From Anaerolineae bacterium (GTDB taxonomy: Bacteria; Chloroflexota; Anaerolineae; Promineifilales; Promineifilaceae): 64,000 bases of DNA. A program made the translations under genes and the position numbers. The notes below the pieces were generated by a model. That model made no database searches. It had not been told where the DNA came from and worked only from the letters and a program-made list of their open reading frames with translations. Of this stretch, positions 1 through 64,000 are shown piece by piece. The stretch covers positions 62,001-126,000 of the forward strand of contig JAMLHW010000004.1 in the NCBI GenBank assembly GCA_023954475.1, written 5' to 3'. The number at the start of each line of letters is the position of its first letter. Position 1 is the stretch's first letter.

Positions 1-18
1 ATACAGCACGATAAAAAG

Positions 19-90
19 AGGCGACGACCGGATTCGAACCGGTGAATAGCGGTTTTGCAGACCGCTGCCTTACCACTTGGCTACGTCGCC
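19..90 (-). tRNA. tRNA-Cys (GCA)
   Basis: The minus strand folds into a cloverleaf. The 7-bp acceptor stem pairs GGCGACG with CGTCGCC, the T loop reads GGTTCGAATCC, and the anticodon loop CTGCAAA gives anticodon GCA. The discriminator base at position 19 is U, as expected for cysteine tRNA. No CCA is encoded. It is the last of three tRNAs reading leftwards. Confidence 0.95.
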
Positions 91-135
91 ATAATCGACA
101 ACGGCAGGCAAATGCCCGCCGTATGGTTGGTCGAG

Positions 136-207
<72 letters not shown>

Positions 208-222
208 ATGTTATTTTCGAGA

Positions 223-295
223 TGCCAAGACCCAGACTCGAACTGGGGACTCCTGCATTTTCAGTGCAGTGCTCTACCAACTGAGCTATCTTGGC
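223..295 (-). tRNA. tRNA-Phe (GAA)
   Basis: The minus strand gives a cloverleaf with acceptor stem GCCAAGA/TCTTGGC, discriminator A, D-loop AGCTCAGTTGGTAGAGC and anticodon loop CTGAAAA (anticodon GAA). It is the promoter-proximal gene of the Phe-Gly-Cys tRNA operon. Confidence 0.95.
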
Positions 296-317
296 GCACC
301 GTGTTAATGTGAGCGAG

Positions 318-346
318 ATTTTACCTAATGCACGGCACGATGTCAA
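318..346 (-). promoter_or_regulatory. Sigma-70-type promoter of the tRNA operon
   Basis: Read on the minus strand, TTGACA (346-341) is separated by exactly 17 bp from TAAAAT (323-318). This is a near-consensus housekeeping promoter ending about 22 bp upstream of tRNA-Phe, with transcription expected to start near 311. Confidence 0.85.
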
Positions 347-915
347 GTTGGCTTAAACGCTCGGGTGCTTGAAAACTGTCGTCTACTCGTGCAATGTTGC
401 ACAAGTGCCTGGTTTACGCGTAGCTGCATGTGATTTGGCGGTAAAGGTTGACCAAAATGTTTCAGACAAGGCATTTGACCAACCCGAAGACCGGGTGGCG
501 ATTTGCTTGACAACGGAAGTCAGCGTTGTTAAACTGCCGGGCGGTTGTTGAAATTTTGAATAGATTCAAACGCTACCTCACACATCATCCATCCCACATG
601 TATTGTTTTTTGATAAGGTAATGTTGCTTCGTTTGGCCGGATATTGAGACTCGGGCGACCGTGTATTGACGGCTGCAATTCGGCCGATACCTGACAAAAC
701 ACATACTGACCATTCAAATCAACCGTCATAAGGTTGCTTACCATGCCCATTTCATCTTTTCAAACTGACATTTCCGGCTATACTCTGTTTGGGAACAGCT
801 TGATCGAATATCTTCAAGCTGGCTTGTTAAAGATGGGATGGAGCACGAGTCACAATAGTTGCGCGTTTGCTAAAAACGCATATCGTTACGCGCAACGCGG
901 CCCTGGAGATTACAG
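347..915. other. Intergenic region without a recognisable gene
   Basis: About 570 bp between the tRNA promoter and the first protein gene. Short open frames exist on both strands but none has a convincing ribosome site or recognisable sequence. It holds one TCGGCCGA palindrome (680-687). A leader or promoter for the gene at 916 presumably lies here, but I see no clear -35/-10 pair. Confidence 0.5.
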
Positions 916-1980
916 GTGTTAGGTTACGCAATTGCTTTTGCATTAACGTTGCTGCTATCGTTGGCGCTGACACCTTTGGCACGTAAACTTGCGTTCCGTC
1001 TCAATACTGTTCACTATCCCAAAGCAATATCTATCGACACACACGTAAATCCCATCCCCTATTTAGGTGGACTCCCCATCTTCACCGCTTTTATCGCCTC
1101 GACCACCTTAATCTATGGTTATTTGGGAGACCTGGTGATGGTCATACCTGCCCTCATCGCCATGACAATCGTCGCTATTGGTGGATTTATCGATGATGCC
1201 CATCCGTTGAGCGTGCTTGGCAAGTTTATCGCCCAAATTGTTGCAACGACCTTCATACTCGTAACCGGCCAGGATTTTCTCCAGATATTGCCCATTTTGG
1301 GTAGTACTGTTCCGGACACAATTCTCGCGTTTATTTTTCTCGTCGGCCTGATGAACGCGATCAATTTTCTGGACATCATGGACGGGTTGGCTGCCGGGGT
1401 TGTCGCCATCGCATCACTTGGATTTGCAGGTGTCGCCATCCTGCAAAACCAGCCCATCGTCGCTGTGATGGCGTTGGCGTTGGCCGGTAGTACCATTGGC
1501 TTTCTTTACTACAATTTTAATCCGGCCCGCATTTTCATGGGCGATACGGGCAGTCAGTTCATTGGCTTTACGCTTGCGCTGTTTCCTCCAATGTTACTCA
1601 AGCAGAATACGGCAGGATCAAACCAGGTACTGTTAGTTGCCAGTTTGATCATTCTCACCATTCCGCTTTTTGAGATGACCTATACGAGCACCATTCGCAT
1701 TCTCACCGGAAAACGACCCTGGAAAGGCAGCAAGGATCATTTTGCGCTGCGTGTCTTCGCAATGGGATATTCCGTGCGCAAAATTGTCTTAACAACCTAT
1801 GCGATTGGTATTGTGGTTGGTATCGCCGGCATTGTTGTAAGCAAATTGTCGATCGGTTTTGCGATTGGTGTTGCCATTGTTGTTTTGGCATGTTCGCTGG
1901 TTGTCGCACGTTGGTTGAGCCGTGTTCATGTTCCAAAACCTGCCGCAGGCAGTCAGAATCCGGTCAAGCCGACCTCATGA
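916..1980 (+). CDS. MraY/WecA-family phospho-sugar transferase
   Basis: A polytopic membrane enzyme of the polyprenyl-phosphate N-acetylhexosamine-1-phosphate transferase family, which moves a sugar phosphate from a UDP-sugar onto undecaprenyl phosphate to start glycan assembly. Family hallmarks are present: an Asp pair near residue 93 (IDDAHPL), NAINFLDIMDGLAAG near residue 147, GDTGSQFIGF near 208 and the cytoplasmic KGSKDHFALRV loop near 270. The 354 residues and alternating hydrophobic segments fit the usual 10-11 helix topology. The chosen start is GTG at 916 with GGAG at 905-908. It opens the glycan cluster and probably primes the polymer. WecA-like and MraY-like roles cannot be separated by eye, but the neighbourhood argues against peptidoglycan MraY. 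A second family member lies at 47792. Confidence 0.88.
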   Translation: MLGYAIAFALTLLLSLALTPLARKLAFRLNTVHYPKAISIDTHVNPIPYLGGLPIFTAFIASTTLIYGYLGDLVMVIPALIAMTIVAIGGFIDDAHPLSVLGKFIAQIVATTFILVTGQDFLQILPILGSTVPDTILAFIFLVGLMNAINFLDIMDGLAAGVVAIASLGFAGVAILQNQPIVAVMALALAGSTIGFLYYNFNPARIFMGDTGSQFIGFTLALFPPMLLKQNTAGSNQVLLVASLIILTIPLFEMTYTSTIRILTGKRPWKGSKDHFALRVFAMGYSVRKIVLTTYAIGIVVGIAGIVVSKLSIGFAIGVAIVVLACSLVVARWLSRVHVPKPAAGSQNPVKPTS

Positions 1981-2137
1981 TGGTGCGGTTGAAGCCGGCA
2001 GAGTTGAAACAGGTGCGTCCTGTAAAAACTGAGCTTGACTAATTACAGCATTGATGTTTAATCACATCATTCTGAGCATCAACAGCACAGTACCCATCGT
2101 TCAGATTAGTCAAAAGGTTATTTGAGGCAAATAGAGT

Positions 2138-3424
2138 ATGTATTCAGTCGACACATTAATTGTCGGAGCCGGTATCAGTGGGCTTTCTTTTGCCAACTTT
2201 ACAGAGCGTGACGACTACTTGATTGTAGAAGCAAATGCGGAAATTGGCGGGTATTGTCGTACAGTAAAGCAGGATGGATTTGTCTGGGATTATTCGGGTC
2301 ACTTTTTTCATTTCCGTCATCCGGAAATCGAGGCTTTTTTGCGTGCGCGTATGATCTCGGCCGATATTCGGCGTATCCAGCGTTCATCAAAAATCCTGTT
2401 CAAAGATACAATCATCGACTTTCCGTTTCAGAAAAACATTCACCAACTTCCACAAGACGATTTCATCGACTGCCTGTATGATTTGTACTTCCGCGAAGGC
2501 GGTGAACCAAAAAACTTTGAAGAAATGTTGTACGCCAAGTTTGGCCGTGGCATTTGCGAACGCTTCCTGATCCCGTACAACGAAAAACTGTACGCCTGTG
2601 ATCTGGCGGAACTCGACAAAGATGCGATGGGACGTTTTTTCCCGTATGCCGATATCGAAGACGTAATTCGCAACTTCAAACAAGCCGACAACAGGTCTTA
2701 TAACGCGACGTTCACCTATCCACGCGGCGGCGCGATTGAATATATCAACGCGCTGGCAGCCGGCGTCAACGACGGCGCAATTGCTTTGGAAGAACGTCTG
2801 GAACGTCTCGACATCGATAACCACATTGCATACACAAATCGGCGTCCCATTGCGTATGAGCGGCTGGTTTCTTCTGCCCCGTTTGACCGTCTACTGACAA
2901 TGACCAATCTAACCTATAATCCGGCCACTTTTACGTCAAACAAGGTATTGGTCTTTAATCTGGGATTCGACCGCAAAGGGCCGGAAGATGTTCACTGGGT
3001 TTATTTCCCAGAGCGCAAATATTGTTTTTATCGCGTTGGCTTTTACGACAACATTTTTGGAAGCGACCGCATGAGCCTGTATGTGGAAATCGGCTTTCCC
3101 ACCGCCGAAGCGGTGGACGTAGCAATGTGGCAGCGGCGTGTATTGACTGATTTGAAATCGGCCGGTATTGTGCAGGATCATCAGCTCGTGGCGCACCATT
3201 CTATCGTTCTCGATCCTGCCTATGTGCATATTACAAAGCAATCGATTGCAGAAACGTCCCGTCTGATGGCTGAATTGAATGCACATGACGTATACTCCAT
3301 CGGCCGATACGGTGGCTGGAAATATTGCTCGATTGAAGATAACATTATCGAAGCACGCACGTTGGTCGAAACAGTTGAAGGACACGCTGTCAGGTTGAAT
3401 TCGGCCGAATCCATTACTGATTAA
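2138..3424 (+). CDS. FAD-dependent amine-oxidase-like oxidoreductase
   Basis: 428 residues with an N-terminal Rossmann FAD-binding motif (IVGAGISGL, residues about 7-15), an acidic ribose-binding turn ([10 protein letters not shown]) and the family-typical [18 protein letters not shown] stretch. The arrangement resembles UDP-galactopyranose mutase and protoporphyrinogen-oxidase-like proteins found in polysaccharide clusters, including [14 protein letters not shown] in the substrate region. The natural substrate cannot be read from sequence. Its position between a priming transferase and export genes suggests sugar or lipid-carrier modification. ATG start; the 157-bp gap upstream suggests its own promoter or leader. 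The product looks cytoplasmic, with no signal peptide. Confidence 0.75.
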
Positions 3425-3460
3425 CCGTACAAATACAACAGGAATTGGGAGACTAAGTCG

Positions 3461-4762
3461 ATGCATCATTTGCCTAAACGATTCGCACATTACTTATTAT
3501 TACTCGCCCTACTTGTCATCGTTTCAGGCTGCGATTTGCTACCCCAGAGTGATGGCTCAGATACGGCAGCCGTTGATGAAACGACCCCGCAAGTAGATGC
3601 GCAGACAGATGAGCCTGAAGTAACAGTGACAGAAACCGCTGACGAACAAACCGAAACGCTCTTGTCGCCATTCCTGGCTAAAAATGTGACTATCTTCGGT
3701 GTGTACGAACCGACATTGACAACTGATCTCAGCTTTGTCCGCGATGGTCAGATTGACGAAGTCTATGTGCAAGAAGGTGACACCGTCACAGCCGGACAAC
3801 CACTGGCGCGGCTGCATTTGACAACAGCCAATCCCGGTGTCGCTGCTGCCGAGGCGGCTTTGAACACAGCCAAAGCACGCCTGGCGGAATTACAAGTTGG
3901 CCCATCTGAAGAAGAGATCGCTGCTTACGAAGCATTGCAAGCAGCTGCAGACGCCCAAATCACCGTTGCCAGAGCCAACTACAGTGTGGTTGCCGCTCCC
4001 GCTAATGACGCCGTTGTGCAGGCGGCCGAAGCACAGGTTGCAGCAGCAGAGTCAGAGCGTCGCGCTGCCGAAATCAATTACAACCGCCATTTGACCGAAG
4101 AGATTCTCGGTGATCCCGAAGAAATCGCGCGCTACCAACTGCGAGCGGCCGAAGCCAACTACAATGCTGCTCTGGCTGCACTCGACGCTGCTCAGGGCGG
4201 AGCCAGTTCGCAATCATTGTATGCTGCCGGCTCAGCCATTAATGAAGCTGAGGCGTTGGCTGCCAGCACAGCAGCACAACTGCAACTGGCTTTAGTCGAA
4301 GTTCCGGAAGAGACGATTGCCGTTCTCGAAGCAGAAATACGCGAGGCGGAAGTAGCGCTTGAAAACGCACTTGCCGAAGCCGCCTTCAACGAAGAGCAGG
4401 CTGTTATCACTGCGCCATTTGACGGAACGATTGTGTCAGTTAATGTAACCCCGCAACAGGCGGTCACGCAGGCAGATACTGCGTTTGTTCTGACTGATTT
4501 GAACTCAATGCGCGTACGTTCCAACGATCTCGATGAATTGTACATTGTTGCTGTTCAGCCGGGTCAAAAAGCCATTGTCACGTTTGAAGCGATGGGCGAT
4601 CATGAATACACGGGCGTCATCGAGTCGATTTCGCTGCGTCCTATTACCGGTGATGACATCAATGTGGGCACGAACTATTCGGTCGTTATTGCGCTTGACG
4701 ACCCAGACCCGGAATTGCGCTGGGGTATGTCATCGACAATTGAGATTCAGCTAAGAGATTGA
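3461..4762 (+). CDS. HlyD/RND-type membrane-fusion lipoprotein
   Basis: 433 residues with a lipoprotein signal peptide whose lipobox VSGC ends near residue 24, an acidic Thr-rich linker to about residue 65, a biotinyl-lipoyl-like half motif (DGQIDEVYVQEGDTVTAGQP), a long Ala/Glu-rich coiled-coil hairpin (about 120-300), the second lipoyl half (TAPFDGTIVSVNV) and a beta-barrel domain. This is the layout of periplasmic adaptor subunits of ABC, RND and MacAB exporters. No ATPase or permease is adjacent; the nearest candidate partners are the MacB-like genes at 22374-25864. It begins 36 bp after the oxidoreductase stop, so the two are probably co-transcribed. Confidence 0.85.
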   Translation: MHHLPKRFAHYLLLLALLVIVSGCDLLPQSDGSDTAAVDETTPQVDAQTDEPEVTVTETADEQTETLLSPFLAKNVTIFGVYEPTLTTDLSFVRDGQIDEVYVQEGDTVTAGQPLARLHLTTANPGVAAAEAALNTAKARLAELQVGPSEEEIAAYEALQAAADAQITVARANYSVVAAPANDAVVQAAEAQVAAAESERRAAEINYNRHLTEEILGDPEEIARYQLRAAEANYNAALAALDAAQGGASSQSLYAAGSAINEAEALAASTAAQLQLALVEVPEETIAVLEAEIREAEVALENALAEAAFNEEQAVITAPFDGTIVSVNVTPQQAVTQADTAFVLTDLNSMRVRSNDLDELYIVAVQPGQKAIVTFEAMGDHEYTGVIESISLRPITGDDINVGTNYSVVIALDDPDPELRWGMSSTIEIQLRD

Positions 4763-5009
4763 GCCCGGACCAGACGAGCAAATTGCGTATCGACAATACG
4801 AAACTTATAGAAAAGCCACCAAATCAGCTCGAATTGAAGCAATGGCCATGCATCATGCAGTCGGTCTGCGGCAAAACGCTTTGTCTGGGCTCTCTTTTTC
4901 TGCTGACTGACACTCCTAGCAAACCCTTTTCGACAGCTTTTTCAGCATGCTGCATCACGGTTTTGCCTTGCATTCAGGTATTGTGACTGCTCGTAATCGG
5001 CCGAAAATT

Positions 5010-6413
5010 ATGCAACAACGACAGCCTAACATCCTCATGCTGACGCTGGAGTCGACGCCGGCATCCCATGTCTCGTGCTACGGCTATGCACGCCAAACGA
5101 CGCCGCATATCGACCGGTTTGCAGCAGAAGGTGCCCTGTACGAACAGGCGATTGCTCCAGCGTGTTGGACGCTGCCGGCACACGCCAGCTTGTTTACAGG
5201 TCTGTATCCGTCGCAACACGGCACTCATTTTGGCAATCCGTTTTTGTCAAAAGACGTCGTTACCATCGCAGAATTGTTGCAGCGGCGCGGCTACGCAACA
5301 GCGGCATTTACGACCAATGACTGGGTTAATGAGCGCTTTGGATTTGATCGGGGATTTGAAACGTTTCGCTGGTCAAAACGCACGATGGAGTGGCTGAAAT
5401 CGCTGTTTTCGGCCGAAACCAAGGCCGAAAAAGTGATCCGCTATGCACGCGACCCATTTTATCCGGTCGGGCATCGCAACAATAAACTGATCAAAGCGTG
5501 GATCAAGCAGTCACGACAAACTGGCAGACCATTCTTTGCTTACACACTCTATTTTGAGCCGCACTACCCGTACCGACCGCATTATCCGTATGCGCGTGAG
5601 TTTCTCAAAGACACCCAACGTCCTTGGTGGCGTGTCAATATGGACCCGGACCGTTATATGGCTGGTGCAGCGACAATGACAGCCGACGATTTTGAGGTGA
5701 TCAATGGGTTGTACGACTCCCGTCTGGCCGGGACAGATGCGATTATCGGCCGATTGCTCGACGATTTGCGCCAAGATGGCATACTCGATGACACGATTGT
5801 CATCATCGTCGCTGACCACGGTGAGAATCTGGGCGAACACCAGTTGATGAGCCATCAATATTGTGTCTACGACACATTGGCACACATTCCGCTCATTATT
5901 CGCTACCCCCGGCTTTTCCCTGCCGGTATGCGCATTGCAGAAACGGTGCAATCGCTGGAGTTGTTCACGACCATCATCGACATTATTGGCATCGACCGCG
6001 AAGAGATTCCCAACCAGGTGCTGGGCCGCAGTCTAGTGCCGGAAAACATTGCCGACAAGCCGCTACCTTTCGCCGTAACGGAATATCTGGTATCAAATCT
6101 CGCACGGATGAAGCGCCTCTATCCCGATAAGGATTTGTCGCGCTATGACCGCCAATTGCGTGCCATTCGTCAGGACGGCTGGAAAGCGATTTTCGCGTCT
6201 TCCGGCACTGCGGAACTGTATCATGTCACCGAAGACGCCGGCGAAATACACGATCTGGCCGACGTGCATCCTGAACATCTAGCGCGGTTGCAAACCCTGC
6301 TGCAAGATTGGCTGCTCGCCGTCGGTGCGCCGCAGACAATTGCCGCAAACGGTTCCAAAGAGGAATTGGATGCCGATCTGGTCAAGCGGTTGCAGGACCT
6401 GGGGTATTTTTGA
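5010..6413 (+). CDS. Sulfatase-like hydrolase (alkaline phosphatase superfamily)
   Basis: About 467 residues of a sulfatase-fold enzyme: PNILMLTLESTPASHVSCYGY at the start holds the first metal site, WTLPAHASLFTGLYPSQHG the nucleophile region, and VIIVADHGENLGEH the second metal site. The usual Cys/Ser-x-Pro-x-Arg formylglycine motif is absent. The Thr of WTLPAH occupies the nucleophile position, as in phospho-transferase branches of the superfamily, so sulfate-ester hydrolysis is not assured. The substrate may be a phosphorylated or sulfated surface glycan. The frame is open from 4947; the ATG at 5010 is preferred because homology starts just after it, but no ribosome site supports either start clearly. 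No signal peptide is evident. Confidence 0.8.
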   Translation: MQQRQPNILMLTLESTPASHVSCYGYARQTTPHIDRFAAEGALYEQAIAPACWTLPAHASLFTGLYPSQHGTHFGNPFLSKDVVTIAELLQRRGYATAAFTTNDWVNERFGFDRGFETFRWSKRTMEWLKSLFSAETKAEKVIRYARDPFYPVGHRNNKLIKAWIKQSRQTGRPFFAYTLYFEPHYPYRPHYPYAREFLKDTQRPWWRVNMDPDRYMAGAATMTADDFEVINGLYDSRLAGTDAIIGRLLDDLRQDGILDDTIVIIVADHGENLGEHQLMSHQYCVYDTLAHIPLIIRYPRLFPAGMRIAETVQSLELFTTIIDIIGIDREEIPNQVLGRSLVPENIADKPLPFAVTEYLVSNLARMKRLYPDKDLSRYDRQLRAIRQDGWKAIFASSGTAELYHVTEDAGEIHDLADVHPEHLARLQTLLQDWLLAVGAPQTIAANGSKEELDADLVKRLQDLGYF

Positions 6414-6464
6414 TGGGTAACAAGCCAATGTCTGTCACACAAAACCTCGCATTCGATCACTGCT

Positions 6465-8084
6465 ATGACTGAGCATAACGCAGAAGAGATGCCGCCTGTT
6501 GCGGATGATGTGCTGTCGGCCGAAACTGAAGCAACAGATTCGGCCGATACGACATCTGCCCCTCACAAAGAGGAGCCGAGCATTCGCAAGCGTGCCTCGC
6601 GCAACGTCGTCTTTCTCGGTCTGTCCTTCTTCAGTCAGACCGTCTCGCAACTGCTGATCCTGTCAATGATCGGCCGATTGGCAGGCGCAGAAAACGCCGG
6701 TATTTGGGCCTATGTTCTCGTGTTCACCGACCCGTATGCCGTATTCATCGATTTCGGCACAACCCGTATGCTCGTTCCGGAAGTCGCCCGCAACCGTGAG
6801 CTTGCTGATCGTCTGTTGGGCAGCGCCCTGACGCTCAACATTTTGTTAGGCGTACCGGGACTGTTCATCCTCTACTTCGTTGCCAATTTACAGATTTTCG
6901 GCTTGCCGTCAACGACGATTACGGCCATTGGACTGACGGGGTTGGGATTGATTTTTTCAACACTGATCTTGTCGATCCGGTCTACCTTCCGCGCTGTTGA
7001 CCGCTTCGACCTGGAAGCAATCAACAGCTTCGTTCTGGCATTAGGACTTTTGATCGGGGCTTTCATCTCGCTTTGGATGAACATCCCGTTTATCTGGTTC
7101 TTTTTTGCTTCCACTTGCGCCTATTTCCTGGTTCTTCTGCTCAGTTGGGTGCAATACAATCGCAATATCGGCCGAATACGACTCAATTTTGAGCCAAAGT
7201 ACGTCTTCGGACATGTAGCCGCCAAATCGTTGACGTTCATGTTCATCAATTTGCTCAACCGCGCCTACATCCGTGTCGATATCTTCATTTTGGGATTCTT
7301 TTGGGAACCGGTCACGGTTGGATACTACGCGCTGATCACCAACCTGTTTTATCGCTTCGATGTCATTACCAGACTATTCATGATTTCTATTTTGCCCAGC
7401 ATGTCGCGCGCCTATGTCAAAAATCGGGTGCGTGTCGGCTTCTATTTGAACCAGGTACTGCGTCTCCAATTCATTGTCGTCGTACCGGTCACCGTCGGCG
7501 GGTTCTTTCTGGCTAGCCAACTCGTTGCGCTCATGTACGGCAGCGGCTACGAGCAATCAGTCATCTTCTTTCGCCTGCTGATCATCGTGTTGCCGCTGCG
7601 CTTCATCAATCGCACGTTCACGATTACGCTGGCCGCGATGGATTTGCAACGCTATTCAGTTTACGCACTCGCGGCTGCCGTTGTCTTCAATATTGCGCTC
7701 AATTTCATACTCATCCCTCAATATGCCGGACTGGGGGCTACCGTCACATCAATGGCGAGTGAAGTATTGCTATTTGTCTTGCTCTACATCTCAATTGAAG
7801 CCATTGTCAGAAAACAGCTCGATTGGGTAGGCTTTGCGCGTTTTGTTCCCGGCATTGTCATCCTGATTCCAACTTCGTACTTTTTACAAAACTGGCCGTG
7901 GTGGCTCGTGTTGCCGCTTATCTCCGTTGAATATCTCTTCGTTCTGTTGATTGTGCGTGCATTGTCGCAGTCGGAAATGAAATTCATCACGCGACCCATG
8001 CGGCGTGTGCGCTTCATTTCGCCTGTTGCGCAGGGTCACATCGAACGCTTCATGCTCGCTCGTGCTTACGATCGGCCGAATTGA
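6465..8084 (+). CDS. Wzx-like polysaccharide flippase
   Basis: 539 residues with a charged cytoplasmic N-terminal tail of about 45 residues followed by roughly 14 hydrophobic segments, starting with SRNVVFLGLSFFSQTVSQLL. The pattern fits the MATE/MVF superfamily O-antigen flippases that move undecaprenyl-linked oligosaccharides across the membrane. The central YIRVDIFILGFF-EPVTVGYY segment is typical. Neighbouring GT4 and ligase genes support a Wzx/Wzy-type assembly route. The stop overlaps the earliest possible start of the next gene. Confidence 0.85.
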   Translation: MTEHNAEEMPPVADDVLSAETEATDSADTTSAPHKEEPSIRKRASRNVVFLGLSFFSQTVSQLLILSMIGRLAGAENAGIWAYVLVFTDPYAVFIDFGTTRMLVPEVARNRELADRLLGSALTLNILLGVPGLFILYFVANLQIFGLPSTTITAIGLTGLGLIFSTLILSIRSTFRAVDRFDLEAINSFVLALGLLIGAFISLWMNIPFIWFFFASTCAYFLVLLLSWVQYNRNIGRIRLNFEPKYVFGHVAAKSLTFMFINLLNRAYIRVDIFILGFFWEPVTVGYYALITNLFYRFDVITRLFMISILPSMSRAYVKNRVRVGFYLNQVLRLQFIVVVPVTVGGFFLASQLVALMYGSGYEQSVIFFRLLIIVLPLRFINRTFTITLAAMDLQRYSVYALAAAVVFNIALNFILIPQYAGLGATVTSMASEVLLFVLLYISIEAIVRKQLDWVGFARFVPGIVILIPTSYFLQNWPWWLVLPLISVEYLFVLLIVRALSQSEMKFITRPMRRVRFISPVAQGHIERFMLARAYDRPN

Positions 8085-8101
8085 GCGAGGAACTCGAACT
8101 T

Positions 8102-9322
8102 ATGCGCAAATACAAGGTACTCCAAATCACTAACTTCATGGACATGAGCGGCCAGCAGGAAACGGTGCTATCAACAACTGCCGGCCTCAATACAGATTAT
8201 TTTGAAGCCCAACTGGCCGCGAATCTATCGGGCAGCACACGACGCAATGTCGATACGATTCTCGCCCGACGTGCACGTTCGATCCCGCACCTGCATGTAC
8301 ATGACTTGCCCTATGTACGCATCATGCCGTCACCGTATCACGACACGCGCACGTTGATCGATCTTGTGCGTCTCATGCGTCGTGAACGGTTCGACATTGT
8401 GCAAACACAGGCAACGAAGATCGCTCTTATCGGCCGAATTGCGGCTAAAATTGCCCGTGTACCCATCATCGTTCACTTTTCCCACGGCTGGCCGTACGAG
8501 TTCACCCTCATCCCCAAACCGGCACGCACCGGCTTTCTCATGATGGAAAAAGTCGCTGCCAAAATGACCGATCAATTCATCACCTGCGACTACGCGCTGC
8601 TGGAATCCGGCATCCGACACAATCTCGGAACACGCGACCAATTTGTCGTCATCCGCTCTGGCATGGACCTAGATCGTTTCCTGACCGTCAATCAAAACCA
8701 ATCTGCACTGCGCCAATCCCTGGGGATTCCTCCCGGTGTGCCCGTTGTCGGCACCGTCATGATCTTCGAGGCCAAGAAAAAACCGGAATTAATCGTCGAA
8801 ATCGCGCCGCGCCTACTCGAAGCCGCACCCGACACCCACTTTCTACTCGTCGGTGATGGTGAAATGATGAACCCGATCAAGACCCGCATCGCTGAATTGG
8901 GCTTGCAAGATCAATTTATACTCACCGGTTTACGCGAAGATGTGCCTGAACTCATGGCGATCATGGACATTTTCGTCCATCCAGCCTGGTTCGACGTGCT
9001 GCCACGCGCAATCGTACAGGCACTCGCCACCGGCACGCCCGTCGTGGCAACTCGTGTTGGTGGCATCCCGGAAGTCATCACCGATGGTGAAAACGGCTTT
9101 CTCGTAACGCCACGCGACCTGGATGCGTTGGCAAGTCCGGTCATCCAACTGTTGCAAGACCCGCAGTTACGGGCGACAATGGGGCGCAATGCACGTGAGT
9201 CATCGTCAGCCGCATTTACCGTCGATGCCATGATCAAAGCGACGGAAGACCTCTACATGACATTGATTGAGAAGAAATTTCAGGACAACGGAAAACGGTA
9301 TGAGAGCACTGAGTCTGCGTAA
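8102..9322 (+). CDS. GT4-family glycosyltransferase
   Basis: A GT-B fold glycosyltransferase of about 406 residues. The C-terminal donor-binding half carries VVGTVMIFEAKKKPELIVE, FLLVGDGEM and the GT4 signature PRAIVQALATGTPVVATRV-GGIPEV with Glu residues that contact the nucleotide sugar. The N-terminal half has the acceptor-binding pattern (VQTQATKIALIGRIAAKIA, HFSHGWP). Translation probably starts at ATG 8102, 18 bp after the flippase stop, with AGGA around 8087-8090. A TTG at 8081 is possible but less likely. The donor and acceptor are unknown; it would extend the lipid-linked glycan. Confidence 0.88.
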   Translation: MRKYKVLQITNFMDMSGQQETVLSTTAGLNTDYFEAQLAANLSGSTRRNVDTILARRARSIPHLHVHDLPYVRIMPSPYHDTRTLIDLVRLMRRERFDIVQTQATKIALIGRIAAKIARVPIIVHFSHGWPYEFTLIPKPARTGFLMMEKVAAKMTDQFITCDYALLESGIRHNLGTRDQFVVIRSGMDLDRFLTVNQNQSALRQSLGIPPGVPVVGTVMIFEAKKKPELIVEIAPRLLEAAPDTHFLLVGDGEMMNPIKTRIAELGLQDQFILTGLREDVPELMAIMDIFVHPAWFDVLPRAIVQALATGTPVVATRVGGIPEVITDGENGFLVTPRDLDALASPVIQLLQDPQLRATMGRNARESSSAAFTVDAMIKATEDLYMTLIEKKFQDNGKRYESTESA

Positions 9323-10796
9323 TCCGACACAAAGTGAATACACGAGAGCGCCCAAGCTCATCGAATGGTTGTTGATCGGTATTGTCATCACAATGCCCTA
9401 TCAACGTACCATTGTTTTCCCAGCCCTGCGGCAAGGATACATCGTCGACCTGTTGATCATGGCTTTCATCGCTCTCGGATGGTTAATCATCTATTGGCGT
9501 CGTCAACCAATCCGTCTGCCTACGCTTGGAGCGCATCTGATCATTTTGTTCGGTAGTATTCTCGGCATCATCAACGGCCTCAATCGGCCGGAAGCGATGG
9601 CGACATTGATTAACGATATCTACGTTTGGGTACTTTTCTACACTGCAATCAACCTCATTTACCACCGCACGTTTGTCCACAAATTGATCAAGGTTTGGGT
9701 CATCGTTGCCGTGTTAGAAAGTCTTATCATCATCTACGCTGTCACGTTTACAGCCGACCAGAAACCAGGTCGTGGCAGTGCCGGCAACGAGGTTGCCGTA
9801 GAATTGCAGCAAGTAGGATCAGAGCTTGAGGGCGGCGGGCCCAGTTTGGCCGAAATCCCTTCTGAGCACAAGCAAGCAAAGCATATCTTGAAGCGATTAG
9901 GTCGCAATGCTGAACTAAAAGGCCAATTCTTCGTGCCGGGAACCGGGCTGGGTACGTTTGCCAACGGCGACTTCACAGCTAACTATCTTGCTTCTAGCAT
10001 TTTCATCGCTCTGGCAGCGCCATGGAAGCGACGAAAGTGGTTGTGGAAAGGCAGTTCGGTCGCACTGATCACGGCGGCGTGCTTCTTTACTGGTGTCAGT
10101 TCCCAGTTGCCTGTTATCCCGGTGGTGGCGGCCCTTTATGTGTTGCTTGTGGCGACGCCTCGCGTACGCCTCTTTACCATCGTTGCCAGCGGCGCAGTTA
10201 TTGCCTGGGCATTATTGGCGCTCGTGGCAACGCCCTATATGACAGGTACTGACTTCTTCCACTGGATCAGTCAATCAAGCTCGGAATCGATTGCTGCCGG
10301 TATCGGAGGTATCTCATCCGGGCTCGAAGATCGCCTTGCTTTGGTCAGTGAAGGATGGGCAGAGTACCGTGAACATCCGATGGGGCTAGGGCCGCATGGT
10401 ATGCGCTCGTCTGGCGTGGAGAAAAATGTTCACAATGAATATCTGGCGTACTTGTACGAACGCAGCATAATTGGTTTGGTCGGCTTGATGCTGCTCCATT
10501 TGACCATTATTGTGATGGCTTTGTGGAGTATGCGCACGGGGGACCATACTCACAAATTGGTCATGGCAGGGCTTTTGGCGGCTTATTGCCAGTTCGTTAT
10601 TAATGATTTGGCGCATGAATTGTTGCGTCAACGCGATATGTGGATGTTGGCTGTCCTGGTTGTCAGCTATGCGAGCCTGGAATTGCGTCGGGTATGGCTG
10701 GAACGACGCGCTCAGAAGTTGAGCCAATATCCATGGGCATTTGCAGAGCCGGTGGCTCAACCACCGCGCGTTCGCGTGGCGACCGAGAGCGGTTGA
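9300..10796 (+). CDS. O-antigen ligase/polymerase-like membrane protein
   Basis: About 498 residues with 10-12 hydrophobic segments and one long extracytoplasmic loop. The loop ends in the Wzy_C-type pattern GWAEYREHPMGLGPHGMRS...VHNEYLAYLYERSIIGLVGL. It is assigned to the O-antigen ligase/polymerase family, which polymerises or transfers undecaprenyl-linked glycans on the outer face of the membrane. The ATG at 9300 overlaps the preceding glycosyltransferase gene by 23 bp, which suggests translational coupling. A polymerase (Wzy) and a ligase (WaaL) role cannot be told apart from sequence. Confidence 0.8.
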   Translation: MRALSLRNPTQSEYTRAPKLIEWLLIGIVITMPYQRTIVFPALRQGYIVDLLIMAFIALGWLIIYWRRQPIRLPTLGAHLIILFGSILGIINGLNRPEAMATLINDIYVWVLFYTAINLIYHRTFVHKLIKVWVIVAVLESLIIIYAVTFTADQKPGRGSAGNEVAVELQQVGSELEGGGPSLAEIPSEHKQAKHILKRLGRNAELKGQFFVPGTGLGTFANGDFTANYLASSIFIALAAPWKRRKWLWKGSSVALITAACFFTGVSSQLPVIPVVAALYVLLVATPRVRLFTIVASGAVIAWALLALVATPYMTGTDFFHWISQSSSESIAAGIGGISSGLEDRLALVSEGWAEYREHPMGLGPHGMRSSGVEKNVHNEYLAYLYERSIIGLVGLMLLHLTIIVMALWSMRTGDHTHKLVMAGLLAAYCQFVINDLAHELLRQRDMWMLAVLVVSYASLELRRVWLERRAQKLSQYPWAFAEPVAQPPRVRVATESG

Positions 10797-10895
10797 TGAT
10801 TCATTTCGGCCGAATTAATATCCTGTATCAATGGTACAAAGATCGGTTCAGACAATCTGTTTACTCATGTAATGTAGGAGGCTCAAGGGAAGCGC

Positions 10896-12236
10896 ATGTT
10901 GGAATTTGAAACCTATTTGACGCTGTTTTGGCGTTGGTTATGGTTCCTGATACTGGGAGCAATATTGGGCATAGGAGTCGCCTACTTCATCCTCGATCAG
11001 CAGGAACTGCTCGAAGTATATGAAGCTACGGCAACTGTCACAATTGGGGCACAACTCGAAGCCGCAGTCGTCTCATCCGAGGAACTTTCCATCGGACAGG
11101 ACCTGGTACCTAATTTCGTCGTACTGGCAGAGCGGCCTCCGATTACGGACAACGTGATCAATAACCTTGGGTTGGACATTTCGACCAAAGAACTGGTCGA
11201 TAATAAACTCGATGTCGTGCAACAGGGTCAAACACGTGTTGTGTTGATAATCGGCAAGGATCAAGATCCTCGTATTGCGGCTGCCATAGCCAATGAAACC
11301 GCACGACAATTGCGCGACACCGGCCCCCTGCGTCCGACAGAATTGATCCAGATCGTAGCGCTAGCACCCGTGCCGACCAATCCGAGTAGTGAGATATACC
11401 TGATACTGGGTTTGAGCGCACTGGCAGGCTTATTCCTGGCGGCGCTTATTGCCGTGTTGATCGAGTTAAAGCGCGACCGGCCACAGACTTTGAGCTGGGC
11501 AGCATCGCGTATGGATTTACCCATTTTGGGGTCGTTCAAGCTCAACAAAGTGTTGCCGCGTCGTCGCCGCTGGTTCGGCCGAATTCAGTCACCTGATAAA
11601 TGGCCGACCCCGGCACAAGTATGGTGGGTTGTCATGGAAGCGTTTCACAAAATGCTGAAAATGACTGACGACACATCACTTGCAGAAGCAAACAATATCG
11701 GACATACAATTGTCGTCAACAGTGCCAAATCGACCCGCTCAACACCCGTCGCTGCTGTCGAATTGGCGCGAGCCTGGGCTGCTTCCGGTAGTTCCGTCAT
11801 CTTAATCGACGCCGATCTGAAACAGTCAGCAATTTACAATTGGCTCGGTACGCAGGATGAACCGGGCTTATTCAAACTGCTCGAACACAGCGAAGATGCT
11901 GATTTTTCGACCCTGGCTGAGCAGCAATTGCTATCTACGCCTGTCCCCAATCTGAGAATCGTTCGCGGCGGCGTCAAAACAGCCAACACAATGCCGCTAT
12001 TAAATCGCAAGCCGTGGCAGCAGGTAATGGCAGCATTGTGCCAATTGGCCGATGTGGTTATTGTCAACAGTCCTGCCGTCGATTCCGGCCCTGAAGCGAT
12101 GGTGCTGGCAAGTCAGGCATCCGGCGTGCTGCATATTGCCGATTTGGGCAAAATTGGTTCGGCCGATGTCAATGAAGCCGCCGCACTTCTTGCCAACAGC
12201 GGCAGTCATATCATCGGCATGGTAATGAATAAGTAA
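10896..12236 (+). CDS. Wzz/CpsD-like chain-length protein with degenerate kinase site
   Basis: 446 residues: an N-terminal Wzz-type membrane segment (about 10-32), an extracytoplasmic domain, a second membrane segment (about 165-190) and a C-terminal ParA/BY-kinase-like domain. The A' motif VILIDADLKQS (about 305) and a VIVNSPAV strand near 388 are preserved, but the P-loop position reads VVNSAKSTRSTPVAAV instead of a GxGKST-type Walker A, and no Tyr-rich tail follows. It probably regulates chain length or scaffolds polymerisation, while ATP use is doubtful. The ATG at 10896 has AAGGGA 6 bp upstream. Confidence 0.8.
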   Translation: MLEFETYLTLFWRWLWFLILGAILGIGVAYFILDQQELLEVYEATATVTIGAQLEAAVVSSEELSIGQDLVPNFVVLAERPPITDNVINNLGLDISTKELVDNKLDVVQQGQTRVVLIIGKDQDPRIAAAIANETARQLRDTGPLRPTELIQIVALAPVPTNPSSEIYLILGLSALAGLFLAALIAVLIELKRDRPQTLSWAASRMDLPILGSFKLNKVLPRRRRWFGRIQSPDKWPTPAQVWWVVMEAFHKMLKMTDDTSLAEANNIGHTIVVNSAKSTRSTPVAAVELARAWAASGSSVILIDADLKQSAIYNWLGTQDEPGLFKLLEHSEDADFSTLAEQQLLSTPVPNLRIVRGGVKTANTMPLLNRKPWQQVMAALCQLADVVIVNSPAVDSGPEAMVLASQASGVLHIADLGKIGSADVNEAAALLANSGSHIIGMVMNK

Positions 12237-12285
12237 GGGCCATGAACAGCCTCTCACTGCACAGTTTTTAGTATGGGAGAAACCT

Positions 12286-13956
12286 ATGTCGGATAGTCCG
12301 ACAATAACAAAGCAGCCGCCCAAGTTAATAATTATTGGGTTTGACGGTGCCACACTGGATTTGATTGAACCGTGGGCACGTGCCGGACATCTGCCCAACT
12401 TCGCGCGGCTGATGGCAGAAGGGGCATGGGGTGAGTTGAGTAGCACCATTCCAGCGCATAGCGGCCCTGCCTGGACGACATTTGCGACAGGCTTGCAGCC
12501 GGGCAAACACGGTGTCTACTACTTCACGGGAATCACCAGAGACGATGATTACTTCCGTTCGGTCAGTTCGGAAACGATTCAAAGCCGCACAATTTGGGAC
12601 CTGGCCGGCGAACAGGGCCAACGTGTCGGTGTCATCAATGTGCCGTTGACCTACCCTCCGTATCCCGTCAACGGGTATCTTATCTCCGGCATTTTTGCGC
12701 CGGATGCGGTCAGCGCTTTCTGGCCGCCGGAATTACACGACGAGGTAACGGCAGTTTGCGGTGAGTACGAGATAGAAGTCTACGGCAAAGTCAACCGCCA
12801 GGCGCATTTTGACGCGATTCTCGATGCGATGGAACGGCGGTGCTGTGCCGCCGAATATTTGATCGACAATTATTCGGCCGATTTTGTCACCATTGTATTT
12901 CGGATGCTCGACAGCGTACAGCACAAATTCTGGGCCGACATGGATCCCCAGCATACGGTACACAACAAGCTCGGCAAAGATGCCATGCCTGATGCGATTC
13001 TGGAATGCCACAAAACACTCGACACGCTGCTGGGTCGCCTGTTGGATAAAGCGGGACCGGAAACGACCGTTTTCATCTTGTCCGATCACGGATTTCGTGC
13101 GGAATACGGTCGCCTGGCAATTAATCGCTGGTTGCGCGATCAGGGCTTGTTGTCACGCCCGCGTGGATCAGCGTCACTTCTGGTCAATGCGATGGCGTTG
13201 GCCAAAAAGCTGGGACTGACGCGCATATTGGGAACTGTCGTTCGTTCGGCCGAAGGAGCCAAATACAGACAGGCGCTGGCCGACCGCAAGGGGATGTTTT
13301 ATCGGTCCATCGATTGGTCCAAAACGAAAGTCGTCTACGGTCCATATTACGGCTTCAATATCAATCTCAAAGGGCGCGACCCGTATGGCATCGTCGAACC
13401 GGAAGAATACGAGCCATTGCGCGACCAGCTCATTCGCGATCTCAAGGCGCTGCACGATCCTGAGACCGGTCTGCCCATTTTCGCGGAAATCTACAAACGA
13501 GAAGATATTTATGAAGGAGCAGCATTTGATTTGGCACCTGATTTAATTCCTGAATTGGCTGAGCATGTAACTGATGACGGTCGGCGTTGGGGTTTTGGTC
13601 TCAACCAGAATCCGGCTGCGTTTGATTTGTTTACACCGCCCAGCTTGCGTATGTCGGCCGATCATGCACACGCCGGTATGTTCATGGCAAAGGGTCCCCA
13701 CATCAAATCACAACACGTCACCGGGCTGCATATCGCCGATGTCGCACCGACTGCCCTTTATGCACTGGGGCTGACTGTGCCGGAAGCGATGGACGGCGTG
13801 GTTCGTCTGGAACTATTTGACGAGACGTTCACGGCGCAAAATCCCGCGCCATACGACGACATCGACCTGTCTGTAGATACAGCTTTGCGTGCTCAGTTTT
13901 CGGCCGAAGACGAATCAGTCGTCACCATGCGCCTGAAAGACCTGGGCTATTTGTAA
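12286..13956 (+). CDS. Alkaline-phosphatase-superfamily phosphodiesterase, paralogue 1
   Basis: 556 residues of the type I phosphodiesterase/nucleotide pyrophosphatase family. IIIGFDGATLDLI near residue 10 gives the first metal ligand, STIPAHSGPAWTTFATG near 48 the Thr/Ser nucleophile region, FILSDHGFR near 265 the Asp-His metal pair, and HAHAGMF near 457 a further His. There is no signal peptide, so the enzyme looks cytoplasmic. It is preceded by GGGAGA, 49 bp after the Wzz/CpsD-like gene. Two close paralogues follow at 17581 and 19281 with the same ending, RLKDLGYL or a near variant. Substrates may be nucleotide sugars or phospholipid-linked intermediates (inference). Confidence 0.85.
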   Translation: MSDSPTITKQPPKLIIIGFDGATLDLIEPWARAGHLPNFARLMAEGAWGELSSTIPAHSGPAWTTFATGLQPGKHGVYYFTGITRDDDYFRSVSSETIQSRTIWDLAGEQGQRVGVINVPLTYPPYPVNGYLISGIFAPDAVSAFWPPELHDEVTAVCGEYEIEVYGKVNRQAHFDAILDAMERRCCAAEYLIDNYSADFVTIVFRMLDSVQHKFWADMDPQHTVHNKLGKDAMPDAILECHKTLDTLLGRLLDKAGPETTVFILSDHGFRAEYGRLAINRWLRDQGLLSRPRGSASLLVNAMALAKKLGLTRILGTVVRSAEGAKYRQALADRKGMFYRSIDWSKTKVVYGPYYGFNINLKGRDPYGIVEPEEYEPLRDQLIRDLKALHDPETGLPIFAEIYKREDIYEGAAFDLAPDLIPELAEHVTDDGRRWGFGLNQNPAAFDLFTPPSLRMSADHAHAGMFMAKGPHIKSQHVTGLHIADVAPTALYALGLTVPEAMDGVVRLELFDETFTAQNPAPYDDIDLSVDTALRAQFSAEDESVVTMRLKDLGYL

Positions 13957-14350
13957 CAATCAGTAGGTGTCAATTTATGCGCCAGTAGGAATGTAAACAT
14001 ACATTATGCTTTGAAGCTGTCGAAGCCGGACTAGACAAGGGGGATGGGCATAAAAATCATATTAGGGCCGCAATGTAAATTAGGGCATACTAAATGTTGG
14101 GCTTTTAAGAGAGTAGATCGACACGTTTTGAACAAACCACCACTACCATAGAGACACTTATTCCGGATGCCTCAAAAAAGCTTACTGGCACAAGTAAATC
14201 TGATGCCGGATTGAGTTTAGTTAAGTGTATTGTTACCCACCTGCTGTCGGCACTATACTGTAAGTCTAATTGGAACCCAAATCTGTATTCGTCCATTTTG
14301 GGGCACCATTCCGAACGACTCAATAATAATCCACGGGGAGTTGAAATGTA
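13957..14350. other. Intergenic region upstream of the first YVTN gene
   Basis: 394 bp without a supported gene. It lacks the TCGGCCGA palindrome. A weak promoter candidate is listed separately. No hairpin with a T-run was found for the upstream gene. Confidence 0.5.
14230..14259 (+). promoter_or_regulatory. Possible promoter for the YVTN gene
   Basis: TTGTTA (14230-14235), an 18-bp spacer, then TATACT (14254-14259), about 90 bp upstream of the ATG at 14351. The -10 box is good, the -35 is weak, and there is no independent support. Confidence 0.3.
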
Positions 14351-15415
14351 ATGAGAGAAGAAAAGCGATTATTCCTGTCGCCTCGGGCGTTAACACATAT
14401 GAGTTTGGCAAGCCTGGCACTGATCTTGGTTCTGGCTTTGTCAATAGCCATATGGCGATCAGCTTCGGCCGATTATATTTTCACCACCATTCCCATCAGT
14501 GTCGGGCCACTCGGTGTCGCCGTCAACGAAAGAACCCAACTTTTTTATGTAGCAAATGCCGATAGTGGCAATGTATCTGTCGTCGATGCTAATGCTTACA
14601 CAACTTTAATGACCATCAATGTGCAGGGTACACCTACCAGCATTGCTGTCAACGCCACGACAAACAAAATTTACGTCGCCAATCAGTCTGATTTTGTATC
14701 TGTCCTTGACGCCGAAACCAACAGTTTCGTTAAAAATATCGATTTTGAAATTCTCGGTGGCGATGGGCCTATCGGCATCGGCATCAATGAGGTGACAAAT
14801 CGCATTTATGTCTCAAATAAATGGAGCGATGACGTTTTCGTCATAGACGGTGAAACGGATGAAGTAATCGATATTATGGGTGCTGGAACCGGGCCGCGCT
14901 TTGTCGGTGTTAATCCTATCACTAACATGATTTACGTACCCAATATCGAGAGTCGCGATATGTCCATCTTCGACGGCGCGACCAATCAATTAGTCGCCAC
15001 TGTCCCAGTTGGGCGTGAAGCACGTGGTGTTGCCGTCAATCCTGTGACCAATCAGATATTCGTCACGGCGGGTAAGGATGATAAAGTAGTCGTCTTCGAT
15101 GGCACAGACAACTCGGAAATCACGACCATTTTCGTGGACGAAGGTGCTGATCCACGTGACATTGCTGTCAACCCTCTTACGAATTCGATTTTTGTAAGCA
15201 ATGCCATAGGTGCGACCATGACGGTCATCAACGGTGCAACGATGGAAATCATACAAACGATTGAAGATTTGGAACGTCCGCGTGGAATCGCTGTCAATCT
15301 GTTACACAATCAAGTCTATGTTACCAGCAAGGAAAACAATCTTGTCTATGTTATTCAGGCAGATTCCAGACTGCCCGAGCGCAACTATCTTCCCTTGGTG
15401 ACTGCGGTGCAATAG
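14351..15415 (+). CDS. Exported YVTN beta-propeller protein (short)
   Basis: 354 residues. An N-terminal membrane/signal segment (about residues 17-40, ending near SASADYIF) is followed by about seven repeats of roughly 42-45 residues of the form GVAVNERTQLFYVANADSGNVSVVD, the YVTN/SMP-30-like propeller repeat. The protein is likely exported or anchored by an uncleaved N-terminal helix. Such propellers in bacterial surface proteins usually mediate binding; the ligand is unknown. The ATG at 14351 follows GGGGAG by about 10 bp. The longer homologue is immediately downstream (15581), and both lie between phosphodiesterase paralogues. Confidence 0.85.
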   Translation: MREEKRLFLSPRALTHMSLASLALILVLALSIAIWRSASADYIFTTIPISVGPLGVAVNERTQLFYVANADSGNVSVVDANAYTTLMTINVQGTPTSIAVNATTNKIYVANQSDFVSVLDAETNSFVKNIDFEILGGDGPIGIGINEVTNRIYVSNKWSDDVFVIDGETDEVIDIMGAGTGPRFVGVNPITNMIYVPNIESRDMSIFDGATNQLVATVPVGREARGVAVNPVTNQIFVTAGKDDKVVVFDGTDNSEITTIFVDEGADPRDIAVNPLTNSIFVSNAIGATMTVINGATMEIIQTIEDLERPRGIAVNLLHNQVYVTSKENNLVYVIQADSRLPERNYLPLVTAVQ

Positions 15416-15580
15416 AAGCTGACGGTCTTGAATAGGCAAAACAACCCACGTGACCCCGCATCCTGAACCAAACATTATTTGGATGGACAATCTCACAACT
15501 ACCTGTTGAATCTATATCGCAACCTTCACACTTTTGGCGAATCATAGAGTACCTTTCCACTACTTAACAAGGAAATCTAC

Positions 15581-17467
15581 ATGTCACTTAATAGCTCAGT
15601 TCAAACAAAGAATGTGCGACTCATAGCCATAGGTACAGTAATTCTGATGGCTGCCTTGTTTATGTTGGCACTGTCATCGCGCAGCGTATCGGCCGATTTT
15701 CCCGTCGCTTCCGTCGCAGTCGGTACAGACCCACGCGGCATTGCTGTCGACAAAACCACCAACCACATATACATTGTCAATCGATTGAGTCGCGATGTCT
15801 CAGTCGTTGACGGCAATACAAACACGGTTGTGACAACCATTCCCGTAGGCGTATCCCCCTTCGCCATTGCCGTAAACACTGTAACCCATCGAGTATACGT
15901 AACACATATTACTGCCAACGCTGTCACGATTATCGACAGCGTGACCAATTCTGTCATTAATACTATCAGCGTGGGTGCTCGCCCCATCGCCATTACAGTA
16001 AATCAAAGCAGCAACACTATTTATGTTAGTAACAGAAACAGCAACAATGTTTCAGTAATCGACGGCGCCACTGACAACATTATCACTACCATCCCGGTGG
16101 GTTCAACGCCGTCAGCAATTGGCGTGCACGAAGCTTCCAACAAAATTTACACAGCCAATTTCAGCAGCAATGACGTCACTATCATTGATGGCGAAACCAA
16201 TAATGTCATCACGACAATTCCAGTTGGCGTTCGCCCCATTGGCATGGCAGTTCTTAATGCCGGAAATGGGCCAGAAAACCGGGTACTTGTTGCTAACTCG
16301 GGTAGTGACACAGTTTCAGTGATCAACGTCTTAACCAATGCAGTCAGTGAAACATTAAACACATGCAATGATCCGCGCGGCATAACCATCGAACAACAGA
16401 CTGCACGAACCTACATAGCCTGTTACAAAACAGCAATCTCGATCCTCGATGGTCAAACCCATGAAGAAATCGCAACGGTATGGGGTGGCAATCTTGTACG
16501 TGGCATAGCAATCAACGAAGACATCAACGCAGTCTACACTATTGATGCACAAACCAACACACTCAAGACAATCGCCACAAACCAGGATATTCTGGTCGCT
16601 AAATATCCGGTTGGTTCCCATCCCATTGACGTTGCCGTCAACCAAAACACTGGTTTGTTGTATGTCACAAATGGTTCAGGTAACGATATCACGGTCATTG
16701 ATTCAACAAACGGCGACACCGTTGCAACGGTGACTGTCGGTGACGAGCCATTGGGTATTGGCGTAAACGAAGTGACCAATATGTTGTACGTGGCAAACTT
16801 TCGTGGGCACAGCGTATCCGTCATAGACGGCTCAACTCAAAGTGTAATCGCTACTATTCCGCTCTCTGGAACACCACGTACAGCCGCTGTCAACACCGTC
16901 ACGAATCGCATTTATGTGGCCGTAGGCAGTGATGACTTAGTCGCAGTTATTGACGGAGCCACGAACACGGTAATTGCTACTGTTCCAACTGGACAGAGTC
17001 CGCGTTTAGTTGGCGTCAATTCAGTGACCAACAGAGTTTATGTACCGAATAAGGTAAGCAATGATATGACTGTGATTGACGGTGCTACGAACACAGTCAT
17101 CACAACGATACCACTCTTGACAGAACCTAAAGCGGTTGCTGTTAATGAGGTAACAAACCGTATTTACATCAACAATAGCCTCAGCAACTCGGTTTCAGTT
17201 GTTGACGGAAACAGCAACACCGTGATCGATACCATAGCATCGGAGAACCCACGCGGTATAGCCGTTAACCCTGTCACCAATCGACTATACCTGTCTCATT
17301 ACTACGTCGATTATCTTTCGGTGATCGACGGCGCGACAAATCAAGAAGTATCGACCATCAAAGTAGGTACAATTCTGCGTGGTGTAGACGTTGATGAGAA
17401 TGCAAATGATGTCTATGTCGTCATTACAGATGCGGATCAAGTGGCACGCGTCGATGGTGGCGACTAA
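15581..17467 (+). CDS. Exported YVTN beta-propeller protein (long)
   Basis: 628 residues with an N-terminal signal/anchor segment (IAIGTVILMAALFMLALSS, about 13-31) and about 14 YVTN repeats, each with a turn like VAVNTVTNRIYVA followed by VIDGATNTVI-TIPVG. Fourteen blades are enough for two seven-bladed propellers in tandem. The repeats differ in sequence but keep identical turn residues, consistent with old internal duplication. The ATG is preceded by AAGGAA. It shares N-terminal architecture (ending SVSADFPVASV) with the short protein at 14351, so the two arose by duplication. No TCGGCCGA occurs after residue 40 of this gene. Confidence 0.87.
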   Translation: MSLNSSVQTKNVRLIAIGTVILMAALFMLALSSRSVSADFPVASVAVGTDPRGIAVDKTTNHIYIVNRLSRDVSVVDGNTNTVVTTIPVGVSPFAIAVNTVTHRVYVTHITANAVTIIDSVTNSVINTISVGARPIAITVNQSSNTIYVSNRNSNNVSVIDGATDNIITTIPVGSTPSAIGVHEASNKIYTANFSSNDVTIIDGETNNVITTIPVGVRPIGMAVLNAGNGPENRVLVANSGSDTVSVINVLTNAVSETLNTCNDPRGITIEQQTARTYIACYKTAISILDGQTHEEIATVWGGNLVRGIAINEDINAVYTIDAQTNTLKTIATNQDILVAKYPVGSHPIDVAVNQNTGLLYVTNGSGNDITVIDSTNGDTVATVTVGDEPLGIGVNEVTNMLYVANFRGHSVSVIDGSTQSVIATIPLSGTPRTAAVNTVTNRIYVAVGSDDLVAVIDGATNTVIATVPTGQSPRLVGVNSVTNRVYVPNKVSNDMTVIDGATNTVITTIPLLTEPKAVAVNEVTNRIYINNSLSNSVSVVDGNSNTVIDTIASENPRGIAVNPVTNRLYLSHYYVDYLSVIDGATNQEVSTIKVGTILRGVDVDENANDVYVVITDADQVARVDGGD

Positions 17468-17580
17468 CAATCTGACAATCAAAGCTTGTTGGCAGAGCCA
17501 CCGTAAAATCGAAAGCAATTGACCACGGCGACGTACACGGTCGGAAACTATAAGTTGCAAAGTTGGAGAAGGCCCTAAAC

Positions 17581-19251
17581 ATGAACAGTAGCGCTACAGG
17601 AAACACGCAAACCCCAGGTGGCCCAGCCATGGTGATTGGTCTGGACGGCGTAACCTTCGACCTGATCATTCCCTGGGCCGAACAAGGTCATTTACCCAAT
17701 CTCGCTCGACTCATGCAAAACGGCGCGTGGGGGCCATTGAAAAGCACTGTTCCTGCACACAGTGGGCCGGCATGGGTCACGTTCATGACCGGTTTGCATC
17801 CGGGTCGGCACGGTGTCTACCATTTTGCCGGCGCTACGCGCGATGAGAAATACTTTTCCGCCATGTCATCCCATTCAATCCGCAGTCGTTTCTTTTGGGA
17901 TTTGATTGGCGAGGCCGGCCATTCCGTCGGCGTCATCAATGTGCCACTCACCTACCCACCATTACCGGTAAACGGCTATATGATTGCCGGTCTCTTTGCA
18001 CCGGACGGTGAAAGTGCGTTCTACGACAAGGCACTGTACGACGAAGTGATTGCGGCATGTGATGAGTACATTGTCAGTGCGCCGGTGCTGCAAGATCGGC
18101 AGGCGTTTCTCGACGCGCTTCTGGAAGGAATGAAAAACGGTCTCGAAGTGGGCGAATATCTGTTCGAAAAGCATCCGACTGATCTGTCGATCATTGTCTT
18201 TCGCATGATCGATTCGGTAATGCACCGCTATTGGCCCGACATGGATGAACAGCACCCATTGCACGCCGAATTGGGGAATGACGCCATCCCTGACGGCATT
18301 CTCAACGGCTACAAATTGCTCGATGACGCTATCGGCCGATTGATGGCAAAAGCAGCACCTGACACGACATTTTACGTGTTGTCCGACCACGGCTTTCGCG
18401 CCGATGATATGACCTTTGCGTTTAACAAATGGTTGATTGATAAGGGAATGCTCAAACTCAAAAGCCACCGCGCATTATTCTTGAGCCTGGTAACGCGCTG
18501 GACAGAACAACTGCATCTAGATATGGTACTCAAGAAAGTAGGCATGCGCTTCATCAAAGCCGTCGCCGGCGAAAATCGCTACGAAAGCTGGCTGTACAAA
18601 ACCGTAGACTGGAGCGGCACCAAAGTCGTATTCGGCCCAACGATGGGCATGAACATCAACCTCAAAGGTCGTGATTATGAAGGCATCGTCACTGAGGAAG
18701 AGTACGAACCGCTGCGCGACTGGCTCATCGAAGAGTTGTCAGCGATTCGTGCACCGGAAACAGGTTTGCCGATCTTCAATCAGGTATGTCGGCGCGAAGA
18801 CATCTATTCAGGCGAATCGCTCGACTTAGCGCCGGATGTCGTGATTGAAATGGCGGAATACGTCACTAACGGCAGACGCTGGGGCTATGGCATTGCACCC
18901 ATCTTTTCTGAATGGCGTCTGTTCCCACCACCTGCCCGCCGCCTTGCCGGTGAGCATGCACTGGAAGGCGCTTTTATTGCTGCCGGACCACATATCCGGC
19001 CGGGCAAATACGAGCAGCTAGACATTGTCGATGTCGCTCCAACCGTCATGTACTCAATGGGTGTGGCTACACCGGAGGACATGGACGGTAGGGCGATGAC
19101 CCAGATTTTTGACCCGACGTACGTCAGCGACAATCCGGAACAGTTTTCTGACATCAAAATGGTTGAAGCACATCACACTGACGAATCGGCCGATTCCGAG
19201 TACGAAGATGTCGTCACCGAACGGTTGCGTGAGCTAGGCTACATAGAATAA
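17581..19251 (+). CDS. Alkaline-phosphatase-superfamily phosphodiesterase, paralogue 2
   Basis: 556 residues, closely related to the proteins at 12286 and 19281. VIGLDGVTFDLIIPWAEQGH is the first metal-site strand, STVPAHSGPAWVTFMTG the nucleophile region and VLSDHGFRADD the Asp-His metal pair; a C-terminal GEHALEGAFIAAGPH adds another His. There is no signal peptide. The ATG at 17581 is chosen over an in-frame TTG at 17563 because AAGG lies 8 bp before it. It starts 113 bp after the long YVTN gene and is followed 29 bp later by the next paralogue, with which it probably forms an operon. Confidence 0.85.
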   Translation: MNSSATGNTQTPGGPAMVIGLDGVTFDLIIPWAEQGHLPNLARLMQNGAWGPLKSTVPAHSGPAWVTFMTGLHPGRHGVYHFAGATRDEKYFSAMSSHSIRSRFFWDLIGEAGHSVGVINVPLTYPPLPVNGYMIAGLFAPDGESAFYDKALYDEVIAACDEYIVSAPVLQDRQAFLDALLEGMKNGLEVGEYLFEKHPTDLSIIVFRMIDSVMHRYWPDMDEQHPLHAELGNDAIPDGILNGYKLLDDAIGRLMAKAAPDTTFYVLSDHGFRADDMTFAFNKWLIDKGMLKLKSHRALFLSLVTRWTEQLHLDMVLKKVGMRFIKAVAGENRYESWLYKTVDWSGTKVVFGPTMGMNINLKGRDYEGIVTEEEYEPLRDWLIEELSAIRAPETGLPIFNQVCRREDIYSGESLDLAPDVVIEMAEYVTNGRRWGYGIAPIFSEWRLFPPPARRLAGEHALEGAFIAAGPHIRPGKYEQLDIVDVAPTVMYSMGVATPEDMDGRAMTQIFDPTYVSDNPEQFSDIKMVEAHHTDESADSEYEDVVTERLRELGYIE

Positions 19252-19280
19252 GTGCAATTCGCACATCAGGAGTTATCAGT

Positions 19281-20945
19281 ATGGCGTCATCACTTTCTGC
19301 TGCGTCAAACGGCAAATCGGCCGACAAGGGCAAAGTCATCATCATCGGTCTGGACGGGGTCACATTTGACCTGATCAAGCCATGGGCGGAAGCCGGGCAT
19401 TTGCCCACCATGGCACGCCTGCTCCAGAACGGCGCACACGGCAACTTGGCCAGCACCATTCCCGCACATAGCGCGCCTGCCTGGTCTACCTTCTCCACCG
19501 GACTCAACCCCGGCAAACACGGCGTCTACTTCTTCCTCGGCCCGTCACGCGATGAACAGTATTTTCGCCCCGTTTCGGCCGAAAGCATTCGCGGTCAACG
19601 CTTTTGGGAAGTCGCCGACATGCAAGGCTACAACGTCGGCGTAATCAATGTGCCGTTGAGCTTTCCGCTGCGTCCGGTACAAAACGGCTACACCATCGGC
19701 GGCATGTTTGCACCCGATGCAGAAAGCACCTTTTCCTCCAGAGCCATCTATGACGAAGTGATAGCTAAATTTGGCGATTATGTCGTCGAAGCCGATCGTG
19801 TTCCAGACAGAAAAGCGTATTACGATGCCATGATGGCCGGCACGCGTTTGCGCGGCGACGTTGCTGAATATTTGATGGAAAAACATCCTGCCGATCTGAC
19901 CATCGTCGTCTTCCGCATGATCGACTCGATGATGCACAATTTCTGGGCAGACATGCAGCCGGAACATCCGTTACACGACCGGTTTGTCGATGATGCCATT
20001 CCCAACGGGCTGCTCGACGCGTACAAATTGCTCGATGATATTGTCGGCCGATTGATCGAACGCGCCGGGCCGGATGCAACAGCCATGGTCATGTCCGACC
20101 ACGGTTTTCGTGCCGAATACCGCGGCTATGCCGTCAACAAATGGCTGCGCGAACAGGGATTGCTCACACTCAAGCGCGGACGCGGCCCGTTGATCATGGG
20201 CGTGGCACGCACCATCCAGCGGCTAAATCTGCACAATCTGGCCAAGAAAACATTGAAAGCGACACGCGGTGCCGTCTGGCAAGAGGCGGTTTGGGCGGCG
20301 GTCGATTGGGACAAAACCAAAGTCGTATACGGCCCCGGCCCGGCTTTCTACATCAATAAGAAAGGGCGTGACGCCCACGGCATCGTGACCGACGAAGAAT
20401 ACGAAGCGCTACGCGATCAAATCATTGCCGGATTCAAAGCGATACGTGACCCCGAAAATGGGCTGGCCGTTGCATCAGACGTGTATCGACCCCAGGATAT
20501 TTATAAGGGTGACGAAATTCACCGTGCGCCAGACTTGATTCCTGTGCCGGCTGAATATATCAACGAGCAGGGCAACCGCTGGGGTTACGGCTTCGGCCCC
20601 ATGATGATGGCAACACAATCATTCCGCGCTAATCCGCGCTACACCGGCGCACACTCGCCCAACGGCATCTTTCTAGCCCAGGGGCCGCACATTGTGCCGG
20701 GTGAATACGACGGGCTGCAAATCGGCGACCTGCCACCGCTGGCATTGTACGCTTTGGGTGCTGACGTGCCGGCAGCGATGGATGCTAAAGTACGCACCGA
20801 GCTATTCGATCCGGCGTTTACGGCAGCCAATCCTGCCATTTACTCTGATCTGGATATACTGGCTGATGCGGTATCTGGACAGATGATGGAAGATGAAGAA
20901 GCGGCCAAAGTAGAGTCGCGCCTAAAGGATTTGGGCTATCTGTAA
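19281..20945 (+). CDS. Alkaline-phosphatase-superfamily phosphodiesterase, paralogue 3
   Basis: 554 residues with the same landmarks as its paralogues: IIGLDGVTFDLIKPWAEAGH, STIPAHSAPAWSTFSTG (Ser/Thr nucleophile region), MVMSDHGFRAEY (Asp-His), GAHSPNGIFLAQGPH near the C-terminus and the shared ending SRLKDLGYL. The ribosome site CAGGAG lies 9 bp before the ATG. The central 300-345 region, which differs most between paralogues, probably decides substrate. Tandem duplication with the gene at 17581 is likely, with the one at 12286 more distant in position. Confidence 0.85.
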   Translation: MASSLSAASNGKSADKGKVIIIGLDGVTFDLIKPWAEAGHLPTMARLLQNGAHGNLASTIPAHSAPAWSTFSTGLNPGKHGVYFFLGPSRDEQYFRPVSAESIRGQRFWEVADMQGYNVGVINVPLSFPLRPVQNGYTIGGMFAPDAESTFSSRAIYDEVIAKFGDYVVEADRVPDRKAYYDAMMAGTRLRGDVAEYLMEKHPADLTIVVFRMIDSMMHNFWADMQPEHPLHDRFVDDAIPNGLLDAYKLLDDIVGRLIERAGPDATAMVMSDHGFRAEYRGYAVNKWLREQGLLTLKRGRGPLIMGVARTIQRLNLHNLAKKTLKATRGAVWQEAVWAAVDWDKTKVVYGPGPAFYINKKGRDAHGIVTDEEYEALRDQIIAGFKAIRDPENGLAVASDVYRPQDIYKGDEIHRAPDLIPVPAEYINEQGNRWGYGFGPMMMATQSFRANPRYTGAHSPNGIFLAQGPHIVPGEYDGLQIGDLPPLALYALGADVPAAMDAKVRTELFDPAFTAANPAIYSDLDILADAVSGQMMEDEEAAKVESRLKDLGYL

Positions 20946-20950
20946 CCTCC

Positions 20951-22189
20951 ATGGTAACTAAATTCGGCCGAAACCACAGCGTTCGTGAGCGTCGCATCAC
21001 GATCAAACTGATTGCGCTGTTGATCATCTTGTTGTTAGCTGGCTGTCGCGAGTCAAATGATCCTGTTACGGATCCAGCAACAGACGTGCCTTCCACATCA
21101 ACAACAGCTGCACAAGCTACAGCGACTGAGCCACCTGCTGCGACAAACGCTCCACAGTTACCAACAGCCACGTCATTGCCGACGCCGACAACGGTACCAG
21201 ACGCGTTGCCCACTGCGACACCTGTTTCGGCCGAAACACCGACCCAACAAGCCACACCGCCCGACGCAAACACCGACGACATTTCCTTTGCCAACGTCGC
21301 CGTACTCGCCGTACCCACCGACGCTGTCTACGTCGCAAATGCCGACGAAATCCGGGCTGCCATGCGTGAACTGAAAGCCCTGGATATCAATATCATCTTC
21401 CAACTATTTCCAGCAGATTCCACCGTGGCCGACTGGCGCTCGTTCCTCGACATCGCAGCAGAAGAAGGCATGCTGGTCGACCTCGGCATGGAAGACGGGT
21501 CGCCACGCTGGAACGGTGCCGACTTTGATCTCGGCCCGTACGAGACGCTGTTACGTGAATTGGCCGACCATCCAGCATTGTACGCTGTCGCCATCATCGA
21601 TGAGCCGTATCACAAAAAGCACAATTTCGAGATCACGACAGACCGCTTACAGCTTCTGTACCGGCAATCAAAAGCACTCGCACCCGATCTCCCTGTCCAC
21701 GTCGGCTTTAGTCGCGAAATCTGGAAAGCAGCCGAAGGACGTTACGGCCCTGAATACAGCTTTGCGCCCGGCTTATGCGACATTTGCGCCGTCAGCACGC
21801 TGGAGTTCCGCAATTATGGGGATGGCAATTTTTTCGACGCCGAAACCGCGCTGAACAATCATCTCGCCTCACGGGAAACGATCCGTCGGTTAGCGCCGGA
21901 CAGCCAAATCTGGACGACGGTGCAGGCGTTTGGCTCTGTCAATACAACAGATAACGGTGAGGGCGGAACATATTACATGCCTTCGGCCGATGAGTTGCAG
22001 GAGATGCTGGCACTACTATTTTCGGATGAGCTTCAGGCGGCCGGCGCACTGGACGGTGTCATGTGGCAGCAATGGGCATCGCGCTATACCGATCAGGACA
22101 GTAAGCAGTACACCCTTTCCGACCCCGAATTCGCCGCGCATCGCGAATTGATGAAACAGGTCGGCGAAAATGCCGGGTTCACGCCGTAA
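20951..22189 (+). CDS. Lipoprotein with a glycosidase-like domain
   Basis: 412 residues. A positively charged start and hydrophobic stretch end in the lipobox LLAGC near residue 35, followed by a Thr/Pro/Ala-rich linker to about residue 105. The folded part has alternating strands and helices with VLAVPTDAVYVANADEIRAAM, YAVAIIDEPYHKKHNF and VWTTVQAFGS, which suggests a TIM-barrel carbohydrate-active enzyme. The IDEP Glu would be a candidate catalytic acid. No specific glycoside hydrolase family can be named. It begins only 5 bp after the phosphodiesterase stop without a clear ribosome site, so it is probably translationally coupled. Confidence 0.65.
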   Translation: MVTKFGRNHSVRERRITIKLIALLIILLLAGCRESNDPVTDPATDVPSTSTTAAQATATEPPAATNAPQLPTATSLPTPTTVPDALPTATPVSAETPTQQATPPDANTDDISFANVAVLAVPTDAVYVANADEIRAAMRELKALDINIIFQLFPADSTVADWRSFLDIAAEEGMLVDLGMEDGSPRWNGADFDLGPYETLLRELADHPALYAVAIIDEPYHKKHNFEITTDRLQLLYRQSKALAPDLPVHVGFSREIWKAAEGRYGPEYSFAPGLCDICAVSTLEFRNYGDGNFFDAETALNNHLASRETIRRLAPDSQIWTTVQAFGSVNTTDNGEGGTYYMPSADELQEMLALLFSDELQAAGALDGVMWQQWASRYTDQDSKQYTLSDPEFAAHRELMKQVGENAGFTP

Positions 22190-22373
22190 CAGCCTGTCAC
22201 TTCCAGTCTGATTTTGCTTTCCAGATATCAGGCGAGTGTCTGTTTTGGGTTAGTATCGGCCGAAATCAGTCGCCCATTCCCCACAATCCATCATAATTAG
22301 TGCCATACAACCCCGCGCCAAATCTTGCGTAGAGGAAATGATTGCAACTATTTAACAAGCAGTGAACCGACTC

Positions 22374-23048
22374 ATGGCTACACCCGTAATTGAAGTCCAC
22401 AACCTCGTCAAACAATTCACCCTCGGTGAACAGACCGTCAATGCCGTCAACGGCATCGATTTTGCCATTCAACCCGGCGAAATCGTCAGCATCATCGGCC
22501 CATCCGGCAGCGGCAAGAGCACCTTACTCGGCCTGATTGGCGGACTCGATACACCGACATCCGGCACCATTGCCATTGACGGCGTCGACATTACCGCCAT
22601 GAACGAGCGCCAGCTTACCGCCGTGCGCAACGAGAAAATCGGCTTTGTCTTCCAGTTTTTCAACCTGATTACGACGCTGTCGGCGGTTGAGAATGTGGCG
22701 CTGCCGATTCAGTTTGCGGTCAAGAAACAGTTCAACGCCACCGAACGCGCAACAGAACTACTGACCATACTCGAACTGGATGATCGGCTGCACCATCGGC
22801 CGAATCAACTCTCCGGCGGGCAGCAGCAGCGCGTCGCCATCGCCCGTGCCCTGGCTAACAATCCACCGCTGCTCCTCGCCGACGAACCAACCGGCAACCT
22901 CAACACCGAAGCCGGTGCTCTCGTCATGCAGACCCTCAAACAAGTGCGCGACGAATTCGGCACAACGGTTGTCATCGTTACCCACGACCCGACCATTGCC
23001 ACGCAAGCCGATCGGTCGCTGGAGTTGGTCGACGGGAAAATTGTTTGA
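22374..23048 (+). CDS. MacB/LolD-type ABC transporter ATPase
   Basis: About 224 residues. Walker A GPSGSGKST (about 40-48), Q-loop FQFFNLI, signature LSGGQQQRVAIARAL, Walker B LLLADEPTGNL and the H-loop THD are all present. The MacB/LolD/Lpt subfamily is indicated by the TPTSGTIAIDGVDI region and the FtsX-like permease that follows 59 bp downstream. The ATG at 22374 is preferred; GTG at 22362 is in frame and possible. The pair would form a mechanotransmission-type exporter of lipoproteins or peptides, perhaps with the adaptor lipoprotein at 3461 (inference). Confidence 0.92.
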   Translation: MATPVIEVHNLVKQFTLGEQTVNAVNGIDFAIQPGEIVSIIGPSGSGKSTLLGLIGGLDTPTSGTIAIDGVDITAMNERQLTAVRNEKIGFVFQFFNLITTLSAVENVALPIQFAVKKQFNATERATELLTILELDDRLHHRPNQLSGGQQQRVAIARALANNPPLLLADEPTGNLNTEAGALVMQTLKQVRDEFGTTVVIVTHDPTIATQADRSLELVDGKIV

Positions 23049-23107
23049 TAGTCTTTGGTTCTTTGGTTTGATAGTTGATTCCAGCCAACCACCCAACATA
23101 ACCAACC

Positions 23108-25864
23108 ATGAGTAATCTACGTTTCTACCTCCGCCACGCCCTCAACAACATGAACCGCAACCGGCAGCGCACACTGTTTGTGCTGTTTTGCATCGCTGCC
23201 GGTGTTGCCGCTGTCGTTTCGCTGCGCACACTGGGTGTTATGATTGGCGATGCGGTAACCGGCAACTTGCAATCAGAACTACGCGGAGACATGACGATTA
23301 CACCGGGCTTCAGTGGCGGGCCTGATTTTGCCGGATTCGGCAATGACGATTCGGCCGAAAACGAACTCATCGAACCCGGCGGCCAGTTCCAACCCGCCAC
23401 CTTCAGCGACATCGGCATTGAACGCATCACGGCATGGGCCGACGAAAACGGTTACGCCATCTCGCCGGCACAGCGCAACAGCCAGCCACTGCAATCACGC
23501 CGCGCCGAAAATCCCGAAAACGCCGAACTGACCACGCTCTACTTCATCGACGAAACAAACTACCCGTTCTATCAAACGCTCGAATTTGTCGCGCCGGACA
23601 ACATGCGCCTGGCCGACGCCTATCCGGAGCCGACCAGCATCGTCATTTCCGCCAAACTGTCCGAATTGCTCGGTGTCGGTGTCGGTGACCAGATTCGGCT
23701 GACCGGCGCACGCGACCCGTTTACCGTGACAGCCATCGTCGCCGATACGGCCGAAGCCAGCCTGACCAATCCGCAATCGCTGATCATTCCGTTCGTCTAC
23801 GCGTCCTACACAGCCGGTGAAACACTATTTAACCGGAAAGCCGACATTTTTTACGTGCAACTACCACAAGACGCTGACGTTTCCGCTGTGGAAGAGACGT
23901 TCCGCGCCGATTTTCCCGACATCCGTACGCGAACAACCGACGATGTGCGCGAAATTTACCAGCAGATCGCCGATTTGCTGACCCGCCTGACGACGACGAT
24001 GGGTCTCGTGTCGCTGCTGATCGGCGGCATCGGCATTGTCAACACGATGGTCGTCGTCGTGCGCCGTCGTGCGCTGGAAATCGGTGTACTCAAAACCATT
24101 GGCTTGCAGGGACGCCAGATCACGACGATGTTCATGCTCGAAGCGTTGCTGCTCGGTATTTTGGGTAGTTTTCTGGGCGTCCTGCTCGGCATCGGCCTGA
24201 CCGCCCTGCTGCGTTCGGTCGGCGAACAACTGGCATCGCGTACGCTGCCGTTCACCATCTCGCCGCAGGCCATCGTCTACGGCATGATTCTGGGCGTGGT
24301 GATTACGCTCGTCTTTGGCTTTTTGCCGACGCTGTCGGCCGGTCGTGTTCGGCCGAATGTCGTGCTCAACCCCACTGATGACAGCCCCATTCCGCCCGCC
24401 GGCAAGCTGCAAACAGTCCTCATTCTCGGCATCCTAACCGTGATCATGGGTCTCGTCGTGGGCAATATCATTGGCAATTATCTCGTCGGCGTCGGTGCGA
24501 CACTCGGCGTCGTCATAGCCCTCGGCGTGGTACTGCTCGGTTTGTGGGTGCTGGTGCTGATCCTGAGCATCGTGCCCAGCTTCGGCAGCATCCGGCTCAA
24601 GCTGGCCCAACGCGCCATCGGCACACAGCGCGTCCGCACCGCCAGCACACTGCTCGCGCTGATCATCGGCATGGGCGGCCTCAGCGTCCTGCTGCTGTTC
24701 ACGCAGAGTGTCCTCAATCTGATCGATACGACATTCGAGCAGGCGGTCGGCGGCAATATCCTCGTCGTGCCGCAATCGTATGAGACCACCTTGCAGGCAC
24801 AGGAGATGCTGGCAGACCTGCCGGGCATTGTCGATACGCAGTTACAGGCGACATATTCGGCCGAGATCGTCGCCATCAACGGCAATACGGACATGGAAGC
24901 GCTCACCGCCGCTGCCCGCGCCATCGGTGAAGCGCAGTACAATCCCGACGACGATACCTCAACACAGGTGCAGGCAGGTGCAGGGCAAGGCAGCGGCCAG
25001 GGTTTCGACCCCGTCGGATTCCAACTCGGCTTCCTGGCCGAACAGTTGACGCTGCAAAAACTGTCTGATGGTGTCGATCCGTATACCGTGTCGCTCGGCG
25101 AGGACATTACGCCGGACAGCGACCGCGGTCTCGTCCTGCAGGCCAGCGACGCCAGTGATTGGTTCGACCTCGATGTCGGCGACGAATTGACCTTCCGCTA
25201 CAACACCGACGAAGAAGTGACGCTCACCATTGCCGGCATCATCGCCAACCCGGTCGATGCCATCCCGCTGCAGCTCAACATCGCCGGCGCCATTTCCGCC
25301 GCCATCGTCAGCGACAATGCTGTGCCGGACGGGGTGGAACCGGAGACGTCGGTGCTGATCGTCGATGCCGAACCCGACCGCGTGGACGATACGGTCATCG
25401 CCATTTCCGAGATTCCCGGCGTGTTTGTCTTTGAGACCAGCCTGATCAATTCGTTTATCACCGCCATTGTCGACCAGTTGACGGCGCTGCCGATGGTCGT
25501 CGCCATATTGGCCCTGTTCGCCAGCGGCGTAATCATCGCCAATACCGTCTCGCTGGCGACATTGGAGCGCAGCCGCGAAATCGGTATTATGAAGGCGCTC
25601 GGCCTGCGCACCAACCAGGTGTTGAGCCTGCTGCTGCTGGAGAATGGGTTGGTTGGCTTGTTGGGTGGTTTGATCGGTGTGGCGCTCGGCTCAGTGTTGG
25701 CATTGGCACTGGTGATTGCCGATATTGGCGGCGACAGTAATTATCCGGTCGGCACGGCACTGGCCCTGATCGCGCTGGCGCTGGGCATCGCCATCGGTGC
25801 GACGCTGATCACCGCCATCGGCGCCTCCCGCGAAAAACCCCTCGTCGTCCTGCGCTACGAATAA
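23108..25864 (+). CDS. FtsX/MacB-like ABC transporter permease
   Basis: 918 residues, a double-FtsX permease: an N-terminal helix (about 20-45), a large extracytoplasmic domain to about 280, three helices (LVSLLIGGIGIVNTMVVVVR onward), a linker helix pair near 430-480, a second extracytoplasmic domain (about 530-780) and three C-terminal helices (MVVAILALFASGVIIANTV onward). Both FtsX cores carry the EIGVLKTIGL / EIGIMKALGL coupling motif that contacts the ATPase. Its C-terminal sequence ASREKPLVVLRYE is repeated in degenerate form three times downstream of the stop (25865-26340). No ribosome site is obvious before ATG 23108. Confidence 0.9.
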   Translation: MSNLRFYLRHALNNMNRNRQRTLFVLFCIAAGVAAVVSLRTLGVMIGDAVTGNLQSELRGDMTITPGFSGGPDFAGFGNDDSAENELIEPGGQFQPATFSDIGIERITAWADENGYAISPAQRNSQPLQSRRAENPENAELTTLYFIDETNYPFYQTLEFVAPDNMRLADAYPEPTSIVISAKLSELLGVGVGDQIRLTGARDPFTVTAIVADTAEASLTNPQSLIIPFVYASYTAGETLFNRKADIFYVQLPQDADVSAVEETFRADFPDIRTRTTDDVREIYQQIADLLTRLTTTMGLVSLLIGGIGIVNTMVVVVRRRALEIGVLKTIGLQGRQITTMFMLEALLLGILGSFLGVLLGIGLTALLRSVGEQLASRTLPFTISPQAIVYGMILGVVITLVFGFLPTLSAGRVRPNVVLNPTDDSPIPPAGKLQTVLILGILTVIMGLVVGNIIGNYLVGVGATLGVVIALGVVLLGLWVLVLILSIVPSFGSIRLKLAQRAIGTQRVRTASTLLALIIGMGGLSVLLLFTQSVLNLIDTTFEQAVGGNILVVPQSYETTLQAQEMLADLPGIVDTQLQATYSAEIVAINGNTDMEALTAAARAIGEAQYNPDDDTSTQVQAGAGQGSGQGFDPVGFQLGFLAEQLTLQKLSDGVDPYTVSLGEDITPDSDRGLVLQASDASDWFDLDVGDELTFRYNTDEEVTLTIAGIIANPVDAIPLQLNIAGAISAAIVSDNAVPDGVEPETSVLIVDAEPDRVDDTVIAISEIPGVFVFETSLINSFITAIVDQLTALPMVVAILALFASGVIIANTVSLATLERSREIGIMKALGLRTNQVLSLLLLENGLVGLLGGLIGVALGSVLALALVIADIGGDSNYPVGTALALIALALGIAIGATLITAIGASREKPLVVLRYE

Positions 25865-25870
25865 CCCCGT

Positions 25871-25919
25871 GTAGGTCGGGTTGGTAACCCGACCAGGGCG
25901 GAATACCATTCCGCCCTAC
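25871..25919. repeat. Twin-hairpin element, copy 1
   Basis: The element opens with GTAGG and closes with CCTAC. The first hairpin is GGTCGGGTT, loop GGT, AACCCGACC. The second is GGGCGGAAT, loop ACC, ATTCCGCCC. The two 3-nt loops are complementary to each other. It may also act as a terminator for the permease gene, though no T-run follows. Confidence 0.88.
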
Positions 25920-26023
25920 CCACCGGTCGATAGCAGGAAACGGCCATCTCAAATCGCGTTGGGCATCGCCACCGGCATCTCTCGCGAAAAGCTGCGCTTC
26001 GTCCTGTGCTACGAGTAACGCCT

Positions 26024-26072
26024 GTAGGTCGGGTTGGTAACCCGACCGGGGCGGAATACCATTCCGCCCTAC
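26024..26072. repeat. Twin-hairpin element, copy 2
   Basis: Same 49-bp structure as copy 1 with both stems intact. The single base between the hairpins is G here and A in copy 1. Confidence 0.88.
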
Positions 26073-26173
26073 CCACCGGCCGATAGCAGGAAACGGCCAT
26101 CTCAAATCGCGTTGGGCATCGCCACCGGCATCTCTGCAGCTGCGCTCGGTCTGTGCTGCGATGCAACACGCCT

Positions 26174-26217
26174 GTAGGTCGGGTTGGTAACCCGACCAGG
26201 GCGGTTCTCCGCCCTAC
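26174..26217. repeat. Twin-hairpin element, copy 3 (shortened)
   Basis: The first hairpin is intact. The second is shortened to GGGCGG, loop TTCT, CCGCCC, still with perfectly paired arms, so the pairing was kept while length changed. Confidence 0.85.
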
Positions 26218-26345
26218 CCACCGGTCGATAGCAGGAAACGGCCATCTCAAATCGCGCTCGGCATCACCGTCGGGGCAACGCTGATTAAGGCCGGCGGCGC
26301 CTCACGCGAAAAACCGCTCGTCGTTCTGCGCTACAAGTAACGCCT

Positions 26346-26394
26346 GTAGGTCGGGTTGGTAACCCCACCGGGGCGGAATGCCATTCCGCCCTAC
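26346..26394. repeat. Twin-hairpin element, copy 4
   Basis: 49 bp. One base of the first stem has changed (AACCCCACC) and the second loop is GCC. It ends 3 bp before the stop codon of the minus-strand WD40 gene, so it may mark the junction of the acquired block. Confidence 0.85.
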
Positions 26395-26397
26395 GCG

Positions 26398-29300
26398 TTA
26401 CGCCTCCCTATATTCGAGATGGTACACGCCACCACCGCTACCGCCTGCGAATACAGTGAAATAGAGTCTATCGGCAGTCGATGATGCAGTGGGGACAATG
26501 CCAACCGCTAGCATCTGATCATCGAGTGTGATTGACGTCAGCAGCGTTCCCGTTTCCAGATTCCACACTTTCAGCGTGCTGTCATCCGAGGCGGACACGG
26601 CGCGCCGTCCGTCCTGGGTCACGGCCACCGCGCGGACCCAAGCCGCGTGACCCGACAGCGTGTGTTCTTCCGCCCCGTTTCCAGATTCCACAGGCGTGCG
26701 GTCATCCGAGGCGGACGCGCCGTATCCGTCCTGGGTCACGGCCACCGCGCGGGCCCAAGCCGCGTGACCCGACAGCGTGTGTTCTTCCGCCCCCGTTTCC
26801 AGATTCCACACTTTCAGCGTGCGGTCATCCGAGGCGGACACGGCGCGCCGTCCGTCCTGGGTCACGGCCACCGCGCTGACCCAAGCCGCGTGACCCGACA
26901 GCGTGTGTTCTTCCGCCCCCGTTTCCAGATTCCACACTTTCAGCGTGCGGTCATCCGAGGCGGACACGGCGCGCCGTCCGTCCTGGGTCACGGCCACCGC
27001 GCTGACCCAAGCCGCGTGACCCGACAGCGTGTGTTCTTCCGCCCCCGTTTCCAGATTCCACACTTTCAGCGTGCTGCATCCAGGCGGACACGGCACGCCG
27101 TCCGTCCTGGGTCACGGCCACCGCGCGGACACAGCCGCGTGACCCGACAGCGTGTTCTTCCGCCCCCGTTTCCAGTTCCACACTTTCGCGTGCGGTCATC
27201 CGAGGCGGACACGGCGCCCGTCCGTCACGGCCACCGCGCTGCCAAGCCGCGTGACCCGACAGCGTGTGCTTCCGCCCCGTTCCAGATTCCACACTTTCAG
27301 CGTGCGGTCATCCGAGGCGGACACGGCGCGCCGTCCGTCCTGGGTCACGGCCACCGCGGACCCAACCGCGTGACCCGACGGCGTGTGTTCTTCGCCCCCG
27401 TTTCAGATTCCACACTTTCAGCGTGCTGTCATCCGAGGCGGACACGGCGCGCCGTCCGTCCTGGGTCACGGCCAGCGCGGACCAAGCCGGTGACCCGGCA
27501 GCGTGTTCTTCGCCCGTTTCCAGATTCCACACTTTCAGCGTGCGGTCATCCGAGGCGGACACGGCGCGCCGTCCGTCCTGGGTCGGCACCGCGCGGACCA
27601 CAGCCGCGTGACCGACAGCGTGTTCTTCCGCCCCGTTTCCAGATTCCACACTTTCAGCGTGCTGTCATCCGAGGCGGACACGGCGCCGTCCATCCTGGTC
27701 ACGGCCACCGCGCGGACTTCAAGCCGCGTGACCCGACAGCGTTGTTCTTCCGCCCCCGTTTCCAGATTCCACACTTTCAGCGTGCGGTCATCGGGCGGAC
27801 ACGGCGCGCCGTCTGGGTCGGCCAGCGCTGACCAAGCCGTGACCGACAGCGTGTGTTCTTCCGCCCCCGTTTCCAGATTCCACATTTCAGCGTGCGGTCA
27901 GACGAGGCGGACACCGCGCCGTCCGTCCTGGAGTCACGGCCACCGCGCGGGCCCCAGCCGCGTGACCCGACAGCGTGTGTTCTTCCGCCCCCGTTTCCAG
28001 ATTCCACACTTTCAGCGTGCGGTCATCCGAGGCGGACACGGCGCGCCCGTCCGTCTGGGTCAGGCCACCGCGCGTGACCGCGTGACCCCGCAGCGTGTGT
28101 TCTTCCGCCCCCGTTTCCAGATTCCCACTTTCAGCGTGCGGTCATCCGAGGCGGACACGGCGCGCCGTCCGTCGGGTCACGGCCACCGCGCGGGCCCTGC
28201 CGCGTGACCCGACAGCTGTTCTTCCGCCCCCGTTTCCAGATTCCACACTTTCAGCGTGCGGTCATCCGAGGCGGACACGGCGCACCGTCCGTCCTGGGTC
28301 ACGGCCACCGCGCGGACCACAGCCGCGTGACCGGCAAGCGTGCGTTCCAGTGCTGGGCTTTCGCGTCGCCGACTCAGCAGCGTGCGCCAGCGTTCGCCCC
28401 GCAAATTGCCGCACAACCTCTCTGCCTGCTGCCGCAGCGGGTCAATGGCGCGATCAGCCACCCGGTATTGCATTTGCTGTGCAAAGCGCGTTGCTTTTCC
28501 AAGCAAGTCGCGTTGCAGCAGCGTGTGTATTTCCCGCTGCAACGTTCGCAGCAGCAAGCCTAGCTGGCGCGTCACTTCAGCCAGCCCGCTCATTTCCGGG
28601 CCAAATTCAGCAGTTTGCTGGAAGGTCACCAGGTCGAGCGCGGTCAGCAAATCCTCCTGCAATGCCAGCGCGCCCCGGTCGACGTATTGCCGCTGCATCT
28701 CCTCCAGCCCCCAATACGCGTCGCGCAGGTTACGCGCACAGTGCAACCGAAAGACGTGTCGTTGTGCCGACTCTACCCGCGCTTCGGCGAACTCCTGCAC
28801 CAGCGGGTGCAACCGGATCTGGCCCTCCGCCAACTGCTCCACCAGGCATGCATTGACCAGTGCCTGCACGCCCCGCGTCAACTTTTTGATCGATCGCCTG
28901 TCGCGCACGCCTGCCAACAAACCCAGACGCGCCACCGGGATCACCGCTGCCTCGTGTAATTGCCCGGCTACGGCAAACAGGTGTCGGGCTTTTGTCGTTT
29001 TCCAGCCCCCGCCATTGTGCTTCCAGTGCGGGCGTCAGGCTGGCAGCGTAGTAATCCTCCAGCGACAGTTCCGCTTCCTCAGCGTAGCGATCAGCGCCCA
29101 ACTCTTTCAAATCGGCCATGTAATCGGCAATCGACGCATCGGTGTCGCGCAGCGCCGCCGCCGCCAGATTGAGCGCCAGCGGCAACAAGCCGAGCATGTC
29201 TACGCGCATCAGTCCCGGATCATCGGCCATCGCCATGGCGTGTACCGCTCACAATCGCGCGTGCCGTCGGCAAGTCAACCGTCTTCAGGTTAAAATCCTC

Positions 29301-29809
29301 AATTCCAGTGGGAAAATCGCGTCGGCGTGTCGTCAACAGAAGCGTCCCGCCAAAGGTCAGCGGGTTTTTTCCCGCGCCCAGTTGTCGTTGGGCAAACAGG
29401 ACGGGATCATCGACATTGTCGTAAACGAACAGCGTTTGCCGGTTCGCGCTCCAGATAGTTGGTCAACGCAACCAGCGGTTGGTCATCAAAATCGGGTCGC
29501 TGCGGGTCTTCGACGGTCAAATGCAGAGTCGCGAGCCACCGCCAGCAACTGTGGGCGCAGGCGCTCCGCCGCGTTGAGCCATGCCACGCCGCCCGGGTAG
29601 GCGTCCCGGTAGCGGTAGACATATTCGACGGCCAACTGCGTCTTGCCGATACCGCCCATGCCGGACACTGCCGCCGCCGGGCGAATGCCGACCGCGTTTT
29701 CCTGCTGCAATTTTGCGTGCAGCGCCGCCAATTCGCGTTCGCGCCCTTTGAAGCGCTCATTTTGCAGAAAGTCGACGTAGAATAACGGCCGCTTCGACTC
29801 TTCAGACAC
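26398..29809 (-). pseudogene. NB-ARC/WD40 conflict-system protein, frame-broken
   Basis: Read leftwards, the pieces are: FYVDFLQNERFKGRERELAA and the P-loop GMGGIGKTQLA (about 29660); Walker B LFVYDNVDDP and LLLTTRRRDFP in another frame (about 29420-29320); MLGLLPLALNLAAAAL (winged-helix entry, about 29190); a helical linker with LVQEFAEARVESAQRHVF (about 28800); then 15 WD40 repeats ending in VYHLEYREA with stop at 26398. The order matches STAND NTPases that sense invaders through a repeat domain. At least a dozen frameshifts break it, nearly all deletions relative to a 126-bp repeat unit, while flanking genes are intact. Either a decayed gene or a poorly resolved assembly of near-identical repeats. 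Confidence 0.8.
26530..28345 (-). repeat. Fifteen near-identical WD40-coding repeats
   Basis: The unit is 126 bp (42 residues), with GHAAWVSAVAVTQDGRRAV followed by SASDDRTLKVWNLETG. Unit starts recur at spacings between 109 and 126 bp; where the spacing is 126 the reading frame is intact. The sequence identity is very high, which indicates recent expansion or gene conversion and also makes assembly difficult. Confidence 0.88.
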
Positions 29810-29877
29810 CTTGCCCTGTTAACCGACTCAATGCGATAGCATCGCCGATATGATCAATGGTAGCATCTCCATCAACG

Positions 29878-30234
29878 TTAACTTGGTGACCTTGTATCGT
29901 CTGGTTGCGGTGATCGAATTGCGTTGCGTCGCGTGTCCTCGAGAGTTGTATCCGTCTGAAACCACGTCGCATCAAATTCGTCGCGCACCTGCTGCAACCG
30001 GCGATTCGTGTCGTTCACACTGTAAGCCGCTGCGATCAACCCCTCAACCCGGTCGCGTTCCTCCGCCCAGCGGATCACATCGCCGCACATGGTCGGGAAC
30101 GGCGCGTTATTGGATGAGACATCCGTCAACTCAAGCCCAAGACCGCCCTTGAGCATGGAAGTAAAAGAATTCGGGTTGAACGCCTTGCACAGCGCAGTGT
30201 GTAGTTGCGTGTATTTTTCGGGCTTGAGTCGCAT
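29878..30234 (-). CDS. EAD1-like effector-associated domain (N-terminal part of the NB-ARC gene?)
   Basis: About 118 residues. MRLKPEKYTQLHTALCKAF, SFTSMLKGGLGLEL, VIRWAEERDRVEGLIAAAY and NRRLQQVRDEF match the helical pattern of effector-associated domain 1, an adaptor that couples bacterial NTPase sensors to effectors. The frame ends at 29878 in a short unrelated tail. A shifted frame continues as QVNVDGDATIDHIGDAI towards the NB-ARC start (GTG near 29809), so a frameshift probably separates one fused protein into two. The ATG at 30234 is preferred to GTG at 30252. If it is a true separate gene, it is a stand-alone EAD1 protein next to its NTPase. Confidence 0.65.
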   Translation of the reverse strand: MRLKPEKYTQLHTALCKAFNPNSFTSMLKGGLGLELTDVSSNNAPFPTMCGDVIRWAEERDRVEGLIAAAYSVNDTNRRLQQVRDEFDATWFQTDTTLEDTRRNAIRSPQPDDTRSPS

Positions 30235-30447
30235 CGTCAGCACTATTCCCACAGGTCATCCGGCAAGTTGCTCATAATCTTACAACAAGTGGGGCAAATC
30301 GCCACGACAGAGGAAAGGTGACCGCGCCGTTGTGCGTCTTATCTATGTCCGGGTGCAACCGGTTTGCGTCCCGGACCGTGTTTTCGGCCGAAACACATTC
30401 CAGTCAACGAGCCGCACCATGCGGCCACACTTTCGGAGGATTATCTC

Positions 30448-30903
30448 ATGCAGTTCAAAGTCAAGGATCTCGCCATTGGCGTATCCGCCCACAAGCTTAT
30501 CGACCTCGACAAGCTCTGTCTGTTCCCCACGCGCCGCTGTCGCTACTTCATTACCACCATCCACTGTAAGCCGTGTACCTGGATTCCCTCAATCATCCAG
30601 TGCGATCCCTGCACCTTGTTGATCACCGAGATTCCGATTACAGACGGCCCCTGTGGTTTGGCCCATACCACCTGCCTCGACACATTGTTGTATGTGCTCG
30701 ACGTGCGTCAACTCGTCATCAACCCGGATGATCTCGGTCTGGTACGCGAGCAAATGGACAAATTCTTCAATGTCGTTACAGAACGTGGTGCCGAAGTCGC
30801 ACGGGCAATGGCCCCGCAGACACTCGAACAAGTCGATCTCGTCGAAAGCGAACTCAAAGCAGCACTGGAAGAAATTCAGGTGTTGCGCGACCGCTTGCAA
30901 TAA
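30448..30903 (+). CDS. Cys-rich small protein, candidate RiPP precursor
   Basis: 151 residues, not a family I can name. Residues 1-23 are a mixed leader (MQFKVKDLAIGVSAHKLIDL and on). Residues about 24-75 hold eight Cys with many Thr/Ser, including two CxPCT units about ten residues apart (HCKPCTWIPS, QCDPCTLLIT) and GPCGLAHTTC. The C-terminal 65 residues are helical and charged (ERGAEVARAMAP, ESELKAALEEIQVLRDRLQ), likely coiled coil. The strong ribosome site GGAGGA lies 7 bp before ATG 30448. It is followed by a lyase-like gene and a kinase-LanC fusion, so it is the natural substrate candidate. A metal-binding or disulfide-rich structural protein is the alternative. Confidence 0.7.
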   Translation: MQFKVKDLAIGVSAHKLIDLDKLCLFPTRRCRYFITTIHCKPCTWIPSIIQCDPCTLLITEIPITDGPCGLAHTTCLDTLLYVLDVRQLVINPDDLGLVREQMDKFFNVVTERGAEVARAMAPQTLEQVDLVESELKAALEEIQVLRDRLQ

Positions 30904-30971
30904 GTGCTTCTACCGTGGTGGGCGTGCTTTGCAACACGCCTGCCACCCCGCCCTACACCTCGGAGTACCCT

Positions 30972-32141
30972 GTGAACACACACCCCACACCGCACATACG
31001 AGCCAATCAGCAGTATCAACTCGTGCTCTACGACCGGCTCGATGCTGCTGTCCAGGCGGAATTGTCTGATCTTTCGGCCGAACCGGGTTTCTACGGCATA
31101 TTGGAACCCAACGACCCCGAATCCGGTTTGCCGGTCAAAGCAGTCGATACCGACACAGCGCTGCTGTTTTTGACGCTGCAACAGGCTGGCCCAGTACCGC
31201 ACTATGTCACCGTCAGTCTCGGCGCACGCAGCCGGCAGTCGATCGCCGATCTGGTTTTGAACGACGTTCTGGAAATCGCCACGCCGGACGGCTCGCACTG
31301 GGTCAGCGGCGTGCAGGCACATACCGTGTTGCAGCCGGGCAGAGCTACAGGCAGCGCGACAAACCACACGATTACACAACTGTCTGAGGCAGCGGTGCGC
31401 TACGGGCAACTGCTCGCCGCCGATCAACTCGCCGTCAATGAGTTGGCGCAGCGGCTGTACGCGTACAATGCGATTCCGATCTCGGCCGAATGGCGGCGCC
31501 AACTGCCGGACACGGACGCAGTCGAAGCGTTTCTCGGCATCGACGCGCGTGCCATGCAGCCCCAGTTTGACCGCGTCCAATCGGCCGAACCCAACGGCTG
31601 GCTCACGTTTCGCGCACACCACAATCGGCCGATGCGCCAACGACTGGGCTACAAACTCTACGTCAGTCCGCAGCCCCGTTACTTGCCCGCCATCTGGCCG
31701 CAACTCGTCGCCATATTTGCGCAACATGACGTACACGCCTTCAAAGTCGGCGGCACTGTGCAGGGATTGCTGCGCCCCGACAAACTCGTCGCCTATTTAC
31801 CGTCCTTAACAGCGCTCCACGCGCTTGCGGACACATTGCAAGCTGAATTGGCCCACGTACCGGCGCAAGGCGTGCCCTTCACCGCCCCCATCGATGCAGC
31901 CGGACTCCTCTCCTGGGGCATGGATCCGCCGAACGCGGCCAACGATGTCGTCTGGCACGGTCGCCAAAGCTGGCGACTATGGATCGCCGGTCAACTGGCT
32001 ACAGCCCTTGTCGCCGCGCAACACGCTGACATCGCCGTCGAGCCGTGGCGTTTTGCGCTGGACAAATTGACCCTGCTCGGCGTCGCTACAGCGACCTGGA
32101 CACCTGAACAAACTTTATGGCAGCAACACGGAGAACAGTAA
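30972..32141 (+). CDS. Phospho-Ser/Thr lyase-like protein (HopA1/LanKC-lyase-like)
   Basis: About 389 residues. The segment LGYKLYVSPQPRYLPAIWPQ, HAFKVGGTVQGLLRPDKLVA and YLPSLTALHALADTL resembles the lyase region of class III lanthipeptide synthetases and the HopA1/OspF-type fold: substrate strand, conserved Lys/His/Arg positions and the RPDK turn, then GVPFTAPIDAAGLLSWGMDPP. In such enzymes the lyase removes phosphate from phospho-Ser/Thr to give dehydro residues. The assignment rests on pattern resemblance, not alignment. GTG at 30972 has GGAG at 30962-30965; an earlier GTG at 30915 lacks a site. It ends 1 bp before the kinase-cyclase gene. Confidence 0.6.
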   Translation: MNTHPTPHIRANQQYQLVLYDRLDAAVQAELSDLSAEPGFYGILEPNDPESGLPVKAVDTDTALLFLTLQQAGPVPHYVTVSLGARSRQSIADLVLNDVLEIATPDGSHWVSGVQAHTVLQPGRATGSATNHTITQLSEAAVRYGQLLAADQLAVNELAQRLYAYNAIPISAEWRRQLPDTDAVEAFLGIDARAMQPQFDRVQSAEPNGWLTFRAHHNRPMRQRLGYKLYVSPQPRYLPAIWPQLVAIFAQHDVHAFKVGGTVQGLLRPDKLVAYLPSLTALHALADTLQAELAHVPAQGVPFTAPIDAAGLLSWGMDPPNAANDVVWHGRQSWRLWIAGQLATALVAAQHADIAVEPWRFALDKLTLLGVATATWTPEQTLWQQHGEQ

Positions 32142-32142
32142 C

Positions 32143-34512
32143 ATGGCATCCATCAGCGATCCACTCGTCAAAGCAAACGATGTAACGCTCATCCCCGTCC
32201 TCGATTTGCCGGAATCGATGCGCAAACAATTCGAGTACGAAGCAGGTGATTACGCCATTGCGCGCGATCAATCCCGTGCCAACGGCAAAATCATCAACGC
32301 CGATACAGCGGCGCTGATCAATGCGTTCTCACAGCCGGTTTCAATCGCCGAAGCTGTGATCCGGTTCAGTGCCGAGCGGCAAGTCGATCCGTATGAGACG
32401 TTGGAGCAGGCATTTCCATTGATTCAGCAATTTGTCAACAGCCGCATTCTGGTGCTCGAAAGCCAAAATGACGTTGCGGCTGAATCCCAACCGTTGCAGT
32501 ACGGGGACACAATCGGCCGATTTACCATCACGCATCTCGTGCAACAACTGGAAGACACCGCAATCTATCAAGCCACAGACGACGACGGGCACGTCGTGGC
32601 AATCAAACAACAAGCCGAACATACATCTGCCGCCGTCACGCGCCTGTTGCAACACGAAGCGACCATTTTGAACGCACTCGACGGCGTAACGACACCGGAA
32701 TTGATGGCGATCGATGTCGCCGACGACCGCGCCTTTCTGGCAATGGCGTGGTGTGACGGCGTCGATGCGCTCACCGCAGCCGGCGAATTGCGTGACGACC
32801 GGCCTCAATTGCTGCACCTGCTGCGCAGCGTCGTCGCTGCCTACGCCGATATCCACCGTCAGGGCATTGTTCACGGTGATGTGCATCCCGGCAATATCCT
32901 CATCGACGGCACGGGACAGACGCGCTTGATCGACTTCGGTCTGGCGCACAAAATCAGCGCCGGCGAAGCGCTACGTGCTGCCTATCGCGGTGGTGTCGCC
33001 TTCTACTTTGATCCGCAATATGCGCAGAGTGTGCGCGACCAAACGCCGCCGCCTTCGGCCGATTTTTACAGTGAACAGTACGCCGTCGCCGCCCTGCTCT
33101 ACGAAATGTGTACCGGCGCACACTATCTCAATTTCTCTCTGGAACACGCCGAATTGTACCGTCAGATTGTGGAAGAAACGCCGCTACCATTTGCCGCACA
33201 CGGTGTCGCCGCCTGGCCGGAGCTGGAACGCATTTTGTCGCGTGCATTGCGCAAAGAGCCGAGTGATCGCTTCGCGGATATGGCCGACATGCTCGCCGCG
33301 CTGGACGCCATCGACAACCCACCGACGACAAACAAGGTGCCTGAACTAACGCCTGAATCGGCCGAATTCATCGGTGAAGTGCTCGATACCTATCGACCCG
33401 ACGGCGATTTGTACCAACATGGGCTGCCTCGTGCGCCGCTGGCGTCGGTCAAATACGGTGCGGCTGGAATCGCCTATTTTCTCTACCGCGTCGCCTCGTC
33501 TCAAGGTGACCCGGAATTGCTGGCCCTTGCCGACCTCTGGGCAACCCGTGCCGCAGCGCTGACACAGCGCGATGATGCGTTTTTCAACGCCGAGATCGAC
33601 ATTTCGGCCGAAACGGTCGGCCACATCGCGCCACTGCATTCCGCCAGCGGCATCGCCGTCGTGCAGGCTCTGATCGCAGCCGCGATGGGCTACACCAACG
33701 GGGTTCTCGAAGCAACTGCCGCCTTTGTCTACTGTGCCAATCGCGATTGCGACAAACTCGACCTGACTTTAGGCAAGGCTAGTGTCATTCTCGGCGCGGC
33801 GCAACTCGTCCCGCTCCTCGAAAACCACGAATTGGCGGAAAAAACCGGCCTGATCATGCTCGGCGATAATTTGACGGCGCAGTTGTGGGCTGAAATCAAA
33901 CACTATCGGCCGATTGGTGTCGATTCTGAGCTGACCAATCTGGGTATTGCGCACGGCTGGGCGGGTATGCTTTACGCCATCATGCGTTGGTCACAGGCCA
34001 CCCAAACACCGCTGCCTGACGGCTTGCGTGACCGACTCGATCAACTCGCCGGGCTGGCACAACCAGCAGGGCGCGGCGTGCGTTGGCCGTGGCAGCTCGA
34101 CCAGCCGACCGGGCATATGCCGGGCTGGTGCAACGGCACGACCGGCTATGTCTATTTGTGGACGCTGGCCCATGCGCTGTTCGAGGATGCGCGCTATCTC
34201 GATTTGGCGCTCAAATCCGGTTGGCAAGCGTGGGAGGATGACGCCCAAATCGCCAATTTGTGCTGCGGCTTGGCCGGGCGTGCGTATGCGCTGCTGCACT
34301 TGTACAAGGTCACCGATGACGCACATTGGCTGAAAAAAGCGATGCATTCGGCCGAGATTGCCCGGCGCAATATCCGTCTCGCCCAACCGGATGAATATCG
34401 CGGATTTGAGCACAGCCTCTACAAAGGCGAAACCGGTGTCGCGCTGCTGCTTGCTGATCTGACACAACCCGACCAAGCTGTCTTCCCGTTCTTCGAAGCC
34501 GAGTTCAGCTAA
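32143..34512 (+). CDS. PqqD-like/protein kinase/LanC-like cyclase fusion
   Basis: 789 residues. Residues about 10-105 look like a PqqD/RRE-type recognition domain (DYAIARDQSRANGKIINADT, AALINAFSQPVSIAEAVIR). Residues about 120-395 form a Ser/Thr kinase: VAIK (K155), HGDVHPGN (about 245) and IDFGLAH (about 265). Residues 415-789 are LanC-like with double-helix repeats, HGWAG (H604), GWCNGTTG (C663) and LCCGLAG (C707, C708). The second zinc pair is Cys-Cys where LanC proteins usually have Cys-His. With a separate lyase upstream this recreates the lyase-kinase-cyclase set of class III/IV lanthipeptide synthetases in a split form. Ribosome site GGAG precedes the ATG. Cytoplasmic. Confidence 0.8.
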   Translation: MASISDPLVKANDVTLIPVLDLPESMRKQFEYEAGDYAIARDQSRANGKIINADTAALINAFSQPVSIAEAVIRFSAERQVDPYETLEQAFPLIQQFVNSRILVLESQNDVAAESQPLQYGDTIGRFTITHLVQQLEDTAIYQATDDDGHVVAIKQQAEHTSAAVTRLLQHEATILNALDGVTTPELMAIDVADDRAFLAMAWCDGVDALTAAGELRDDRPQLLHLLRSVVAAYADIHRQGIVHGDVHPGNILIDGTGQTRLIDFGLAHKISAGEALRAAYRGGVAFYFDPQYAQSVRDQTPPPSADFYSEQYAVAALLYEMCTGAHYLNFSLEHAELYRQIVEETPLPFAAHGVAAWPELERILSRALRKEPSDRFADMADMLAALDAIDNPPTTNKVPELTPESAEFIGEVLDTYRPDGDLYQHGLPRAPLASVKYGAAGIAYFLYRVASSQGDPELLALADLWATRAAALTQRDDAFFNAEIDISAETVGHIAPLHSASGIAVVQALIAAAMGYTNGVLEATAAFVYCANRDCDKLDLTLGKASVILGAAQLVPLLENHELAEKTGLIMLGDNLTAQLWAEIKHYRPIGVDSELTNLGIAHGWAGMLYAIMRWSQATQTPLPDGLRDRLDQLAGLAQPAGRGVRWPWQLDQPTGHMPGWCNGTTGYVYLWTLAHALFEDARYLDLALKSGWQAWEDDAQIANLCCGLAGRAYALLHLYKVTDDAHWLKKAMHSAEIARRNIRLAQPDEYRGFEHSLYKGETGVALLLADLTQPDQAVFPFFEAEFS

Positions 34513-34699
34513 CCGAACATGTCCCGCATGGCGTAACACACATTGATAAGCGAAACCACGTGTTTGCGCGATTGTATGTTACACTATTAACCTGATGATC
34601 AAAGTTTGTCGGTCATGACAGGATGCCACCAGCGTGTCAATCGGCCGAAGCTTTATCTGAACACATCTCAATCGAAGGCTTGCTGAACGGGAGATACAC

Positions 34700-36385
34700 A
34701 TGAAACAGAAACGCTTTTGGTCAATCCTCTTACTTTTTGCCGTGGTTGTAGTCACGGCTGGAACCATCGGCTTGAGTGGTCACGCTACTGCACAATCCGA
34801 CGATGCGGTCGCCCAGGCAGACGATGTCTTTGTCGCCCGCGTCTACTACGACACTATCGCTGATCTGGAAGCGTTGGCGACTTACGATATGTGGGAGTTC
34901 AACAATCTCCAGGAACAGTACGTGCTGGTCTCAATGGACGACGCTATCTACAACGAACTAACCAAAGCTGGTTGGCGCGTCGTCATCGACAGCGAAGCCA
35001 CGGCACAGCTTGCTCCGGAATTGGGCAACCGCACATTCTACGGCGGTTATCGCACCGTCGATGAACTGCACGCTGACATGGCGACTGTCAATGCAGCCCA
35101 CCCCGATCTGACCGAAATCGTCGACTACGGCGATAGCTACTGCAAAGCGCAAGGCGGCTGCACGACATTAGGTGGCGATAACCAACCCGGCTTTGACTTG
35201 AAAGCGATCCGCGTCACCAATGAGGCTATCGGCGGCGACAAACCGGTCTTTTTCCTCGTCGCGGGCATCCATTCACGCGAAATCACGACGCCCGAACTCG
35301 CGATGCGGATGCTCGACTGGTTGGTGGACGGTTACGGCGTCGATGCTGATGCGACATGGATCGTCGATCATCACGAAGTGTGGATCATTCCGTCACTCAA
35401 TCCAGACGGCCACTGGATTGTCGAACTGGGCACACAGCCGCCGTACAACGGCAACCCGTTCTACCAGCGCAAAAACGCCAACCGCAGCAACGGGTGCAAC
35501 ACGTGGCCGCCGACCTCCTTTACACAGTACGGGGTCGATCTCAACCGCAATCACAGCTTTGAATGGAATACAGGCGGCAGCAGTAGTGCACCATGTGACC
35601 AAACTTATCGAGGCCCGTCAGCCGCCTCAGAAAACGAAGTAGACCAGTTTGAAGACCTGGTGCGTGCACACATTCCCGACCAGCGTGGCCCCAATCCGAC
35701 AGACGCAGCACCGCGCAACACGACCGGCATCTTGATCACATTGCACAGCTACAGTGAATTGGTCTTGTGGCCATGGGGCAATGTAACGACGCCCGCGCCA
35801 AACAAGGCAGGCTTAAAGGCAATTGGCGACAAATTGGCAACGTACAATGGCTATACGTCGTGTCAACCTTCCCTGTGCCTCTACATTACGAGCGGGACGA
35901 CCGATGACTGGTCATACGGCGAATTGGGAATCCCATCCTATACGATTGAGGTGGGCACACAGTTCATGCCGCCCTATGGTCAAATAGACAGTATCCAATG
36001 GCCGGATAACGGACCTGCGCTGCAATACGCTGCAAAGATCGCGCGTACGCCTTACCGACTTGCGTTTGGTCCGGACGCGCTCGCTCCGACGGTGGTCGAC
36101 AATGGAAATGGGACGGTGACGCTGACGGCCGTGATCGATGATACGAACAACGGAAACAAGAATATCCGTCGCGCCGTATACTTTGTCGATAGTCCGTATT
36201 GGGATGGCGGCTCGGCGACGCTGATGGCGGCGCTTGACGGTGCTTATAACAGCCCAGTCGAGACAGCACAGGCGACGATTGACATCAGTGGCTGGAGTTC
36301 AGGGCGTCACATCGTCTTCGTTCACGGTATGGATCGCGGACGCAGCTTTGGCCCTGCCACGGCAGTTTTCATCGACGTTCCCTAA
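34700..36385 (+). CDS. Secreted M14 zinc carboxypeptidase
   Basis: 561 residues. A signal peptide (FWSILLLFAVVVVTAGTIGL, cleavage near HATAQS) precedes a propeptide-like region to about 110, then the M14 domain: HSREITTPE gives the His-x-x-Glu zinc ligands (about 194-197), LNPDGH and VDLNRNHSFEW the substrate-binding Arg/Asn, ITLHSYSELVLWPWG the third zinc His region and SYTIEVG the catalytic Glu (about 416). A C-terminal beta domain of about 110 residues follows. It is 187 bp after the kinase-cyclase gene and followed by a strong terminator, so probably a separate unit. It could trim an exported RiPP or simply scavenge peptides. Confidence 0.9.
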   Translation: MKQKRFWSILLLFAVVVVTAGTIGLSGHATAQSDDAVAQADDVFVARVYYDTIADLEALATYDMWEFNNLQEQYVLVSMDDAIYNELTKAGWRVVIDSEATAQLAPELGNRTFYGGYRTVDELHADMATVNAAHPDLTEIVDYGDSYCKAQGGCTTLGGDNQPGFDLKAIRVTNEAIGGDKPVFFLVAGIHSREITTPELAMRMLDWLVDGYGVDADATWIVDHHEVWIIPSLNPDGHWIVELGTQPPYNGNPFYQRKNANRSNGCNTWPPTSFTQYGVDLNRNHSFEWNTGGSSSAPCDQTYRGPSAASENEVDQFEDLVRAHIPDQRGPNPTDAAPRNTTGILITLHSYSELVLWPWGNVTTPAPNKAGLKAIGDKLATYNGYTSCQPSLCLYITSGTTDDWSYGELGIPSYTIEVGTQFMPPYGQIDSIQWPDNGPALQYAAKIARTPYRLAFGPDALAPTVVDNGNGTVTLTAVIDDTNNGNKNIRRAVYFVDSPYWDGGSATLMAALDGAYNSPVETAQATIDISGWSSGRHIVFVHGMDRGRSFGPATAVFIDVP

Positions 36386-36421
36386 ACCCATATTGTCGTC
36401 TGTTTTACCTTACCCTGTCAT

Positions 36422-36457
36422 GGAGACCGGCTTGTCGCAAGTCGGTCTCTTTTTTTG
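36422..36457 (+). terminator. Rho-independent terminator after the M14 peptidase
   Basis: Stem GAGACCGGCTTG / CAAGTCGGTCTC with a TCG loop and one G-T pair, followed directly by eight T. It lies 37 bp after the stop codon. Confidence 0.9.
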
Positions 36458-36523
36458 TTAGCGACCGGCAAACAGGCGATGCAGGCGTGCCCGATTTCGG
36501 CCGAATGCAGTAAAATAGTTGGT

Positions 36524-36862
36524 ATGAGAACACCAGCAGGTAAAGAATGCCGTTTCTATTATCAAGATTTCCATCGAGGCGCAAACGAGCAAGAGTGCCG
36601 ACTCGTTGCGGCAGCGACGAATTCGGCTGCCTGGCGTCCTGAAGATTGCGCACAATGCCCTGTTCCGGAAATATTGATGGCGAACAACGATCCTAATCTG
36701 GTTCTGGAAGCACGTATCAAGAAAGGTGTGCTGCGTATCGGCCGAAAAGTCGAAGTCAACGCTTTTTGCAGCAAACATCTGGTCACCGTATCCAATCCAC
36801 ACATCGGCTGCCCCCAATGCGCGGCTGAACGACCGGGCGTGCGCGATCTCTTCGGCGAATGA
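36524..36862 (+). CDS. Small conserved Cys-rich protein of unknown function
   Basis: 112 residues, not recognised as a named family. Seven Cys, arranged as KECRFYYQDFHRG, QECRLVA, DCAQCPVPE and a C-terminal FCSKH plus GCPQCAAERPG. The four Cys in the two CxxC pairs could bind zinc or an iron-sulfur cluster. The middle part, NLVLEARIKKGVLRIGRKVEV, predicts a compact beta domain. The ATG at 36524 is chosen because sequence conservation-like character begins there; the frame is open from 36455. It is cytoplasmic and stands between a terminator and a HAD phosphatase gene 77 bp downstream. Confidence 0.65.
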   Translation: MRTPAGKECRFYYQDFHRGANEQECRLVAAATNSAAWRPEDCAQCPVPEILMANNDPNLVLEARIKKGVLRIGRKVEVNAFCSKHLVTVSNPHIGCPQCAAERPGVRDLFGE

Positions 36863-36939
36863 GGCCGGATTCTCCGCTTCTATTGCGCAGAAAACAATTG
36901 AACGTCATTGCCAAAACCTAAACACCGCACGAGAAATAG

Positions 36940-37656
36940 ATGTATCAAGCGATTTTACTCGACCTCGATGACACATTGCTGGGGAACAATATGGACACGT
37001 TTATTCCCCGCTATTTCGGTATGCTCAAACAGTATGCTGACCAATTGAATCTCGATATTGACTTGATGCAGGAACTACTGGTATGCACCCAGGCTACCAT
37101 TCGCAATACCGATCCGCAGCTAACGAACCGAGAAGTGTTTTGGGCCTTGTTCGGGCAGCGTACCGGCCTGGATACGAACTGGTTGGAGTCAGAATTTGAC
37201 CATTTCTACCGCAAGCACTTTCCACAAATGCGTGACGTGACCCAATTTCGGCCGAATGCACCGGTTCTCATCGACTATTGTTTTGCACAAGGATTCCAGG
37301 TCGTCATTGCCACCAATCCCCTATTTCCCAAACGTGCCATTGAAGAACGACTGGCATGGGCTGGTATTCCGGTAGCGCACTACGATTACGCGCTGGTGAC
37401 AACATACGACAACATGCACGCGACTAAACCAAATCGTGAATACTACGCGGAGATTCTCGACCGTATCGGCGTGGATTCGGCCGATGCGATCATGGTCGGC
37501 GACAATTGGGAAAATGACATCAAACCAGCGGCAGCACTTGGACTGGATACATTTTGGGTCAATGATTTGCCGGTTGACCCGCCCTCCCCGAACACTGTCA
37601 CCGGATCAGGATCGTTGACTGCATTCCACGCGTGGCTACAAAACACCGTACAGTAA
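36940..37656 (+). CDS. HAD-superfamily hydrolase
   Basis: 238 residues. HAD motif I is LLDLDDTLLG (Asp nucleophile near residue 9), motif II lies in VVIATNPLFP, motif III Lys in KPNREYYAEI and motif IV in AIMVGDNWENDI. A helical cap of about 80 residues between motifs I and II places it in the C1-cap group (phosphoglycolate-phosphatase/YjjG-like). The substrate is unknown. The stop overlaps the next gene by 25 bp, suggesting co-expression. Confidence 0.88.
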   Translation: MYQAILLDLDDTLLGNNMDTFIPRYFGMLKQYADQLNLDIDLMQELLVCTQATIRNTDPQLTNREVFWALFGQRTGLDTNWLESEFDHFYRKHFPQMRDVTQFRPNAPVLIDYCFAQGFQVVIATNPLFPKRAIEERLAWAGIPVAHYDYALVTTYDNMHATKPNREYYAEILDRIGVDSADAIMVGDNWENDIKPAAALGLDTFWVNDLPVDPPSPNTVTGSGSLTAFHAWLQNTVQ

Positions 37657-38675
37657 GGCGTTCCCGCTACAAATGGGGCAGCATTATCTGGTTGCTGACA
37701 GGTTGGCTTGTAGCCTGCGCAACGACGAGTCCACCTGAATCAACGCCAACAGTGCCGCCAACCGCCCCGATTACAGTGACAGTGCTGCCGACTGCAGTGC
37801 CAGCCACTGCAACACCCATTCCAGCAACAGCAATTCCCACACTAACTTTGACACCAACCCCAATGCCTACCAATCCGTCTGCAACAGCACTAATAGTGTC
37901 GCCGACGGTGATACCGACACCGCTGTCGGTGCGTTTTGCCGTTATTGGTGATTACGGCGGCGGTGGTGCGGGCGCGTGGGATGTCGCCTCGTTGGTAGCA
38001 AGTTGGGAACCTGATTTCGTCATCACGTTGGGCGACAATAATTATCCCAGCGGTTCGGCCGAAACGCTGCCACAAAGCATCGCGCCGTACGCTGAGTTTA
38101 TTGATTCAGGGCGCTTCTTTCCCATACTCGGTAACCACGATGTTGATACAGAGCTGGGTCAACCCTACTTTGATACGTTTGACCTGCCCGGCAACGAACG
38201 CTATTACGATTTTGTGCGGGGTGAAGTCCATTTTTTTGCACTAAACAGTGATTGGCGCGAACCGGATGGCATCAACGCCTACTCAGACCAAGCCAATTGG
38301 CTGCGCGAGCAATTGGCAAACTCGACCACTGCCTGGCAGGTCGTCTATTTGCACGCTACACCATTGGTCTCACGTGAGCAGAGCCGTGTTCCGGCACTGG
38401 ACTGGCCGTTTGCCGAATGGGGTGCCGATATTGTAATGACAGGACACGCTCACATCTATGAGCGCTTGGCGCACAATGAGATCACTTACATTGTAAACGG
38501 ATTAGGTGGGCACAGCATCTACGACATGGATGATGAAGCACATCCAGACAGTCAGGTACGTTTTAATGGTGACTTTGGAGCGCTATTGGTCGAAGGAATG
38601 CCAACGATGATGAAGCTGCAGTTTGTGACACGAAGCGGCATTGTGGTTGACGCATTCGAGTTGCATAGAAACTAA
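37632..38675 (+). CDS. Lipoprotein metallophosphoesterase
   Basis: 347 residues. A basic N-terminus and hydrophobic stretch end in the lipobox LVAC (about residue 29), then a Thr/Pro-rich linker (about 33-93). The calcineurin-like phosphoesterase domain has all five blocks: FAVIGDYGGGG, VITLGDNNYPSG, PILGNHDVD, VVYLHATPL and TGHAHIYERL. This arrangement is closest to purple acid phosphatase-like enzymes acting outside the cell. Only GTG at 37632 gives a complete signal peptide, so translation starts inside the HAD gene. Confidence 0.88.
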   Translation: MATKHRTVRRSRYKWGSIIWLLTGWLVACATTSPPESTPTVPPTAPITVTVLPTAVPATATPIPATAIPTLTLTPTPMPTNPSATALIVSPTVIPTPLSVRFAVIGDYGGGGAGAWDVASLVASWEPDFVITLGDNNYPSGSAETLPQSIAPYAEFIDSGRFFPILGNHDVDTELGQPYFDTFDLPGNERYYDFVRGEVHFFALNSDWREPDGINAYSDQANWLREQLANSTTAWQVVYLHATPLVSREQSRVPALDWPFAEWGADIVMTGHAHIYERLAHNEITYIVNGLGGHSIYDMDDEAHPDSQVRFNGDFGALLVEGMPTMMKLQFVTRSGIVVDAFELHRN

Positions 38676-38697
38676 CGATGTATCACGCCAACCAGGT

Positions 38698-38732
38698 AAA
38701 AAAAGAGCGCGATTCGGCCGAATCACGCTCTT
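38698..38732 (-). terminator. Terminator built around a TCGGCCGA palindrome
   Basis: On the minus strand, arms AAGAGCGTGATTCGG and CCGAATCGCGCTCTT pair over 15 positions with a single mismatch, followed by seven T. The apex is one of the iterated palindromes (38714-38721). It lies 20 bp after the stop of the secreted protein gene at 38753. Confidence 0.87.
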
Positions 38733-38752
38733 GATTAGAAAAAACTATCAGG

Positions 38753-39886
38753 CTACGCGCGTTTGCGATAAGCGACACCGACTCCAACCAACGCCATCAG
38801 CGCAATTGCAACCAACAATACCAGCGTTGATTGCATAGTCACAGCGTCACCACTGACACCTGTCAAAGCTGTCGATGTCGGGGCCTGTGTTACGGCTGTC
38901 ACTGGTCCATGGATCGTTGTAATACCGTCTGCACTCACATCTTCCAGGAAGTAGTACCATACACCGGAACCCGGCATATCGCTGAATGAATATTGTGCCC
39001 CAGCACCACCGACACCTTGCGACGCGATGAGCGCCGGTGTCAACAACGATGCAGACGCATCCCACTCAGCCACACTGCTGCGATAGACGTTAAATCCGGC
39101 ATGGTTTACTTCCGCACTGGTTGTCCAGTTAAGCGTAACCGCCGGAGTTGCCACATCGGCCGAAAAATCGTCCAGAGTCACTGATGTCGGATGAGCACAA
39201 TACTCAATGGCAGCATCATCGATGTACCAGCCCATTCGATTGACCACGGTGGTCGCAAACAGACGGAATCGAATCCGAACTGAAGGATTATTCGCGTAAT
39301 TGTACAAATCGACATACTCTTGGGTCCAGTCGACCGTTGCATCGCGTGTTTCACGGGTCCAGAGCAAGGTATCATTTACCCAGACCTGGATTTTGTCAAA
39401 GGGACCAAAAATATGATACCAGTTCCAGAAAGTCAGCCGCACCGGTGGATCGAGCGTGGACAAATCAAATTCCTGCATTATTGTCGTTCCTTGGCCGGAA
39501 TTTGCATAACACCCATCGAGATTGTTTGCCCAAACGTTGTTACCTGAATAGGCACCGGCCGGTTCCGGACCAATACCTCCGCAACCTTGATATACACCAG
39601 GCACAACAGCACCCCATTCCCAATCATCAAATGCCGAGACAACATTCCAGCCGCCGTCATTGGCTTCAAAATCGCTGAAATAAAAGTTGGTCGGCACACC
39701 ATTGGAACAACCAAGTGGCTCCAAAGGAGTTACCGGAACCCAACCGTCAACGCCATCAGCGTCGGCGGCCAATTCTGCCAGCTCTTCATCTGTGTAACCA
39801 TCCGCAAACACACCAACAGCCAACATGAGCAAAACCAACGATGCAGCCAGTGCAATCAATCGCCCAATCGCTTTCTTGTTTTTCAT
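38753..39886 (-). CDS. Secreted, membrane-anchored beta-sandwich protein
   Basis: 377 residues. A signal peptide (LIALAASLVLLMLAVGVFA) precedes a MAM/jelly-roll-like domain (FYFSDFEANDGGWNVVSAFDDW ending about YIDDAAIEYCAHP, residues about 65-235), then a fibronectin-III-like domain with the common VTLNWTTSAEVNHAGFNVYRS strand pair (about 245-340). The C-terminus is a single membrane helix followed by YRKRA, a sorting- or anchor-type tail. It is probably displayed on the cell surface as an adhesin or enzyme accessory; no catalytic motif is seen. A strong GGAGGA lies upstream of the ATG. Confidence 0.8.
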   Translation of the reverse strand: MKNKKAIGRLIALAASLVLLMLAVGVFADGYTDEELAELAADADGVDGWVPVTPLEPLGCSNGVPTNFYFSDFEANDGGWNVVSAFDDWEWGAVVPGVYQGCGGIGPEPAGAYSGNNVWANNLDGCYANSGQGTTIMQEFDLSTLDPPVRLTFWNWYHIFGPFDKIQVWVNDTLLWTRETRDATVDWTQEYVDLYNYANNPSVRIRFRLFATTVVNRMGWYIDDAAIEYCAHPTSVTLDDFSADVATPAVTLNWTTSAEVNHAGFNVYRSSVAEWDASASLLTPALIASQGVGGAGAQYSFSDMPGSGVWYYFLEDVSADGITTIHGPVTAVTQAPTSTALTGVSGDAVTMQSTLVLLVAIALMALVGVGVAYRKRA

Positions 39887-40233
39887 GTCCTAGATCCTCC
39901 ACTGTAATCGTATACACCGACAGAACAATCAACGTACAAAATCAACATCTACTCTAGTCTACAAGTCGCCATCGCCACAATAATGCTAAACTTGTGTTTC
40001 TCTGCACAATCCGATAAACGAAATTTCAATTTAGTAATCTGCAATTCGGGTATCTTGTCAACAATTGGCCCTAGAAAAGAGCAGAGGAAAAGTCTCGCAT
40101 TGAAGGCAATCACATTGCAGAAGAATATCACAAAGCGTCGAAAAAAGTCAACAATTCAACAGTTTTCAATGTCCGTAACTGACACAGAAGACGATGTTTT
40201 TCCACTGGGTTCGTCAACCATATACGGCGTGGT
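39887..40233. other. Intergenic region upstream of the secreted protein gene
   Basis: 347 bp, AT-richer than its surroundings. It should hold the promoter for the minus-strand gene at 38753-39886. A TATACG hexamer occurs near 39910 on that strand but without a well-placed -35 box. No gene is supported. Confidence 0.45.
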
Positions 40234-40884
40234 TCAAGGCGACCAAAGCTCGTTTATGCTGTTCAGTATCTCTTCACGCGGCAAACCACCAGCCTGCAAT
40301 TCGTAGTCGCTTTTTTGCAGCAACCGTTCGTAAAATGCCAGACCTTCTTCGACCATGTCTCGTTGAGTCACATATGTTTCAATCAGTTCGAAGAGCGTAT
40401 TTTCGGCCGAATCGTAGCGTCCAGATTTTTCCTGGTAGACAAACAACTTGAACATAATTCGTTCCGGCAGCACATACTCATCCAGAGTCTGCAACAACAT
40501 CTCAATGGCATCATCGGTCGGAATATGTGTGAGATCATGCCCTATGACCGTATCAAGATGCAATTCCAATGCCTTGAGTCGTTGGGCATAGGCTGCATCT
40601 TCATTGCCAGCACGCACCTCCAATTCAGCTTGAGCGGTAAGCAATCCGGCCAGCATGAGCACCTCGCCTGCGCCGCCCATCTCGCCGTGATGCAATGACA
40701 CCGCCAATTGTTCGGCCGATAAACGGTTAACCGTATCCAGGTTCAATCCGACATATAACGTCAACGCTTCCTCAATTTCCTGTTCGGCTTCCGCAATGCG
40801 CCGCTCATCAATAAGACGCATGAGTTGACGCAATACGGCACCGGCTTGCTCAACGATTTTCATGATGTAATCGTCTTTTAACAT
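40234..40884 (-). CDS. DUF6483-like helical protein
   Basis: 216 residues, almost entirely helical, with TPR-like helix pairs. The opening LKDDYIMKIVEQAGAVLRQL and the GAGEVLMLAGLLTAQAELE block resemble a family of uncharacterised proteins (DUF6483, from memory). It has no signal peptide or membrane helix, so it is cytoplasmic. The ribosome site AGGAGAG lies 7 bp before the ATG. It is followed on the same strand by the gene at 38753 after 347 bp. Function unknown. Confidence 0.65.
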   Translation of the reverse strand: MLKDDYIMKIVEQAGAVLRQLMRLIDERRIAEAEQEIEEALTLYVGLNLDTVNRLSAEQLAVSLHHGEMGGAGEVLMLAGLLTAQAELEVRAGNEDAAYAQRLKALELHLDTVIGHDLTHIPTDDAIEMLLQTLDEYVLPERIMFKLFVYQEKSGRYDSAENTLFELIETYVTQRDMVEEGLAFYERLLQKSDYELQAGGLPREEILNSINELWSP

Positions 40885-40909
40885 GCTGACTCTCCTGACG
40901 GCTTTACCG

Positions 40910-41890
40910 TCACAATTCGGCCGATAAATATGTTACTTCTCGACGCTTGGCTGTTACGGCATCGAGATTTGCGGCACCATTCCGCAATTCATAGTGATGC
41001 TTCAGATAAGCTAATTCACTACAACGATGATAGAAAGCCGACTCCCGGCGAAACCGCCGCCATCCATACCGCGAGAGAACGTGCAACAACCTGGCAGTGC
41101 GGTGTTGAATTGAGCACGCAATCTCATATTGACTGAGCCGAATCGTTCCATATTCGAGTTCCTTTTTCAAATAATCGCGAATCCAGCGGCGCTCCTGTAA
41201 CAGTGCCCAGACGACAATGACAATCAATACAACCAAACCACTCGAATCAGTCAACGGGGTGATAATGGTTGGAATTCCGTCAACTGTACCAAGATTGTGG
41301 ATCGTGTGCAGCAAAACGGCGGCAAACCAGCCACAAAACGGTGCAAGCCAGCGGACAATACGGCGTGATGACAATCGGCCGAAAGCAACACCCAATCCCG
41401 TCATGCTGGTAAACAACGCATGATTGAAACCAAAAAACACGCCACGCCCCAGCCAGGTTAACCACCATGCAGTCAAGTTATCCGCAGCATACAACGGAGC
41501 CATGACAAGTACATTTTCCGCCCAGGCAAATCCCAATCCAATCATGGCACCGTAAATGAATCCATCCAGAGGCGTATCGAACTCTTTCCAATAGAACAGC
41601 ACGAGCAGCAGCAGTGCAAACGCTTTGATCGTTTCTTCGACAAGTGGTGCGCCGATAATGATCCAGCTTCCTTCCAGTTCGATCCATGAATTCAGCGGCA
41701 GCTCGAACATTCCGCGTACTCTGACTGCGAAATAGGCACCGGGAAGCGCTCCCCAGAAAAAAACGGCCAGCAACAACGGTCCGGGTTCCTTTTCGTATTG
41801 ATCAGCCCAATAAACAACGGCAACAAAAATGAGAACAGGAATTGCGGCGGCGACAATTGAAACCAGATAGGCGTTGAGTGGTACGGTCAC
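40910..41890 (-). CDS. PrsW-family intramembrane protease
   Basis: About 326 residues with eight or so membrane helices. The PrsW (CPBP-related, M82) motifs are visible: the Glu pair in APLVEETIKAFALLLL, the first His in FGFNHALFTSMTGLG and the second in AVLLHTIHNLG. The family performs site-1 cleavage of membrane proteins such as anti-sigma factors in Bacillus. GTG at 41890 overlaps the queA stop as GTGA, indicating translational coupling. The frame is open further upstream into queA, but that extension is a shadow. The target is unknown. Confidence 0.85.
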   Translation of the reverse strand: MTVPLNAYLVSIVAAAIPVLIFVAVVYWADQYEKEPGPLLLAVFFWGALPGAYFAVRVRGMFELPLNSWIELEGSWIIIGAPLVEETIKAFALLLLVLFYWKEFDTPLDGFIYGAMIGLGFAWAENVLVMAPLYAADNLTAWWLTWLGRGVFFGFNHALFTSMTGLGVAFGRLSSRRIVRWLAPFCGWFAAVLLHTIHNLGTVDGIPTIITPLTDSSGLVVLIVIVVWALLQERRWIRDYLKKELEYGTIRLSQYEIACSIQHRTARLLHVLSRYGWRRFRRESAFYHRCSELAYLKHHYELRNGAANLDAVTAKRREVTYLSAEL

Positions 41891-42975
41891 AGGATCAACA
41901 TCGCATCGCCAAATGAATAGAAGCGATAGCGCTCGGCAATGGCTGTGCGATAGGCATGCATGATGGTTTCGTAGTCGGCAAAGGCGGCAATCATCATCAA
42001 CAGGCTCGACTGCGGCAGATGGAAATTGGTGAGCATGGCGTCCACGGCACGGTATTTGTAGCCGGGATAAATGAACAAATCGGTATTGCCGGAAAAAGCC
42101 GCAACCAGTTTCCACGGGCAGTAATCGGCCGAATCTTCGGCAACATGGCGCAAACTGCCCATAAGCCCGGCAGAACGCAGCGCGGCCGTTTCCAGCACAC
42201 GCGTTGCCGTTGTGCCGACGGCGACCAGTCGCCCGCCGGCCAACTTGACGCGATTGATGCGTTCGGCCGATTCCGGTTTCAACTGCGCCCACTCCGAATG
42301 AATGTGATGATCAGCGACTTCAACCGCCTCGACCGGCTTAAACGTATCCAATCCGACATGCAGTGTCGTCGTCTCAAACTGCACACCGTTATCGCGCAGC
42401 GCCAACAACACATCCGGCGTAAAATGCAGCCCGGCGGTCGGTGCAGCCGCAGAGCCAACCGGACGCGAGTATACGGTCTGGTAGCGTTCCGGATCAGACA
42501 GCGGTGTATGGATATAAGGCGGCAACGGCGCGTGACCAAACTCGTCGAGCAGATCATCGAGCGGTTGACTAAACGTGATAACGCGCTGCGCGCCGTCGCG
42601 TTCGGCGACGACCTGTGCCGTCACGCCACTATCATCACCCGCATCGTTATAAATGACCAGATCGGTGCCTTCGCGTATCCGCCTGCCACCTGCCAGAGCC
42701 GACCACGTCACTTCATCGAGGCGTTCGAGCAACAGCAGTTCGATACGCGCACCGGTTGTTTTTCGGCCGAAAAGACGCGCAGGTAACACGCGGCTGTCAT
42801 TCGCCACGACAATATCGCCGCGCTGCACATAATCGACAATGTCGGTAAACCGCCGGTGTTCAATGACACCAGTCGGCCGATGCAACACCAGCAATCGACT
42901 GGCATCACGCGGCTCCAGCGGGGTCTGCGCGATCAATTCCGGCGGCAAATCGTAGTCAAAATCGGCCGTTTTCAT
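41887..42975 (-). CDS. queA: tRNA preQ1(34) ribosyltransferase-isomerase QueA
   Basis: 362 residues, full length for QueA, which transfers the ribosyl part of S-adenosylmethionine to preQ1 in the wobble position of tRNA to form epoxyqueuosine. The family opening FDYDLPPELIAQTPLEPRDASRLL, the central GSAAAPTAGLHFTPDVL and the C-terminal DAMLTNFHLPQSSLLMMIAAF block are all present. It overlaps the endonuclease-family gene upstream by 4 bp (ATGA) and the PrsW-like gene downstream by 4 bp. Other queuosine genes are not in the window. Confidence 0.96.
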   Translation of the reverse strand: MKTADFDYDLPPELIAQTPLEPRDASRLLVLHRPTGVIEHRRFTDIVDYVQRGDIVVANDSRVLPARLFGRKTTGARIELLLLERLDEVTWSALAGGRRIREGTDLVIYNDAGDDSGVTAQVVAERDGAQRVITFSQPLDDLLDEFGHAPLPPYIHTPLSDPERYQTVYSRPVGSAAAPTAGLHFTPDVLLALRDNGVQFETTTLHVGLDTFKPVEAVEVADHHIHSEWAQLKPESAERINRVKLAGGRLVAVGTTATRVLETAALRSAGLMGSLRHVAEDSADYCPWKLVAAFSGNTDLFIYPGYKYRAVDAMLTNFHLPQSSLLMMIAAFADYETIMHAYRTAIAERYRFYSFGDAMLIL

Positions 42976-43805
42976 CGTGAACGGTAACCCCAGTCATCAT
43001 CGCTCAAATACAGATCAGCGATAATCGCCTTGTGATCAGACAGCACATCGGGCAAAACGCGATAGGCCGCAAAATGCAAGTTGCGCGACAAAAACACCCA
43101 ATCCAGCCGTCTTTCGGTGCGACGATACGACGCCAGCCCCCTTGCACCCGGCCTGTACGCACGCAAATTGAGTCGGTGGACGAGATAGTTCAGCGTAGAC
43201 TCGGTGCTACGCCATTGTGCATTGAAATCGCCCATAATAATAACCGGCCGATGGCGACGGACGACCGTGTTGATCAACATGCCCACCTGCCGGCGGCGGA
43301 CGTCACGTCGGGCGAAATCGAGGTGCAGAGAAATGATGTCAATTTCGGTCCACGGCTCTTGCGGCCATCTGACAGTTCCAATCACAAAACCTTTGCGCGG
43401 CGTTGTACCGGTCGGTTCAAATCGCACCGATTTCGTATTGGTTAAAGGCAAGCGCGAAAGCAAAGCCGTTCCATAGGAATGGCCGATATATTTGACATGT
43501 TCACCACGCAGCGAATAGGCAAATTCGCCTTTGTGCGCGACGTATTGCACATGGTCAAAATTACCGCTCCAGGCACAGGGGCCGTCGGCTTCTTGCATAG
43601 CAACGACTAATGGTGCTTCACGTCGCAAGACTGCGGCGACATCTTCCAGATTTTTCCGAATCATATCGGTTGATTGGAACAATTGGTGCGCCTTGTCTTT
43701 GCGGCCATGTGCTAAATTCAATGACATGATGCGCATCGTCTTTGTCGCGGTGGTTGGCCGATTTTCTACCTGCCCTACTGGTTGCTCCACTTGTTCGCCT
43801 ATCAT
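42972..43805 (-). CDS. Endonuclease/exonuclease/phosphatase-family protein
   Basis: 277 residues. IMSLNLAHG supplies the Asn, VVAMQEADG the metal-binding Glu, IDIISLHLD the central His/Asp, IIMGDFNAQW the catalytic Asp-x-Asn and LSDHKAIIADL the C-terminal Asp-His pair. This is the DNase I-like fold of nucleases, sphingomyelinases and inositol phosphatases; which activity applies cannot be told. The start ATG at 43805 follows the rluA-like stop by 6 bp with a GGGCGGG site. An internal Met at 43736 would also keep the fold. Confidence 0.85.
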   Translation of the reverse strand: MIGEQVEQPVGQVENRPTTATKTMRIMSLNLAHGRKDKAHQLFQSTDMIRKNLEDVAAVLRREAPLVVAMQEADGPCAWSGNFDHVQYVAHKGEFAYSLRGEHVKYIGHSYGTALLSRLPLTNTKSVRFEPTGTTPRKGFVIGTVRWPQEPWTEIDIISLHLDFARRDVRRRQVGMLINTVVRRHRPVIIMGDFNAQWRSTESTLNYLVHRLNLRAYRPGARGLASYRRTERRLDWVFLSRNLHFAAYRVLPDVLSDHKAIIADLYLSDDDWGYRSR

Positions 43806-43811
43806 GCGATT

Positions 43812-44714
43812 TTACCCGCCCAAACCGTTTACTATATCTTCTGGTAAAGATGCTTTGATAATACACCGCTTTTGCGTCTGTGGGTGTAGGAATTCCGTTA
43901 AAGAGGCGTGCAACAGATGCGCTGACTTGTTGCTATCTGTTGTGGGTGGCGCACTGCCATTGGCATAGAGCCAATCACCGACAATCGGGTGACCAATAGC
44001 AGCCAAATGGACGCGAATTTGGTGGGTGCGTCCAGTGTGAGGTGTCAACTTTACCAGAGATCGTGTTGCATCGGCCGATTGGTCCAGAACGCGATATTGT
44101 GTCAAAGACGGGCGTAACTTGACAACTGCGTCAACCCAAAAACGCGGCGGTCGGGCATCCGGAACAGCCCCGATGGGCAACTCAATCGCGCCTTGCAGCG
44201 GTGTCGGCACGCCGTGGACAACGGCCACATACTCCTTGCGCACGCTGCCGGCCTGAAACTGCGCCTGGATGAAGCGCAAGGTGTCCGTGTCTCTGGCAGC
44301 CAGGATGACGCCTGAGGTATACGCATCAAGCCGGTTAATGAGCGTCGCTTCCGGATACGGCGGGTCGTGCTCAAATCGCAGATGATAGATCAGATTGGCC
44401 TGCACATAGCGTCCGCGTGCATGAACGCGCAGGTTGCGCGGTTTGTCGATGCCGAGCAACCAGTCGTCTTCGTAGACGATGCGGTAATTGAAATCGGCCG
44501 ATACCGGTTCAATCTCCGGCAACTCGCAGGCGACAATGGCATTTTGGCGGACGATGATTGCGGCCGATGTCACTTTATCACCGTCGACCGACACGCGTCC
44601 GTCTGCAATGAATTCGTACCATTTTTCGGCCGAATAATACGTGAAGCGACCTGCCAGATAATCGATCAGACGCGCCTGGTGATATGGGGCAGGAACCGGG
44701 GACTGGACACGCAT
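43812..44714 (-). CDS. RluA-family RNA pseudouridine synthase
   Basis: 300 residues. The S4-like N-terminal domain (ARLIDYLAGRFTYYSAEKWY) is followed by the RluA catalytic domain: IGIDKPRNLRVHARG, then TLINRLDAYTSGVILAA with the catalytic Asp. The usual HRLD is NRLD here. VRKEYVAVVHG and LTPHTGRTHQIRVHLAAIGH-PIVGD complete the family pattern. Target uridines (23S rRNA or tRNA) are not predictable. The ATG at 44714 sits one base after the rarD stop, so the two are translationally coupled; a longer upstream frame is a shadow within rarD. Confidence 0.9.
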   Translation of the reverse strand: MRVQSPVPAPYHQARLIDYLAGRFTYYSAEKWYEFIADGRVSVDGDKVTSAAIIVRQNAIVACELPEIEPVSADFNYRIVYEDDWLLGIDKPRNLRVHARGRYVQANLIYHLRFEHDPPYPEATLINRLDAYTSGVILAARDTDTLRFIQAQFQAGSVRKEYVAVVHGVPTPLQGAIELPIGAVPDARPPRFWVDAVVKLRPSLTQYRVLDQSADATRSLVKLTPHTGRTHQIRVHLAAIGHPIVGDWLYANGSAPPTTDSNKSAHLLHASLTEFLHPQTQKRCIIKASLPEDIVNGLGG

Positions 44715-44715
44715 C

Positions 44716-45609
44716 TCAATCGGCCGAAGCTCCCAGCGCCATTTTGCGCCGCCGACGCACCACACCTTCCAGCGTATACAGTGCCAACGCAGTCCAGATG
44801 ATGCTAAATCCAACCAACAATTGTGGCGAAAACGGTTCGTCAAAAATAAATACGCCTATCATGAATTGAAACGTCGGCGCAATATATTGCATAATACCCA
44901 TCAACGACAGTGGAATCAGATGCGCCGCAGCAGCAAAGCTGAGTAACGGCACAGCAGTGATGATGCCTGTACCAATCAAAAGCAAATCGGTAGTCACATC
45001 GCTGTGGCCAAACGAGCCATTGCCGTTGACAGCCCGCCACAGCAAAAACGACAGCGCAAAAACGAAGAGCAGGCCGGTTTCCAGCGATAATCCTTCCAGC
45101 GCGGGCAACTGTACCTTCTTCTTGAGTACGCCGTAAAAGCCGAAGCTGAAAGCCAAAGTCAAGGCAATCCACGGGGGACGGCCATAGACTGCGGTCAAAA
45201 ACAACACGCCTAATGCTGCCAGTACAACCGCTGCCCACTGCCCCGGTCGCAACCGTTCCTTGAAAATCAGCACACCTAACACCACGTTGACCAACGGGTT
45301 TATGAAGTAGCCCAGACTGGTTTCAACGATAAAACCGCTGTTAACCCCCCAAATATAGGTAAACCAATTGATGGACAACAACACCGCCGCAAAAAAGACA
45401 GTGACGACTGTGTTCCGATTGTGCAGGGCCGCACTCACCCAGGACCAATTGCGCGTAACAGCCAGCAACCCGACGCAGAACATAAACGCCCACACCATGC
45501 GATGACTGAGAATTTCGATAGGCGGCACGCCATCGAGCCATTTCCAGTAAATCGGAAAAAAGCCCCACAAAGCGTAGGCACAAAAAGCGTAGAAGATGCC
45601 TTTTCTCAT
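44716..45609 (-). CDS. rarD: RarD-type EamA-family transporter
   Basis: 297 residues and ten hydrophobic helices in two EamA halves. The opening KGIFYAFCAYALWGFFPIYW, PPIEILSHRMVWAFMF and NWFTYIWGVNSGFIVETSLG are characteristic of RarD. Its exact substrate is unresolved in the family, despite the chloramphenicol-sensitivity label. It is followed directly by the pseudouridine synthase gene. Confidence 0.92.
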   Translation of the reverse strand: MRKGIFYAFCAYALWGFFPIYWKWLDGVPPIEILSHRMVWAFMFCVGLLAVTRNWSWVSAALHNRNTVVTVFFAAVLLSINWFTYIWGVNSGFIVETSLGYFINPLVNVVLGVLIFKERLRPGQWAAVVLAALGVLFLTAVYGRPPWIALTLAFSFGFYGVLKKKVQLPALEGLSLETGLLFVFALSFLLWRAVNGNGSFGHSDVTTDLLLIGTGIITAVPLLSFAAAAHLIPLSLMGIMQYIAPTFQFMIGVFIFDEPFSPQLLVGFSIIWTALALYTLEGVVRRRRKMALGASAD

Positions 45610-45643
45610 GGGATGGTTGGTTAGTTGGTTGGGGTAGTAGAGA

Positions 45644-45871
45644 TTAGCGGCGGAAGATGCGGATGAAGATGTTTAAAAGAATCGTGCCGAGGACACTGAT
45701 GACGAGCATCGTGGCGAAGGGAAAGTAGATTTTGTAGTTGTCACCGTCGAGCCGGAAATCGCCGGGCAAGTTGCCCAGCCACGGAAAATAGCGGATGGCG
45801 ACGAGGATGACAATGCCGGAGAAGACCAGTGTCGCGCCAATGATGATCAGGATTCGGCCGAAATCTTCCAT
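45644..45871 (-). CDS. DUF2905-family small membrane protein
   Basis: 75 residues with two hydrophobic helices around the family core RYFPWLGNLPGDFRLDGDN. DUF2905 genes often accompany ruvB and queA in other bacteria, as here (10 bp downstream of ruvB). The function is unknown. Confidence 0.92.
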   Translation of the reverse strand: MEDFGRILIIIGATLVFSGIVILVAIRYFPWLGNLPGDFRLDGDNYKIYFPFATMLVISVLGTILLNIFIRIFRR

Positions 45872-45880
45872 ATTGCTCTC

Positions 45881-46933
45881 TTAAAATAGTGTCGGCTGCT
45901 GCTTGTCGGCCGAATCGCCGCTATCCGGCAAAGCCATGCCTAGATGGGCATAGGCGTGTGGCGTCGCTACGCGACCCCGCGCTGTACGCTCGAGAAAACC
46001 GAGTTGGAGCAGATACGGCTCCACGACATCCATAATCGTGTCTGATTCCTCACTGATCGAAGCGCCAATCGTATCCAGCCCGACCGGCCCACCGCCGAAT
46101 TTTTCGATAATTGCCAACAGCACACGACGATCCAGTTCATCAAGGCCCAGTGCATCGATTTGCAACAGATCAAGTGCGGCGTCGGCTACCTCCTGATCGA
46201 TGAACCCGTCAGCCCGTACCTGGGCATAATCGCGCACACGACGTAACAGGCGCAAGGCCACACGCGGCGTCCCCCGCGCCCGCTTGGCGATCTCATCTGC
46301 GCCACTGTCGTCTATTTCCACATCCAGAATGCGTGCGCCACGCATGACAATCGACCGCATTGCAGGCATTTCGTAGAAATCCATCCGGTATTGCGCCCCA
46401 AAGCGGGCACGCAGCGGCGCGGTCAGCAAAGCCAGTCGGGTCGTCGCACCGATTACGGTGAAACGAGGCAACTTGAGGCGCACATTTTTCGCGCCCGGTC
46501 CCTTGCCGACGATGATGTCGAGTACAAAATCCTCCATGGCCGGATACAAAATTTCCTCGACAGCACGGCCTAATCGGTGCACTTCGTCGATGAATAAGAT
46601 GTCACCCGTGCGCAAATTGGTCAAAATCGCCGCTAAATCGCCCGTGCGCTCGATGGCGGGGCCGGCAGTGATGCGAATGTTGACATCCATTTCATTGGCG
46701 ACGATATGCGCCAGTGTCGTCTTGCCCAAACCGGGTGGACCGTGAAAAAGGACATGGTCGAGTGGTTCGCTGCGTGCTTTGGCCGCTTCGATCAGGATAG
46801 TTAGATTGTCCTTGAGTCGTTCCTGACCGGTGAACTGCGTCAACTGCTGTGGCCGCAGCATCGTATCGAGCGATGCATCTTCGCGTTTTTTATCGGCCGA
46901 AATGTGCCGTCGAGTTGTCGGGTTATCAGACAT
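45881..46933 (-). CDS. ruvB: Holliday junction branch-migration ATPase RuvB
   Basis: 350 residues. [18 protein letters not shown] opens the AAA+ module, followed by Walker [12 protein letters not shown], Walker [11 protein letters not shown], the RuvB-specific beta-hairpin and the sensor [18 protein letters not shown]. The winged-helix C-terminus [20 protein letters not shown] and [16 protein letters not shown] is complete. RuvB forms the hexameric motor that drives branch migration with RuvA; ruvA and ruvC are not in the window. It leads the minus-strand run towards prsW. TATAAT sits about 36 bp upstream of the start. Confidence 0.97.
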
Positions 46934-46968
46934 AAAGCGTTGTGTTTTCCAACGTCGTGCTGCATAGG

Positions 46969-46974
46969 ATTATA
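46969..46974 (-). promoter_or_regulatory. Possible -10 box for the ruvB operon
   Basis: A perfect TATAAT on the minus strand, 36 bp before the ruvB ATG. No good -35 hexamer is seen at 16-18 bp, so this is a weak call. Confidence 0.35.
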
Positions 46975-47121
46975 GTGCGGATTGTGTTTTCAGGAAACGT
47001 TGCCGAACGGTCTTTAACGCAATGGCACAACGTGACAGACACGCATTGGTCTTTTACTCGCGTGGGCAATTCGCCATTCGGCGTTACAATCATGCGCCAA
47101 CTCAGACAAAGGGAGAAAATC

Positions 47122-47754
47122 ATGGTTTTTGAGTCGAAGCACCCTCTCGTCAAGCACAAACTGGCCCTTTTGCGCGACATGAATACCGAGCCGAAACAGT
47201 TCCGCGAATTGGTCAACGAATTAGCTGTCTTGATTGGATATGAAGCAGCCGCCGATTTACCGACCCGCGAAGTCGACGTGCACACGCCCATGGGTACCGC
47301 TGTTGAAGCACAATTGGATGCCAAAATTGGTCTGATTCCGATTCTGCGTGCCGGATTAGGCATGGTCGACCCGATATGGGATTTGATTCCCAATGCGGAG
47401 GTGTGGCATATCGGCATGTGGCGCGATGAAGAAACGCTGGAACCGGTCTGGTATTACAACAAACTGGAAGGCACGCCGCGTATTGGAACGGCGTTCATCC
47501 TCGATCCGATGCTGGCAACGGGCGGCTCGGCGTTGGCGACGATTGATGTCGTCAAACAATGGGGCGTAGCCCGTATCAAGTTTTTGGCGCTGATCGCTGC
47601 ACCGGAAGGCATTGCCGCTGTGCATGCGGCGCATCCCGATGTCGCTATTTACACGGCAGCCATCGACTCGCATCTGAACGACATTGGCTACATCGTGCCG
47701 GGTCTGGGCGACGCCGGCGACCGGCAGTTTGGCACAATCACGTCGAGTTCTTGA
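47122..47754 (+). CDS. upp: Uracil phosphoribosyltransferase
   Basis: 210 residues, the usual length. It salvages uracil with PRPP to [23 protein letters not shown] at the start, [12 protein letters not shown], the PRPP loop [16 protein letters not shown] and the C-terminal uracil-binding [16 protein letters not shown] are diagnostic. The ATG at 47122 follows GGGAGA by 6 bp; the frame is open to 46942 but that part is not conserved. It stands alone, divergent from ruvB. Confidence 0.96.
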
Positions 47755-47791
47755 TCACCGTGTATCATTCGGCCGAATTGAGGCATTCCGT

Positions 47792-48835
47792 TTGTTTTAC
47801 AGCTTGATCTTTCTCATCGCTGTGGTTACTGCTTTGGCATTGTCGCCGGCAGCGATGCGGCTGTCGCGCCGCTGGGGCATTATGGCTGTCCCAGGCGGTC
47901 GCCGCCGCCATGAAGGCGCCATTCCCAAGCTCGGTGGCATCGCCATTTTCGGTGCGTATGGTGTGGCAATTGGTCTCATATTCTGGCTATTGCCGTTGGA
48001 TGCGGATTCGGCCGAAGCAGTTAACGATGCCCTTCGTTTACGCGGCGTCATGCTCGGTACAGTCGTCGTCTTCGCCGGCGGCCTACTCGACGACAAATTC
48101 GACTTGCCGCCGTGGGCACAATTCGGCATCCAGATCACGGGCGCACTCATTGCTATCGCCCACACCGTTTTCATTGGCGTCTTCACCAATCCATTGAGCG
48201 GCGATTTGGTCCAGATCGAGCCGGTTGTCCCTGTCGCTGCGTTTGTCATCACCCTGCTCTGGATTGTCGGCATTATGAACGCCGTCAACTGGCTCGACGG
48301 CCTCGATGGACTGGCGAGCGGCGTTGGCATCATCGCATTGCTGTTATTTGCGTGGCACAGCTATTCGCTGGGGCAAACGACCGTCGCCGCGTTTCCGTTG
48401 GCGCTGGCCGGTGCGCTGGTCGGATTTCTGCCATTTAATTTTGCACCGGCCAGGCTGTTTCTCGGCAGTGCGGGCGCATATGTACTCGGTTACAATCTGG
48501 CAACACTCGGCATTTTGTCGCCGGCTAAAATTGCTACAGTGTTACTCGTCCTGGCTTTGCCATTGTTGGACGGGGCGTGGCGTATTCTTGACCGACTGCG
48601 TCACGGGCGCAATCCGTTGCGCGGCGATCGCGGTCATTTGCATTATCGCCTGGCCGATTTGGGCTGGCCGACACGCCGCATCGTCATGTTGTATTACGGG
48701 GTGGCGTTGGCGTTGGGATTGGTGGCTGTATTGGCAACGTCCGGATTGACCAAATTGCTCGCTCTCATCGTGGCCGGCTGCCTCATTTTTGGCTGGCTCG
48801 TCTGGTTGAGTCGGCAATCGGCCGAATCAACGTGA
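47792..48835 (+). CDS. MraY/WecA-family transferase, second copy
   Basis: About 347 residues and ten or more membrane helices, a paralogue in family terms of the gene at 916. VPGGRRRHEGAIPKLGGIAI, the GGLLDDKFDLPPWAQ Asp pair, NAVNWLDGLDGLASG and the RGDRGHLHYRL His loop are present. The position normally reading Gly-Asp-x-Gly-Ser is FLGSAGAYVLGY, so the Asp is replaced by Ser. The start is uncertain: TTG at 47792 has GAGG 8 bp upstream, while the frame is open back to 47684 inside upp. It presumably acts on a polyprenyl phosphate, but activity is less certain than for the first copy. Confidence 0.82.
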   Translation: MFYSLIFLIAVVTALALSPAAMRLSRRWGIMAVPGGRRRHEGAIPKLGGIAIFGAYGVAIGLIFWLLPLDADSAEAVNDALRLRGVMLGTVVVFAGGLLDDKFDLPPWAQFGIQITGALIAIAHTVFIGVFTNPLSGDLVQIEPVVPVAAFVITLLWIVGIMNAVNWLDGLDGLASGVGIIALLLFAWHSYSLGQTTVAAFPLALAGALVGFLPFNFAPARLFLGSAGAYVLGYNLATLGILSPAKIATVLLVLALPLLDGAWRILDRLRHGRNPLRGDRGHLHYRLADLGWPTRRIVMLYYGVALALGLVAVLATSGLTKLLALIVAGCLIFGWLVWLSRQSAEST

Positions 48836-48839
48836 CACA

Positions 48840-50102
48840 CTAAGCTGCGCGTAACGCATCTTCAAACACAGTCAAGGCATCCTGAATCTGCGATTGTGTA
48901 ACAATCAAGGGCGGTATCCAGCGGATCACATTGCCGTATGGCCCACACGTTAGCAACAACAGACCATTGTCCCGACAAATCTTGACAATTGCGCTCGCTT
49001 TGTCACCCCAGGGATCACCATTTGCCTTGCTGAATTCAGTGGCAATCATCAACCCGCGTCCGCGTACATCGCCAATTTCCGGATATTGTTCCTGCAATTT
49101 GCGCAAGCCTGTCATCAACAAGGCGCCCATCTGCTCTGAATTTTCGTTTAGTGCTTCTTCTCGTATCACCTGAATCGTCGCTACTGCAGCTGCGCAGGAA
49201 ACTGCATTACCACCGTACGTGCCACCGTGCGATCCAACGGGCCACCTATCCATCAGATCACGCGTAGAAGCAATACCAGAAAGCGGCATACCTGATGCGA
49301 GTCCTTTTGCAATGATCACGATATCCGGCACAACACCGCTGTGATCTACTCCAAACCATCTTCCGGTACGTCCAAAACCGCTTTGAATTTCATCGGCTAC
49401 CAGTAAAATGCCATGTTCATCACAGATCCGGCGCAGCGAACGCATGAACGCATCAGGAACGGGTACATAACCGCCCTCACCCAACACGGGTTCAATAACG
49501 ATTGCAGCGGTTTCGTGAGGCGCGGTCTGTGTTTTGAGCAGTCGCTTGAGTTCTTTTACACAGAACTGGTTGGTTGTTTCTTCATCCCAGCCGTAATAGT
49601 AAGCATATGGGAATGGCGCTACAAAAATGCCCGCTACAAGAGGTTGATAACCGGCACGATAAATGGTTTTGCTCGTCGTCATTGCCATGGTCGCGTGCGT
49701 GCGACCGTGAAACGAACCTTGAAATACAATGATGTTTGGTTTTCCGGTGGCAGCACGGGACAACTTTACGGCCGCTTCAACTGCCTCGGCGCCAGAGTTC
49801 GAAAAAAAATAAGTATCCAGCCTTTGCGGCAATAGCCGACTCAACTCCTCAGTGAGTTGTATCATCGGCTTGTGATAGACAATATTGGCTTGCGCATGCA
49901 AGATTTTTGCAGCTTGATCCTGCACGGCCTTCACGACTTTTGGATGAGCATGACCCGTATTAGTAACGCCAATTCCACTGGTGAAATCAACATAACGGTT
50001 GCCATCGACGTCAAATAGATATATCCCTTCGCCATAATCAGCAACGATAGAAGTGGAACGGCTCCACACGGGAGAAATGTGACTCAAATTGTACTCGCTC
50101 AT
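48840..50102 (-). CDS. Class III PLP aminotransferase (GabT/ArgD-like)
   Basis: 420 residues. The fold-type I class III pattern is clear: FTSGIGVTNTGHAHPKVVKA, FFSNSGAEAVEAAVKLSRAA, FQGSFHGRTHATMAMT, the Asp of VADEIQSGFGRTG and the Schiff-base Lys in VIIAKGLASGMPLSG. Overall closest to 4-aminobutyrate or acetylornithine aminotransferases; the donor cannot be fixed by eye. The ATG at 50102 has GGAAGGA upstream and is preferred over an earlier Met. Convergent with the MraY-like gene, 4 bp apart. It contains no TCGGCCGA, unusual for a gene of this size here. Confidence 0.92.
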   Translation of the reverse strand: MSEYNLSHISPVWSRSTSIVADYGEGIYLFDVDGNRYVDFTSGIGVTNTGHAHPKVVKAVQDQAAKILHAQANIVYHKPMIQLTEELSRLLPQRLDTYFFSNSGAEAVEAAVKLSRAATGKPNIIVFQGSFHGRTHATMAMTTSKTIYRAGYQPLVAGIFVAPFPYAYYYGWDEETTNQFCVKELKRLLKTQTAPHETAAIVIEPVLGEGGYVPVPDAFMRSLRRICDEHGILLVADEIQSGFGRTGRWFGVDHSGVVPDIVIIAKGLASGMPLSGIASTRDLMDRWPVGSHGGTYGGNAVSCAAAVATIQVIREEALNENSEQMGALLMTGLRKLQEQYPEIGDVRGRGLMIATEFSKANGDPWGDKASAIVKICRDNGLLLLTCGPYGNVIRWIPPLIVTQSQIQDALTVFEDALRAA

Positions 50103-50416
50103 AATGTCCTTCCAACGATAGTTCAAATGTGCCTGACCGCTGTGACCTAATGACAAAATGACAATAGCAACGACATTGCGTATACCGAAATCGCGTACGG
50201 ATAGTATCTTTCACTCAATCGAAGAACTTCAGAACGATTAATAGTCCAGTAGCCAAACACAGTATGGACGTTCGCAATCAAACTCTGACGAGGCGTTTTC
50301 ATCTCACTGGTCATCAATGATCACCGACTTAAATCACTTTTCAGACTGATTGTAATTATGCTATATTGAAGGAGGAAATCGTTACCGACTTCGCTTTCAT
50401 CGGCACGGTAGATTCT
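50103..50416. other. Intergenic region upstream of the aminotransferase
   Basis: 314 bp. It should contain the leftward promoter of the aminotransferase gene and the 3' flank of the esterase gene. No convincing promoter hexamers, hairpin with T-run or gene is seen. Confidence 0.4.
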
Positions 50417-51400
50417 TTATTCAGTCTCAGACGCAATCGGCCGATTGCACGATGCAATTGACAAATCGAGTTGTTGCCAGGGCGCAGTGTACCAGCGCAA
50501 ATATTCTTCAACGTGCTGCGACCAATATGGGTCAGCGTGTCCTCCTTCGTTCAACTGCCATACATGCGGCACACCGGCGACTTCCATATTTTCATGTAGT
50601 AGAAGCGTGTTGCCTATTGCCGCATCATTTTCGCCGATGTCGAGATAGATGCGCAAGCGGCCCAAGTCATTATTGATGCTAGTGTGCTGCGGATTGATAT
50701 CGGGCGCATCGTTGTAATCGAGCAGTGTGGCGGCGTGACCACCTACGCTGGCAAACAGAGTCGGGTTTCTGAATGCGATTTCAAGAGACCAATACCCGCC
50801 GCGAGAAATACCACCAATGGCACGGAGTCGCGGATGGCCGGCAGCACAATAGGTCGCTTCAATATGCGGGATTAGTTCATCCAGAATAATCTGCTCGAAT
50901 GAATTGGGGCCGCCTGATGTCGTGACGGATGCAAATCGGCCGTCGGGCATGACAATGATTACGGGTGGTATTTCGCCTGCCTGAATAAGCGCTTCGGCCG
51001 ATTCCAGCATGCCAACCTCTTCCCATTCCCACTCTGCCCGTAAATTGCCGTGTAACAAATAAATTGTGGGATACAGTTGCCCGGTCTGACCATAACAAGG
51101 TGGCAGCCAAATCCGGTATGACCGCGTAGGTCCTTCAATGACACTTTCATAGTCACCGACAATCAATTGGCCTGGTTCACCACAGGGTGTTGGCGTCGGC
51201 AGCATCGTCGGCGTCGTTGTCGGCTGAACTTTCTGCGACGGAGACACCTGCAAACGTTCAGCAGCGTGATCCGTCACCGGTCTCACTGGCTCAGGAACTG
51301 GCTGCTGCAAATCGTCGGTATCAGGTAGTTCGGCCGAATTGCTGCAAGCCAACGCGGCCAACAACAACAAACCCATCATAACCCAGCCACGAAAACGCAT
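50417..51400 (-). CDS. Lipoprotein esterase (esterase D/enterochelin-esterase-like)
   Basis: 327 residues. A lipoprotein signal peptide (GWVMMGLLLLAALAC, Cys near residue 19) and a Pro/Thr linker to about 75 precede an alpha/beta hydrolase domain: TIYLLHGNLRAEWEW, VIIVMPDGRF, nucleophile elbow AIGGISRGGYWSLE, acid region LDIGENDAAIG and the catalytic His in LNEGGHADPYW. The family hydrolyses esters of acyl or siderophore type; the substrate here is unknown. It is probably lipid-anchored outside the membrane. The ATG follows the adjacent minus-strand gene's stop by 11 bp. Confidence 0.88.
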   Translation of the reverse strand: MRFRGWVMMGLLLLAALACSNSAELPDTDDLQQPVPEPVRPVTDHAAERLQVSPSQKVQPTTTPTMLPTPTPCGEPGQLIVGDYESVIEGPTRSYRIWLPPCYGQTGQLYPTIYLLHGNLRAEWEWEEVGMLESAEALIQAGEIPPVIIVMPDGRFASVTTSGGPNSFEQIILDELIPHIEATYCAAGHPRLRAIGGISRGGYWSLEIAFRNPTLFASVGGHAATLLDYNDAPDINPQHTSINNDLGRLRIYLDIGENDAAIGNTLLLHENMEVAGVPHVWQLNEGGHADPYWSQHVEEYLRWYTAPWQQLDLSIASCNRPIASETE

Positions 51401-51411
51401 GTTGATACCTG

Positions 51412-51846
51412 CTACCAGGGCATTTCAAGCGGCGGCGCATCGAGTAAACGGCGATAAGCACCACGCCATTCGTCTGGTTTGCGTGTCAACGATTTGATCT
51501 CAATATCGTCAAAACGCGGGAACAGTTCCATGAGCAATCCGGGCAACAAATCCCACGCTTCGTGTCGCAACACATCGTCAAGATTGGCAGCCATCTCCTG
51601 TGCCCATGCCCACTCGCTGATGAAACGCTCCGCCTTAATCCAGTAACCGCGCTTTTCCCACGCTTCGGCCGATTGCATTACACCATCATGGATTTCCATC
51701 AAGTTAAACACAACCGTCGCCGCCATATCATGCGCCTCCTCATCCAGGCCGTCTTTGCGGCTGAGTTGCCATAACATTTCGGCAATCGTACGCCGATTGC
51801 GGTTACGCAGTTTGGTCGGATTGTTGGTATTGATTACTCGGCTCAT
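51412..51846 (-). CDS. Conserved-looking helical protein of unknown function
   Basis: 144 residues, not recognised. Helix-rich, with KLRNRNRRTIAEMLWQLSRK, an Asp/Glu/His-rich middle (GLDEEAHDMAATVVFNLMEI, HDGVMQSAEAWEKRGYWIKA) and many Trp near the end (WDLLPGLLMELFPRFDDIEI). The ATG at 51846 is well supported by AGGAG 6 bp upstream; the longer frame to 51930 is not. It lies directly upstream of the esterase gene on the same strand and may be co-transcribed with it. Confidence 0.7.
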   Translation of the reverse strand: MSRVINTNNPTKLRNRNRRTIAEMLWQLSRKDGLDEEAHDMAATVVFNLMEIHDGVMQSAEAWEKRGYWIKAERFISEWAWAQEMAANLDDVLRHEAWDLLPGLLMELFPRFDDIEIKSLTRKPDEWRGAYRRLLDAPPLEMPW

Positions 51847-52139
51847 ACTATCTCCTGCGCGGCGATCATAGCACACGCCACATACATGAGCCATAGGCGC
51901 TGACGGTTCAAACTGGTCAAGACGCTTCATGCCACGGACGAAACGAGTTCATTCTGTTGCCACCGCTAAAATCTGCTAGAATAGCATGACAAATGGTACG
52001 CGTTACAGTCTGGCATGCAACACTGGCTAACCAGATTGTGCAAGCCGTTTCGTAACATGGCGCAAGGCGCGCGCTATGAGAAACACAGTGCGATTTCCGG
52101 ACGATTTCCGGTCGCGACGCCACACTCTGGCATCAACCT

Positions 52140-53672
52140 ATGGATTCGGCACCTTCCGAAAACCGACCGCAAACACCTGAACCGGCAAACGGACAGTCGG
52201 AACCGCTCGAATCGCTCCGTGAAATTCTGCTGCGTCGGGATCGTGTACGTGTCCAACTACTTGAAGCGCAAGCCGCACAACTAGAAGAACAAATTACAGC
52301 GTTGCAAGCCGAACTGGCAGAACTGCAAGTTCGCATCGCACTCAGCGATGAAACTCTGATACCCCGCGTTGAAAGCGGGTTCCCCTCATTGACTCACAAA
52401 GCAGTGACCAATCATGCCAATGAAATGGCCGAAGCAATCGGCCCCATCATTGGACAAGCGACACGGGTTCAAATTCGCGACTCACCGGATGAATTCGCCG
52501 AGGCATTATCGCCGATCATTCTCAAAACGGTACTCGCTGTCGTGCGTGATGCACTGCGCGATTTACAACGGCAGATTGATAGTCGCTTACAAACATCGGC
52601 TAATTGGCCGCGTTTTGTACGCCGTTCCTATGCGCGTATACGTGGTATTTCGCCCGGCGAACTGGCCCTGCGCGACGGGCTGCCGTTTTACGTACACCAG
52701 GCGTTTTTGATTCAGCACGAATCGGGACTGCTGCTGGCACATTATGCCCATGAAGGTGTCGGTACGGATTCCGATCTGGTCAGTGGCATGTTGACCGCCA
52801 TTCGCGATTTTGTGCAGGATTCGTTTTCGTCAGCGCAAGGTGAACACGAACAACTTGACGAAGTGGTCTACGGCAATCAGCATATTGTCATTCGGGGCGG
52901 TGCTTATGCTTATGTGGCTCTCGTCTTTGAGGGAATCGAACCGGCTGGATTGCGCAGTCAACTGTATCGCTTTGTCACGGAGTTGCATGCTGATTACGGC
53001 AATGAACTGCGCAGCTATGATGGGGGCCAGGCAGTTGAGAGCTTGTTTCGGCCGAAATTAGGCCAACTCGTCACAGCTATCAATCAAACTGAAACGACAC
53101 CGGATGAGCTAAACCCCGTTGATCGCACGCAACAACGCGCGGTCATTGCCGGTGGCTGTCTGCTCCTGCTGTTGACCATCACGGGCTGTTTCTTTCTTTG
53201 GTTTACGATTCGCTTGCTGCCACTGGCTATCTACGGGTTGCCAACTGCCGAACCGCCAATAACCATCATTATCACGGCCACACCGACAGCCACAGCGATA
53301 CCGTCACCCACTGCAACACAAACACCTGCACCCACTGCGACCCCGACTGCCGAGCCGACAGCGACACCGACGCCACAGCCAACGGCGACAGCGACACAAA
53401 CCGCCACAGCAACTGCTGTGCCGTCAGCGACCGCTACACCGGTCATCACGACCATCGCCAACGTTTGGACACGCCCCGATCCTGATTTGCTCGCTCCACT
53501 CGAAGTGGCATTGGAAGAAGGCACACCTGTAACTGTTCTAGCGGTGCAAGGTGATTGGGTGCTAGTTGAGTGGGATAATCAAAATGGTGCCATCGACTCG
53601 GGATGGGTTTTTAGCCGCTGGTTGGCCATAGACGGCGCGCCTTATACACCACAGGTGTCAGAGGAGCCGTGA
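52140..53672 (+). CDS. Membrane protein: coiled coil, roadblock/longin-like domain, SH3b
   Basis: 510 residues. An N-terminal coiled coil (about 20-75), a helical segment to about 170, then AFLIQHESGLLLAHYAHEGV, SDLVSGMLTAIRDFVQDSF and IVIRGGAYAYVALVFEGIEP (about 185-290), which resembles the roadblock/longin fold that partners small GTPases. One membrane helix (GGCLLLLLTITGCFFLWFTI, about 341-360) is followed by a Thr/Pro/Ala linker and an outside SH3b-like domain (TPVTVLAVQGDWVLVEW, GWVFSRWL). The next gene, overlapping by 4 bp, encodes a Rab-like GTPase, so a GTPase-membrane adaptor pair is inferred. Confidence 0.75.
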   Translation: MDSAPSENRPQTPEPANGQSEPLESLREILLRRDRVRVQLLEAQAAQLEEQITALQAELAELQVRIALSDETLIPRVESGFPSLTHKAVTNHANEMAEAIGPIIGQATRVQIRDSPDEFAEALSPIILKTVLAVVRDALRDLQRQIDSRLQTSANWPRFVRRSYARIRGISPGELALRDGLPFYVHQAFLIQHESGLLLAHYAHEGVGTDSDLVSGMLTAIRDFVQDSFSSAQGEHEQLDEVVYGNQHIVIRGGAYAYVALVFEGIEPAGLRSQLYRFVTELHADYGNELRSYDGGQAVESLFRPKLGQLVTAINQTETTPDELNPVDRTQQRAVIAGGCLLLLLTITGCFFLWFTIRLLPLAIYGLPTAEPPITIIITATPTATAIPSPTATQTPAPTATPTAEPTATPTPQPTATATQTATATAVPSATATPVITTIANVWTRPDPDLLAPLEVALEEGTPVTVLAVQGDWVLVEWDNQNGAIDSGWVFSRWLAIDGAPYTPQVSEEP

Positions 53673-54220
53673 CAACTGCAATGAGAACTGTACAGAAAAA
53701 AGTGTGTATGCTTGGTGATTTTGCTGTCGGCAAAACCAGCACGGTGCAACGCTTCGTGGAGGGCATTTTTGATGACCGCTACCTGAGCACAATTGGCGTC
53801 AAAATCAACCGCAAGCAACTCACTGTTGACGATTATGTAGCCACTTTGTTAATCTGGGATCTGGCCGGTGGTGATGACTTTTCGTCAGTCACTCAAAGCT
53901 ACTTGCGTGGTGCATCCGGTGCGTTGCTCGTCTGTGATGTGACGCGTGCCGAATCGCTTGCACTAGTCGAACGCTACGCAGCACAGATCAGATCGGTCAC
54001 GCCGTCCGCCAGCCTGATCTTGCTCGGCAATAAAATTGATTTGACGGCGCAACGCACTGTGTCCGATAGTGATCTGGAAGCATTCAGTAAGAGAATAAAC
54101 TGCGGCTGGCTGACCACCAGCGCTAAAACCGGACAAAATGTTGATCAAGCATTTGTCCAACTGACCTTGCAGATTATCGCTAAAAGCCATCTGGCCGAAC
54201 ACGATGATCCGGCGACATAA
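53669..54220 (+). CDS. Rab-like small GTPase
   Basis: 183 residues of a Ras-superfamily GTPase. G1 is GDFAVGKTST, G2 the Thr of YLSTIGVKI, G3 WDLAGGDDF, G4 GNKIDL and G5 TSAKTG. The Gln of the usual DxxGQ position is Gly, which in eukaryotic relatives lowers intrinsic GTP hydrolysis, so a partner could supply it. There is no C-terminal lipidation Cys; membrane contact would come through the upstream adaptor. GTG at 53669 overlaps the previous stop; ATG at 53681 is an equally possible start. A likely terminator follows at 54296. Confidence 0.9.
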   Translation: MTTAMRTVQKKVCMLGDFAVGKTSTVQRFVEGIFDDRYLSTIGVKINRKQLTVDDYVATLLIWDLAGGDDFSSVTQSYLRGASGALLVCDVTRAESLALVERYAAQIRSVTPSASLILLGNKIDLTAQRTVSDSDLEAFSKRINCGWLTTSAKTGQNVDQAFVQLTLQIIAKSHLAEHDDPAT

Positions 54221-54295
54221 GCGTGCTTTACCGGCTAAATAGCTGCATAACAGCAGCGATTATGATGCAGCGACACAAACAGCAAAGATTAGCAG

Positions 54296-54321
54296 ATAGG
54301 CGGCAACGCTAGCCTATTTTT
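54296..54321 (+). terminator. Probable terminator after the GTPase gene
   Basis: ATAGGC and GCCTAT arms around a 10-nt loop, followed by a short T-run (TTTTATT), 76 bp after the stop. The stem is only 6 bp, so confidence is moderate. Confidence 0.5.
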
Positions 54322-54382
54322 ATTGCATTATTGTCTCGTCTTGTGTCGCGCTCGTTCATGAGAACATAAAAGTGTGCCAATC

Positions 54383-55564
54383 ATGACTTCAACCTCATCC
54401 GATTTACCCGCAGCGCTGCAAGAAGCAATCACGCGGCGTCATGTACACGACGGCACAGCTCATGCGATCGTATCAACGGAACTCAAGATCATCCATTGTT
54501 CGGCCGATTTCGGCCGATTTCTTCCTGAAAACACGGCACAAATTGAAGGCAGTCTGCTGACAAGTTTGTTTGCAGAATTCATCGGCAGTGAACCCTACTT
54601 GCGGGCACTACTCCATAATCCTGATGAACACTATGCCATTAAACGCGTCAATCGCACAGCACCTGACGACTCTGTACACTATCTCGATCTGGAGTTAACT
54701 GGTTTTGATCCGCAGCGGCCGGAATTGGGTTGGTTGTTCACGATTCGCGATACGACTGAAGTCGGCCGATTGGAGCAATCCCTTATCCAGGAACGCAACC
54801 AACTCCGGCTGGCACGGCGCGAATTGGCGCTTGTCAACCGTGAATTGTCACGCCTCGACCAGCTCAAAACGATCTTCCTGTCGATGGCCGCGCATGACAT
54901 CCGCGCACCTTTGACCGTGATTCGCGGCTACGTCGAAATCTTGACATCGATGGCCGAAATCAACCCGGTTGACATCGACTTCGATGAGTTTGCCGCCTTT
55001 CTCAACACGATTCGCGTACAAACTGATTGGCTCGACAACATCATCAACAATATTTTGGGGTTGGATCAAATTGAAAATGATCAACTCGTACTGCACATCG
55101 TTCCATGCGATTTGAATAGTATCATCATGGATATGTGTGACATGATGCAGGCAACGGCAAAGCTGAACCAGCGCACGTTGACCTGTTCGCCGGCTGATCA
55201 CCCTGTCATCATCCCTGGGGATCACCAACGTCTGCAGCAAATCCTACAGAACGTAATCGGCAACGGCATCAAATACAATCAAACTGGCGGAAAAGTCCAC
55301 ATATCCCTATCGACATCACCAGAGTTCGCGATTTTAACTGTAACCGACAATGGTGTCGGCATCGCACAAGATCAGTTACCGCATATCTTTGAACTGTATT
55401 ATCGCACTGAATCGGCACAGAAAAGTCAGGTTAGGGGAACAGGGTTAGGCCTATTCATCGTGAAGACATTGGTCGAAGCACACAAAGGCACAATTGAAGT
55501 CAAAAGTACAATCAAATCCGGAACCACTTTCACAATTTGTCTGCCATTATTGCTTAAAAAGTAA
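54383..55564 (+). CDS. Cytoplasmic PAS-domain histidine kinase
   Basis: 393 residues. A PAS-like sensor (about 20-125, ending LGWLFTIRDTTEVGRLEQ), a short coiled linker, the HisKA domain with AAHDIRAPLTVIRGYVEIL (phospho-acceptor His171), then HATPase_c: N box LQNVIGNGIKYN, G1 VTDNGVGI, F box HIFELYYR and G2 GTGLGLFIVKTL. No membrane helix, so it senses an internal cue or sits in a complex. No response regulator is adjacent. It begins 160 bp after the GTPase gene. Two TCGGCCGA copies lie back to back in it (54500 and 54510). Confidence 0.92.
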   Translation: MTSTSSDLPAALQEAITRRHVHDGTAHAIVSTELKIIHCSADFGRFLPENTAQIEGSLLTSLFAEFIGSEPYLRALLHNPDEHYAIKRVNRTAPDDSVHYLDLELTGFDPQRPELGWLFTIRDTTEVGRLEQSLIQERNQLRLARRELALVNRELSRLDQLKTIFLSMAAHDIRAPLTVIRGYVEILTSMAEINPVDIDFDEFAAFLNTIRVQTDWLDNIINNILGLDQIENDQLVLHIVPCDLNSIIMDMCDMMQATAKLNQRTLTCSPADHPVIIPGDHQRLQQILQNVIGNGIKYNQTGGKVHISLSTSPEFAILTVTDNGVGIAQDQLPHIFELYYRTESAQKSQVRGTGLGLFIVKTLVEAHKGTIEVKSTIKSGTTFTICLPLLLKK

Positions 55565-55589
55565 AACAGGGTCGGATATATTTGCAAAA

Positions 55590-55609
55590 CCTGTACAAAA
55601 TTAAACAGG
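55590..55609. promoter_or_regulatory. Candidate operator, upstream site
   Basis: CCTGT and ACAGG form a perfect inverted repeat around a 10-bp AT-rich core; the left half reads CTGTACA. A near copy overlaps the -35 box at 55745-55765. TACA-containing sites are typical of CarH/LitR regulators, so autoregulation by the downstream gene is plausible. Confidence 0.45.
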
Positions 55610-55744
55610 TGCAGTTTTTCGCGATTCGGCCGATAATATGGCCGGTGTCAAAAGCGCGACACTTCGCGATAACAATCCCTGAAAACCAGCCCTCATCATC
55701 ACTAGCCAGTCCATCAGCAATAAAATCACAAATTCCGTGCAATT

Positions 55745-55765
55745 TCTGTACATTTTATTGACAGG
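55745..55765. promoter_or_regulatory. Candidate operator overlapping the -35 box
   Basis: TCTGT and ACAGG arms with an 11-bp AT-rich core. The left half reads CTGTACA as in the upstream site, and the right arm includes the last bases of the TTGACA -35 hexamer. Binding here would block RNA polymerase. Confidence 0.45.
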
Positions 55766-55786
55766 ATAGATTTTGCATGGTATAGT
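55758..55786 (+). promoter_or_regulatory. Strong promoter of the B12-regulator gene
   Basis: TTGACA (55758-55763), a 17-bp spacer and TATAGT (55781-55786). The predicted transcript would begin near 55793, giving a leader of about 27 nt with AGGA before ATG 55820. Confidence 0.8.
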
Positions 55787-55819
55787 TAGATCAGATTATT
55801 GAGTTTTCAGGAAATACAC

Positions 55820-57184
55820 ATGAGCGAAGTCAGCAACAGTTACTTGTCAGCAACCTATAATTTGAAAGCAGTCGTTCAGGAAACTGGTCTGAAGCCCGAC
55901 ACGTTACGTGCTTGGGAACGGCGTTATGGGCTACCCGATCCGGATCGCACATCGGGCGGACATCGACTTTATTCAGAACGTGACATCGATATCCTGAAGT
56001 GGCTGCTCGCTCGCCAGGATGAAGGACTGAGTATCAGTCGTGCTGTGGCACTTTGGCGCAGCATCATAGACGAGGGTGAGAATCCGCTGGAAACGATGCG
56101 GATAGATTCGGCCGAAAGTGACCCGCTGCCCATCATTGTCGGTGAAACGCTGAACCAATTGCGCGATGCCTGGATCGACGCGTGTTTAGAGTTTGACGAA
56201 CAAACGGCCGAAACGATTTTGTCACAAGCCCTGGCGCTTTATCCTGCCGAAACCGTGTGCTTCGACATTTTACAAGCCGGCCTTTCTACTATTGGTAGGC
56301 AATGGTACGAAGGTGAAACGACGGCACAGCAGGAGCATTTTGCCTCAGCACTGGCGCTGCGTCGCCTGAATACCATCATGGCAATGTCCCCCCCGCCGAC
56401 TCGGGAAGGACGCATTTTGATTGGTTGTCCCCCCGGAGAAGAACACACATTCCCACCGCTCTTACTTACCTTGCTCATGCGGCGACGCGGCTGGGATGCC
56501 ATCTATCTCGGGGCGAACATTCCACTTGCACGCCTTGAAGCGACACTCGAACATGCTCATGCACAACTCGTCGTCCTGACAGCGCAGACGCTGCCGACTG
56601 CTGCGACCATGCTTGAGCTGGCCGAATTACTGGATGAACACAATATACCACTGATGTATGGTGGATTGGCTTTTAATCTCAATTCCGATCTGCAAAAACG
56701 TATACCTGGTCACTTTCTCGGCAAAGATTTGCGCAGCGCTCCGCTGGCACTCGAACGGCTTCTCAACGCACCGCATACTGTTGCATCGGCCGATAATGTT
56801 CAAAAAGCATCGGCACAATACCAGGCTGCCTTAGGCCATTATGTCAGCAAATTGTCACATATTGAGGCAGAAATTTGGGATACATTTTTGCTCGAACCGG
56901 GCGATCATTCCTATTTGATGCAAGCTAATCGTGATTTATCGCGCTACATCATTGCTGTGCTGACACTTGGCAACATCAACTATGTCGCAACAACATTGGA
57001 TTGGGTACACGGGTTGCTCGTCAACTACGATTACAACGTACCTGAACAAGCATTAAATGCCTACCTGAAAGCCTACTATCAAGCGGTCGCAACCCACATG
57101 GATGAGCGCGGTGCTTTGCTGACCACCTGGTTTGAGCACATTCTCAATATTTCACATAACAGCAGCATGAACGGAAAAAGCTGA
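55820..57184 (+). CDS. CarH/LitR-like B12-binding MerR regulator with extra C-terminal domain
   Basis: 454 residues. MerR helix-turn-helix (YNLKAVVQETGLKPDTLRAW to SGGHRLYSERDI, about 13-57), a four-helix cap with the adenosylcobalamin motif W-x9-EH (QWYEGETTAQQEHFAS, about 160-175), and a Rossmann B12 domain with PGEEHTF (candidate axial His) and GWDAIYLGANIP. CarH/LitR proteins repress until light breaks the Co-C bond. Here a further helical domain of about 125 residues follows (about 330-454), absent from the usual 280-300 residue CarH. Downstream genes for a TIGR01777 epimerase and a photolyase fit a light regulon. ATG at 55820 with AGGA 7 bp before. Confidence 0.87.
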   Translation: MSEVSNSYLSATYNLKAVVQETGLKPDTLRAWERRYGLPDPDRTSGGHRLYSERDIDILKWLLARQDEGLSISRAVALWRSIIDEGENPLETMRIDSAESDPLPIIVGETLNQLRDAWIDACLEFDEQTAETILSQALALYPAETVCFDILQAGLSTIGRQWYEGETTAQQEHFASALALRRLNTIMAMSPPPTREGRILIGCPPGEEHTFPPLLLTLLMRRRGWDAIYLGANIPLARLEATLEHAHAQLVVLTAQTLPTAATMLELAELLDEHNIPLMYGGLAFNLNSDLQKRIPGHFLGKDLRSAPLALERLLNAPHTVASADNVQKASAQYQAALGHYVSKLSHIEAEIWDTFLLEPGDHSYLMQANRDLSRYIIAVLTLGNINYVATTLDWVHGLLVNYDYNVPEQALNAYLKAYYQAVATHMDERGALLTTWFEHILNISHNSSMNGKS

Positions 57185-57203
57185 TTGAGCAACGGACTAT
57201 ACA

Positions 57204-58127
57204 ATGAAAGTTATTATCACTGGTGGCACAGGACTTATTGGACAAGCACTAACTGCTGATCTGGCCGCTGACAACCACGAGATTATCATCCTGAGTCGCG
57301 ATCCGGATACGTTTGCAGGCACGTTGCCGAAAGGCGCATCGTTACAGCAATGGGATGCCCAATCGGCCGATGGGTGGGGTCATCTCGCCGATGGCGCCAA
57401 CGCTATCATCAATCTGGCCGGCGCAGGCATCGCCGATGAACGCTGGAGTAAAAAACGCAAAGCCCTGATTCTCGACAGCCGCGTTGATGCCGGCCAGGCA
57501 ATCGTGGCGGCGGTGCGCGCTGCCAGCAAAAAACCGGCTGTCGTTGTGCAGGCATCTGCTGTCGGCTATTATGGTGCACAACGTGACGCTGTCCTGACTG
57601 AAAAAGCACCCGCCGGAGACGATTTTCCCGCGGAAGTATCCAAACAATGGGAACCGGCCACAGCAGAAGTTGAGATGATGGGAGTGCGGCGTATTATCGC
57701 CCGGTTTGGTGTGGTTCTCAGCAATGATGGGGGCGCTTTTCCGCGCATGGTCAAACCGATTCGCATGGGGGTGGGCGGTCGCATTGGCAGCGGCGATCAA
57801 TGGCTCTCCTGGATACACATTGATGACGTTGTCCGCGCTTTGCGTTACCTGATCACTGCCCCCAAAGCAGTCGGCGTATACAATATTACAGCACCAGCGC
57901 CGGTCACCAATGCAACATTTGTCAACATAGTCGGCAATGTCATCAATCGGCCGACTTTACTGCCGGTCCCCGGATTTGCCATGAAAGCATTGTTCGGCGA
58001 AATGGCCCATGTCTTGCTGACCGGACAGCGGGTTGTTCCGGCAAGATTAACAGACACAGGATTTCAGTTTCGCTTTCCGCAAATCGATAATGCAGCGCGC
58101 GATTTATTAACAACAGGTACCAATTGA
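57204..58127 (+). CDS. TIGR01777-family epimerase/SDR protein
   Basis: 307 residues. Rossmann motif [23 protein letters not shown]-like NxAGxxI element (IINLAGAGI), the YYG of ASAVGYYGA, the [11 protein letters not shown] strand and the DUF1731 C-terminus ([20 protein letters not shown]). The family is related to NAD(P)-dependent sugar epimerases and to plastid SDR39U1; the reaction is unknown. It starts 19 bp after the B12-regulator gene, so the two share a transcript. This family is often found beside LitR-type regulators and photolyases. Confidence 0.92.
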
Positions 58128-58209
58128 ATTCATCAGTAACCCAGGCTCCAGTAATTACGATAGACTTGGGCCATGCTGTCGGTGAGTGCAACAACGTGAG
58201 GACACTAAA

Positions 58210-58419
58210 ATGAGAAACAACCAACTACATGCAAACGACAAAAACAAAAGTGACCAACCGGCCATTTATTCCGACATTGTCTTTGAGATGCGTGATGATC
58301 TTGTGGATGAGTTGATGGATGCAGCGTCCTCAGTTTATCGCAAATTATTTGCTACCAAATCGGCCGAAGAACCCACGTTGACCTACGAAGATGGGCACGT
58401 GTGGATTGGTTTGAGTTAA
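58210..58419 (+). CDS. Small acidic protein of unknown function
   Basis: 69 residues, not recognised. Charged N-terminus (MRNNQLHANDKNKSDQPAIY), a central helix VFEMRDDLVDELMDAASSVY and the ending TYEDGHVWIGLS. The ATG at 58210 follows GTGAGGAC; the frame is open to 58186. A clean terminator 26 bp after the stop shows it is the last gene of its transcript, which supports it being real. Confidence 0.6.
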   Translation: MRNNQLHANDKNKSDQPAIYSDIVFEMRDDLVDELMDAASSVYRKLFATKSAEEPTLTYEDGHVWIGLS

Positions 58420-58444
58420 GCCTCAGCCGCTAATCAAACTTATG

Positions 58445-58474
58445 AGGCGATGTTCTGAGAGCATCGCCTTTTTT
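58445..58474 (+). terminator. Rho-independent terminator
   Basis: Perfect 8-bp arms AGGCGATG and CATCGCCT with a 9-nt loop, followed by a T-run. It ends only 8 bp before the photolyase start, so the photolyase depends on read-through or a promoter inside the hairpin region. Confidence 0.87.
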
Positions 58475-58481
58475 ATTGCCC

Positions 58482-59894
58482 ATGAAACACACGACTGCAA
58501 TCTGGTGGCTGCGCCGTGACTTGCGCCTGAGCGACAATCAGGCGTTGACGGCTGCCGCACGCGCCACAAACATCATCCCCCTTTTCATCATCGATCCTGT
58601 CATTCTCAATGCCGATACGTACAGTGCCAATCGCTTTGCTTTCTTGTTGGCCGGGCTGCATAGCCTCAACGCAGACCTGGAGCAACGTGGTAGCCATCTC
58701 GTTATTCGCCAGGGCGACATCATTACAGAATTGCAGCGCATTTCGGCCGAAACTGGTGCGACTGCCATTTTCGCCGAAGAAGATGTGACGCCCTATGCGC
58801 GGCGTCGCGACGCGGCTGTACGTGCTGCCGGTTTGCCGCTGACCCTGACACCGGGCCTGACCGTGCAACGCCCCGATGCGGTGCGCAAAGCAGACGGCAC
58901 GCCGTACACTGTGTTCACGCCGTTTAGCCGGGCCTGGCATGTGCTGCCACGGGCAGAACGTGTTGATTTGTTGCCATCACCGCAAACGATGGGATTTTCG
59001 GCCGAGATTACGTCGCTGCCCATCCCGGATCACCCTACCCTACCTCCTTCCGTACCATTCAAAGCCGGTGAAGCAGAGGCGCAACGCCGTCTACAAGCCT
59101 TCATCCGCGAACGGGTCTTTGCCTATGGCGATCAGCGCAACCGCATGGACATAGACGGCACGTCGCGCCTGTCACCCTATTTGCGCTTTGGCATGTTGTC
59201 AGCTAGAACGGCGGTCATCACTGCACAAGAAGCAATCGCCGATGCTGCAACCGAGCAGCAGCGCAAAAACGCAACGACCTTTCTGACGGAGCTGATCTGG
59301 CGCGAATTTTATCAGTCAATTTTGCACGACTTCCCGCATGTGCGGCGCGGCAATTTTCGTAGCGATTACGACAACATCGCCTGGATCAATGGCCCTGACG
59401 ACTTTCAGGCATGGTGTGACGGCGTGACCGGTGTCCCGGTTGTCGATGCAGCCATGCGCCAACTGCGGACGACCGGTTGGATGCACAATCGCGCACGCAT
59501 GATCGTGGCATCATTCCTGACTAAAAATCTACTGATCGACTGGCGCTGGGGCGAACGCTGGTTCATGCAAAATTTGATCGACGGAGACCTGGCGGCTAAC
59601 AACGGCGGCTGGCAATGGACGGCGGGGACCGGCACGGATGCTGCGCCGTATTTCCGCATCTTCAATCCGGTCACGCAAAGCAACAAGTTTGATCCCGATG
59701 GGGAGTTCATCCGCCGCTGGGTTCCGGAACTGGCAGCAGTCGAGAATAAATTCCTGCATGCACCGTGGGAAATGTCGCCGGCGGATCAGAAACAATGTGG
59801 TGTCATTATCGGCCGAAATTATCCCGCTCCATTCGTCGATCTCAAACTGTCACGCCAGCGGGCGCTGGATACCTACAAAGCCGGCCGCGAATGA
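58482..59894 (+). CDS. phr: Deoxyribodipyrimidine photolyase
   Basis: 470 residues, the usual class I length. The N-terminal antenna-binding domain opens TAIWWLRRDLRLSDNQAL. The FAD-binding domain has GTSRLSPYLRFGMLSAR, ELIWREFYQSIL, and the hallmark TGVPVVDAAMRQLRTTGWMH followed by NRARMIVASFLTKNLLIDWR and DGDLAANNGGWQWTAGTGTD. The aligned Trp residues of the electron-transfer chain and the substrate-binding residues look intact, so it should repair cyclobutane pyrimidine dimers with blue light. It stands downstream of the B12 regulator group, separated by a terminator. Confidence 0.94.
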   Translation: MKHTTAIWWLRRDLRLSDNQALTAAARATNIIPLFIIDPVILNADTYSANRFAFLLAGLHSLNADLEQRGSHLVIRQGDIITELQRISAETGATAIFAEEDVTPYARRRDAAVRAAGLPLTLTPGLTVQRPDAVRKADGTPYTVFTPFSRAWHVLPRAERVDLLPSPQTMGFSAEITSLPIPDHPTLPPSVPFKAGEAEAQRRLQAFIRERVFAYGDQRNRMDIDGTSRLSPYLRFGMLSARTAVITAQEAIADAATEQQRKNATTFLTELIWREFYQSILHDFPHVRRGNFRSDYDNIAWINGPDDFQAWCDGVTGVPVVDAAMRQLRTTGWMHNRARMIVASFLTKNLLIDWRWGERWFMQNLIDGDLAANNGGWQWTAGTGTDAAPYFRIFNPVTQSNKFDPDGEFIRRWVPELAAVENKFLHAPWEMSPADQKQCGVIIGRNYPAPFVDLKLSRQRALDTYKAGRE

Positions 59895-59928
59895 AGCCGA
59901 ATGCCTGGCTGTAGGCCAAAACTACATT

Positions 59929-59942
59929 TGCAGTGCACTGCA
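59929..59942. repeat. 14-bp perfect palindrome between convergent genes
   Basis: TGCAGTGCACTGCA lies between the photolyase stop (59894) and the stop of the DUF3179 gene (59951). It has no T-run on either side. It may help end transcription or be chance. Confidence 0.4.
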
Positions 59943-59950
59943 GGCTTGCG

Positions 59951-61549
59951 TTATTGCCCGTAAACCAACGTGTTGGGGAAAAATGCAAACCAGCCGAACC
60001 AATACGCCAGATGACCACCTACACGCGCCAATGTTGCGCTGTCAGGCCCCACTAAGGCATCTTCCGTCACTTGCCAGACCGCGCCCGACTCATCAATCAC
60101 CGTATTAGAATCGTCGCCGGGCGTGAATGTATGTTCATTGCGTTCGTAAGCGCGCACTTCTGCACCGGGAATGTACGCCGCTTCCCGGCTGGAGCGGTAT
60201 GATGTGCCCGTCGTCTCCACAATGCCGTTAGGCGCAATCAGAACGACATTCGTCTCACCGACTGTGTCATTGACGACGATCTCCTCCGTCACCACGTCAA
60301 TCGGGTACGCCTTGGGCACGCCATCAAGGCGCAGCGCGTAGACATTGGATTTGTCGGGAAGCAGTTCGCTGCGCTGCCAGACGGGAAACATCGTATCGGG
60401 GCTGGAGAAATAGTCGGCATACGCCGCACCACGCTCATATAAACGCGAAAAACCGGTATCGATGTCGAGAACGACCGTGTCTGGGTGCTGATTTTGCCAT
60501 TCGCGCCACGTCGTCAGTACAATCGGAAGAATGTCGAGCGTGACACCGCTATCGACCAACGGGCCAAGCGCCGGTTGACCGGTAAGCTGATTCCACAACG
60601 TCTTTGTCTGACGATCGTACATGAGCTTATTACTGCGCAGCAAAAAACCGGACGAGCCGAACGTGTAAGTCTCGCCGTCGGAAGCGCGTCCGTCATACGC
60701 TACAGCAGCACCGCAGAGGGTGCAGTATGCAATGGATACCGGCACACCGCCGACAATATCGTTTGCCATTTCGTGCCAATCCATAATGCGCAGCGGATAG
60801 GCGCGGCTGTCACCGTTGAACGAGAGGCCAAATACTGGTTCGTCTGGTTCGAGATACGTTGCTTTATCTGCATCGACAAAATTGGGATTGTCGAGCGCTG
60901 GAATGCCGTCGAGGACGACGCCACCCCACTGGATTTCTTCGACGCGAATATCGCTGGGAAAACTGTCCTGGAAAAATGTGCCAAAAGCCGGATCGATTTC
61001 GGCCAGAATGCGCCCTTTCCACGACGTAAATTCGGCCGGTGGTTCGATATCTGTGGCGCCATACCATTCGATCCACGCCGGCCAATCATAGCCGATATCG
61101 GTTCCGGCGAGTTCGTCAAGGGCAGCGGCCAGTTGCTCGCGTTGATCCAGTGCCCACGGCACGATACCTATTTGCCCAGCACGCATCAGTTCAATCAGCA
61201 CGGGAATGAAGCGATCATCGCCGGAAGCAACGGCTGTTTCGAGGGCGGCCAACGCTTCATCGCGGCGTCCATCGGAAAGATCATACATCAGTTTGCGCAC
61301 GTCAGCGTCGGTCAGCGGCTGCGTCGGATCGATGGCATCGTCATCAGCTTCGGCGGCCGGATCAGATTCAACGGTTGGGTCGGGATCGGCGACTATGTCG
61401 GGATCGGCTTCGGCCGATTCAGTTACAAGCACAGCAGATACATCAGTCGCATCGGCCGAATTCTCCGGCGTCGGTTCAGCCGGTGAGCATGCCACAACGG
61501 TCAAAACAAGCAGCGAAATCAGCAGCAGCAGATAGTGTCGATTCTTCAT
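59951..61549 (-). CDS. DUF3179-family lipoprotein
   Basis: 532 residues. Lipobox TVVAC near residue 21 after a hydrophobic stretch, an acidic Asp/Ala/Glu linker to about 90, a helical HEAT-like segment (DALAALETAVASGDDRFIPV) and the DUF3179 domain with IAYCTLCGAAVAYDGRA, TFGSSGFLLRSNKLMYDRQ and TLWNQLTGQPALGPL. The Cys-x-x-Cys in that block may bind metal or a cofactor; the function of DUF3179 is unknown. The start at 61549 gives a proper signal peptide; the frame continues to 61600 without purpose. Convergent with the photolyase gene. Confidence 0.9.
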   Translation of the reverse strand: MKNRHYLLLLISLLVLTVVACSPAEPTPENSADATDVSAVLVTESAEADPDIVADPDPTVESDPAAEADDDAIDPTQPLTDADVRKLMYDLSDGRRDEALAALETAVASGDDRFIPVLIELMRAGQIGIVPWALDQREQLAAALDELAGTDIGYDWPAWIEWYGATDIEPPAEFTSWKGRILAEIDPAFGTFFQDSFPSDIRVEEIQWGGVVLDGIPALDNPNFVDADKATYLEPDEPVFGLSFNGDSRAYPLRIMDWHEMANDIVGGVPVSIAYCTLCGAAVAYDGRASDGETYTFGSSGFLLRSNKLMYDRQTKTLWNQLTGQPALGPLVDSGVTLDILPIVLTTWREWQNQHPDTVVLDIDTGFSRLYERGAAYADYFSSPDTMFPVWQRSELLPDKSNVYALRLDGVPKAYPIDVVTEEIVVNDTVGETNVVLIAPNGIVETTGTSYRSSREAAYIPGAEVRAYERNEHTFTPGDDSNTVIDESGAVWQVTEDALVGPDSATLARVGGHLAYWFGWFAFFPNTLVYGQ

Positions 61550-61732
61550 CCAGTGTAACCCCCATGTTAATGACTCTATTCTAGCGTAGCAAACGCCCAA
61601 TGATGGTTGCCGTAAGCATCTTGTAACCTCTCACGCCACTGGCAAAGCAGTCACAGTTCAAGTATCATCGGCAGAAAGGTGGAAGGCGGAAAGAAGAGAT
61701 TCATCCTTCATCCCGCCTTCAGGAGTGTGACG

Positions 61733-62632
61733 ATGGCGCTTTACGGTGGGATAGAAGCAGGTGGCACAAAAATTGTGTGTGCGGTCGGCAGTGGCCCAGA
61801 TGACATGCGTGCTGAAGTACGGTTTCCGACAACGAGACCGGAGGACACCCTCGACAAAGCCATTGCGTTCTTTCAGGAGCAATCCCGTTCGGCCGAAATC
61901 AGCGCCATTGGCATCGCAACATTCGGCCCCGCCGACGTCAATCCCTCCTCACCGACATTCGGTTTTATCACCTCCACACCCAAACCGGGTTGGGCTAACG
62001 CTGATTTTGTCGGCCCTGTCCAACAGGCACTTGGTGTACCCGTCGGCTTTGACACAGACGTCAATGGTGCGGCGCTTGGCGAATACCGCTGGGGCGCAGC
62101 GCAGGGACTGGACACATTCCTCTATTTGACCATCGGCACCGGCGTTGGTGGCGGCGGCATGCTCGGCGGCAAGCTGATGCACGGACTCGTTCACCCGGAA
62201 ATGGGACACATGCGTCTGCCACGAGACCGCCATCGCGATTCGTTTGCCGGTATCTGCCCGTATCACGGCGATTGTCTGGAAGGTCTGACGTGTGGCCCGG
62301 CGCTGCAGGCACATTGGGGTGTTGCCGCCGAAAAACTACCTCCCGATCATCCGGCATGGGAACTGGAAGCCGACTATCTGGCATTGGCACTGCACAACCT
62401 CGTCTGCATCTTGTCACCACAGCGCATCATTTTGGGCGGTGGCGTGGCGCAGCAACCAATCTTACTACCTCTCGTCCGGCAGAAGTTGCAGACATTGCTC
62501 AACGGCTATGTACAGCATCCAGCGATCATCGACGACATCGACACCTATGTCGTTGCACCCGGTCTGGGCAATCATGCTGGGGTATTAGGTGCGATCGCAC
62601 TGGCTGAGATGGCGACACGGAACACGGAGTAA
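61733..62632 (+). CDS. ROK-family sugar kinase (fructokinase-like)
   Basis: 299 residues. [17 protein letters not shown] is the phosphate-1 loop, [15 protein letters not shown] the second phosphate loop, HPEMGHM a substrate-site segment and [19 protein letters not shown] the ROK zinc cluster (His and Cys ligands). The ILGGGVAQQ adenosine motif follows. The opening EAGGTK and the zinc spacing fit the fructokinase branch of ROK. The ATG at 61733 is preceded by GAGTGTGACG, with a longer frame to 61679 lacking homology. It is followed 8 bp later by the LRR-Roc gene. Confidence 0.9.
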
Positions 62633-62640
62633 CTCACAAC

Positions 62641-64000
62641 GTGAGTGACGAAGATGTAATCCGCCTGCTGGAAAAGGCTGAACTGGGCGGCTGGGAAACG
62701 CTGAATTTGTCGGATCGCGGTTTGACTGCATTACCGCCGCAAATCGGCCGATTGACAACCCTGATCTCGCTCGATCTGAGCGGCAACAACCTTACCAGAC
62801 TGCCTGATGAAATCGGCCGATTGTCCAAATTGCAGTCGCTCGATCTCGGTCCCGCCCGCGCTCACCGCAGCAACGACCATACATCCGGAATTGGCGCCAA
62901 TTGTCTGACCGAATTGCCGTCGGCACTCTTCCAGCTCACCGAACTGCGCTTCCTCATCGTGCGCGGCAACTGCCTGACTACGTTACAAGACGAAATCGGC
63001 CGATTACGCCAACTCCAACTCCTCGACATCGGTAACAACCGCTTGTCCACCTTGCCCGATACCCTGGCACAACTGGAAAATCTGGTCACGCTCCACGCCG
63101 ACAATAATGCCATCGCCGCGTTACCGGAACGGAGCGAGCGGCTGGGAAATTTGTCGGTTCTGGAATTGGGCAACAACCGGTTGACCGCTTTGCCGGCCGG
63201 GATCGGCCGAATGACCCGCTTGCGCCTGCTCGACGTGGGCAACACACTCAGCAAACGGCTCGTGCGCGGTGAAGACGGCACGCCGGTCGAGATTGCCGCT
63301 GCCACAAACCAAATCGACGCCTTGCCCGACGGCATCGTGCAACTACCGCGACTGGCGCAACTGTTTGCCCGCAACAACCAGATCGCTCGCCTGCCCGACA
63401 AGATGGCACAAATGAAAGCACTGCGCCATCTCGACTTGCAGGGCAATCCGCTGCCGATTCCGCCGGAAATCCTGGCAAAAGCGTATCTGCCGCACGCCAT
63501 CATCCGTTATCACGATGAGGCAGTCAATGCACCGCCGGAAGTTCAGCTAAACGAGGCAGTCATTACCGTTATCGGGCCGGAAGGCGCGGGCAAATCAGCC
63601 CTGATCGAACGATTGATCAGTGAAAGGTACGATGCAAACAAACAGCACGAATCGGGATTGTCGGTGCGTGCGTGGCACATTGAAGGGGACGATCAGCGCA
63701 TTCGCGTCAATTTCTGGGACGGCGATCCCGGCCTGACTGCGACGCCGCATCAATTCTGGAGTGCACAGCGCACGCTCTATTTGCTGGTGACCGATGCGCG
63801 GCATGACGAGACAGATAACCGGCTGGCAACCTGGCTGCGGTTGATCGCCAATTTCAGTGCCGACGCGCCGGTGATCATTGCGCACAACAAAACCGATCTC
63901 GGCCGATTTTCACTTCCTGAGCACCCGCTACGCAGCAAATTTGCGCAAATACACGCTATCGTACCTGTCTCTGTGGCAACGGGCGACGGAATTGACACTT
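62641..64000 (+). CDS. LRR-Roc (Roco-like) GTPase, 3' end outside the window
   Basis: At least 453 codons, cut by the window edge. Residues about 18-290 are 10-11 leucine-rich repeats of bacterial type (LDLSGNNLTRLPDEIGRL pattern). Then a Ras-like Roc domain: P-loop GPEGAGKSALIERL (about 308), VNFWDGDPGL as the G3 strand (WDGD for WDxxG) and IAHNKTDLG as G4. A COR domain would be expected beyond the edge. GTG at 62641, with GGAG in the 3' end of the ROK gene, is the likely start. Four of the repeats carry TCGGCCGA in the same register, encoding Ile-Gly-Arg. Roco proteins act as nucleotide-switch scaffolds; the partner is unknown. Confidence 0.87.
   Translation, partial: MSDEDVIRLLEKAELGGWETLNLSDRGLTALPPQIGRLTTLISLDLSGNNLTRLPDEIGRLSKLQSLDLGPARAHRSNDHTSGIGANCLTELPSALFQLTELRFLIVRGNCLTTLQDEIGRLRQLQLLDIGNNRLSTLPDTLAQLENLVTLHADNNAIAALPERSERLGNLSVLELGNNRLTALPAGIGRMTRLRLLDVGNTLSKRLVRGEDGTPVEIAAATNQIDALPDGIVQLPRLAQLFARNNQIARLPDKMAQMKALRHLDLQGNPLPIPPEILAKAYLPHAIIRYHDEAVNAPPEVQLNEAVITVIGPEGAGKSALIERLISERYDANKQHESGLSVRAWHIEGDDQRIRVNFWDGDPGLTATPHQFWSAQRTLYLLVTDARHDETDNRLATWLRLIANFSADAPVIIAHNKTDLGRFSLPEHPLRSKFAQIHAIVPVSVATGDGIDT

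What the first reader, a model, noticed from the sequence alone, without database searches (positions are those of the whole stretch)
30448..34512. Candidate new split lanthipeptide-type (RiPP) locus
Three tightly spaced genes encode a Cys/Thr-rich small protein, a lyase-like protein and a PqqD-like/kinase/LanC-like fusion. Class III and IV synthetases join lyase, kinase and cyclase in one chain; class V splits them differently. A separate lyase plus an RRE-kinase-cyclase fusion is not an arrangement I know. A secreted M14 carboxypeptidase follows and could mature the product.
Basis: partly seen in the sequence, partly recalled or inferred. Interest (0 to 1): 0.78.

Follow-up and report, generated by a model that had tools for sequence, protein, structure and literature searches.

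The report
Two-protein lanthipeptide synthetase, unusual precursor
A rare three-gene cassette, found in at least three bacterial phyla, appears to make a thioether-stapled peptide with a two-protein enzyme whose combination of parts I found in no described class, and its peptides carry a striking repeated cysteine-to-serine/threonine spacing that predicts where the staples form.

Summary
In detail: three tightly spaced + strand genes encode a Cys/Thr-rich 151-aa protein (30448-30903), a lyase (30915/30972-32141) and an RRE-like/Hanks-kinase/LanC fusion (32143-34512). The lyase has no sequence family, but its predicted fold matches HopA1 and the class V lyase LxmY (Z 15-16), with catalytic Lys/Arg/Tyr at CaoY spacing, and carries its own RRE-like domain related to that of the fusion. 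All 13 fusion cyclase domains examined have three-Cys (CCG) zinc sites and form one clade. Lyase and fusion lie together at 17 loci (Chloroflexota, Acidobacteriota, Pseudomonadota); a Cys-rich precursor precedes them at 15. Precursors share an N-terminal motif, a variable core (sometimes tandem-repeated) and a long charged tail. In seven cores, 61 of 64 Cys have Ser/Thr 3-5 residues downstream (30 expected; nothing on the other side); three later-found precursors confirm it (30 of 33, 16 expected). This predicts thioether rings with Cys on the N-terminal side. The M14 peptidase is not conserved nearby. I found no description of this split. Best reading: a new two-protein lanthipeptide synthetase architecture mixing class V lyase, class IV-like kinase-cyclase and ProcM-type zinc site. 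All evidence is computational; chemistry is unproven.

The parts
30435..30439 (+). Ribosome-binding site (GGAGG) of the precursor gene
   Evidence: sequence
30448..30903 (+). Precursor protein, 151 aa: N-terminal motif, Cys/Thr-rich core, charged tail
   Evidence: homologous precursor upstream of the lyase gene at 14 other loci
30454..30477 (+). Conserved N-terminal motif FKVKDLAI (residues 3-10), putative leader recognition sequence
   Evidence: alignments; same motif in later-found L036, L037, L075-L077
30517..30684 (+). Core region with 8 Cys (residues 24, 31, 40, 43, 52, 55, 69, 76); each has Ser/Thr 3-5 residues downstream
   Evidence: 8 of 8 against 3.5 expected, p 0.001; family-wide
30700..30900 (+). 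Conserved C-terminal tail (residues 85-151), charged, ending ALEEIQVLRDRLQ; possible follower
   Evidence: alignments
30915..32141 (+). RRE-like domain + HopA1/LanY-type phospho-Ser/Thr lyase; likely true start GTG 30972
30990..31328 (+). RRE-like N-terminal domain of the lyase (residues 26-138, numbered from GTG 30915)
   Evidence: VIA Z 6.8 to TigE 4-92, 6.4 to NisB 135-231, 5.3-5.6 to MccB 1-86; profile match to the fusion N-terminus
31356..32120 (+). HopA1/LxmY-like lyase domain (residues 148-402); K247 at 31653, K277 at 31743, R287 at 31773, Y294 at 31794
   Evidence: Z 16.4 HopA1, 15.8 LxmY; K247, K277, R287 invariant in 12 homologues, Y294 in 11; spacing as in CaoY
32143..34512 (+). RRE-like / Hanks-type kinase / LanC (CCG) fusion, 789 aa
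32143..32457 (+). PqqD/RRE-like N-terminal domain of the fusion (residues 1-105)
   Evidence: weak PqqD and ThcOx hits; beta-beta-(alpha)-beta-alpha-alpha-alpha order in the model
32491..33327 (+). Hanks-type Ser/Thr kinase domain with invariant K155, E172, D246, N251, D264
   Evidence: PknB Z 26.8
33415..34500 (+). LanC cyclase domain; H604 and zinc-site C663, C707, C708 (WCNG, CCG)
34700..36385 (+). Secreted M14 carboxypeptidase downstream; not conserved with the cassette, probably not part of it
   Evidence: Pfam 2.4e-50; absent from relatives' loci; hairpin with T run at 36422-36450

Best explanation
A three-gene cassette for a thioether-crosslinked peptide. The precursor is bound through its N-terminal FKVKDL-type motif (and possibly its C-terminal tail) by RRE-like domains, one on each enzyme. 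The kinase domain of the fusion phosphorylates Ser/Thr in the core; the separate HopA1/LanY-type lyase eliminates phosphate to give Dha/Dhb; the LanC domain of the fusion, with a three-Cys zinc site, adds Cys thiols to them. The dominant C-x3-[S/T] spacing predicts (methyl)lanthionine rings in which Cys(i) attacks the dehydro residue mainly at i+4, so Cys lies on the N-terminal side, in ladders repeated along the core. Shown computationally: gene order, domain identities, catalytic and zinc residues, precursor conservation, spacing. Inferred: all chemical steps, ring direction, roles of the two RRE-like domains and of the tail. Unknown: processing, export and biological role.
For: Lyase fold HopA1 Z 16.4, LxmY Z 15.8, then LanKC/LanL lyase domains about 11 and OspF/SpvC about 9. 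K277-10-R287-7-Y294 matches CaoY K219-10-R229-7-Y236; K247 sits at the place of CaoY R187 / SpvC K104 by order and spacing. Kinase and LanC. CCG in all 13 fusions, CHG in LanL and standalone LanC of the same phylum, fusion clade 100/100. Lyase plus fusion at 17 loci, precursor at 15. Precursor cores: C to S/T at +4, 36 against 12.5, z 7.9, no shuffle of 1500 as extreme in the family-wise test; 61 of 64 Cys with S/T at +3..+5 against 30.1, upstream side 33 against 30.1; later-found precursors 30 of 33 against 16.1, p 0.0002. Precursor dN 0.043, dS 0.655 between two Rhodocyclaceae MAGs. Tandem-repeat cores in L025 and L027.
Against: No product, mass spectrum or expression data. The lyase is linked to HopA1 by predicted fold; by sequence only 1 of 7 members hits PF17914 (E 0.0073). 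RRE assignments are weak to moderate. No transporter or protease of the system was recognised in the neighbouring genes examined. The two most divergent loci (L028, L029) show no Cys-rich precursor upstream. LanC-domain hits in the PDB are best to eukaryotic LANCL proteins, which add glutathione rather than close rings.
Confidence: 0.8

Rival explanations
1. Dehydration without lanthionine rings: kinase and lyase make dehydroamino acids, and the LanC domain adds another thiol (as LANCL proteins add glutathione) or repairs unwanted dehydroamino acids; the Cys-rich protein is a target or scaffold.
For: LANCL1/2 are the nearest solved LanC relatives by sequence and give Z 35-37.
Against: The zinc site is CCG, not CHG; the Cys-rich precursor is linked at 15 of 17 loci; Cys and Ser/Thr are paired in the same chain at fixed spacing.
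Confidence: 0.08
2. A phospho-signalling module: the kinase modifies host proteins, the lyase irreversibly removes phosphate as OspF-type enzymes do, and the small protein is an adaptor.
For: Several Acidobacteriota loci lie next to PknB-like kinases with PD40 or TPR parts; the most divergent members lack an evident precursor.
Against: Does not explain the LanC domain, the RRE-like domains, or the Cys-Ser/Thr spacing and tandem-repeat cores; whether such kinases are enriched there above background was not tested.
Confidence: 0.05
3. A known lanthipeptide class (IV or V) in which the lyase or kinase gene has simply been split or fused, with nothing else new.
For: The kinase-LanC part scores best against LanL (4.2e-49); the lyase resembles class V LanY.
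Against: The lyase is of HopA1/LanY type and not the LanL lyase; class V LanK is an APH-type kinase while this one is Hanks type; the CCG site differs from LanL; two RRE-like domains and a leader-core-tail precursor.
Confidence: 0.07

Closest known systems
Class V lanthipeptide dehydratase LanK/LanY (CaoKY, LxmKY; PF17914 HopA1-type lyase)
   Same: Separate HopA1-type lyase with matching catalytic spacing; kinase and lyase on two chains.
   Different: LanK is an APH-type kinase on its own; here a Hanks-type kinase is fused to RRE-like and LanC domains; K247 in place of CaoY R187; the lyase has an RRE-like domain; different precursor.
Class IV synthetase LanL (CuvL, VenL)
   Same: Hanks-type kinase followed by zinc LanC in one chain; best NCBIfam match.
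   Different: LanL has its OspF-like lyase in the same chain and a CHG zinc site; here the lyase is separate, of HopA1 type, and the site is CCG.
Type IIa (ProcM-like) LanM
   Same: CCG three-Cys zinc site, proposed to contribute to promiscuity (PMC10783134, PMC11251773).
   Different: LanM dehydrates with a DUF4135 domain; no such domain was hit here.
'L-CCC' synthetase combination predicted in a 2024 survey (PMC11251773)
   Same: Phospho-lyase type dehydratase with a CCC cyclase was predicted as a new combination (8 peptides).
   Different: That survey's lyase model was built from the VenL lyase, not HopA1-type; neither Acidobacteria nor Chloroflexi is mentioned in its main text.
Class III LanKC and class VI LanKCb
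   Same: Kinase and cyclase-like domains in one chain.
   Different: Class III lacks the zinc site and holds its lyase in the chain; class VI is described only from streptococci. Both differ from the present split.

Membership tests
Class V lanthipeptide system | Separate HopA1/LanY-type lyase | tested here: met
   Z 15-16 to LxmY and HopA1; K-10-R-7-Y spacing
Class V lanthipeptide system | Stand-alone APH-type kinase LanK | tested here: not met
   Kinase is Hanks type (Pkinase 5.3e-18, PknB Z 26.8) and fused to LanC
Class IV LanL | Kinase plus zinc-type LanC in one chain | tested here: met
   NF038150 4.2e-49 over 124-777; but 167.6 bits, below its equivalog cut-off of 650
Class IV LanL | OspF-like lyase domain in the same chain | tested here: not met
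   The fusion begins with an RRE-like domain; the lyase is a separate gene
Class IV LanL | CHG zinc site | tested here: not met
   CCG in all 13 fusions
Class III LanKC | Cyclase domain lacking zinc ligands | tested here: not met
   WCNG and CCG present
Class II LanM | DUF4135 dehydratase domain | tested here: not met
   No DUF4135 hit in any of the three proteins
Lanthipeptide (RiPP) | Precursor with Ser/Thr and Cys in a core next to the synthetase genes | tested here: met
   15 of 17 loci; spacing statistics
Lanthipeptide (RiPP) | (Methyl)lanthionine crosslinks in the product | not testable with these tools
   Needs co-expression and mass spectrometry
RiPP recognition element (fusion N-terminus) | PqqD-like winged-helix peptide-binding fold | tested here: inconclusive
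   PqqD hits in 2 of 10 N-termini, best E 0.0095; secondary-structure order fits; not searched as a separate fold
RiPP recognition element (lyase N-terminus) | RRE fold | tested here: inconclusive
   Z 5.3-6.8 to the RREs of TigE, NisB and MccB, a range where matches may reflect a common arrangement; profile match to the fusion N-terminus, prob 88, E 3.3e-6

The most novel reading that the evidence does not exclude
A distinct class of lanthipeptide synthetase: an RRE-HopA1 lyase working with an RRE-Hanks kinase-LanC(CCG) fusion on leader-core-follower precursors, installing ladders of rings in which Cys lies N-terminal to the dehydro residue at fixed i to i+4 spacing, in some species over long tandem-repeat cores.
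Probability: 0.6. Interest if true: 0.78.

Novelty: new variant of a known kind. Interest (0 to 1): 0.7.

Why it matters
It would add a further architecture to the lanthipeptide synthetases and show that HopA1-type lyases, Hanks-type kinases and three-Cys cyclases can be recombined, which bears on how the classes evolved. The C-x3-[S/T] code gives a directly testable rule for ring placement from sequence alone, with Cys on the less usual side. Two related RRE-like domains on partner enzymes, and a core held between a leader and a long tail, make it a compact model for how one precursor is shared by two enzymes; the minimal three-gene form should be easy to move into E. coli.

Tried and rejected
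M14 carboxypeptidase as part of the system: rejected for lack of conservation. Lyase in viral contigs: none. The genome scan with the single window sequence found nothing; the two-sequence alignment found six loci. Sequence-only profile search of the PDB with the lyase and with the fusion N-terminus found no relevant chain; the lyase was recognised by fold. LanM as the usual neighbour: supposed from weak hits near L026-L029, but those are PknB-like kinases with PD40 or TPR parts; only Dictyobacter (L003) appears to have a LanM-like gene nearby. The usual Ser/Thr-before-Cys spacing: not significantly enriched. RRE-Finder and the structure-based RRE paper: neither main text mentions a kinase or lyase. 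Papers on class V, class VI, split or new lanthipeptide synthetases: none found with this arrangement; the library lacks most subscription journals.

Full report
Observation. The window lies in a genome of the same phylum as Dictyobacter kobayashii (G328 contig 1 has the length of NZ_BIFS01000001.1), so Chloroflexota. Three + strand genes follow each other: a 151-aa Cys-rich protein (30448-30903), a 408-aa ORF (30915-32141; homology and a GGAG near 30964 favour GTG 30972 as start) and a 789-aa fusion (32143-34512), the last starting 1 nt after the preceding stop codon.

Fusion. Pfam gives Pkinase (5.3e-18) and LANC_like (2.7e-27); NCBIfam gives LanL 4.2e-49 over residues 124-777, well under its equivalog cut-off. 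The model (pLDDT 80) matches LanCL proteins (Z 35-37), CuvL (Z 33) and PknB (Z 27). Kinase residues K155, E172, D246, N251, D264 and LanC residues H604, C663, C707, C708 are invariant in six homologues. In all 13 fusions examined the zinc motif is CCG, whereas LanL and standalone LanC proteins of the same phylum are CHG; the fusions form one 100/100 clade. CCG is the ProcM-type site (PMC10783134, PMC11251773). The N-terminal 105 residues have weak PqqD and ThcOx matches.

Lyase. No family matched the window protein; 1 of 7 homologues hits HopA1 PF17914 at E 0.0073. The AlphaFold2 model (pLDDT 74) is closest to HopA1 (Z 16.4) and the class V lyase LxmY (Z 15.8), then to LanKC/LanL lyase domains (about 11) and OspF/SpvC (about 9). 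Mutagenesis of CaoY showed that K219 and R187 are needed and that R229 aids elimination (PMC9486802). Here K277, R287 and Y294 keep the K-10-R-7-Y spacing of CaoY K219, R229, Y236; K247, 30 residues before K277, stands where CaoY has R187 (32 before K219) and SpvC K104. K247, K277 and R287 are invariant in 12 homologues, Y294 in 11. Equating K247 with R187/K104 rests on order and spacing, not on superposed coordinates. Residues 22-138 resemble RREs of TigE, NisB and MccB (Z 5.3-6.8) and match the fusion N-terminus by profile (prob 88, E 3.3e-6). A Z in this range is not decisive on its own; the two findings together make a pair of related RRE-like domains likely.

Relatives. The lyase was sought in 400 Chloroflexota genomes (2 hits), the GTDB species set (6 loci), 347 Acidobacteriota (5 genomes), and further orders and classes. 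Seventeen loci hold lyase and kinase-LanC gene (the latter cut by a contig end in L008 and L077): the window, L003 (= L007), L004, L005, L006, L008, L009, L025-L029, L036, L037, L075-L077. Fifteen have a Cys-rich precursor directly upstream; the two most divergent (L028, L029) do not show one. One genome (G690) has two cassettes with different precursors. The cassette is rare and scattered over phyla, which suggests horizontal transfer (inference).

Precursor. An N-terminal motif ([F/x]-K-[V/I]-[K/R]-[D/N]-L-[M/G]-[I/V]) is followed by a core of very different length and sequence (17 to 171 residues by the rule) and a charged tail of 42-87 residues, in most members ending in ALEEV-x-x-x-[K/R]-x-x-L. 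L025 has a run of CYASGG(G) repeats, L027 several CTDCTTQQFSICGTSP repeats. Between L004 and L005 the precursor has dN 0.043, dS 0.655, all Cys kept, so it is a constrained gene.

Spacing. In seven cores (leaving out one close relative and those with obvious tandem repeats), Cys to Ser/Thr at +4 occurs 36 times against 12.5 expected (z 7.9; above every family-wise maximum in 1500 shuffles; robust to dropping any sequence and to removing the first 10 residues). Of 64 Cys, 61 have Ser/Thr at +3..+5 (30.1 expected, maximum 45 in 5000 shuffles); the mirror side shows 33 against 30.1. In the window it is 8 of 8, p 0.001. Three precursors found afterwards gave 30 of 33 against 16.1 (p 0.0002) and +4 pairs 20 against 6.6. 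The L004 core reads CHFPTNA CVNFTLH CRLNTYH CPDRSLL CRNPT..., a heptad ladder. Shuffling treats sequences as independent, although some share ancestry at the first ring. The simplest reading is one thioether per Cys to the Ser/Thr mainly four residues downstream; Cys-first rings are called occasional in lanthipeptides (PMC11251773).

Mechanism and class. Kinase, lyase and cyclase functions are all present, in a combination that fits no described class: class V has an APH kinase, class IV a fused OspF-like lyase and CHG site, class III no zinc site, class II DUF4135. A 2024 survey predicted L-CCC combinations with a VenL-based lyase model, the nearest published hint. I found no paper on this split in the held library, which lacks most subscription journals.

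Limits. No biochemistry. Neither cleavage sites nor a dedicated exporter or protease are evident in the neighbouring genes examined; the M14 gene of the window has no counterpart in relatives. In Acidobacteriota, PknB-like kinases with PD40 or TPR parts often lie next to the cassette, of unknown meaning.

Noticed in passing
window 26398-29809 (-): A WD40 / AAA_16 (NB-ARC-like) gene with about 15 near-identical 126-bp repeats is broken into many reading frames; either decaying or an assembly/sequencing error in the repeats.
   Followed up: partly
L026 3864-7790; L027 385-4972; L028 12072-15404; L029 532-3531; L075 1680-4289; L076 3196-5913: In Acidobacteriota relatives, large PknB-like kinases, most with PD40 or TPR parts, often lie next to the cassette; whether this exceeds their background there was not tested.
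   Followed up: partly
L003 1263-4579: Dictyobacter kobayashii appears to have a LanM-like gene, split over two frames, about 3.4 kb upstream of the cassette; not checked by family search.
   Followed up: no
L027 7756-8547; L025 10213-10740; L076 6001-6795: Precursors with tandem-repeated cores (CTDCTTQQFSICGTSP; CYASGG; TATPVTC), up to 263 aa, unusually long for RiPP precursors.
   Followed up: partly
L026 and L027 (genome G690): One genome carries two complete cassettes with quite different precursors (86 aa with 3 Cys against 263 aa with 25 Cys).
   Followed up: no
L043-L051: Stand-alone CHG-type LanC-like proteins occur in several Chloroflexota genomes, one (L051) inside an open frame of about 1000 aa; their role was not studied.
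   Followed up: no
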